Shown here piece by piece: positions 1 through 31,145 of a stretch of 31,145 bases of DNA (position 1 is its first letter; each line of letters begins with the position of its first letter). Origin of the DNA: a virus; the IMG/VR virus record IMGVR_UViG_3300020190_000244, positions 1 through 31,145 of that record. One strand, written 5' to 3'. A program made the position numbers and the translations under genes. Under the pieces are notes generated by a model that was not told where the DNA came from, made no database searches, and worked only from the letters and a program-made list of their open reading frames with translations.

Positions 1-147
1 CCAGGAAACGATAATTTAGAAAAAACATTAGAAAACATTCCTGCAGGCAAGGAGAGTCTTGAAAAAGGTAGGTTTGCTGCAGCAAAAGCTTTTGCCTCAA
101 CTGTTTTCTTGCAAAAGCTTGAAGATCCGAGTGCTGCTTTTCACTAG
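1..147 (+). CDS. C-terminal end of an unknown protein (5' truncated)
   Basis: An open frame enters from the left edge in frame 1 and runs 48 codons to a TAG at 145-147. The visible tail is charged and rich in Lys, Glu and Ala, ending in ...DPSAAFH, and would form helices. No domain can be recognised from this fragment. It lies just upstream of the tail-fibre gene and is separated from it by an 82-nt gap, so it may belong to the same structural module, but that is inference. Confidence 0.6.
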   Translation, partial: PGNDNLEKTLENIPAGKESLEKGRFAAAKAFASTVFLQKLEDPSAAFH

Positions 148-229
148 AAAAAATTTAAACCGTAGCACTAACCGGAGCTTGACGTAAAGATGACTCTACT
201 TTTTCCCCTAAATTAGGTAAAATAGCTTT

Positions 230-2794
230 ATGTCATCGCTAATAAATCTTGCCTCATACAAAATAACTTCTGAAAAGCAGCTGAGTAACAACTACAACTT
301 ATTAGTTGATGCTCTTAATTCAAATTTTGATTTTACTCTGACGCAAGTATCCGATCCGATCCCCTCCGCTACAATAGGGAAAGTAAAGGACGTCCTCGCC
401 ATAAAGTCGGGATTTATTCTTGGGTATTCGTCGTTAGCAGATTTAATTAGCGTTCCAGATATTTTTAATAAGTTTTTGAGCAATACAGCTCAAAGTATAA
501 GGTTAAATAATAATTTAACTTTTTCATTGCTAAACGATGCGGGAGTTTCTAATAGTCTTACAGTTGCTGCAACCCTACCTGGGGGGACTGCTGCAAATAA
601 TGTAACTTTTCGCCAACTAAGCAACGTTGGAGATATGGAAGAAATCCACACTGTAACTCAGTTTACAGTTGTTGCAAACTCCGGGAGCGTAAATATAAGT
701 CAAGGGTATTTCCAAATTAATGCTCTTAAAGTTGGAACTTATCAATTCCCAACAACTGCACCCCAAAATGGACAAGTTTTGCAAGCATTTGATGGAAATC
801 TTGAATTTAAAGATTTCTCTATGCATGTAAATCTATACAGCAATGAGTATCAATTTGAAAACAAATATCCCTTACGTTTATCGCTCGGACAATTTTCAAC
901 CTCTGCCTCAGGACTCATGCTTAAATTTGGCGGAGAAGAAAACGGAATTGGATACGCAAATTATGGCTATTCAGATAATAGCAAAAGACTCTTTTTCAGA
1001 GTTGATGCTGAAGAAGTTTTAGAGATTGTAAAACCTCGAAATATCGGCAATAATAATATAGCAGCCTACATCCAGTTTAATTGCGGTTTAGCTTTAGCTT
1101 CATCTAAGCTCATAGATAACTTATATAATCCTGTTGGAGCTCTTTGGTATGAAGCAGGAACAGAGAGTCTGGTGCTAACTACTGCTTCAGGTATTAGGTA
1201 TATAAGTAGTCAATCATTTACAGGGGCTGTAAACACAGAAGAGGTCAAAGATTTTACACTGAATGCCGCGTCTACATTAAGAGTAGACAAAGGATCTACT
1301 CAAAAACCAGCATTTAACATAGGCGATAATGTTGGTTTAATATCTGATTCGACTAGCCTTAAGTTTGTTGTTAATGGTAATCCAGCAGTGCAGATATCTG
1401 ATGTCGGTATAGAGTCTGCAACAAGTAGCTCTACGGCTACTGCTAAAATTACACTTGATGACAGTATTGGTATTAATAACTCCAATCGACCCACTTACTC
1501 GTTCTCTGGTGCAAACGGTCTTGGCATATTCCGAGCAGACACCGATGTCATTGGTATGGCTGTTAAAGGTAAGACCATACTGGAAGTAGCTGAAGAAAAA
1601 CTCAACCTTAAGGGCAATAAAGTCACCAATATTGCGACACCTACTGAATCTCAAGATGCCGTTAATAAAGAGTATGTGGACAATTTAATTCCTTTAGGGT
1701 TTATTGCTGGTTCTTTACCGATTGTGTCATCCGGCACTGTATCAAAATATATACAGAGTGATGCAAAATACTTAAACGGTGTATTAGAAATCGGCAACTC
1801 AGCTAATCCGGCTTCTTTAAAAATGAATTCCGGTGGTGGCGGTGTTGCTATTATTAAGGCCCCAAATACTGTAAATAATATTATATTTGAATTGCCTTCT
1901 AATAATTTGAACAACGGGATTCTACAAAACGTGAGTGGGCAAAGTCGATGGGTTAGCATTGATTCAATTACAGGAAACATACTTAAGGCAGACGGCTCAG
2001 TAAGTTTAAGCAAAGGTCTAAATTTAACTGTAAGCTCAACTCCACAAAATCCAGCAATAGGTAGAGGTAATACTGGTGTATATGCAACTACAGAGCAAGC
2101 TTCAAAAGTGGGCTTCTCTGCTCAAGGCCAGCGTTTGCTTGAAGCAAATGCAAGTTCTAGAGCACTTGTTGGGATCGGCGATACTTTTAACGCCCCGTTT
2201 ATCCGTTTATATAATACTATTACAAACTACTCTTCTATAGGCAGCGCACAACCTACCTATGCTTTTGCAGGTGAATCTGAAACGGGATTAGGACAAACTA
2301 AAGTTCAATCTGTAAGCCTGTTTGTAAACGGTGTGGAGAAGTTATCAGCAAACGTAAATGGAATCGACGTACACAACAACAGAGTACAAGCTGTATCAGA
2401 TCCGATTCAAAAAACAGATGCAGCAACAAAAGGCTATGTAGATTCTTCGATTAAGCCTCGAAAAGAGTTTGGCTTCTTAGTTCAAAACTTGCCTACAGGC
2501 TGGGTTAGTGGTAGTGGCGGAGCTCTTATTCTTTCTATCTACGATAAAGTACTTATTTTTGGTAGTGCTGCAGTTTCTTTAGTTTATGAGTCAGCTACAG
2601 ATAGTAAACTTGCAGTAGTGCCATCTAATTTTTATATAAATCCAGAATGCCAAGTTTATGTTGATGGAGTACGCATAAATAAAATGGCCAAACCTAATGG
2701 CATTCGAGAAGTATCGTACGGTACATCGGGATCTATAGTTCTGAATTACGATTTATACATCGGTGCAATTGTAACCATACATTTACCCGGTTAA
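230..2794 (+). CDS. Phage tail fibre-like protein
   Basis: A protein of 854 residues with the build of a trimeric receptor-binding fibre: low in Cys, rich in Asn, Ser, Gly and Val, with repeating beta-type segments. Two copies of a fibre module are visible. Each starts with a PTY(S/A)F(S/A)G motif (near residues 420 and 673), goes on through a VxxLxVxGxxxL-type stretch and ends in a linker of the form 'N-V-T-N-I-A-T-P-..-DAVNKEYVD' (near 474) or '...TDAATKGYVD' (near 729). This DA-x-x-K-x-Y-V-D linker is common in phage tail fibres. The last ~110 residues form a distinct C-terminal domain, a candidate receptor-binding tip. The ATG at 230 has no strong Shine-Dalgarno site; an AT-rich TAAAAT box lies 6 nt upstream. 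The role is inferred from composition and motifs. Confidence 0.75.
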   Translation: MSSLINLASYKITSEKQLSNNYNLLVDALNSNFDFTLTQVSDPIPSATIGKVKDVLAIKSGFILGYSSLADLISVPDIFNKFLSNTAQSIRLNNNLTFSLLNDAGVSNSLTVAATLPGGTAANNVTFRQLSNVGDMEEIHTVTQFTVVANSGSVNISQGYFQINALKVGTYQFPTTAPQNGQVLQAFDGNLEFKDFSMHVNLYSNEYQFENKYPLRLSLGQFSTSASGLMLKFGGEENGIGYANYGYSDNSKRLFFRVDAEEVLEIVKPRNIGNNNIAAYIQFNCGLALASSKLIDNLYNPVGALWYEAGTESLVLTTASGIRYISSQSFTGAVNTEEVKDFTLNAASTLRVDKGSTQKPAFNIGDNVGLISDSTSLKFVVNGNPAVQISDVGIESATSSSTATAKITLDDSIGINNSNRPTYSFSGANGLGIFRADTDVIGMAVKGKTILEVAEEKLNLKGNKVTNIATPTESQDAVNKEYVDNLIPLGFIAGSLPIVSSGTVSKYIQSDAKYLNGVLEIGNSANPASLKMNSGGGGVAIIKAPNTVNNIIFELPSNNLNNGILQNVSGQSRWVSIDSITGNILKADGSVSLSKGLNLTVSSTPQNPAIGRGNTGVYATTEQASKVGFSAQGQRLLEANASSRALVGIGDTFNAPFIRLYNTITNYSSIGSAQPTYAFAGESETGLGQTKVQSVSLFVNGVEKLSANVNGIDVHNNRVQAVSDPIQKTDAATKGYVDSSIKPRKEFGFLVQNLPTGWVSGSGGALILSIYDKVLIFGSAAVSLVYESATDSKLAVVPSNFYINPECQVYVDGVRINKMAKPNGIREVSYGTSGSIVLNYDLYIGAIVTIHLPG

Positions 2795-2845
2795 GATTAC
2801 AACAACATGAGCATACATAATTGTCCGTCCGGCAGGAGACTGCTG

Positions 2846-3769
2846 ATGGATCGCTGTGAGCTTCACAGCGTTCCAAATCGACTATCTCCATTTCTGTCAA
2901 AGTTAACAAATTCTTACATAGACTCTTTGGTTAAGTTAGGCGGCCCAGATATACATCACGGCTTGATAGAACCTCTCAAGATTTACTACAAAGTCGGGGA
3001 TACTGAACCACTTACCAATAATTGGAGCAGGTTCATCCCTGTAGATTCTCCAAAGTACTTTACGGCTTCTGTCGTTCGTAGACTCGCTCTTACTAAGCTA
3101 TTTCGACTTGGAGTTCGTAGCTGTATTGGTAAGCTTGCAACGGCGAACGCAAATAACAATAACCGAATGTATAGCTGTCCCCCAATAGGTATGAACACTT
3201 CTTCATGGAAGTGTCACAGTATCTTTTGTCCTAATTGCAGAATGCGAATTGCTAATAAAACTTGGCGATTTTTGCGTACTCACTATGAGAATCAAGCATT
3301 TGAAGCAATATCTGCAGTAGTGTTTAAAGCAGATATTCCATTTACTGAAAGTAGATTTGGCTATAACCCAGTACTTGATGACTCCTTGATGAGAAAAATT
3401 AGTAACCGGTTAGATAAAGTAGATCACTTTGGGTGTAAGACCTTAGGTGCCAAAGTGATAAATAAAAAGCCGGTAACTTCAGTTCGAATTGCGCTATTTT
3501 CAGATGCAAAAAACATACAACTTATTCAAAATCAAATGACTAAATTTAAGAAATACATGAGGAAGAATTTTCCGGAAATATTAGTCTCCGTAGAGACTAT
3601 GGAGGGGCTGGACAACATATGCTTAGGGCTATATGATGCTACCCCTCTCTGTTTGTTAGCACTACCAAATGAGAATTTTTACAGCAGTTTTGTCCAGCAT
3701 ACGGCAGAAGAGTTTAAGCACGCATTAACGTGTAAAAAGAAGGTTTTACTTTTTGGAACAGGAGCATAA
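2846..3769 (+). CDS. Unknown protein with a CxxC-type cluster
   Basis: A protein of 307 residues with no family I can name. The start is placed at the ATG at 2846 because AGGAG lies 7 nt upstream (2834-2838). An in-frame ATG at 2807 would add 13 residues but has no ribosome binding site. In the middle, near residue 130, is a cluster C-H-S-I-F-C-P-N-C-R followed by basic and aromatic residues, which looks like a small metal-binding site. A CPxCxxR-type motif also occurs in some replication initiators, but I see no catalytic Tyr or HUH motif. The stop codon lies 4 nt before the nrdJ start, so the two genes are probably cotranscribed. Confidence 0.7.
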   Translation: MDRCELHSVPNRLSPFLSKLTNSYIDSLVKLGGPDIHHGLIEPLKIYYKVGDTEPLTNNWSRFIPVDSPKYFTASVVRRLALTKLFRLGVRSCIGKLATANANNNNRMYSCPPIGMNTSSWKCHSIFCPNCRMRIANKTWRFLRTHYENQAFEAISAVVFKADIPFTESRFGYNPVLDDSLMRKISNRLDKVDHFGCKTLGAKVINKKPVTSVRIALFSDAKNIQLIQNQMTKFKKYMRKNFPEILVSVETMEGLDNICLGLYDATPLCLLALPNENFYSSFVQHTAEEFKHALTCKKKVLLFGTGA

Positions 3770-3773
3770 AAAT

Positions 3774-6293
3774 TTGACCCCGGAAATACTCTCAGCAAAT
3801 AAACCCAGCGAAGAAATCGCTATTGTGCCCCCTATTTACTATCTTTATGAAGAGGCTATTGCAGCCTCTACGGAATATTTTAGTGGAGACGATCTTGCGG
3901 CTCGTGTGTTCGTAGACAAGTACGCACTTAGAGATGGGGAGCAAAATCTCCTGGAGGCAACTCCAGATCAGATGCACCGTAGACTTGCTAAGGAATTTGC
4001 TCGCATTGAAAAGAACAAGTTCAAGCAACCTTACTCAGAGCAAGAGATTTTTAATGCTTTGAATAAGTTTAATCGCATCGTTGCACAGGGTAGCCCTATG
4101 TATGGCGTTGGCAATATGTATCAGACAATTAGTCTGAGTAACTGCTATGTGTTGCAAAGCCCTGAAGATTCATATTCGGGTATTTGCAGAGCGGACGAAG
4201 AGCTGGTTCAGATCAGCAAGCGTCGTGGAGGCTGCGGTCTAGATCTAGCCACACTACGCCCGGAGGGATCTCTGACTAAGAATGCTGCTCGCACCAGCAC
4301 AGGCACCATCCCGTTTGCAGAGCGGTTCTCCAACTCTATTCGTGAGGTTGGGCAAAACGGTCGTCGTGGCGCTCTGATGATTACGCAGTCAATTCAGCAT
4401 CCAGATGTCGAGGCGTTCATCAAGTGCAAGCGAGACCTAACAAAGGTCACAGGAGCTAATATTTCTGTACGCCTTTCTGATGAATTTCTCAATGCAGTTG
4501 AGCAAGGTAAGGATTACACACAGCAATGGCCTGCCGAAAATCCAAAAGTTAGTCGCAAGGTAAATGCTAGTAAGATTTGGGATATGCTAATTGAAGCAGC
4601 TCACGCTACGGCAGAGCCGGGCATGCTGATGTGGGATACGATTATTCGTGAAAGCATTCCAGATTGCTACGCTGACATGGGCTTTAAGACCATCTGCACG
4701 AACCCGTGTTCTGAGATTCCACTCTCTGCATACGATTCCTGCCGACTGATGCTGGTGAATGCTTATTCATACGTTAAGCAGCCATTTACCAAGGAAGCAA
4801 AGTTTGACTTTGAATCCTTCAAGCAGGACGCCTATATGTGCCAGCGCCTCATGGATGACATGGTCGATTTGGAACTAGAGTGTATTGATAAGATCCTCGA
4901 TAAGGTCTACAACGACCCTGAAGATCTTGAGCTAAAGGCCAGAGAGCTTACTCTTTGGAAGAAGATTCGTACAGCTGCGCACCACGGTCGTCGTACAGGC
5001 TCTGGTATGACCGCTATTGGCGATACTTTGGCCGCCCTTGGAGTCAGTTACGGTTCAAAGAGTGGTATTGCATTTATTGACGAAATCTACAAGCAGTTTA
5101 AGCTGGCTTGTTACCGCTCGTCCGTGGACATGGCCAAGGAGCTCGGCGCTTTCCCGATCTACGATAGTAATCGCGAAAGAAGTAATCCATTCCTATTGCG
5201 CATTGCTGCTGAGGATCCCGTACTGTATGAAGATATGAATAAATACGGCAGACGTAATATTGCCTTGCTCACTACAGCGCCTTGTGGTTCTGTGTCTATT
5301 CTTACCCAGACGAGCTCAGGCATTGAGCCTCAGTTTATGATTTCCCCCTATACCAGACGTAAAAAGGGCAATCCTGGTGACAATAATTTCCGTTCTGATT
5401 TTATAGATCAAAATGGAGATCACTGGATGGAATTTACAGTATATCCTCCAAAGATTTTAGAGTGGATGCGTATTACAGGAAAAACGGATCTAACTAAGAG
5501 TCCTTGGGCTGGGTCTACTGCTCTTGAGCTTGATTGGGAATCTCGAGTAAAGTTACAAGCCGCGGCGCAAAAGCACATCGATCATGCCATCAGTAGCACT
5601 ATCAATCTGCCAGCAGACACTTCCATTGAGACAATAAATAAGATTTATCTTAAGGCTTGGAAAGCTGGCTGCAAAGGCGTCACTATTTATCGAGACAACT
5701 GTCGTACCGGAGTGCTGGTGGCTAAGGAAGACAAGAAGACTAAAGACACTGGCTACAAGCGTCCTAATATTCTGACTTGCGAAGTACATCATCACACAGT
5801 TGGAGGCACTCCTTATTTTGTAATTGTCAGCACCCGTAATGGCTTACCCTATGAAATCTTTGCCGGGGTAAATCAAAACGAGGACTCTGATCCAATTATC
5901 CCCAAGCGCTTTAGGGGTGGCACTTTAACCAAAATGGGTAGGGGTCACTATAAAGGCGAGTTTATTGACAATAAAAATGAGGGAGAAATCTTAACCCTTA
6001 ATAAGCTGGGTAATCTTGTCTCAAGCGAAGAAAGTGCAATTACAAGACTTATCTCTACCGCTTTGAGACACGATGTGGGAGTACACTATATTGTGCATCA
6101 GCTTGAAAAAGTAAAAGGAGATATGTTCTCTTTTTCTAAAATTGTTGCTCGTGCACTAAAGAAGTACATTCCAGATGGCACAGAGGTTACTGGAGAAGTT
6201 TGTGAAACTTGTGAAACTAAAGATAAATGTATTTTAATTAGGCAGGAAGGGTGTGTTACCTGTAAATCCTGCGGTAGCAGTAAGTGTGGTTAA
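3774..6293 (+). CDS. nrdJ: Class II (adenosylcobalamin-dependent) ribonucleotide reductase
   Basis: Reduces ribonucleotides to deoxyribonucleotides, using the radical made by adenosylcobalamin, to feed phage DNA synthesis. The catalytic N-P-C-S-E motif is visible with Asn310, Cys312 and Glu314, the pattern N-C-E of RNR large subunits. Cys124 in the SNCYVL motif and Cys323 are candidates for the active-site redox pair. The T-A-P-C-G-S-V-S and S-G-I-E-P blocks typical of NrdJ follow. The C-terminus ends in CETC...C...CVTCKSCGSSKCG, the Cys-rich tail of class II enzymes. No NrdB-like radical subunit gene is seen nearby, which fits class II. The start is placed at TTG 3774 because CAGGAG lies 9 nt upstream; a TTG at 3753 would overlap the preceding gene and has no such site. 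Length (839 aa) is normal for the family. Confidence 0.93.
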   Translation: MTPEILSANKPSEEIAIVPPIYYLYEEAIAASTEYFSGDDLAARVFVDKYALRDGEQNLLEATPDQMHRRLAKEFARIEKNKFKQPYSEQEIFNALNKFNRIVAQGSPMYGVGNMYQTISLSNCYVLQSPEDSYSGICRADEELVQISKRRGGCGLDLATLRPEGSLTKNAARTSTGTIPFAERFSNSIREVGQNGRRGALMITQSIQHPDVEAFIKCKRDLTKVTGANISVRLSDEFLNAVEQGKDYTQQWPAENPKVSRKVNASKIWDMLIEAAHATAEPGMLMWDTIIRESIPDCYADMGFKTICTNPCSEIPLSAYDSCRLMLVNAYSYVKQPFTKEAKFDFESFKQDAYMCQRLMDDMVDLELECIDKILDKVYNDPEDLELKARELTLWKKIRTAAHHGRRTGSGMTAIGDTLAALGVSYGSKSGIAFIDEIYKQFKLACYRSSVDMAKELGAFPIYDSNRERSNPFLLRIAAEDPVLYEDMNKYGRRNIALLTTAPCGSVSILTQTSSGIEPQFMISPYTRRKKGNPGDNNFRSDFIDQNGDHWMEFTVYPPKILEWMRITGKTDLTKSPWAGSTALELDWESRVKLQAAAQKHIDHAISSTINLPADTSIETINKIYLKAWKAGCKGVTIYRDNCRTGVLVAKEDKKTKDTGYKRPNILTCEVHHHTVGGTPYFVIVSTRNGLPYEIFAGVNQNEDSDPIIPKRFRGGTLTKMGRGHYKGEFIDNKNEGEILTLNKLGNLVSSEESAITRLISTALRHDVGVHYIVHQLEKVKGDMFSFSKIVARALKKYIPDGTEVTGEVCETCETKDKCILIRQEGCVTCKSCGSSKCG

Positions 6294-6308
6294 TTAATAA
6301 GGAATACT

Positions 6309-6677
6309 ATGAATAAATTTGAATCAATATCTACTGGAAACATCGCAAATACCCCCCTCAAGACGAGTAGCCCCATGAGTCCTTCAGAAAAAGCGGCATT
6401 TGAGCCGCAGACTATGGATGCTATGGTTGTAGAAACTATTGAAGATAAGCTTTGGGAGACAATCAGTGAGGAGCGCTGGACGGACAATCGTCTCGGCTCC
6501 TCCATTGCTAATAACTTCCATCGTGTCACCCGCCGAATGCCGGTACCTGGTGGCTACCTTTACTCGGTAGCCACCTACGCTATGACTTACGTCAGAGGCG
6601 TATCAGATTCCAGCATTACTGAGACAATGCAGTTTGTGGCAGACACTAGTACTACGATGACCAAGTCTAAGAAGTAA
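6309..6677 (+). CDS. Unknown 122-residue protein
   Basis: Starts at an ATG with AAGGA about 6 nt upstream, 15 nt after nrdJ, so it is likely read from the same transcript. The N-terminal third is polar, rich in Ser, Thr and Pro and probably disordered. The middle (ETIEDKLWETISEERW) is acidic and helical, and the C-terminus is Ser/Thr-rich and ends in basic residues. No cysteines, signal peptide or membrane segment are visible. I do not recognise the family. Confidence 0.65.
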   Translation: MNKFESISTGNIANTPLKTSSPMSPSEKAAFEPQTMDAMVVETIEDKLWETISEERWTDNRLGSSIANNFHRVTRRMPVPGGYLYSVATYAMTYVRGVSDSSITETMQFVADTSTTMTKSKK

Positions 6678-6701
6678 TTTGCACTAAACTCTCAAATAGG
6701 G

Positions 6702-6745
6702 TAAACAGTGGTGTAAGGAGCTAACATGCTTTACACCACTGTTTA
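6702..6745 (+). promoter_or_regulatory. Translation-start hairpin: SD and ATG displayed in the loop
   Basis: A perfect 15-bp stem is formed by TAAACAGTGGTGTAA (6702-6716) and TTACACCACTGTTTA (6731-6745). The 14-nt loop (6717-6730) holds exactly the ribosome binding site GGAG and the ATG (6726-6728) of the next gene. The 3' arm is made of codons 3-7 of that gene. Such a hairpin could present the start site to ribosomes or be the binding site of a translational repressor, as for known phage autoregulated mRNAs. The structure is seen directly; its role is inferred. Confidence 0.75.
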
Positions 6746-7163
6746 TTTACAGTACTCTGAGACTAGAAATGACGACGCTGAGTACGAGGAAGACGACGAC
6801 AAAAACCTCGACGAAGACGTAGATGAGTACGAATATGACGACTATGAAAGTCGTTGTTATATAGAGTTTAATCCAATTAAACTATCCGTTAAAGAACCTC
6901 GAGGGTATTCGGCAGAAATTGAACTAGATTTTGAAGCAAACATTGACGACACGTTACATATTGTCATAGTAAGGTATAACAATCACCGAAGCGGTATACT
7001 TGAAGACTGGTGCGTGGAGCGTGTTTTTTGCAATGGAGACGAAGCAGAAGAGTTCGTTGAAAGGCTTGAGGACGGCTTTTCCAATGCCGAATGCGCAAAA
7101 AATAAAAATGGGGAGTCAATTATTGTAAAAGCTGAAGTATTCAGTATGCAGTTGCATAAATAG
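6726..7163 (+). CDS. Highly acidic unknown protein
   Basis: A protein of 145 residues. Residues ~14-42 are an Asp/Glu/Tyr-rich tract (DDAEYEEDDDKNLDEDV), followed by a more ordinary domain with alternating hydrophobic beta-type segments and a Glu-rich helix. Proteins with such acidic tracts can mimic DNA or chelate cations, but nothing here proves either. Two Cys residues occur late and do not form a motif. The start codon sits in the loop of a perfect 15-bp hairpin (6702-6745), so translation is probably controlled. A tiny membrane-protein frame follows 5 nt after the stop. Confidence 0.7.
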   Translation: MLYTTVYLQYSETRNDDAEYEEDDDKNLDEDVDEYEYDDYESRCYIEFNPIKLSVKEPRGYSAEIELDFEANIDDTLHIVIVRYNNHRSGILEDWCVERVFCNGDEAEEFVERLEDGFSNAECAKNKNGESIIVKAEVFSMQLHK

Positions 7164-7168
7164 AAACA

Positions 7169-7258
7169 ATGCATAACCCTAAACTACAATTACTAAAAGC
7201 CATAGGTATCGTATTGTTTTGGGCAGCACTAGTGCTGTCTTTTAATGGTTGGATTTAA
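7169..7258 (+). CDS. Putative 29-residue single-pass membrane peptide
   Basis: A short frame starts at ATG 7169, five nt after the preceding stop, and ends at TAA 7256-7258. The product has a basic N-terminus (HNPKLQLLK) followed by about 15 hydrophobic residues (AIGIVLFWAALVLSF) and a short tail, the pattern of a small membrane peptide. There is no clear Shine-Dalgarno site, but the tight spacing allows translational coupling. No function can be assigned, and the frame may be fortuitous. Confidence 0.4.
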   Translation: MHNPKLQLLKAIGIVLFWAALVLSFNGWI

Positions 7259-7273
7259 TTAAAGCTTATTTTA

Positions 7274-8347
7274 ATGGCAATTATCTATAAAATTACCAAT
7301 ACAGTCAACAGCAAAATCTACATTGGCTACACCAACCAAACGCTTAAAAGTAGATGGGCAGAACATTGCAAAGCCAGTAGAAACTTAGCTAACAGAAGGG
7401 GCAACTCAAGATTTATGCGCGCTATTAGAAAATATGGCGTCGCCGCTTTTGTCAGAGAAATTCTTATTGAAGACGAAGACGCAGAAAAATGTTTAAATTA
7501 CTGGGAACCTTTTTTTATTGCTAAATTCAACTCAACAGATCGAGCCATAGGCTACAATAGCACTAGTGGGGGCGGGGTAATGTTCACTTATACCCCTGAA
7601 GTCCTAGCTAAAATAAGTGCTGCAGCAAAAGCTAGATGGGCAGATCCTGAATACGCAGCTAAAACGAGTGCTGCAGTAAAAGCTAGATGTGCAGATCCTG
7701 AGGTTAAAGCTAGACGGAGTGCTGCAGCAAAAGCTAGATGGGCAGATCCTGAGGTCAAAGCTAAAATGGGTGCTGCAGTAAAAGCTAGATGGGCAGATCC
7801 TGAATACGTAGCTAGACAAAGTGCTGTATCAAAAGCTAACTGGGCAGATCCTGAATACGTAGCTAAAATGAGTGCTGTATCAAAAGCTAACTGGGCAGAT
7901 CCTGAGGTCAAAGCTAAAATGAGTGCTGCAATAAAAGCTAAATGGGCAGATCCTGAATACGCAGCTAAAATAAGTGCTGCAGTAAAAGCTAACTGGGCAG
8001 ATCCTGAGGTCAAAGCTAAAAAAAGTGCTGCATCAAAAGCTAACTGGGCAGATCCTGAGGTCAAAGCTAAAATGAGTGCTGCAGTAAAAGCTAGATGGGC
8101 AGATCCTGAATACGTAGCTAAAATGAGTGCTGTATCAAAAGCTAACTGGGCAGATCCTGAGGTCAAAGCTAAAATGAGTGCTGGAATAAAAGCTAAATGG
8201 GCAGATCCTGAGGTTAAAGCTAGACGGAGTGCTGCATCAAAAGCTAACTGGGCAGATCCTGAGGTCAAAGCTAAAATGAGTGCTGGAATAAAAGAAGCAT
8301 GGCGTAAACGAAAGGAACAAAACAATGTCAATAGTGCCACGACTTGA
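7274..8347 (+). CDS. GIY-YIG homing endonuclease with 13 tandem NUMOD3-like repeats
   Basis: The N-terminal ~95 residues are a GIY-YIG nuclease domain: Tyr5 in YKITN, Y16-I17-G18 in the KIYIG strand, the catalytic Arg27 in KSRW and the metal-binding Glu78 in NYWEPFF. From residue 113 there are 13 nearly identical 17-residue units of the form K-M-S-A-A-x-K-A-x-W-A-D-P-E-x-x-A, then a degenerate 14th. This resembles the NUMOD3 DNA-binding motif of phage-type homing endonucleases, which usually have only a few copies. The gene ends 23 nt inside the co-chaperonin gene, so it seems to have inserted next to it. Start site support is weak (ATG 7274, no clear SD). It is a free-standing selfish nuclease gene by analogy, and no host intron is visible. 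Confidence 0.88.
   Translation: MAIIYKITNTVNSKIYIGYTNQTLKSRWAEHCKASRNLANRRGNSRFMRAIRKYGVAAFVREILIEDEDAEKCLNYWEPFFIAKFNSTDRAIGYNSTSGGGVMFTYTPEVLAKISAAAKARWADPEYAAKTSAAVKARCADPEVKARRSAAAKARWADPEVKAKMGAAVKARWADPEYVARQSAVSKANWADPEYVAKMSAVSKANWADPEVKAKMSAAIKAKWADPEYAAKISAAVKANWADPEVKAKKSAASKANWADPEVKAKMSAAVKARWADPEYVAKMSAVSKANWADPEVKAKMSAGIKAKWADPEVKARRSAASKANWADPEVKAKMSAGIKEAWRKRKEQNNVNSATT
7610..8272 (+). repeat. Tandem array of 13 51-bp coding repeats
   Basis: Thirteen in-frame 51-bp units encode the 17-residue repeats of the GIY-YIG protein. Neighbouring units differ at few positions, mostly within the codons for residues 6-9 and 15-16, and blocks of units recur in the same order, which suggests growth by unequal recombination or slippage. 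Not CRISPR: the units are directly adjacent and code for protein. Confidence 0.95.
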
Positions 8348-8654
8348 AGAAAAGGAAATGCTCGATACGTTTCAACCGCTCCACGATTTTGTCGTGATTC
8401 GCAAGTGGAAGGCCCCCGAGACAACAGCGGCAGGAATCATCGTGCCAGACGACCGCAAGGACTATCAGTCTAAGCGAGGCACCGTGATCAAGATAGGCAG
8501 TTGTGAGAATTTAAAGGTTCGTAAACTGCCAGTACCCAACGTCAAGGTAGGAGACGAAGTTCTATTTACAGCATTCTCAGGTTCTGAAGTTCCTATGCCT
8601 GATGGGTATCTGATCATGAGGGCTACAGAGATCCTCGCCGTACTGGGGGGGTGA
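8325..8654 (+). CDS. GroES-like co-chaperonin (Hsp10 / gp31 type)
   Basis: A protein of 109 residues matching the Hsp10 fold: the opening PLHDFVVIRKWKAPE corresponds to the first beta strand of GroES (PLxDRVxV), followed by the mobile loop ETTAAGIIVPD, whose I-I-V tripeptide would bind GroEL. Next come the G-T-V-I-K-I-G strand, V-G-D-E-V-L-F and a closing A-T-E-I-L-A-V. Phage-coded co-chaperonins such as T4 gp31 work with host GroEL to fold the capsid protein. The start ATG 8325 has AAGGA about 8 nt upstream and overlaps the endonuclease by 23 nt. A later ATG at 8358 has its SD too close. Confidence 0.88.
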   Translation: MSIVPRLEEKEMLDTFQPLHDFVVIRKWKAPETTAAGIIVPDDRKDYQSKRGTVIKIGSCENLKVRKLPVPNVKVGDEVLFTAFSGSEVPMPDGYLIMRATEILAVLGG

Positions 8655-9580
8655 TGTACGATAAATCTTTCTTGCCGGTCAGCAAAGACTATAAAATTAA
8701 AGACTTGGAGACCGGCTTCAAACCACCCAAGAAGCCGATCTACAATCGTCCCGACCAATGCGTAGAAGCGGTAACGGCTTTCAATAATATTCTAATTAGA
8801 CAAAAGATTGATATTATTGGTAAGCCTCTGAGTCAAGAGAATCTTGCTGCACTTATTCGCACAGCCAGAAAGGTTACTGGCTGTGAGGCAGAAATAGGCA
8901 GAAATCTTTTACAGCCCTTTCTCGGATGCCTGATAACTAAAAGAATAAAAGACCTTATCTGCTGGCAGGTAGCAGGTAATCGTAAGCGAGTTCTTGATGA
9001 GTCTGTACTGCTCTACTCAGGAAAGCCTGAGGAGCTCGGCTGGATGAGTTGCGCTATTGCGGAGCACCTAGACGACTCCAGTTCTTTTCTAGGTTGCTAT
9101 CGTATACGAGTTTTAGACGGGCCTGCGGCAGGATTTGATATGTACATGAAGGTTCCCAAGACCTTCAGCCGTATGTCTCATGCGCTAGGAGCTCGCTACA
9201 AGGTAGATAAGCAGCGAATAAAGCTATCGGACCCCAGGGAAGCAGTTCAGCTACAAATGCTGATATATCCCGATGCCGCCTCTCTATTACAATTTAATGC
9301 ACATGTAGGGCACACTACCGCCAGTTTTAACGTTAAAGATAATTCAGTAGGTTTGCTAAGAGCTACCCCAAAGCAAAAGGCGTTTAATCTCAAGCTGATG
9401 AAAGAACGTAAGAAAAATTGCCTACAATTTCTTACAACGGATTGCTCTAAATGCTGGGTTGGGTATGATTCGTGCCCTAGAGGTACACAGCCCTCGACTG
9501 AAATAAATCTACCTGCTCGTGTCAGCATCACCATCAAAGGAAAAAATATATGTCAGAAGAAGATTTCCGAAGAAGCTTAG
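8654..9580 (+). CDS. Unknown protein with a C-terminal Cys cluster
   Basis: The ATG at 8654 overlaps the preceding stop in TGATG, with a run of seven G acting as a possible SD; a GTG at 8651 is an alternative start. The 308-residue product has an alpha-rich middle (LAALIRTARKVTGCEAEIGR) and a region that may be beta-type. Near the C-terminus it has Cys-x8-Cys-x2-Cys-x6-Cys (CLQFLTTDCSKCWVGYDSC), a possible Zn or Fe-S site. I do not recognise the family. It is the first gene of an overlapping run to 12300. Confidence 0.72.
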   Translation: MYDKSFLPVSKDYKIKDLETGFKPPKKPIYNRPDQCVEAVTAFNNILIRQKIDIIGKPLSQENLAALIRTARKVTGCEAEIGRNLLQPFLGCLITKRIKDLICWQVAGNRKRVLDESVLLYSGKPEELGWMSCAIAEHLDDSSSFLGCYRIRVLDGPAAGFDMYMKVPKTFSRMSHALGARYKVDKQRIKLSDPREAVQLQMLIYPDAASLLQFNAHVGHTTASFNVKDNSVGLLRATPKQKAFNLKLMKERKKNCLQFLTTDCSKCWVGYDSCPRGTQPSTEINLPARVSITIKGKNICQKKISEEA

Positions 9581-10056
9581 ATATTCCAGTTAACATGGCT
9601 CTTCCGTTTAATACTAACCATATGTTGTCGGTTAGTCCTCGCGGCGTGATGTCAGCTAATGAAAGCTATGTTCCTCAGCATGACATCATTAATTGTATAC
9701 CTGGCGCATTTGTGGGTATGTGCAATCTTATTCAACACGTAGACACATACGTCTCTACACAGAACTTGCAGATTTCTGAGGAAGAGATGCAAAAGGCTGT
9801 TGTGGCCATGCGCTACATACTATCTCGCGAAGGTATCAGCCACGCTACCCCTGAAGAGGCGTATACTGCATCTGGATTTACCGAGCTGTCCTGGCAAGCT
9901 CGCACTTGGGTTCTAAAGAATCTAGGTGATGTCCTTATTCGTATGTGGCATCAGGCAGCTATAGCCAGGGTTAACAGCTTCAAACAGTATATGGACTCTC
10001 CAGTCAACAATGCCGCAGAAAACGTACTCAAAAGCTTTAAGCGAGGTCTAGAATGA
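9550..10056 (+). CDS. Unknown 168-residue protein
   Basis: Begins within the last 31 nt of the previous gene, with AAAGGA about 8 nt upstream of the ATG. The protein is largely helical, with stretches such as SEEEMQKAVVAMRYILSREG and ARTWVLKNLGDVLIRMW, and has no membrane segment. Its end overlaps the next gene in ATGA, so translation is probably coupled. No family recognised. Confidence 0.72.
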   Translation: MSEEDFRRSLDIPVNMALPFNTNHMLSVSPRGVMSANESYVPQHDIINCIPGAFVGMCNLIQHVDTYVSTQNLQISEEEMQKAVVAMRYILSREGISHATPEEAYTASGFTELSWQARTWVLKNLGDVLIRMWHQAAIARVNSFKQYMDSPVNNAAENVLKSFKRGLE

Positions 10057-10496
10057 GCGACAACTTTATTGGTAAATTTGCGGTTAACGAGCAAAAAGCC
10101 CTAGGCTATATCGTAGATAAACACGCGCTTGGAGATCAGATTGTATATACGGGTATTCCGATTAATAGTAAACCCATTTGGATTAGCATTAAACCAATTA
10201 TGGTGTTTGATACCAAAATAGATCCCTCATCCTTAATAGACATTATTGCGCAAATAATTCCGTTTAATCCTACCTCTTCTAAAAAAAGCGGTTCACCAGA
10301 GGGTTCATTTCCATTTGTAGTTTTTGATCCCGTTGAAGGCATTAATGCAGAATATATCTTCAAAAATACCTACATGAATTTATTAGATCCGTTCTTTCAA
10401 GCTAAACTTGGGATGAAAAATAAAAAAATGCCAGAATCAAAAGACTTCAAAGTTGACAACGATAGCGACCCTGATAATAATGATCTAAATATATAA
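10053..10496 (+). CDS. Unknown 147-residue protein with an acidic tail
   Basis: Coupled to the previous gene by an ATGA overlap, with GAGG upstream. The body is hydrophobic and beta-like (IWISIKPIMVFDTK, FPFVVFDPVEG). The last 20 residues are Asp/Asn-rich (DNDSDPDNNDLNI), which suggests a flexible acidic tail. Its stop overlaps the start of the RuvC-like gene (TAATG), so the two are likely made together. No family recognised. Confidence 0.7.
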   Translation: MSDNFIGKFAVNEQKALGYIVDKHALGDQIVYTGIPINSKPIWISIKPIMVFDTKIDPSSLIDIIAQIIPFNPTSSKKSGSPEGSFPFVVFDPVEGINAEYIFKNTYMNLLDPFFQAKLGMKNKKMPESKDFKVDNDSDPDNNDLNI

Positions 10497-11086
10497 TGAA
10501 TAATGCACCGCTCATAGTTTGTCTTGATCTAGCTCTTGCCAATACTGGCGTAGCAGTTCTTGCTATTAATCTTACTGAGGATGAACTTCTTCATGTGGAC
10601 ACCATCCATACAGAGAAGACAGATAAAGCAAAACTGAAAAAGGCTAAGATGCGAGTATCAGACGATGAGTGGCGCAGAACTACAGAATTGGCACAATCTT
10701 TAGAGAAACTTCTCATGGAGTACTCTCCATGTCATATATTTATAGAGTGTCCTACAGGTGGATCAAAGAGCGCTCAAGCAGCTAAAAGTATGGCGATTGC
10801 CAGAGGTGCTGCTTGCGCTGTTGTAGATGGATTCAAAATCCCTACTACTCTCGTGACTCCGTTTGAGGCTAAACGTGCAGCTACCGGTAATATGTCAGCC
10901 TCTAAAGAAGATGTCAAAATTTCCGTAAAGACTTTATTTCCAAACTTTGAAGGATGGGTAAAAGGAAAACGAGGGCAAGTACTAGAAGGAAAGAACGAAC
11001 ACGTATATGATGCGCTGTCAGTGTATATGGCAGCTAGAACAACTAACCCCTATAAGGAACTAAAAAATGTCAGAGACCAAAAATAA
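10496..11086 (+). CDS. RuvC-like Holliday junction resolvase (RNase H fold)
   Basis: A protein of 196 residues with the RuvC / RNase H fold signatures. Asp11 opens strand 1 (VCLDLALANTGVAVL), Glu84 ends the second core strand (IFIECPTGG), and Glu168 and Asp172 sit in NEHVYDALSVYMAA, matching the C-terminal D-A-x-x-x-A helix. Four acidic residues would hold two metal ions. In a phage it would resolve branched DNA in recombination or before packaging. It overlaps neighbours on both sides (TAATG with the previous gene, 20 nt with the next). An RNase H-like nuclease with another role cannot be excluded. Confidence 0.82.
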   Translation: MNNAPLIVCLDLALANTGVAVLAINLTEDELLHVDTIHTEKTDKAKLKKAKMRVSDDEWRRTTELAQSLEKLLMEYSPCHIFIECPTGGSKSAQAAKSMAIARGAACAVVDGFKIPTTLVTPFEAKRAATGNMSASKEDVKISVKTLFPNFEGWVKGKRGQVLEGKNEHVYDALSVYMAARTTNPYKELKNVRDQK

Positions 11087-11387
11087 CAAACAAGTATCGT
11101 TACTAAATGAAAGCACCTGTTTTACCCGTATGCCCAATCCAGAGGGTGAAGGTGAACTACTAGAAATAAAAGTCACTACCAAGGTGCGCACTCAACTAGG
11201 TGTCATGCACGACACCGCTCAGAGCTTCGTCCTTAGTGGTCAAGACGCAGCTGATACGCTTGGATCTCTCCGAGTCATTCATAACAATCTACAGCTGATG
11301 CTTATGCGAGCTCAACAAGAAAACGAAAAGACTACTGAAACAACAGCGACAAATGCACCTCTTGAAGTAGTTAAAACCGCAGAGTAA
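11067..11387 (+). CDS. Unknown 106-residue protein
   Basis: Starts 20 nt inside the RuvC-like gene, with AAGGA about 11 nt upstream. The protein begins with a polar stretch, then has a short beta-type part (GELLEIKVTTKVRTQLG) and a helix (QDAADTLGSLRVIHNNLQLMLMRAQQ) and ends in a Thr/Glu-rich tail. It may be a small accessory or adaptor protein of the operon. No family recognised. Confidence 0.65.
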   Translation: MSETKNNKQVSLLNESTCFTRMPNPEGEGELLEIKVTTKVRTQLGVMHDTAQSFVLSGQDAADTLGSLRVIHNNLQLMLMRAQQENEKTTETTATNAPLEVVKTAE

Positions 11388-11398
11388 AGTGCACGGTT

Positions 11399-12043
11399 GT
11401 GGACAACTCTACTAATAGAATATTCACCCCGGCAAAAGCAGCATCTTCTCCTTTAAGCACCGAACTGGTGCAGGAAGATGCAGTCGAACCTCAGGATGAA
11501 CTGCAAAGTTGGACTAAAGACTACAGCTTGTTTTTTGTCAACACTTTGCACATGTATCTGCGTATTCCAATCAGCCTCTTTGAGCTATATGCTAAAGAGT
11601 TCAATAAGCGGCTAAAGATAATGCACTTTGTATTACCTGGTCCTTTACTTATTGAAGATGTTGTTACCCCTGGAGGATTTGCTTCACCTGAAGCTGGCTG
11701 GAGTAGATACTTGCACGGAATGCCAAAAGAGGATTGGCCAGACTTCAAAAATTGGTTAAGCAATTCTAAATGGCTTGCGCAAAATGCCGCAGGGGAAAAA
11801 ATTCTATATGGTTGTGAAGTAGAAGATGTCGAGGTCCGAGATCCCGTAAAGCTGCAAACAATGCAGATAGTGGGTATAAAAGAATTTGTACCCATCACTT
11901 TTTTTATGCCATCTAACCCATCCGGTAGAATATATCTCAACATTAAAAACGGTCCTCCATTTAAATGTATGTATATTAACCGGAATGGGGCAGGAGCAGG
12001 AGAAGCAGCAGCCTTATTTAAGAAACTGAGAGAAGTGATTTGA
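11399..12043 (+). CDS. Unknown 214-residue protein
   Basis: The best start is GTG 11399, 11 nt after the previous stop, though its SD is poor. About 40 N-terminal residues look disordered. The rest is a mixed domain with many aromatic residues (WTKDYSLFFVNTLHMYLRIP, GWSRYLHGMPKEDWPDFKNW) and a closing Gly/Ala-rich helix. No catalytic pattern is visible. The stop overlaps the start of the next gene in TTGA. Confidence 0.65.
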   Translation: MDNSTNRIFTPAKAASSPLSTELVQEDAVEPQDELQSWTKDYSLFFVNTLHMYLRIPISLFELYAKEFNKRLKIMHFVLPGPLLIEDVVTPGGFASPEAGWSRYLHGMPKEDWPDFKNWLSNSKWLAQNAAGEKILYGCEVEDVEVRDPVKLQTMQIVGIKEFVPITFFMPSNPSGRIYLNIKNGPPFKCMYINRNGAGAGEAAALFKKLREVI

Positions 12044-12300
12044 AAATTAATTTTCACGAAATAGATCCCATGGAAGCCGAGGCCGTCTTTCCAAAGGACA
12101 ATAAAGGCATTTCTATGGTCGTTGAGCCTTCATTCTACGGTAAGTCCAAGAATGCGATGATATGTGTTCTTACCTCTACCAGCAATACAGGCAAATGGTT
12201 GTACAGGTATCGACTCAAGGTAACTGATACAGGCAAGCTTGTACTTGAAGATTTAGGGGAAAAACGCAAACTTGATGTGGACCTGCCTGCGCTTAAATAG
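12040..12300 (+). CDS. Unknown 86-residue protein
   Basis: Most likely begins at TTG 12040, which overlaps the previous stop, with GAGAAG just upstream. An ATG at 12070 is possible but has no SD. The sequence alternates hydrophobic and charged residues in a way typical of a small beta-barrel (WLYRYRLKVTDTGKLVLEDLG). It is the last gene of the run starting at 8325. Family unknown. Confidence 0.6.
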   Translation: MKINFHEIDPMEAEAVFPKDNKGISMVVEPSFYGKSKNAMICVLTSTSNTGKWLYRYRLKVTDTGKLVLEDLGEKRKLDVDLPALK

Positions 12301-12423
12301 CCACTTAAATGAGTTAAAATAACTTGGTCCTGTTTCGCCATGAATCGTTCATGGCGTACTGAGGCCATAAAACTTACGCCGATCTACAATCGTCGGCGGC
12401 TTTTACTAAAAAGAGGTGAAATA
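12301..12423 (+). promoter_or_regulatory. Structured leader with an attenuator-like terminator
   Basis: A 123-nt leader sits before the gene at 12424. It has a perfect 9-bp hairpin with loop TCG (CGCCATGAA at 12336-12344, TTCATGGCG at 12348-12356). A second GC-rich hairpin (12377-12383 with 12389-12398) is followed by TTTT (12401-12404) and only then by the SD GAGGTG. ATGGC of the first hairpin could also pair with GCCAT at 12364-12368. A TAAAAT box at 12315-12320 may be a -10. The layout fits either a terminator for the upstream operon with readthrough, or attenuation. Confidence 0.5.
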
Positions 12424-13503
12424 ATGAGACACTGCAAGGAAGCAGTCGTCAAGCCGTTGTCTATTACAAAGGCATACGGTTACATCAATGAGTGGGGTGT
12501 TTCATATGCCGAAAAATTTAGGCATCGAAATGCTTTGTTCATTGGTTCAGCAGATACCACGGTATGCGCACTCATCATGCGCATGCCCAACGGTATTTCA
12601 GAAGCTTACTGTCTTTTCCACCATTGGACAGAAGGTGAAGATAAGCATCTTAATTTCTTCACTAGCGTGGCATCTTGCATTAATTTGGAAAAACAGGATG
12701 CACCTAAATGGTTCTTCGATGGAGAGCAAGTCGAGCTAAAGGAACTAGCTAAAACCAGTAATGAAGAAGCGGCTCAAAGGGCTAGAATGGTGGTGTCAGG
12801 ACTCCCAGCACTTGCCTGCCTGGCATACAAGTCTTACCTAATTAATGAGGCTTTTAGAAGTCCCAAATTTTGGGTGAATGAGCCAATTCTTATGGTACCT
12901 AAATCGTGTGGCAAAGTAGATATAGCTTTAAATGTAGTCGAGTCATTCTTGAGTTTTATTTGCTCAGGGATGGGCGGCTTAATGAGTCCAGCATACTTGC
13001 GCACAAGAGAGTTGGTGCATAGTTATGCGATTACTCCTTGGCAAATGTATTTAAATGCCGGCTGTGATCCAAAAATCATGATGTCCGACTTCGGCAAGAA
13101 GCAGGGCATGCTTGGTAAGTTGATTAAGGTTGTTTCTGATACTATTGAACAACCGATCGAAATGCTCGGAGTCAATCAGAGAAGTCTCCCTTTGTTACTA
13201 AGTCCAATACAAATCAAGGCATTCAAAGATTGTGTTCCTTGGTTTGTTATGGATGTAGATGGATATGTAGTGCCACAACATAAAGACTGTTTCCTCATGG
13301 GTCGGCGTATGGATACTTTCCAAACGCAGCACAAAAGCCATATAGCAGCGAGGCAATTGGGTTTCGAGATTCCAAATATTGAAGAGCTTCGGCAGCAAAC
13401 GCGTTCTGCCGAGACTCCAAATCAAAAAGCCCCGCTGGTAGTAGAATTGAAAACCCCTGCACAGATAACCCCTGTTGTAGAACTGGAGTCCAGTAAGACT
13501 TAA
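12424..13503 (+). CDS. Unknown 359-residue protein
   Basis: The start is placed at ATG 12424 because a strong SD (AGAGGTG) lies just upstream; an in-frame ATG at 12340 lies inside a leader hairpin. The protein is mixed alpha/beta and has no Walker or nuclease motif that I can see. The middle contains hydrophobic helices (LPALACLAYKSYLINEAF, ALNVVESFLSFICSGMGG) that look buried rather than membrane-spanning. The C-terminal ~40 residues are Pro, Thr and Val-rich with a repeated V-V-E-L-(K/E) pattern. A strong terminator follows at 13525, so the gene seems to end a transcription unit. Confidence 0.72.
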   Translation: MRHCKEAVVKPLSITKAYGYINEWGVSYAEKFRHRNALFIGSADTTVCALIMRMPNGISEAYCLFHHWTEGEDKHLNFFTSVASCINLEKQDAPKWFFDGEQVELKELAKTSNEEAAQRARMVVSGLPALACLAYKSYLINEAFRSPKFWVNEPILMVPKSCGKVDIALNVVESFLSFICSGMGGLMSPAYLRTRELVHSYAITPWQMYLNAGCDPKIMMSDFGKKQGMLGKLIKVVSDTIEQPIEMLGVNQRSLPLLLSPIQIKAFKDCVPWFVMDVDGYVVPQHKDCFLMGRRMDTFQTQHKSHIAARQLGFEIPNIEELRQQTRSAETPNQKAPLVVELKTPAQITPVVELESSKT

Positions 13504-13524
13504 TTTACACTATTCGCACCTCAT

Positions 13525-13574
13525 CCCACCCCATATAGCATGCATGCATGTTGTGTGGGGTGGGTTTTATTTTT
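13525..13574 (+). terminator. Intrinsic terminator
   Basis: CCCACCCCA (13525-13533) pairs with TGGGGTGGG (13556-13564), followed by TTTTATTTTT. The loop holds the self-complementary GCATGCATGCATG. It closes the unit that ends with the gene at 12424. Confidence 0.85.
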
Positions 13575-13619
13575 CCCAGCTACAGACATCACCCTTACAT
13601 TTAGGAATCAAAGAATAAT

Positions 13620-14123
13620 ATGATACTTTCAGACTATCTTGCTTGTGTAATTAGGGCTGTAGATAAAGCCAAAGTACTACCCGCCGAAGAAATTCGCAAG
13701 GTCGTAGGACTTGACGTTTGCACCTATGATCAGATCATAGGGGGTGCTGACGGACAGAATATTACCATAGAGCATGCTAATCGAATTGTAGACTTTTTCG
13801 GTATGGGCGTGTTTCAAACAACCTTTGTTAAAGAGACTTTCGTATCCGGCAATTCTCACTACAGAACTTGGGAAAGCTTGGAGAAGGATGAGAAAGAAAT
13901 TATCAATGTTGCGGCAGTATTCACGTCAAATAACTCCAAAAGTCCAATCGCCGTTTTGAACTACACAAAGGAGTGTTCATACTTTTTAGACAGCTGTGAT
14001 AATTTAATTTCAATCATTAAAGATACCGGAGCAACTGATGACAACAGCATTAAATCAGAAAACAGCCAACAAGGCGGGGCTGATACTGTTAAAGATTCCA
14101 TATCATTGGGAGACAGAGTCTAG
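13620..14123 (+). CDS. Unknown protein with a possible HTH-like N-terminus
   Basis: Starts at ATG 13620 after AGGA, downstream of a terminator, so it begins a new unit. Residues ~20-62 (LPAEEIRKVVGLDVCTYDQI ... NITIEHANRIVDFFGM) resemble, in spacing and hydrophobic pattern, the helix-turn-helix of Cro/CI (XRE) proteins, but the match is weak. The C-terminal part is polar and Ser/Asp-rich. If it binds DNA it could regulate the neighbouring MoxR/VWA unit. That is speculation. Confidence 0.65.
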   Translation: MILSDYLACVIRAVDKAKVLPAEEIRKVVGLDVCTYDQIIGGADGQNITIEHANRIVDFFGMGVFQTTFVKETFVSGNSHYRTWESLEKDEKEIINVAAVFTSNNSKSPIAVLNYTKECSYFLDSCDNLISIIKDTGATDDNSIKSENSQQGGADTVKDSISLGDRV

Positions 14124-14295
14124 TGTTGAGGCTAATTCAGTTGAGTCTCGAGAAATGGCACAGGTTGAAGTATCGGAGTACAAAAACAAAATAAAAAAAG
14201 ACGAGTCAGCTAAACATTACTTTCTTCTAATAGAGGGTTCTATTGTTCCTACCGCAGAGTGGGCCTCTGCTGATGAATTCGTATACCACGCATAA
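14038..14295 (+). CDS. Unknown small protein overlapping its neighbour
   Basis: The ATG at 14038 has GGAG 6 nt upstream but lies 86 nt inside the preceding gene in another frame, an unusually long overlap. An ATG at 14155 would give a 46-residue product outside the overlap and shows no clear SD. The part outside the overlap (VSEYKNKIKKDESAKHYFLL, PTAEWASADEFVYHA) looks like a real small protein. The start is unsure and the family is not recognised. Confidence 0.5.
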   Translation: MTTALNQKTANKAGLILLKIPYHWETESSVEANSVESREMAQVEVSEYKNKIKKDESAKHYFLLIEGSIVPTAEWASADEFVYHA

Positions 14296-14313
14296 AAACA
14301 GGATTAAAAACAA

Positions 14314-15339
14314 ATGACAGCATCAGTCAACTATATCGAAAAACTTAAGCAGTATCGTAGCGCTAACGTTCCTCTTCTCATCTTTGGTGGTCCCGGTATT
14401 GGTAAGTCCGAGATCTGCAAGGCTGCAGCAGAAGGCGACGAGGTTAAGGACGTTCGTCTTTCTATGTTGGAGCCGGTGGACATGCGAGGCATGCCAGTTA
14501 TTAACCGCAAAGGTGATGGCACCGAGTTCAGTGTTGAGTGGGCAAAGCCTGACTTTTTACCGACTAGCGGTAAGGGTATAGTCCTCTTTGATGAGCTGAA
14601 TACCGCTGACCCCAGTGTCCAGAATGCTGCTCTGCAGTTCATCCTGGATCGTCGCTGTGGTCCGCACAAGCTTGGTGACGGCTGGTGGATCGTGGCTTGT
14701 GGCAACAAGTCATCGCACAAAGCCCACGTTAATCCGCTTTCTGCTCCTCTCCGTAATCGTTTTGTGATTCTGGAGATGCAGCCGGACTTCAACCAGTGGC
14801 GCAATTGGGCGATGAATAACTACATTCACGAGAATGTGCTTGGCTTCATGAGCAGTACCAGCGGTCAGCACCTGTACTCTGATCCTCAGGACGAGTATGG
14901 CAACTTCCCGACTCCTCGTGGCTGGACCATGGTTTCTCGCCTTCTCAAATGCAACATCAGCGAGCGTGAAGCTATTGAGGGGGCTATTGGCAAAGGCGCA
15001 GCCAACTGGTTTATGCAATACTGCAATGAAATCAAAGTAATGCCGAACATCGACGATCTACTGGAGGGCAAAACCACATACCAAGACGGTCCCAACAAAC
15101 TGTCTGTGACCTATGCGGTCGTTAGCAATATTCTTTATCGAGCTCTGCGCAATATCAATATAATTGATAAGGGCGCAAACGTAATGATGGGTATTCGCCC
15201 TGAGATCAGCAGCCTATATTTTGGTGGTTTACTGCAGCAGAGGAATGAGAAGTTTATGCTGGCCGTTATGAAGTCTCAGAATGCAAAGAACTGGCTTTCT
15301 AAGCACCGTAGCCTCTTGGTGCCATTCGAGGTTGAATAA
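14314..15339 (+). CDS. MoxR-type AAA+ ATPase
   Basis: A protein of 341 residues with the AAA+ core: Walker A G-G-P-G-I-G-K-S at residues 25-32, Walker B I-V-L-F-D-E with Asp93 and Glu94, and sensor 1 in WWIVACGNKS, then an arginine-finger region (PLRNRFVILEM). The order and length fit MoxR family ATPases, which act with VWA-domain proteins to remodel or assemble complexes. The next gene, whose start overlaps this stop, codes for such a VWA protein. In phages such pairs occur near structural or replication genes, with no settled role. AGGA lies about 10 nt upstream of the ATG. Confidence 0.88.
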   Translation: MTASVNYIEKLKQYRSANVPLLIFGGPGIGKSEICKAAAEGDEVKDVRLSMLEPVDMRGMPVINRKGDGTEFSVEWAKPDFLPTSGKGIVLFDELNTADPSVQNAALQFILDRRCGPHKLGDGWWIVACGNKSSHKAHVNPLSAPLRNRFVILEMQPDFNQWRNWAMNNYIHENVLGFMSSTSGQHLYSDPQDEYGNFPTPRGWTMVSRLLKCNISEREAIEGAIGKGAANWFMQYCNEIKVMPNIDDLLEGKTTYQDGPNKLSVTYAVVSNILYRALRNINIIDKGANVMMGIRPEISSLYFGGLLQQRNEKFMLAVMKSQNAKNWLSKHRSLLVPFEVE

Positions 15340-16589
15340 TGTTGAAAACCGAAATTGATCCAATAAGAGTTCAGACCGCCAAAAAGCGACTGAACAGATC
15401 GATGTTCAGAATGTTCCAGGATTTTCCTTTCTGGGCATTTCTGATTGAGAAATGCAACGTCAGATTGACCGAAGACAAGAGGGTGTCCACTGCTTGCATT
15501 GATCGCAATGGCAACATCTTATTCAATCTGGAATTCTTCACCTCCTTGAATGACAACATGCTCCATTTTGTGCTGGCCCATGAAGTCATGCATATGTTGT
15601 TGGATCATCACAGCCGGGTAGGTGGACGTCAAGCAGATCTATGGAATATAGCTGGCGATGTGCTCATCAACGAGATGCTAAAGGATCACTTCAGCAATAA
15701 AAACATAAGTTTGGATTTATCGCAGTACATCCACAGTAAGGTTTTTAATTTTGAAGTTAACCACAATACGATGACTACAGAGGATATTTACGAGCTGCTG
15801 GTCAAGAACAACCCTGATATGTGTTTTTTGAAGGGAAAAGGTGGTCTATCTGGTAAAAGCTCAGATCAGGGTGATATTCAGAGTGGCAACGACTTGGCGA
15901 ACTTTGAGCCAGGAGATGAACCATCAGGTCAGGATATTAGAACAGCCTCTGAGGACACACCTCAGAATGCCAAGGAGTGGGCAGAAGCCGGACTCGAAGC
16001 TGCTACTCGCAGTCGCATGGCTGGCAGCTGCCCAGAATTTATGGAGCGGCAGATTGACAAGCTGCTGAATCCAGAAATTGCTTGGAACGAGGTGCTGGCT
16101 TATTACTTGCGAAACAAGTTTTGTATGAGTAGCAAGAGTCGGCACACTTTCACTCCGCCGAATCGACGATATCTGTATAAAGATATTATCATGACTAGTC
16201 GAATTGGAAAGAAGAAACCTAGCATAGCATTCTCTGTTGACACCTCTGGATCTATGTCCGCTAACGACATAGCCAAGGGTATAACAGAGATGGATGCCAT
16301 TCGTAATATGTACAAGGTGCCTGTCTATTTGTTAGAAGCAGATGCAAAAGTACATAATGCGAAATGGGTACAGCCAAATGAGCAAATCCCCTCATTGAAA
16401 GGCGGTGGTGGCACTTCATTTGTGCCGGTGATGAGTCATTTAAAGGAGCATAAGCCGGATGTAGATGTACTTGTTTACTTCACTGATGGCTATGGCGATT
16501 TTGGTAGTGATCCTGGGTTTGATGTTATCTGGATAATCAATTCTTCGGTTAATCCCCCCTACGGCAAAACCATCCGTATCAACTTTTAA
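15339..16589 (+). CDS. Putative metallopeptidase with C-terminal VWA-like domain
   Basis: A protein of 416 residues. The N-terminal half has the zinc motif H81-E-V-M-H85 in VLAHEVMHMLLDHHSR, and D-x-N-I-A-G-D-V-L-I-N-E follows, as in the DUF2201 metallopeptidase group. A linker of ~60 polar residues leads to a VWA-like domain with the MIDAS motif D301-T-S-G-S-M, a G-G-G-G-T-S-F loop and V-Y-F-T-D-G-Y-G-D. Its ATG overlaps the stop of the MoxR gene (TAATG), so the two form a pair in which the ATPase and the VWA partner probably act together. Whether the HExxH site is active cannot be told from sequence. Confidence 0.87.
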   Translation: MLKTEIDPIRVQTAKKRLNRSMFRMFQDFPFWAFLIEKCNVRLTEDKRVSTACIDRNGNILFNLEFFTSLNDNMLHFVLAHEVMHMLLDHHSRVGGRQADLWNIAGDVLINEMLKDHFSNKNISLDLSQYIHSKVFNFEVNHNTMTTEDIYELLVKNNPDMCFLKGKGGLSGKSSDQGDIQSGNDLANFEPGDEPSGQDIRTASEDTPQNAKEWAEAGLEAATRSRMAGSCPEFMERQIDKLLNPEIAWNEVLAYYLRNKFCMSSKSRHTFTPPNRRYLYKDIIMTSRIGKKKPSIAFSVDTSGSMSANDIAKGITEMDAIRNMYKVPVYLLEADAKVHNAKWVQPNEQIPSLKGGGGTSFVPVMSHLKEHKPDVDVLVYFTDGYGDFGSDPGFDVIWIINSSVNPPYGKTIRINF

Positions 16590-16597
16590 AAAAGGAA

Positions 16598-16640
16598 TAA
16601 AGATAAAGGGGGAGGGGCTGTTAGCATCCCCCTATCTTTA
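16598..16640 (+). promoter_or_regulatory. Hairpin between SD and start, or weak terminator
   Basis: TAAAGATA plus GGGGG (16598-16612, with a two-A bulge) pairs with CCCCC plus TATCTTTA (16628-16640), then ATTTTATCTT. It lies between an AAGGA (16592-16596) and the ATG at 16651, which has no other SD. When folded, the hairpin would leave about 11 nt between SD and ATG, as described for the T4 gene 25 leader. Its GC core and trailing T-rich stretch could also give partial termination. Confidence 0.55.
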
Positions 16641-16650
16641 ATTTTATCTT

Positions 16651-18222
16651 ATGCTGTACCATATAACACTAGAAAATTACTTTATAGACATTAACACTTT
16701 CAACACTTTCAACAAATTCAATCAGGCAGGTCCACATCCAAATACTACTCCTCTGAGCCGCTGTAACAGATGGACTAATCCCGTCGAGAATGGTCCGCTA
16801 TTGCCGGATAATCTGGCGAGCAACAATCCTAGCCCGTTCATTATTGGTAGCATGCTATATTACCCTATAGTCGTCGGACTTAATAATTCGGCAGCTAACG
16901 GAGCAGGTGGCGTTGTGGGCTTTGTGAGAGCTAAGATTTCCAATAATCTGGAACTTGGGGATAGCGAATACATGGTGTGCTCGTCTGAGGATCTCAAGAA
17001 AGCAGGTGTCAGGCTATCCGTGCAAAGCATAAAAATGCTCAAAAGTTTGCGACATAACAGCAAACTCAATAAAAATGAATCAAACGGAACAATAAGGCAC
17101 TACAACACACAGGGCTTTAAGTGTCGACCCGAAGAAATCATTAAATGTTTGGCTTTTGGATATCTTGATTTCCCAAATGGCAGAACCTTTATTGAGGATT
17201 TGGCTCATGCTTCACGAGATCAATCCTACACGCTTCAAGAATTGGTGTCGGATAAACGCAACGATATGCAAACTATTTGTGCCGCAGTGGCGAAGCATTA
17301 TCATGATACTGAGAGAAGCTTTTGGAGCAATCGCACCATAGGCACTAAAATCTCGTATGACATTATGCGTACCTCGATAAATGTTGATGAAAAATGCGTA
17401 GTAAAATGGCGCAGGCCAAGTAAGAACAGCAAGTGGCCCTACACTCTGGATCACCATTGGTTCTGTTGTCAAGAGTCTTCAGTGACTATGGCTCACCATA
17501 CCATGGCTTCGCTTATGTTTACAGCTTCTAGTACCCCTTCGAAATCGGGCGGATACCCCACGGCCAGTCGAGATCAGCTGATGATGAATCTGCCTATCTT
17601 TCTAAGTATTCGAACACTGGATAATTGTAGGAAAATTCTCGAGAATTTCTTTGTAAATATAGTCGAGATCCTGAAAACGAATTCATCGGCTACGGGACAC
17701 TATACCAATCTAATTAATGACTTTGATTGGCCTGTACCTAATCGCTATTCAGGTAAGAGATTAGAGGCAGAAATGTTCCCCGTTAAAGCGGCTTTGGCCA
17801 TGGGAGTTTTGCCAAAGTTTGATGAATCCGGAAGGTTTAATAAGTTTATTCCAATTGATGGTGTCCTGCATGAAAATCCTCAGACCATCTATATTGATGT
17901 GGATTCGGACTATCTGAAGCGCCGTAGACCGGAACATTCTTTGTTGCTTATGTATAGCACGGGGATTATTCGCCTGGAAGATTTGGAAAAAATCGTAGGA
18001 TCTGTTTCTCAAAATGATAAGGATCATAAGAACAATTCCACTAAAGTTCAGTTGCGAATGAGCAAAAATGTCGTATGCTGTCTCCCTGTAGAATCTGCTA
18101 GTAAAAAAATCTATGAAACTCTAGCAAGAGAAGGCTATAACCACTTCGGTGTTAACAGCAATAATTCCAGTAAGCTCAATGACCCATTACAGGAAATAGA
18201 AGAATATACCGGAGCTTTCTAA
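16651..18222 (+). CDS. Unknown 523-residue protein
   Basis: A long protein with no motif I can assign. It begins with an Asn/Phe-rich stretch and contains a His/Cys-rich patch (LDHHWFCCQESSVTMAHHTM, near residue 275), which might bind metal, and a later basic, Tyr-rich part (YIDVDSDYLKRRRPEHS). The ATG at 16651 lacks an adjacent SD; an AAGGA at 16592 may be brought close by a hairpin at 16598-16640. A start at ATG 16858 would lose 69 residues and is less likely. It lies between the MoxR/VWA pair and the portal module. Confidence 0.68.
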   Translation: MLYHITLENYFIDINTFNTFNKFNQAGPHPNTTPLSRCNRWTNPVENGPLLPDNLASNNPSPFIIGSMLYYPIVVGLNNSAANGAGGVVGFVRAKISNNLELGDSEYMVCSSEDLKKAGVRLSVQSIKMLKSLRHNSKLNKNESNGTIRHYNTQGFKCRPEEIIKCLAFGYLDFPNGRTFIEDLAHASRDQSYTLQELVSDKRNDMQTICAAVAKHYHDTERSFWSNRTIGTKISYDIMRTSINVDEKCVVKWRRPSKNSKWPYTLDHHWFCCQESSVTMAHHTMASLMFTASSTPSKSGGYPTASRDQLMMNLPIFLSIRTLDNCRKILENFFVNIVEILKTNSSATGHYTNLINDFDWPVPNRYSGKRLEAEMFPVKAALAMGVLPKFDESGRFNKFIPIDGVLHENPQTIYIDVDSDYLKRRRPEHSLLLMYSTGIIRLEDLEKIVGSVSQNDKDHKNNSTKVQLRMSKNVVCCLPVESASKKIYETLAREGYNHFGVNSNNSSKLNDPLQEIEEYTGAF

Positions 18223-18243
18223 AGTTGAGATTTAAAATCACAC

Positions 18244-18930
18244 ATGAGCAAAAGCAACAGTCCAAGACCAAATACTAACGAACCACTTGGCATGAAGGTC
18301 GCACGTGGACCTGCAGCCAGTAAAACCGCAGTAAAGGTAACCGACAATAATAAAGGTTGGGCAATAGTTGCAAATATCCCCGTACCTCCTGCAGTAGAAA
18401 GTCGTAACTTTAAAAAGCCATTAGGGCTTACCCCAGCATTGATTAATGGGGGTATTATCCCTACTACACCTAACAAGAAGCCAAAGGTCGACTCTACTGA
18501 GCTCAGCTCAACATCAACACAAACCGTGCTGTTTTCAAATCAAAAGAACCTTGGGGGGAACCCTACCCCCCAAGGTCTTTCTTTTACCCGCCGAACTAAA
18601 AAAATTCCAAAGTTTACAAAAACGACTACCCTCGAACTTGATTGGTATGGGGCTAAGCTTTCTCTCAATTGCTTAAATATCGTTCATCAGCCTGCAAATA
18701 CTGATCGAGGTAATCAAAGTTGGTTAATGTTGGAAATGCCTTTAGATGAAAAAACAGGCAATCCTCCATGGATTCCGCCTGTCGCAGAACTGAAAGAAGA
18801 TGGTAGAATGTTCGTACCCGAGTTCAAATGTGAGGTAAATGGCATTACTTTACGATGTCAGATACTAAACATAGAGCTGTTTGACAAGGTCGGCAAAAAA
18901 TACACGGTAGTGTTTAGAGTGATAGAATAA
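18244..18930 (+). CDS. Unknown protein with a disordered N-terminus
   Basis: A protein of 228 residues. The first ~115 are Pro, Asn, Thr and Lys-rich and look disordered; the remainder is a compact beta-type domain (TLELDWYGAKLSLNCLNIVH ... GKKYTVVFRVIE). The SD is weak (TTGAGA). A strong GC hairpin followed by CTTTCTTTT lies at 18548-18585 inside the gene, at the border between the two parts. This could terminate some transcripts early. No family recognised. Confidence 0.65.
   Translation: MSKSNSPRPNTNEPLGMKVARGPAASKTAVKVTDNNKGWAIVANIPVPPAVESRNFKKPLGLTPALINGGIIPTTPNKKPKVDSTELSSTSTQTVLFSNQKNLGGNPTPQGLSFTRRTKKIPKFTKTTTLELDWYGAKLSLNCLNIVHQPANTDRGNQSWLMLEMPLDEKTGNPPWIPPVAELKEDGRMFVPEFKCEVNGITLRCQILNIELFDKVGKKYTVVFRVIE
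18548..18585 (+). terminator. Terminator-like hairpin inside a coding region
   Basis: ACCTTGGGGGG (18548-18558) pairs perfectly with CCCCCCAAGGT (18566-18576) around a 7-nt loop, followed by CTTTCTTTT. It lies within the frame at 18244-18930, coding for residues around N-L-G-G-N-P-T-P-Q-G-L. As RNA it is a strong hairpin; the T-run is interrupted, so termination would be partial. Confidence 0.5.
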
Positions 18931-18933
18931 ACC

Positions 18934-18981
18934 AATAATATTTGCTAAAAAATTGTAAATTATAAATTAGCAAATATTATT
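18934..18981. repeat. Perfect 15-bp inverted repeat, 18-nt spacer
   Basis: AATAATATTTGCTAA (18934-18948) and TTAGCAAATATTATT (18967-18981) are exact reverse complements, AT-rich, in the gap between the genes at 18244 and 19011. There is no clean T-run on the + side, so it is a poor intrinsic terminator. It could be an operator, a binding site or an mRNA-stabilising hairpin. Confidence 0.7.
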
Positions 18982-19010
18982 AAAATTTCAAGTAACTTTT
19001 TTTAAATACT

Positions 19011-19181
19011 ATGTTAGACCCAGAATTTATTAAAAAAGGCGTGATTGAGCACGAGACAGAGGAGCAGCCTGTAAAAACCGCCTCTGATGAAATTTTTGAA
19101 AAGGTGAAGACTTGCCACCCCACTTGCCGTTGTAATTGTAAAACAAAACAGCAGGAAAACCCCAATGAACGAAGTAAATAA
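19011..19181 (+). CDS. Small Cys-rich protein (56 residues)
   Basis: A short frame from ATG 19011 to TAA 19179-19181. The product is acidic in the first half and carries a Cys cluster C-H-P-T-C-R-C-N-C followed by a basic tail, which suggests metal binding. It overlaps the ankyrin gene by 17 nt in another frame, a usual phage arrangement. There is no SD. The upstream TTTTAAATACTATG is close to the T4 late-promoter consensus TATAAATACTATT, which would make the mRNA nearly leaderless; that is conjecture. Confidence 0.55.
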   Translation: MLDPEFIKKGVIEHETEEQPVKTASDEIFEKVKTCHPTCRCNCKTKQQENPNERSK

Positions 19182-19497
19182 TATTCAGGAAGCTATTCCT
19201 GTATTAGTTTTAGCAGTAGCCAGAGGAGATCTTCCTACGCTAAACACGCTATTAGATAAGTTTCCAAAGTTGATTGAGCTTAGAGATAGGCGAGGTCGTA
19301 CTTTGCTTATGATGGCGGCATACCTTAGCGATCCCGCTGTAATAAACTATTTAATATCTTTTTATGTTATTGCCAATCCAATTATGGATCCTAATGTAGA
19401 AGATGAAGATGGATTTAACGCACACGACTGGGCAGTACTTGGCGGCAACGAGTTCAGCAGAAGCCTGTTGATTAAGGTAATGGGTACAGAGGAATAA
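19165..19497 (+). CDS. Ankyrin-repeat protein
   Basis: A protein of 110 residues, with AGGA 8 nt upstream of the ATG. Two ankyrin-type units are visible: D-R-R-G-R-T-L-L-M-M-A-A-Y (residues ~41-53, matching the G-x-T-x-L-x-x-A-A core) and E-D-G-F-N-A-H-D-W-A-V-L-G-G-N (residues ~81-95), with a helical unit before them. Ankyrin repeats bind other proteins. The gene is followed directly by the portal (stop and start 1 nt apart), so a partner in virion assembly or a co-expressed host-interaction protein is possible. Confidence 0.78.
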   Translation: MNEVNNIQEAIPVLVLAVARGDLPTLNTLLDKFPKLIELRDRRGRTLLMMAAYLSDPAVINYLISFYVIANPIMDPNVEDEDGFNAHDWAVLGGNEFSRSLLIKVMGTEE

Positions 19498-19498
19498 T

Positions 19499-21358
19499 AT
19501 GCCTGATTTTTCATCTAATCCCCAAGGGTCAATTCGACGAACTCTGTCGCATGCAGAACATGCCCCAAGCCCATTCTTGGACTATGCTTCGCTACACCTT
19601 CCTACTAATCTCAACGAAGCTTTTGAAGTCGCGGAGACTATGTACTACAGTAATAGGACATTTGCTCAAGCTGTCGAGTACGTAGTTTCATATTTTACCG
19701 GCACAGATATCAACATAATTGCTGACGATGAAGATAAGGCCAGTCAGTACAAAAAGTTTCTAATTGAAAAGCTAGACCTTAAGTCTTTATTGTTCATGAT
19801 TGGCAGGGACGTAAAGGTATACGGCAATAGCTGTATTTCTGTACTGGCGCCATTCAAGCGCTTCCTGACTTGCGATAAGTGCGGAGCTAGCAAACCAATT
19901 CAAAGCATAGATTACAAATTTACGCTTAATCATGGATTCAGCTTTACCTGTGGCAGCTGTAATAAACACACTACTTGCTTAAATCCGGACGATCGTCCTA
20001 CTTTGCAGGAAAACGAAATTTACATTAAGCGCTGGCCTATTAAGCAAATACGCATCGTATCCCACCAATACGGCGGAAAGCCTGATTATTTCTATGAAGT
20101 GCCGCCAAATGATATACAGCAGATCCAAAACGGCAATAAAAAGTATATGGAAACTGTGCCATGGAGTCTGGTGCAGTCGGTGAGATCCGGAACTTTATTT
20201 CAGTTCAGTGACAACATGGTACATCACTTCTCGCTAGGCAATCTAAGCGATATTAAGATGGGCATATGGGGTTTGCCTCCGGTTATTGCTGGTTTTCGAG
20301 ATGCGTATCTTGCCCAGATCCTTAAGCGCAATAATGAAAGCATAGCACTAGATCATATGTTGCCAATTCGCTTTATAACCCCCGCCTCTGTTGGAGCGGG
20401 AGGTGACTTTATGAAGTCGATCAATATCGGTAACTTCGGGCAGTCAGTGCTGCGATCAGTGGAGCGAGCTCGTAAAGATCCCACAGGATGGCAGTGGATG
20501 CCTATGCCTGTTAATTATCAATTGCTTGGAGGAGAAGGTAAGCAATTTGTTGTTCCTCAACTATTGGAACAAGCCCAAGCAGACTTCCTTAACGGTATGG
20601 GCATTCCGGTAGAGTTGTATAGAAAAACTCTGAGTGCCCAAGCTGCGCCATTTGCAGCCAGACTTTTTGAGGCGGGTGAAACGCACTTCCTGCACGGTCT
20701 GCAGACAGCCCTTACTTGGATTGTGGATAGAGTTAGTGCCATACTCAATTGGGAGCCCTGCGAAGCCACCCTTACCAAGCCAACTCATGCCGATGACATT
20801 GAGCGTCGTATGCTGATGCTCCAGATGATGATGCAAGGCATTGCTGCAGAACAAGATGTACTCAACCTCTTTGGTCTCGACTGGAAGGATACCTTCAAGA
20901 AACGCCAGGGCGAACAGGAATTCAAGATGCGATCTGAAAAAGAGTATATGGATAAAATGCGCAAGGCGGAAGAAAACGAGCAGATCATGTCTGCCCCTCC
21001 TGGCGCGATGATTGCAGGCCCAGGGACTCCAATGGGGGCCGGCGGCATACCAGGTGGGCCCAACCTTGGCGGTCCGCCAATGGCTCCTTCTATGCCAATC
21101 AATGGCGTTGCAGGGCCCATGGCGGCAGGTCCCAGCAAGGACTTAGATAGTTTCTTTGCGGATGCTCAGGCTCGAGTCAACGAGATTATGGCTACAGCTC
21201 CACTTGGCTCTCCGCAGCGTAGGCAGATCTTGGATCAGATCAAGAGCCAAAATCCAAATCTACATGCCGTGGTGAAGAGTATGCTGGATCAAATTACCCA
21301 ACAAGCAGAAAACCAAGGCAAAGATCAATTACGTCAGCCAATGCCTCCCCCTAGGTAA
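19499..21358 (+). CDS. Portal protein with a zinc-ribbon insertion
   Basis: A protein of 619 residues. The N-terminal part (AFEVAETMYYSNRTFAQAVE ... YFTGTDINII), the central FQFSDNMVHHFSLGN...GIWGLPPVI and the later GMGIPVELYRKT...QAAPFAARLFE stretches fit the portal fold of tailed phages, where a dodecamer at one capsid vertex passes DNA. An insertion near residues 125-160 carries C125-D-K-C128 and C151-G-S-C154 with C160, a zinc ribbon not found in most portals. The C-terminal ~100 residues are Gly, Pro and Met-rich and then helical. Ends in a terminator at 21403. The assignment rests on overall pattern and should be checked by HMM. Confidence 0.78.
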   Translation: MPDFSSNPQGSIRRTLSHAEHAPSPFLDYASLHLPTNLNEAFEVAETMYYSNRTFAQAVEYVVSYFTGTDINIIADDEDKASQYKKFLIEKLDLKSLLFMIGRDVKVYGNSCISVLAPFKRFLTCDKCGASKPIQSIDYKFTLNHGFSFTCGSCNKHTTCLNPDDRPTLQENEIYIKRWPIKQIRIVSHQYGGKPDYFYEVPPNDIQQIQNGNKKYMETVPWSLVQSVRSGTLFQFSDNMVHHFSLGNLSDIKMGIWGLPPVIAGFRDAYLAQILKRNNESIALDHMLPIRFITPASVGAGGDFMKSINIGNFGQSVLRSVERARKDPTGWQWMPMPVNYQLLGGEGKQFVVPQLLEQAQADFLNGMGIPVELYRKTLSAQAAPFAARLFEAGETHFLHGLQTALTWIVDRVSAILNWEPCEATLTKPTHADDIERRMLMLQMMMQGIAAEQDVLNLFGLDWKDTFKKRQGEQEFKMRSEKEYMDKMRKAEENEQIMSAPPGAMIAGPGTPMGAGGIPGGPNLGGPPMAPSMPINGVAGPMAAGPSKDLDSFFADAQARVNEIMATAPLGSPQRRQILDQIKSQNPNLHAVVKSMLDQITQQAENQGKDQLRQPMPPPR

Positions 21359-21402
21359 TAGCTAAACAGCTGAATCACACAATAAAAACTTTTTCATTAT
21401 TG

Positions 21403-21442
21403 CCAAGCCCTTGAAATAAAATTCAAGGGCTTGGTTTGTTTT
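21403..21442 (+). terminator. Intrinsic terminator after the portal gene
   Basis: CCAAGCCCTTG (21403-21413) and CAAGGGCTTGG (21424-21434) form a perfect 11-bp stem followed by TTTGTTTT. Confidence 0.9.
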
Positions 21443-21453
21443 AAGGAATACAC

Positions 21454-21837
21454 ATGAACCAACGTAATCGTCGACTACGTGATCACTTCATAGCAGGCAA
21501 AGAGTATGTGTCTCGAGCGGATAATCGAAGCGTAATAATTAATAAAGACTATGATCTTATCGACGGTCAAACTATCACAAACATTATAGGAACACTATAT
21601 ACAAGTGCAATAGTTAAAAGGACTATTGATAAAAACGGCTGTAACACCTTTTGGATTAACTACTCTAACTGGAGAACTCGTACTACCACGGCTGCTATAA
21701 AAGCATGTATCCCTGGGGGATGGGAAATACGCGGGTACAAGCTATACACCCCCAAGCTAGCAACCATAACTATACCGAATACGGGGTGGGTAGAGCTGAA
21801 AGAGCCCTTGGATGCCTACTTAGATCGGTGGAGCTAA
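21454..21837 (+). CDS. Unknown basic protein (127 residues)
   Basis: Has a good SD (AAGGA) 7 nt before the ATG and is bracketed by two terminators, so it forms its own unit. The N-terminus is Arg/Asn-rich (NQRNRRLRDHF), and the rest is beta-like with Thr and Ile. Its net charge is positive, which would suit nucleic acid contact, but no motif is present. Family unknown. Confidence 0.68.
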   Translation: MNQRNRRLRDHFIAGKEYVSRADNRSVIINKDYDLIDGQTITNIIGTLYTSAIVKRTIDKNGCNTFWINYSNWRTRTTTAAIKACIPGGWEIRGYKLYTPKLATITIPNTGWVELKEPLDAYLDRWS

Positions 21838-21848
21838 TAAAGGAGTTA

Positions 21849-21876
21849 GGTCAGCCCCGGGGCTGACCTTTTTTTT
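21849..21876 (+). terminator. Intrinsic terminator
   Basis: GGTCAGCC (21849-21856) and GGCTGACC (21861-21868) pair around CCGG, followed by TTTTTTTT. The T-run leads straight into AGGTATTA, a junction seen again at 22600 and 23932. Confidence 0.92.
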
Positions 21877-21997
21877 AGGTATTAAATAGGGGGTATTTTA
21901 AGGCCTAAAATAGACCCTTATTTGTGTTATATATATAAGTAGGCTGCAAATGCTTTTAAAAGATAAAGATGAGCTTATATTGCGGTATATATATATA

Positions 21998-22054
21998 GAG
22001 GATCTATAGGTATTCCAGCAACTCTGCTGGACCGCCAAAACAATTTAGATCCTT
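21998..22054 (+). promoter_or_regulatory. Two-stem leader RNA element, copy 1
   Basis: Outer stem GAGGATCTA/TAGATCCTT (21998-22006 with 22046-22054), then TAGGTAT, an inner 7-bp hairpin TCCAGCA-ACTC-TGCTGGA (22014-22031), then CCGCCAAAACAAT. It ends 17 nt before the GTG of the membrane-protein gene at 22072. The region just upstream has TTGCGGTATATATATATAG, a likely promoter. Copies 2 and 3 keep the single-stranded segments AGGTATT and GCCAAAAYAAT while the stems change together. Confidence 0.75.
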
Positions 22055-22071
22055 CAAGAAAGAGGAAACAA

Positions 22072-22551
22072 GTGAAAAATTTCTTCAATGGGTTTGCGTT
22101 TATCGTCTTGCCGATTCTGGCTACAGTGGCTCTGACACTTGTCGTGCGGTTAACGATGCCAACTCCGAAGGGAGTCACAAGCATTGTTGAAACCGGAGAA
22201 GTCTGGTACAACCCAACATCTTGGGCGCTGAATGAGAGTGCAGAGCATGCCACCATGCAGGCCAATAAGGCCATGGCAGCGGCAGTCAGCTACACTCAAG
22301 GCATGACACTGGCGGCTTCGGCAGCGGCAGGCGTCGTTCTGACGTTGCTGGTCCTGGCGATTCGCAAGGGATGGGTAGATAAAACCGAGGTCAAGACCAA
22401 GGCTTTTATCGAGCAGGCACCTGCTGCGACCCACACCCCGGCGCAGAAGGGGCCGAATGTCTCAGAGCCGATTACCAGCCGTTCGACCTCTTCGGAGGAT
22501 AGACGTGATTCTGCCCTAACAGGACAGGCCATGGCTACAGCCACGGCTTGA
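22072..22551 (+). CDS. Two-TM membrane protein in an RNA-controlled cassette
   Basis: Begins at GTG 22072 with AGAGGA 6-7 nt upstream, directly after leader element copy 1. The 159-residue product has two hydrophobic segments, residues ~5-27 (NGFAFIVLPILATVALTLVV) and ~74-95 (MTLAASAAAGVVLTLLVLAI), then a polar, Ser/Thr/Ala-rich tail. The loop between them is probably outside and the tail inside, though orientation is not proven. Size and topology would allow a holin, but a long C-terminal tail is atypical. Codon use is more GC-rich than in the flanking genes. Confidence 0.7.
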   Translation: MKNFFNGFAFIVLPILATVALTLVVRLTMPTPKGVTSIVETGEVWYNPTSWALNESAEHATMQANKAMAAAVSYTQGMTLAASAAAGVVLTLLVLAIRKGWVDKTEVKTKAFIEQAPAATHTPAQKGPNVSEPITSRSTSSEDRRDSALTGQAMATATA

Positions 22552-22563
22552 CACGGAAGCCTC

Positions 22564-22599
22564 ACCTCCTATTAGCCTCACGGCGTAGGGGGTTTTTTT
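22564..22599 (+). terminator. Terminator of cassette 1
   Basis: ACCTCCTA (22564-22571) pairs with TAGGGGGT (22586-22593) including one G-U pair, then TTTTTT and the junction AGGTATTA. Confidence 0.65.
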
Positions 22600-22651
22600 A
22601 GGTATTAGATATATGCCTAAAAATAAGGATATTTTGCGGTATACATATATA

Positions 22652-22708
22652 GAGGATCTATAGGTATTCCAGCAACTCTGCTGGATCGCCAAAATAATGT
22701 AGATCCTC
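22652..22708 (+). promoter_or_regulatory. Two-stem leader RNA element, copy 2
   Basis: Outer 9-bp stem GAGGATCTA/TAGATCCTC (22652-22660 with 22700-22708), the same inner hairpin as copy 1 (22668-22685), and the conserved AGGTATT and GCCAAAATAAT segments. The last outer pair is G-C here and G-U in copy 1. It lies 17 nt before the GTG at 22726 and is preceded by the same TTGCGGTAT...ATATAG promoter-like sequence as copy 1. Confidence 0.75.
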
Positions 22709-22725
22709 CAAGAAAGAGGAAACAA

Positions 22726-23469
22726 GTGAAAAGTATCATGATTTGTGTTTTTAGTAGCGTTTTAGCCTTTGCAGCCTGTTTGGCTGTCGAGGCCCGCAGC
22801 TGTAGTGCCGAAACCAACAAGGACAATCAGCATCAGCTGATGTTCCAAAGGGTGAGCACAGAGCTCGCAGCGGCAGCAGCAGCTAAGGTGTCAGCCACGA
22901 CACTGTCGGACAAGCTTACCCTTGCCCGAGTGGAAAGCTCACTGGCAGATGCGCTGGTAACGCTGAGAGCGATGGAGTCGTCCAAGGAACCACCGAAGGA
23001 CAACAAACAGCCTCAGCCTATTACTTCGCAGAACAACAAACAGCCTCAGCCTATTACTTCGCAGCCCAAGGAACCGCAGTCGTATGTTCTCAAGGCGGCA
23101 AAGGAATTCTCAAACCTCGTTCCAGTTTATAGCGGGAATGAAGTTGAGACTCCTAGAGGCTTTGGCAATACGCTCGCTGCCGGTTTCTCTCAGGCAAACA
23201 TGGAGAATCAGGAGGTCTTGGTTGTAAAGATCGCCGCTTTGAACCGCCTGCAGGAAGCCCACACCCGGGCTGTCCTGGATCAGGAAACTCTTCATATCCC
23301 TGAGTACACCATCTTGTTGAATCAGCAGTATTCAGAGCTGGATTCAGAAACGCAAAATGCGTTGGTTCTGGAAACAATTCAACAAGAACGCCTCGCTGAT
23401 GAGAAGGCTGTCGAAGCTTTGGCTAATCCAAGCTTTTGGCAAACCTTGAAGTGGTGGTGGCAGGAGTAA
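22726..23469 (+). CDS. Secreted or lipid-anchored helical protein in an RNA-controlled cassette
   Basis: Starts at GTG 22726 with AGAGGA upstream, after leader element copy 2. The 247-residue product begins with a signal sequence (MKSIMICVFSSVLAFAACLA); L-A-F-A-A-C could be a degenerate lipobox, or cleavage could fall later near VEA. The mature part is helical and Ala/Gln-rich, with a direct repeat of N-N-K-Q-P-Q-P-I-T-S-Q near residue 90-110, and ends in a Trp-rich WQTLKWWWQE. It would be exported to the envelope. The family is unknown. Possible roles are superinfection exclusion or envelope damage (inference). Confidence 0.7.
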   Translation: MKSIMICVFSSVLAFAACLAVEARSCSAETNKDNQHQLMFQRVSTELAAAAAAKVSATTLSDKLTLARVESSLADALVTLRAMESSKEPPKDNKQPQPITSQNNKQPQPITSQPKEPQSYVLKAAKEFSNLVPVYSGNEVETPRGFGNTLAAGFSQANMENQEVLVVKIAALNRLQEAHTRAVLDQETLHIPEYTILLNQQYSELDSETQNALVLETIQQERLADEKAVEALANPSFWQTLKWWWQE

Positions 23470-23496
23470 CACTTCCACAGGCATCCTTTTTTGAGG

Positions 23497-23529
23497 GCCC
23501 CGGGAGAGTAACATCTCCCGGGGCTTTTT
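23497..23529 (+). terminator. Terminator of cassette 2
   Basis: GCCCCGGGAGA (23497-23507) and TCTCCCGGGGC (23514-23524) form a perfect 11-bp stem with a 6-nt loop, followed by TTTTT. Confidence 0.93.
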
Positions 23530-23584
23530 AACCTGCCTTAAGTGCTTAATTGCAAAAATGTTGATTTGCCACATAATGACATAA

Positions 23585-23638
23585 AAGACCCATAGGTATT
23601 CCATTGCGTAAATGGATTGCCAAAACAATATGGGTCTT
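23585..23638 (+). promoter_or_regulatory. Two-stem leader RNA element, copy 3 (covaried)
   Basis: Outer 10-bp stem AAGACCCATA/TATGGGTCTT (23585-23594 with 23629-23638) and inner hairpin TCCATT-GCGTA-AATGGA (23600-23616). Both stems differ in sequence from copies 1 and 2 yet remain fully paired, while AGGTATT and GCCAAAACAAT are unchanged. The 3' end of the outer stem lies 3-4 nt from the SD AAAGGAG of the gene at 23650. Confidence 0.78.
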
Positions 23639-23649
23639 GAAAGGAGTCC

Positions 23650-23871
23650 ATGAAAATGGATGAAGCAGTAGTGACGGGAACGCTGGCGGTAGCGCCAAGG
23701 CTTTGGGATGCCTCGATGAAGGACCTTGAAATGCAGCTGACTGCGCAGGCAGCGGAATGTACTCGACAAGAGACAATTCTGCGTGCTGCACTGGAGCAGA
23801 GAGTTAAGCTGCGTCAAGAGGCCGAACGAGCACTCCAAGCCCTGATTTCTTGTCAACCTTCTAGGCGGTAA
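23650..23871 (+). CDS. Small coiled-coil protein in an RNA-controlled cassette
   Basis: Starts at ATG 23650 with AAAGGAG 3-4 nt upstream, directly after leader element copy 3. The 73-residue product has a hydrophobic, Ala/Val-rich start and then a long amphipathic helix (MKDLEMQLTAQAAECTRQET, followed by LEQRVKLRQEAERALQ) that should form a coiled coil. There is no signal peptide. Its own terminator follows at 23896. The role is unknown. Confidence 0.68.
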   Translation: MKMDEAVVTGTLAVAPRLWDASMKDLEMQLTAQAAECTRQETILRAALEQRVKLRQEAERALQALISCQPSRR

Positions 23872-23895
23872 CTTGCCTGAAGAAAAACCTGCCCG

Positions 23896-23932
23896 AACAC
23901 ACCAGGAAAAACTCCTGGTGTGTTTTTTTTTA
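23896..23932 (+). terminator. Terminator of cassette 3
   Basis: AACACACCAGGA (23896-23907) and TCCTGGTGTGTT (23913-23924) form a perfect 12-bp stem, followed by a run of T and the AGGTAT junction. Confidence 0.93.
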
Positions 23933-23943
23933 GGTATCGGAAG

Positions 23944-23973
23944 TTGACAGCTCTAAAGTATTGTGCTTATGAT
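23944..23973 (+). promoter_or_regulatory. Sigma70-like promoter
   Basis: TTGACA (23944-23949), an 18-nt spacer and TATGAT (23968-23973). It lies between the terminator of cassette 3 and the phosphoesterase gene at 24008, which has a TAGGAG ribosome site. One of the clearest host-type promoters in the window. Confidence 0.72.
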
Positions 23974-24007
23974 CCTGTCGCTGCATACCGCAGCAATAGG
24001 AGAACTC

Positions 24008-24688
24008 ATGAGCAGAGTACTGGTGATAGGAGATACCCATGTTCCCGCCATGCACAAAAGTTATGTGCAGTTTCTGAAAAGTGTAGCCAAAAAATGGAAG
24101 ACAGATAAAGTTATACATGTGGGTGACGTAGTGGACCACCACTGCATTAGCTTTCACGACAAGCATCCTGATAATCCCGGAGCAAAGGAAGAATACTCCC
24201 AGGCCTATAATCAAATACAAAAACTTTATAAGGAGTTTCCCAATGCCGTTATTACAATAGGCAACCACGATATACGCGTATTGCGTCTAAACGCTAAAAT
24301 GGGTATTCCTAAGATGTACCTTAAAGGATTCAACGATTTATACTCTACTAACGCCTGGAGATGGGTAGAGCACATTGAAATAGACGGCGTTTACTATTAT
24401 CACGGAGAAGGCTGTGGGGGTCAACACCCAGCATTTAGCGCAGCCAAAATGCGATTGCAGCCTACTGTCATTGGTCACTACCATAGTGCCTGTGGTATAT
24501 GGTATCAGGCTGGGCCTACTGCAAAGATTTGGGGTATGAACGTTGGTTGCGGCGTTGATCGCAATCATTGGAGTATGCAATACGGTGCTGCGTTTCTTAA
24601 AAAGCCAATTGTCTCCTGCGGCGTTGTAATTGATGGCGATCCGTTCGTTGAAACGATGAATTTAGGTGGAAATTCACGAGCTAAATAA
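24008..24688 (+). CDS. Calcineurin-like metallophosphoesterase
   Basis: The start is set at ATG 24008, which has TAGGAG 6 nt upstream and leads at once into the first motif; an upstream in-frame ATG lies inside the promoter. All family motifs are present: D9-x-H11 (GDTH), G-D40-V-V-D43, G-N86-H87-D, H132 in YYHGEG and G-H157-Y-H159. These bind two metal ions for hydrolysis of phosphoesters. The 226-residue length suits a single-domain enzyme. Phage relatives have been linked to RNA or DNA end processing or nucleotide hydrolysis, but the substrate here cannot be told. Confidence 0.88.
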   Translation: MSRVLVIGDTHVPAMHKSYVQFLKSVAKKWKTDKVIHVGDVVDHHCISFHDKHPDNPGAKEEYSQAYNQIQKLYKEFPNAVITIGNHDIRVLRLNAKMGIPKMYLKGFNDLYSTNAWRWVEHIEIDGVYYYHGEGCGGQHPAFSAAKMRLQPTVIGHYHSACGIWYQAGPTAKIWGMNVGCGVDRNHWSMQYGAAFLKKPIVSCGVVIDGDPFVETMNLGGNSRAK

Positions 24689-24695
24689 AGACAAT

Positions 24696-24755
24696 ATGCA
24701 GGTTAATATGATTTATAAAGAGTTCATCAGAGCTTTTAATTTAGGTATGAACTAA
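24696..24755 (+). CDS. Possible 19-codon leader frame
   Basis: A short frame from ATG 24696 (alternative ATG 24708) to TAA 24753-24755, the last base of which is the A of the next gene's ATG (TAATG). Such overlaps usually mean translational coupling. The peptide (MQVNMIYKEFIRAFNLGMN) has no recognised function, and the SD is weak. It may be a leader peptide or chance. Confidence 0.3.
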   Translation: MQVNMIYKEFIRAFNLGMN

Positions 24756-24958
24756 TGGGTAGACGAAAAAAAGAAAACTGCTTCCCGTATACTGACATTG
24801 TCATATCTACTTATATTAAAAAGCAGGATTATCATCAGGCACAACTTCGGTATTCAAACAATATTGGAGTAAATCCTGCTATTAACTTTAATACAGATGA
24901 ATCAGCAGAAGAAAATGTGGATTATTTTGATCAATTTGATGAGGATTATGGGGACTAA
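24755..24958 (+). CDS. Unknown small protein (67 residues)
   Basis: Starts at ATG 24755 with TTTAGG about 11 nt upstream. The N-terminus is basic (GRRKKENCF), the middle Tyr/Gln-rich and the last 20 residues strongly acidic (ESAEENVDYFDQFDEDYGD). No motif recognised. It is the last gene before the long non-coding region. Confidence 0.55.
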   Translation: MGRRKKENCFPYTDIVISTYIKKQDYHQAQLRYSNNIGVNPAINFNTDESAEENVDYFDQFDEDYGD

Positions 24959-25213
24959 AATACCCCAATATACATGGTAATATGATATATCCCCCGCTAA
25001 TAGCTCTTACCCGACCATAATAGGATGCCAGAGTCCGTACAACTCTGCATCCAAACGGCAGACGATTTTTCCAGTTATTGTCATCTGTAGCAACTAGGTG
25101 GGCTAGCCTATCTAGTAACTGGTGGGAGGTGCGTACCAAAGATTCGCATCTGAGTTCTAGTAACCTGTAGCACGGTTGAGGTGAAAGAACGAGAAAAAGG
25201 TTAAATCGTGCGT

Positions 25214-25241
25214 CCCACATAGATCGGCAGGTCTGTGTGGG
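25214..25241 (+). repeat. 28-nt hairpin repeat, copy A
   Basis: CCCACATAGATC-GGCA-GGTCTGTGTGGG folds into a 12-bp stem (with G-U pairs) and a tetraloop, followed by CTTTTC. Nearly identical copies lie at 25411 and 25520. Confidence 0.85.
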
Positions 25242-25410
25242 CTTTTCTTCGACGATAGGGTGCAGAAAGATTTACTTGCCGAAAGGAAGAATAATCTTCC
25301 CTGCACCTGAATGGTGGGCATCTTTCGTTGATTTTTGTTGCCCATGTATTGCAAATCAACGGCTTGTTGTGTGCCAAAACGCAATGCTGTGCGGGTATCA
25401 GCACAGTAAA

Positions 25411-25438
25411 CCCACATAGATCGACGGGTCTGTGTGGG
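25411..25438 (+). repeat. 28-nt hairpin repeat, copy B
   Basis: Same stem as copy A with loop GACG, preceded by CAGTAAA and followed by TGTGGGTTTTTA. It differs from copy A only in the loop. Confidence 0.85.
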
Positions 25439-25519
25439 TGTGGGTTTTTAATCCCACTTCAGCTGAAGACTTAACCCACTTCAACGGCTGTGACAAAACC
25501 ATGTGGGTTTAAACAGTAA

Positions 25520-25547
25520 CCCACACAGATCGACAGGTCTGTGTGGG
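25520..25547 (+). repeat. 28-nt hairpin repeat, copy C
   Basis: Same hairpin with loop GACA. One G-U pair of copies A and B is replaced by a C-G pair, which keeps the structure. It is preceded by CAGTAA, as in copy B, and followed by TTTTC. Confidence 0.85.
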
Positions 25548-25594
25548 TTTTCAAACTTTCTCAAGAGGAGAACTGCTGCAGCAGGAAGAACCTC

Positions 25595-25633
25595 TACTCG
25601 ACTATGCGAGTATAAATAGGTATTAGGCATAGT
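25595..25633 (+). ncRNA. H-type pseudoknot 1
   Basis: TACTCG (25595-25600) and CGAGTA (25607-25612) form a hairpin whose loop ACTATG(C) (25601-25607) is the exact complement of GCATAGT (25627-25633) downstream. It overlaps TATAAATA at 25611-25618. Confidence 0.5.
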
Positions 25634-25681
25634 GCGTTTATGTAAATCTACGAATTTACATTAAGGTTACTCTAGTCACAG

Positions 25682-25733
25682 CTTGAGGGCTACGAAGAAG
25701 TGAAACAACTTCGGTGTGCCCTAGTTTCACAAG
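25682..25733 (+). ncRNA. H-type pseudoknot 2
   Basis: AGGGC (25686-25690) pairs with GCCCT (25718-25722) and encloses CGAAG/CTTCG (25693-25697 with 25709-25713). The loop GTGAAAC (25700-25706) is the exact complement of GTTTCAC (25724-25730). Nested stems and a 7-bp pseudoknot helix are unlikely by chance. Confidence 0.6.
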
Positions 25734-25811
25734 ACTCATGACTAACTGACAGATGTAGCTCAGGGTCCCTACCTTTGTTAGAATTGAGGAACAATATGAG
25801 ACCTTACATGG

Positions 25812-25844
25812 GCACACTGTGGGGAAACCCACAGTGTGCTTTTT
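25812..25844 (+). terminator. Strong intrinsic terminator
   Basis: GCACACTGTGGG (25812-25823) and CCCACAGTGTGC (25828-25839) form a perfect 12-bp stem with a GAAA loop, then TTTTT. It ends the structured non-coding region before the gene at 25916. Confidence 0.95.
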
Positions 25845-25915
25845 CTTTGGTGTGGTGATCTTATGTACCGTGTAATACGGATTGTTTGGTGTGTCGTCTT
25901 TTCAGGAGAATCAAC

Positions 25916-26215
25916 ATGAGTGAAAAGCTTCTCAAAAATACCTATCAGTCATACAATATTCTCTGTGCAGAGATTGACTATATGGAAATGGTTATCAGGG
26001 GCAACGAGTGTCGAGAGAATCCCTCCACTGATAATCTTCTTGAGCTCAAGAATCTACGCATGATATTGGAGGACCTTCAACAGAGTCGTATATCGGCTCT
26101 TAAGTTGCATAAGTTAAATGTCTCAATCTCCAATCGACTGAAAAAAATGAATAGATGGCATATGTTTAATCAATGGACATCACAGAAACAACAAAACAGC
26201 ACGACTTATTGGTGA
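25916..26215 (+). CDS. Unknown helical protein (99 residues)
   Basis: The start is set at ATG 25916, with AGGAG 9-10 nt upstream (TTTTCAGGAGAATCAAC); an in-frame ATG at 25886 has no SD. The product is almost wholly helical (LLKNTYQSYNILCAEIDYME ... NLLELKNLRMILEDLQQSRI), probably a coiled coil, with a basic, Trp- and Gln-rich C-terminus. It stands alone between non-coding regions. Family unknown. Confidence 0.62.
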   Translation: MSEKLLKNTYQSYNILCAEIDYMEMVIRGNECRENPSTDNLLELKNLRMILEDLQQSRISALKLHKLNVSISNRLKKMNRWHMFNQWTSQKQQNSTTYW

Positions 26216-26270
26216 TAAAGACAGTTTCGATTGTCCTCTTTTGAGGCGGGCTACTGAGCGAGCAAATATG

Positions 26271-26344
26271 GGGCCGGTAGCTCAGCGGTCTAGAGCCATC
26301 GACTCATAATCGATCCGGCGTGGGTTCGAATCCCACCCGGCCCA
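26271..26344 (+). tRNA. tRNA with anticodon CAT (probably Ile2, else elongator Met)
   Basis: A full 74-nt cloverleaf: 7-bp acceptor stem GGGCCGG/CCGGCCC, D stem GCTC/GAGC, anticodon stem ATCGA/TCGAT with loop CTCATAA, 5-nt variable loop and T stem GTGGG/CCCAC with loop TTCGAAT; the discriminator is A26344. CCA is not encoded. It lacks the unpaired first base and the three G-C pairs of initiator tRNA. C4-G69 and C5-G68 and the G-A before CTCATAA resemble the bacterial tRNA-Ile2 read as AUA after lysidine modification by host TilS. Elongator Met cannot be excluded. Confidence 0.93.
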
Positions 26345-26360
26345 TTTTGTAGAATACCTC

Positions 26361-26402
26361 GAATACCCTCACCTGTTGATTTCACAATCTGAGCGAGGGT
26401 TT
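26361..26402 (+). repeat. Hairpin with TTGATTTCAC loop, copy 1
   Basis: ACCCTC (26365-26370) pairs with GAGGGT (26395-26400). The apex TGTTGATTTCACAATC can form GATT-TCAC-AATC. It shares its sequence and layout with 26533-26576, though its lower stem has mismatches. Confidence 0.65.
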
Positions 26403-26532
26403 AGAGCAAAACTCGGCCAGGTAGGGCTTGCGGCCTGATCCTGCCAGCGCTGTTCTCTGTCGCTCAGAGACTCCACAGACCCCGCTGCTGGGGCCCCATC
26501 CGCAAGAGGGGGCGGCGCTTCTATAGTCCCCC
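26400..26532. other. GC-rich structured stretch, no gene seen
   Basis: Between the two TTGATTTCAC hairpins lies about 130 nt far richer in G and C than the surroundings. It has local pairing such as GGCCAGG/CCTGCC and CCCC-GCTGCT-GGGG but no convincing reading frame on either strand. It may be part of one RNA with the flanking hairpins. Confidence 0.4.
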
Positions 26533-26576
26533 GGAATGCCCTTGCCCGTTGATTTCACGATCCGGGCAAGGGTTCC
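26533..26576 (+). repeat. Hairpin with TTGATTTCAC loop, copy 2
   Basis: A perfect 9-bp stem CCCTTGCCC/GGGCAAGGG (26539-26547 with 26564-26572), extended by GGAA/TTCC, carries the loop GTTGATTTCACGATCC. The loop matches copy 1 at nearly every position while the stem sequence differs, which argues for conserved RNA structure or a protein target. Confidence 0.7.
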
Positions 26577-26603
26577 TTTGCTAAAGTCATTCTCTCTTGT
26601 TCG

Positions 26604-26637
26604 CCTAAAATCCAATAAGTTCGGATTTTAGGTTTTT
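26604..26637 (+). terminator. Intrinsic terminator
   Basis: CCTAAAATCC (26604-26613) and GGATTTTAGG (26623-26632) form a 10-bp stem followed by TTTTT. It separates the tRNA region from the lysozyme gene. Confidence 0.88.
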
Positions 26638-26638
26638 G

Positions 26639-26680
26639 CCTGTGGGGCGTTCCCTCAGGTATTTTTCTCAACACACAGGA
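26639..26680 (+). promoter_or_regulatory. Leader that may hide the lysozyme SD
   Basis: CCTGTG (26639-26644) can pair with CACAGG (26674-26679), which contains the SD of the lysozyme gene (CAGGA). A small GGG-CGTT-CCC hairpin and an AGGTATT segment lie between them. This would lower translation until melted. The helix is short, so this is tentative. Confidence 0.35.
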
Positions 26681-26690
26681 AACAAATGCA

Positions 26691-27110
26691 ATGAAACCTG
26701 TAGGTAAACTTATCGTAGCGATGCTGCTGTATGTCGCTGTCCCCGCCCAGGCTCAGACCTGGGACACCTTTCTGGATGCAATCCAAAAGGTGGAGACCGG
26801 TGCAGAAAAGAATCCCAACACCGCTGTTGGCGATAATGGCAAGGCCCTTGGTGCGTATCAAATTTGGTACGATTATTGGGCGGATGCCGTTGAGCGCTCA
26901 CCTGAGCTAAAAGCTCAGGGCTATGAGGCGGTTAAAGACCCCATCTATGCTAGGAAAATAATCCGAGCATACATGGACAGATACGCTCCTAAGAATGCCA
27001 CGTGGGAGGAGCGAGCGCGAATTCACAATGGTGGTCCCAAAGGCCATCGTAAGTCTGCCACTAAAGCTTACTGGACCAAGGTGCAAAAGCACCTTAAGGA
27101 GGCAAAGTAA
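26691..27110 (+). CDS. Destabilase / i-type lysozyme with signal peptide (endolysin candidate)
   Basis: A protein of 139 residues. Residues 1-21 are a signal peptide ending P-A-Q-A. The rest follows invertebrate-type (destabilase) lysozyme: A-I-Q-K-V-E35-T-G, then G-D48-N-G-K-A-L-G-A-Y-Q-I, IIRAYMDRYA and the hallmark ARIHNGGPKG near residue 115, ending in AYWTKVQKHL. Glu35 and Asp48 match the spacing of the two catalytic acids of i-type lysozymes. It lacks the many Cys residues of animal forms. It would cut peptidoglycan, exported by the host Sec path, and so is a candidate signal-type endolysin. SD CAGGA lies 11 nt before ATG 26691. No holin is adjacent. Confidence 0.85.
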   Translation: MKPVGKLIVAMLLYVAVPAQAQTWDTFLDAIQKVETGAEKNPNTAVGDNGKALGAYQIWYDYWADAVERSPELKAQGYEAVKDPIYARKIIRAYMDRYAPKNATWEERARIHNGGPKGHRKSATKAYWTKVQKHLKEAK

Positions 27111-27445
27111 TGTTTATTTGTCTCACACTTAACCACGGAGAAGGTTCGAGAGGCTGGCATTTGATTAATCATCAGTTTATTGATCAGGCTCTAGCAACGC
27201 CTGGATTGAGGGTATTGGTGAGTAAGAACCTGGACATCAGTTCGATGATATTAGAGGAAGATGGGTTAAAAGCAGTGCCTACTCCTCTTGCTTTAAATCG
27301 AATGCGTTTAATTATTAAATGCTATCGACCGATGTTAGAGTCAGATATTTCTACTCTTTTGGGCCTTTCTGCGCCAAACGCCCACAACACACCAACTACA
27401 CCCATACATGCTAGTAAGCATATGATGGGAGAAGGCCCTCTGTAG
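27110..27445 (+). CDS. Unknown 111-residue protein
   Basis: Its ATG overlaps the lysozyme stop (TAATG), and the two are followed by a terminator at 27476, so they form a two-gene unit. The protein has a mixed alpha/beta body (VLVSKNLDISSMILEEDG, NRMRLIIKCYRPMLESDIST) and a Pro/Thr/His-rich tail. It has no membrane segment, so it is not an obvious holin or spanin. It might modulate the lysozyme or lysis, by context only. Confidence 0.62.
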   Translation: MFICLTLNHGEGSRGWHLINHQFIDQALATPGLRVLVSKNLDISSMILEEDGLKAVPTPLALNRMRLIIKCYRPMLESDISTLLGLSAPNAHNTPTTPIHASKHMMGEGPL

Positions 27446-27475
27446 GGTCACTTACGGTGCATTTGTTTCCACTTG

Positions 27476-27512
27476 GGGGTGGCAGACTTCTTAGTCTGCC
27501 ACCCCTCTTTTT
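27476..27512 (+). terminator. Intrinsic terminator of the lysis-like unit
   Basis: GGGGTGGCAGACT (27476-27488) and AGTCTGCCACCCC (27493-27505) form a perfect 13-bp stem with loop TCTT, then TCTTTTT. Confidence 0.95.
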
Positions 27513-27561
27513 GTACGACTACTCCGGTAGTAATTTCTAATGGTTCTATCTTGTAGTAAAA

Positions 27562-27598
27562 AGCGGGGGGCCTGGGCCAAGCCCCCTGCTTTTTTTTT
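27562..27598 (+). terminator. Second intrinsic terminator
   Basis: AGCGGGGGGC (27562-27571) pairs with GCCCCCTGCT (27581-27590), one G-U pair, followed by nine T. No gene lies between this and the terminator at 27476, so it may end a short RNA or back up the first. Confidence 0.85.
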
Positions 27599-27604
27599 AG
27601 ATAT

Positions 27605-27788
27605 TAATATTTATTCTCTGAAGACAATGTCTAATCAATATCAACTGTATTTATTACAATGGATGGACTTGCACCTAACTGTCATAAAAGTTAGGATGCG
27701 TCATGCATATAGTTTGTAGAGGTGCCTCGTTGGCATCTCATTATATCCTTGCAATTCCTGAGCTAATCCTCAGGAATTGTTTTATTTT
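27605..27788 (+). ncRNA. Possible small RNA ending in a terminator
   Basis: The segment between two terminators has hairpins CCTAACT/AGTTAGG (27678-27700) and GAGGTGCC/GGCATCTC (27719-27739), and closes with CAATTCCTGAG/CTCAGGAATTG (27752-27779) plus a T-rich tail. A 30-codon frame from ATG 27629 exists but has no SD. A small regulatory RNA is the simplest reading; its start is unknown. Confidence 0.4.
27752..27787 (+). terminator. Intrinsic terminator
   Basis: Perfect 11-bp stem CAATTCCTGAG (27752-27762) / CTCAGGAATTG (27769-27779) with a 6-nt loop, followed by TTTTATTTT. Confidence 0.85.
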
Positions 27789-27899
27789 AATGTTTAAAGC
27801 GTTGTATGCTTCTTTGCAACACCATACAGGGCATTGCTAAGTAACTGTACCTAAACATACAGAAATAATGTATATTTTAAATACCGTAAATCTCTTCTT

Positions 27900-28017
27900 A
27901 AAAAACCAGTAGTGACGTTTGCTATGTAATATCGTGCTCTATTTATAATACTTATCTAATAGTGTATACTCTGTTCAAGTAATACTCTAACATAGCAAAC
28001 GTCACTACTGGTTTTTT
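27900..28017. repeat. 28-bp perfect inverted repeat enclosing 62 bp
   Basis: The arm 27900-27927 (starting AAAAAACCAGTAGTGACG) is the exact reverse complement of 27990-28017. The 62-bp spacer is AT-rich and has no gene. As RNA it would be a very long hairpin ending in a run of T, like a terminator with a large loop. As DNA it resembles a 118-bp MITE-like element with terminal inverted repeats. No clear target-site duplication is seen. Confidence 0.85.
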
Positions 28018-28047
28018 TTGGAACTAAATATTGTCATTTGCTATAAT
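28018..28047 (+). promoter_or_regulatory. Extended -10 promoter at a nearly leaderless gene
   Basis: TTGGAA (28018-28023), an 18-nt spacer and TATAAT (28042-28047) with the extended TGC in front. A transcript would begin about 7 nt downstream, at or next to the ATG at 28055, leaving little or no leader. Confidence 0.6.
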
Positions 28048-28054
28048 TACTATT

Positions 28055-28507
28055 ATGCAACCTTACCAACAATACAAGCAAGCAGCCTTATTTGAAGGCG
28101 CTAACTCTGACGGACTCCAAGGCCTTAGGGCGTTGGTTGGTGCCGGAGCTGGTGGTTTACTTGGCGCTGGGTTAGGTGCTGGCGGTGGACTGCTGAGAGA
28201 GGCCTTCTTTGCCAAACCAGAAGAGGCTCAATATTTACGTAGAGCTTTACAGGGCATGAGCCTGGGTGGACTTGCAGGTGCTGGTCTTGGCGCAGGTATA
28301 GGCGCCACCAATATAGGTAAAGGCATACAGACGGCTCTAGAAGAGTCTACAGCAAAAGCTAATGTCAAAATGTTGCAGGCTATTGCTAATTCCCTCAACT
28401 CTATTCAGGTAACAAACTTGCCTCTCTTTGTAGCGCAGCCAAAATTTCAAGTTCATCCAGATGTCATAAACCAATTAGAACAAACTCAAACTAAGAGTAC
28501 AAAATGA
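28055..28507 (+). CDS. Glycine-zipper protein
   Basis: The start is set at ATG 28055 just after a strong TATAAT; an ORF extension to 28031 would lie within the promoter. The 150-residue product has two Gly/Ala/Leu-rich stretches (LRALVGAGAGGLLGAGLGAG, residues ~24-43, and MSLGGLAGAGLGAGIGATNI, residues ~69-88) with GxxxG spacing, which can insert in membranes or pack helices. A polar helical C-terminus follows. Phage proteins with such zippers are often virion-internal or ejected, but this is inference. It overlaps the next gene in ATGA. Confidence 0.7.
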   Translation: MQPYQQYKQAALFEGANSDGLQGLRALVGAGAGGLLGAGLGAGGGLLREAFFAKPEEAQYLRRALQGMSLGGLAGAGLGAGIGATNIGKGIQTALEESTAKANVKMLQAIANSLNSIQVTNLPLFVAQPKFQVHPDVINQLEQTQTKSTK

Positions 28508-28893
28508 ACAAACAAGCTCAATACTCTTTATTACGTCACTACCTCATGCAAAAGATTGCAGAGGAGTGCGCTGCTTGCAGTATGGACGAAGCAGACTACG
28601 ATTGCGAAGAGTGCAAAACTGCCTCTGAGGCATGGACTCGCTCTGAGGGTAAGAACCCAGAGGGTGGCCTTAACGCCAAAGGCCGAGCTAGCTACAACAA
28701 AGCTACTGGGGGCAACCTAAAGGCTCCAGTGAGCTCTGCGGCGGCTGACAAGAGCCCTGCCAAGGCCAAGCGTCGTAGCAGCTTCTGCTCACGCATGTGT
28801 GGCATGAAGGCTAAGCGAACTGGTTCTGAGACCTCACGAGATCCCGACTCTCGTATCAACAAGGCGTTGCGTAAGTGGGATTGTAACTGTTAA
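28504..28893 (+). CDS. DUF6321-like phage protein with Cys motifs
   Basis: A protein of 129 residues. The N-terminal part has C-A-A-C ... C-E-E-C (residues ~20-35), a possible zinc site. The centre carries GGLNAKGRASYNKATGGNLK and later FCSRMCGMK ... DPDSRINKALRKW, which I recall as the pattern of the DUF6321 family of phage proteins of unknown role; this is from memory and unconfirmed. The chain ends in D-C-N-C. It is coupled to the gene before it and is probably a small virion or packaging-region protein. Confidence 0.68.
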   Translation: MNKQAQYSLLRHYLMQKIAEECAACSMDEADYDCEECKTASEAWTRSEGKNPEGGLNAKGRASYNKATGGNLKAPVSSAAADKSPAKAKRRSSFCSRMCGMKAKRTGSETSRDPDSRINKALRKWDCNC

Positions 28894-28919
28894 ATATTAA
28901 TTATTAAGATAGATACACA

Positions 28920-29921
28920 ATGATTAAAGTAGCAAACAATATTCAAAATATGCTTACCAAGCAAGCCGCCGCGAATTCACAAATGAGGTACAGTCCTCTT
29001 CGACGTATGCTTGCCCAGCAACCTCAAATAATGCATAGTCCTGGGTTAGGCGGATTTCACACTCCCGGAACTTATCCTCAAAGTATGAGTCCAGAGCGGT
29101 ATCAACAGATTCAAGCTCTTAATTACATAAATCCTGGTGTATTTTCACAACCAAGTAGTTTTAATAGTCCTGAAGATTTTGCTATGGCTTTAAATACTTC
29201 TGGGGTTGGAAATTACATGAATCCAAAACAAATACAAACACAATTGGCTAGTGCCAGTAGAAATGTCATACCCTTTGGACAAATGACTCCAGAGGAGCGT
29301 TATAGTGCAATAGACAGTTGGCGCCGACTTTCTCCTTTTCCCATCGGATCGGCTAGCGGTCCAAAGGCGCAGCCAGCTATTCAACCCAGGGGCATTTTGG
29401 ACCAGATAAAAGCAAATCCGCAGAGCTACCCCCCACGATGGCAAAACAATGATCACAGGCCCAGTAATTTATACGAAGCTCCCTTCTACGGATTTTACCA
29501 TGACCAGAGGTATAATGACTACTTAAAGGCGCAAAACGCGATGTTGGCAGAAAGATCGGGTAACGATTGGCGGGATATTAAAGATTGGCAGGAAGCGGAA
29601 CGACAGGGGGCATGGGAAGTAATGCCAGGCGGACTCACGAACCCTTTCTTACACGCAGCATACGATGTAAGAAACAATCCATTGGGGTCAGAGGAGGGCG
29701 GTCAGTATGTCGAAGGTTATAATCCTCTAGGCATTACTGCAAGGAATCCGACAAGCGATGCTCAAGTAGCAAATCTTGCAAGTCAAGAGCTTGAATCTGC
29801 TTATAAAATTTATATGGATAGGTTGCGTGAGCAGCAGCGCCAGGAGTCAGAGGATGCGAGAAGCAAAGAAAGAGCTCAGGCCGCAGGAAACATAAGCCTA
29901 ATGGGCGGCCAAAAACCGTAG
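28920..29921 (+). CDS. Unknown MIKVANN-tagged protein (333 residues)
   Basis: Begins with MIKVANNIQNMLTKQAA, an amphipathic, weakly basic tag also found at the starts of the genes at 29974 and 30699. The rest is rich in Pro, Gln, Asn, Tyr and Ser with little hydrophobic core, so it may be extended or disordered; the last 30 residues are a charged helix. The SD is poor (TAAGATAGATACACA). The tag may direct the protein to a place or particle (for example the capsid interior), which is inference. No family recognised. Confidence 0.68.
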   Translation: MIKVANNIQNMLTKQAAANSQMRYSPLRRMLAQQPQIMHSPGLGGFHTPGTYPQSMSPERYQQIQALNYINPGVFSQPSSFNSPEDFAMALNTSGVGNYMNPKQIQTQLASASRNVIPFGQMTPEERYSAIDSWRRLSPFPIGSASGPKAQPAIQPRGILDQIKANPQSYPPRWQNNDHRPSNLYEAPFYGFYHDQRYNDYLKAQNAMLAERSGNDWRDIKDWQEAERQGAWEVMPGGLTNPFLHAAYDVRNNPLGSEEGGQYVEGYNPLGITARNPTSDAQVANLASQELESAYKIYMDRLREQQRQESEDARSKERAQAAGNISLMGGQKP

Positions 29922-29942
29922 ATCAATTAAGAAGAAAGTCTG

Positions 29943-29970
29943 AGTTAAAGTAATATTATGTTTTCAACTG
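29943..29970 (+). repeat. Duplicated gene-junction sequence, copy 1
   Basis: GAGTTAAAGTAATATTATG followed by TTTTCAACTG repeats the junction found at 30973-30998, where it is the real end (E-L-K-stop) of one gene and the real start (M-F-S-S-E) of the next. Here it lies in a gap and leaves only a 7-codon frame M-F-S-T-E-N-D (29958-29981) that overlaps the next start. Confidence 0.75.
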
Positions 29971-29973
29971 AAA

Positions 29974-30678
29974 ATGATTAAAGTAGCAAACAATCTTCAA
30001 CGTTTAGTAAAGAGCGCTAACAATCCATCACAGGAAGCAGCAACACTAAGAACTGATCATCCTTTTAATCTTCATTACGCAGGAACTCCGCATGCTTACT
30101 ATTCTTACGGAAATTCTCCAGCAACGAGTATGGTACCAGAAGCTTTTTTTGCGGAATTGGTGGCGGACGGCGGGTACGGAGTCGCGCCGACCGATACGGG
30201 TAATATGAGCCCTGAGGATTATGCTGCGTTTCAAAATACCTTACTTAGTTGGCACCGACAACATAATAACCCTTCTACGCCTTATAGCCCTTCTACACAA
30301 CCCGCGCCTGCAAGAGGGCGTGGCGGAAGAGTAGTTCGCGAAACTCCTGCTATGCATGGGCTGAATAATCCACATACCAGAAATCAAGAAATGCTATTTA
30401 GAGCAATGTTCCCGATTGGAAACCTTATACCCGGCTTCTTCAGCGGCGGCGGCAAGGCCTTCGCCACCGCACGCGATGGAAGTTATACTCCTCATTACAG
30501 CTATCAAGAATCCAAAGTCCCATGGCCATACACATACCAAGCTGTGACCAAAAAAGAACCGTTCATGCCGTCTTTCCCGTTTTATAAAGCAGACGGACAA
30601 GGTTATGATCAAGTTTTATCCCCTAGATCTATATCAGAGCAATATTCTGATTATTTAAATAGAGGTATGTCAAGGTAA
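29974..30678 (+). CDS. Unknown MIKVANN-tagged protein (234 residues)
   Basis: Starts with MIKVANNLQRLVKSANNPSQ and is otherwise Pro, Tyr, Ser and Gly-rich with low hydrophobicity, much like the 333-residue protein before it. A hydrophobic patch (RAMFPIGNLIPGFFSGGGKA) lies near residue 150. No SD is present; the start overlaps a 7-codon frame (29958-29981), so translation could be coupled to it. It looks like a rapidly changing paralogue that shares only the tag. Confidence 0.66.
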   Translation: MIKVANNLQRLVKSANNPSQEAATLRTDHPFNLHYAGTPHAYYSYGNSPATSMVPEAFFAELVADGGYGVAPTDTGNMSPEDYAAFQNTLLSWHRQHNNPSTPYSPSTQPAPARGRGGRVVRETPAMHGLNNPHTRNQEMLFRAMFPIGNLIPGFFSGGGKAFATARDGSYTPHYSYQESKVPWPYTYQAVTKKEPFMPSFPFYKADGQGYDQVLSPRSISEQYSDYLNRGMSR

Positions 30679-30698
30679 TATTATGTTTTCATCTGAAA
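30674..30698 (+). repeat. Duplicated gene-junction sequence, copy 2
   Basis: GGTAATATTATG and TTTTCATCTGAAA repeat the same junction. The TAA is the stop of the 234-residue gene, and the ATG at 30683 opens a 7-codon frame M-F-S-S-E-N-D that overlaps the next gene's ATG at 30699. Confidence 0.75.
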
Positions 30699-30983
30699 AT
30701 GATTAAAGTAGCAAACAATATTCAACGTATGCTTGAGAAAAAATCTGAGCAGCCTTTAAAAGAAGTTTTACGTGATTTTATTGATGATCGGGATCTTCCA
30801 ATTTATATTGGAACCCCTCTTGGAGCTCTTTTAGGAGGAGTATTGGGTTATGGTGCGTATCGCTTAGGACTTAAGAATAAAGCAATAGAGAAAGACAGCC
30901 TTTTGATGGCTCTTGGTTTACCTTTGTTGGGAGCGGCATCTGGCGGACGGCTAGGTTATAGTATTGGTAAAGAGTTAAAGTAA
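30699..30983 (+). CDS. MIKVANN-tagged glycine-zipper membrane protein
   Basis: A protein of 94 residues. The tag MIKVANNIQRMLEKKS is followed by a polar part and two hydrophobic, Gly-rich segments: residues ~38-56 (GTPLGALLGGVLGYGAYRLG) and ~68-90 (LMALGLPLLGAASGGRLGYS), which resemble the glycine-zipper protein at 28055. Likely membrane-inserted or virion-internal. The gene is joined to its neighbours by the duplicated junction sequence. Family unknown. Confidence 0.7.
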   Translation: MIKVANNIQRMLEKKSEQPLKEVLRDFIDDRDLPIYIGTPLGALLGGVLGYGAYRLGLKNKAIEKDSLLMALGLPLLGAASGGRLGYSIGKELK

Positions 30984-30987
30984 TATT

Positions 30988-31145
30988 ATGTTTTCATCTG
31001 AACTTATAAGTCTCGTTAGCGGCGGCCTTGTAGGTTTTCTTTTTAGGTATATGGCACAAAAAAGTGCCGATCAGAAGGAGCTGTTTAATCAGCTTATTCA
31101 GGCCAACAAACAGACTACTGATAACCAGAATCAGGCTGTTAAAAG
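30988..31145 (+). CDS. Small membrane-anchored protein (3' truncated)
   Basis: Opens at ATG 30988, 4 nt after the previous stop, and runs off the window after 52 codons. It begins MFSSELISLVSGGLVGFLFR, a single N-terminal hydrophobic helix, then a polar, Gln/Lys-rich helical region (MAQKSADQKELFNQLIQANK). This is a typical small membrane-anchored coiled coil. Its first five codons are the source of the M-F-S-x-E mini-frames seen upstream. Confidence 0.6.
   Translation, partial: MFSSELISLVSGGLVGFLFRYMAQKSADQKELFNQLIQANKQTTDNQNQAVK

Follow-up and report, generated by a model that had tools for sequence, protein, structure and literature searches.

Positions 25596-25846 of the window (the whole 31,145-base stretch of DNA that we analyzed) are a Pistol self-cleaving ribozyme joined to a highly conserved RNA that contains two pseudoknots and has no entry in Rfam. 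We estimate a probability of roughly 0.6 that the two form an undescribed family of phage non-coding RNAs, in which the RNA is a dedicated partner of the Pistol ribozyme and obtains its own 5' end by cleavage. Our analysis shows directly that the ribozyme belongs to the Pistol family, that the domain and its pairing are conserved, that ribozyme and domain are constantly linked, and that the unit has its own terminator. To our knowledge, no role has been established in phages for Pistol and other small self-cleaving ribozymes. With a conserved RNA domain constantly right behind it, a Pistol has a defined product with predicted ends to look for, and its role can be tested by in vitro cleavage assays and RNA sequencing specific for 5'-OH ends.

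The window is an IMG/VR viral contig, a fragment of an uncultured phage genome. It encodes a ribonucleotide reductase, a RuvC-like nuclease, a portal-like protein, a metallophosphoesterase, and a tRNA-Met. Two other contigs (L002 and L003) are near-identical to it, and we found sister lineages whose metallophosphoesterase is 71-99% identical. The features that we discuss are listed in Table 1.

Table 1. Coordinates of features in the window, with the evidence for each.
Feature	Position	Strand	Evidence or remarks
Conserved block (GGTAAYATGAYATA-like core), candidate transcription start region	24964-24991	+	Kept in related lineages
Lineage-specific array of stable hairpins	24985-25595	+	z = -10.2 alone (24985-25590)
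Repeat hairpin copy 1, Pistol P3-like	25214-25241	+	GUGCGU on its 5' side, as in Pistol; tail resembles a terminator
Repeat hairpin copy 2, Pistol P3-like	25411-25438	+	L028 equivalent follows an altered Pistol 5' half
Repeat hairpin copy 3, Pistol P3-like	25520-25547	+	Repeat comparison, P3 match
Pistol self-cleaving ribozyme	25596-25671	+	RF02679, 53.6 bits (gathering score 34.5)
Double-pseudoknot domain with terminator, predicted mature small RNA	25672-25846	+	Model R1; covariation; z = -4.5
Outer stem S1a	25682-25685/25730-25733	+	6 families, 6 different helices, all paired
Hairpin S3	25693-25697/25709-25713	+	100% of cells paired (alignment-wide; mutually related contigs count more than once); both-sided changes in 4/5 pairs
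Pseudoknot PK2	GUGAAAC 25700-25706 / GUUUCAC 25724-25730	+	99% paired in 16 sequences (alignment-wide, as for S3); nearly invariant
Hairpin S4	25755-25758/25769-25772	+	8 families, 8 different 5' strands, 32/32 pairs
Pseudoknot PK3	S4 loop AGGGUC 25762-25767 / GACCUU 25800-25805	+	40/40 pairs, 8 families
Intrinsic terminator closing the unit	25810-25846	+	14-bp stem 25810-25841 and U-tract
tRNA-Met (CAU)	26271-26344	+	Context only

The unit lies at the 3' end of a larger region (24985-25850), which a preliminary description had read as a densely structured non-coding RNA with no believable genes. That reading is supported. The sole plus-strand open reading frame of at least 60 amino acids inside the region is a 60-amino-acid frame with a GTG start, and the folding energy of the 866 nt is -325 kcal/mol (z = -10.6 versus 20 shuffles). 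Conservation among homologues, which we checked for codon-type versus paired patterns, is of the paired kind. The thrice-repeated hairpin and the final terminator that were described are both present (Table 1), with the hairpin copies at 84-91% identity to the first. Comparison among relatives supports three pseudoknots, each of them in the 3' part: the Pistol's own and two in the domain that follows. Folding energy alone is not distinctive, because among the window's 71 blocks of 433 nt the two halves of the region come only 7th and 8th (z = -4.8 each; the mean of the other blocks is -1.7, and six score lower than both halves). Overall, the region is mosaic in nature, with 600 nt of lineage-specific array followed by the conserved unit of 250 nt.

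We compared the region to all of Rfam 15, and the Pistol ribozyme was the one match above threshold; no large RNA of any family matched, even at E = 10. The alignment covers the full length of the model (1-68) and includes P1, P2, P3, and the P1-loop pseudoknot (ACUAUGC at 25601-25607 with GCAUAGU at 25627-25633). Residue roles in Pistol were taken from PMC6154101 and PMC4604425. By alignment, the equivalents of purine 32, G40, and G42 are G25626, G25634, and G25636, and the two-nucleotide G-U junction is G25666-U25667. (Mutation of G40 or G42 considerably lowers cleavage; PMC6154101.) Pistol cuts between the two junction nucleotides (PMC4604425, PMC6154101), so the predicted cut in the window is at G25666/U25667. 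Pistol ribozymes were already known to occur near phage genes (PMC4604425). Thus, both the sequence and the structure are those of a Pistol; what differs is the constant coupling to a conserved double-pseudoknot domain and a terminator, which is absent from the Rfam description.

The domain is 175 nt long and lies directly 3' of the ribozyme. It consists of an outer stem, a hairpin (S3) with pseudoknot PK2, a hairpin (S4) with pseudoknot PK3, and the terminator. Across the family, the S3 loop (UGAAAC) pairs with a downstream GUUUCA to form PK2, and the S4 loop pairs with the five to seven bases just before the motif ACAUGGG to form PK3. A hairpin with a U-tract closes the unit in every family seen. 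We found no such domain in Rfam 15, which is our sole measure of whether it has been described before.

We have several lines of evidence for this architecture. First, with strands identified by hand in six to eight families, all expected pairs form (24/24 for S1a, 35/35 for S3, 32/32 for S4, and 40/40 for PK3). Swapping strands among the families destroys the pairing: counting the true order, the permutations that pair as well are 1/720 for S1a, 1/5040 for S3, 1/40320 for S4, and 12/40320 for PK3. (The permuted strands are the best helices of each family, and these numbers test the swapping and not the choice of strands.) Second, in a MAFFT alignment with no hand placement, RNAalifold again gives S3 and, independently, PK3; it predicts 23 pairs, of which 17 change on both sides. 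The covariation score of this alignment is 0.297, versus 0.145 for shuffled versions and at most 0.170 for slid versions. The aligner misregistered the columns of S4 and the terminator in the alignment-wide count, and the count for S4 in Table 1 is by family. PK2 is probably a genuine pairing given its conservation and one family (L033) that re-pairs it as UGAAC/GUUCA. Overall, the unit has three predicted pseudoknots (the Pistol's, PK2, and PK3), two of which covary strongly, and offers a new RNA family for structural work.

We then asked how constant the link to the ribozyme is. We scanned 2.9 million viral contigs with a 20-base segment of the Pistol's P1 and obtained 39 contigs, in a subset of which the Pistol is followed by a homologue of 25672-25846. 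A covariance model (R1), built from nine sequences, detects the domain at 22 loci; the phage contigs that carry it are divergent, and compensatory changes are extensive. The 22 include six diverged loci from outside the training set (L033, L049, L051, L054, L062, and L063; E = 6e-5 to 1e-3), and in all six the match is directly 3' of a Pistol. (Matches to R1 at E = 0.001-0.1 away from Pistols were left uncounted, including those in L042, L054, L062, L063, L059, L164, and L166. We read four of these regions, in L042, L059, L062, and L063; what they share is mainly the terminator hairpin.)

We also ran a scan that was blind to the ribozyme, with a pattern of just PK2 and ACAUGGG. Among its 26 contigs, 17 have true copies: 12 by running R1 on the locus, and five that are identical, or almost so, to the copy in the window or in L028. 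A Pistol lies directly upstream of each of the 17, while the nine chance matches have neither a Pistol nor the domain. This implies that the coupling is not an artefact of searching with Pistol. Six of the true copies are new, and in four of these (L168/L172 and L173/L177) the loops of the Pistol are altered and the partner strand has changed to match, so that its pseudoknot is re-paired. (Two other Pistols, in L006 and L023, have an insertion within the core and may cut poorly.) On comparative grounds, the ribozyme and the double-pseudoknot domain are one conserved unit.

The unit has no match in named phages or plasmids, and every carrier is an uncultured contig. The P1 20-mer is present in two metagenome-assembled genomes from GTDB, and by eye, the next 380 nt of these do not contain the double-pseudoknot domain. 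Nor do Pistols in general seem to head structured RNAs: for 92 non-redundant Pistols, the downstream RNA (median z = -1.3) folds no more stably than controls taken upstream or far away (p = 0.19). We therefore restrict our claim to the Pistols of the double-pseudoknot family. Other sequences do recur behind Pistols in phage contigs, and these are possibly further pairs of ribozyme and RNA: one set has TAGTTAAAAAACG (L114, L121, L124, and L137) and a second has AGGAACGCGCCC (L072, L086, L111, L127, and L136). L072 also has a phage tmRNA (2145-3011) about 400 nt 3' of its Pistol.

What might the unit do? In distant copies, homology starts at Pistol P1 and stops at the terminator (25597-25850 between the window and L028; 1-228 between L055 and L058), and only the last ~250 nt persist in relatives, with different sequence upstream and downstream. 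The genes 3' of the unit differ among lineages, and the unit is at different loci in the window and in L028. In L028, about a dozen nucleotides separate an upstream terminator from the Pistol, which leaves no space for a promoter. These three features (boundaries at the Pistol and the terminator, differing neighbors, and the gap in L028) favor a separately acting RNA that is cut from longer transcripts. We lean, by a little, towards the view that the 3' 250 nt are a self-processing small RNA gene of the phage, whose product would act separately in trans or as a decoy.

We infer the cleavage, the mature ends, the stability, and the trans role of this RNA as follows. A transcript through the locus would fold the Pistol, which would cut at G25666/U25667. 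The upstream array would be left with a 2',3'-cyclic phosphate end, and an RNA of ~180 nt would be released, with a 5'-OH start, the two pseudoknots, and its own terminator as the 3' end. The ribozyme would fix the 5' terminus with no need for a promoter or a host nuclease. A 5'-OH and terminal hairpins prolong the life of an RNA, so the released RNA should be long-lived, and it would then act as a separate trans-acting or decoy RNA.

The main rival to a separately acting RNA is a role in cis, with the ribozyme and domain forming a 5' UTR that controls or stabilizes the mRNA of the gene past the terminator (a ligand or a protein might, for example, decide between termination and read-through). 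We consider this unlikely. In its favor, a terminator behind a complex fold is typical of attenuators, and most copies have a small open reading frame 3' of the terminator. In L033, L042, and L063, these frames are similar and acidic, which counts against a trans-acting RNA, and the role could be in cis there. The next genes are otherwise unrelated among lineages, however, and in L055 the unit is followed by ~600 nt more of apparently non-coding RNA. Also, a brief look for alternative antiterminator pairings turned up none.

The 5' array has a different history from the unit. The segment 25402-25633 is shared with L028 at 97% identity (its 5' part also with L029); outside it, the array is shared only with near-identical contigs, and 25000-25400 is private to this phage among the sequences searched. 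Intact Pistols in L050, L051, L054, and L062 have a P3 stem-loop that the repeat hairpins match, and a degenerate pattern for these hairpins matches 8 of the 2.9 million contigs, all with Pistol P1. In L028, the hairpin lies 3' of Pistol 5' halves in which ACAU replaces GCGU, a change that alters the equivalents of G40 and G42. We considered whether copy 1 is a complete Pistol: GUGCGU and P3 are present, but P1 and P2 are unrecognizable and Rfam reports nothing, so we call it P3-like only. As for the window's Pistol, it equals the copy at 14056 in L028 up to GCAUAGU and thereafter resembles the copy at 12554. Most simply, it would have arisen by recombination inside the ribozyme, and the array appears to be a lineage-specific mosaic whose pieces have been exchanged at Pistol sequences.

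These exchanges might suggest a mobile or recombining element, whose repeats (Pistol units and P3 hairpins) spread through the phage genome and serve no function in the carrier. L028 has the unit in another place and two further Pistol 5' halves (those with ACAU) around a 237-bp segment, and the window's Pistol joins two L028 types. We nevertheless regard a functionless element as quite improbable, since compensatory change keeps the domain across very divergent phages, which needs selection on the RNA. We saw neither a transposase nor a target duplication.

Upstream of the array, the block at 24964-24991 is common to sister phage lineages that have different RNAs 3' of it. It has no sigma-70 match but may serve as a promoter. 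A shared block with differing cargo points to a hotspot for structured RNA, rather than to one conserved long RNA. Sister phages have another long, apparently non-coding RNA (L005:6384-7108, L007:9604-10330, L010:9532-10018, and L004:9380-9560), which is flanked by the same gene on one side and the same tRNA on the other and has a strongly conserved GGUUGCACCUCG...CGCAACAAAG core. Except for the tRNA, these loci have no Rfam match above threshold.

The preliminary description had proposed a large ornate RNA close to a tRNA gene, either GOLLD or ROOL or a new class. GOLLD and ROOL resemble the region in being phage-borne, structured, near tRNA genes, and of the size of the whole region, but neither model matches (24700-26700, E ≤ 10), and the conserved unit here is just 250 nt, with a predicted self-cleavage site. 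A new class is supported for the 3' unit. The closeness to a tRNA is loosely true: tRNA-Met lies 420 nt beyond the region, with a 99-codon frame in between. Could the region still be a single ~860-nt RNA of this kind, multimeric, with the Pistol and domain as its conserved 3' end? The dense structure throughout and the nearby tRNA would fit, as would a variable 5' part and a conserved 3' part, as described for GOLLD (PMC12286853). But a predicted cleavage site lies inside, two internal hairpins are terminator-like, relatives have the 3' unit with no 5' array at all, and GOLLD and ROOL do not match. We consider such an RNA the least probable of these alternatives.

Theta ribozymes are proposed to make the 3' ends of tRNAs in phages (PMC10879173). 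This is similar in that a phage ribozyme makes the end of another RNA, but theta ribozymes are of another class, and the window's Pistol would make a 5' end, of a partner that is not a tRNA. We looked for a theta ribozyme with the tRNA (HDV-like, cutting at most 5 nt from the tRNA's 3' end) and found only the Pistol, whose predicted cut is ~600 nt upstream of tRNA-Met. The manA (RF01745) and LOOT (RF03000) RNAs are also complex and structured, but neither matches in the window. LOOT has one weak match, in L055 (22.6 versus 46.4 bits), which did not recur when the full records of ten carriers were searched. L055 also has a manA-like RNA (3926-4102) directly 3' of its Pistol unit; the match scores 38.8 bits and so falls short of the 55.2-bit gathering score.

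The window contains other structured elements. Shortly 3' of the tRNA are two 41-nt direct repeats (26361-26401 and 26534-26574; 80% identical), each of which forms a hairpin. An inverted repeat at 27904-28016, with arms of ~28 bases (AAAACCAGTAGTGACGTTTGCTATGT) and an AT-rich center, sits in a non-coding stretch with a folding z of -11.6. Finally, three small genes are each preceded by a structured leader (22006-22044, 22660-22698, and ~23585-23635) of the form AUAGGUAUUCC-hairpin-GGANYGCCAAAACAAU, enclosed by an outer stem. These leaders have no Rfam match in the window. The outer stems vary among copies with pairing kept (GAUCUA/UAGAUC or ACCCAUA/UAUGGGU), and similar leaders are found in L004, L006, L010, L023, L024, and L028.
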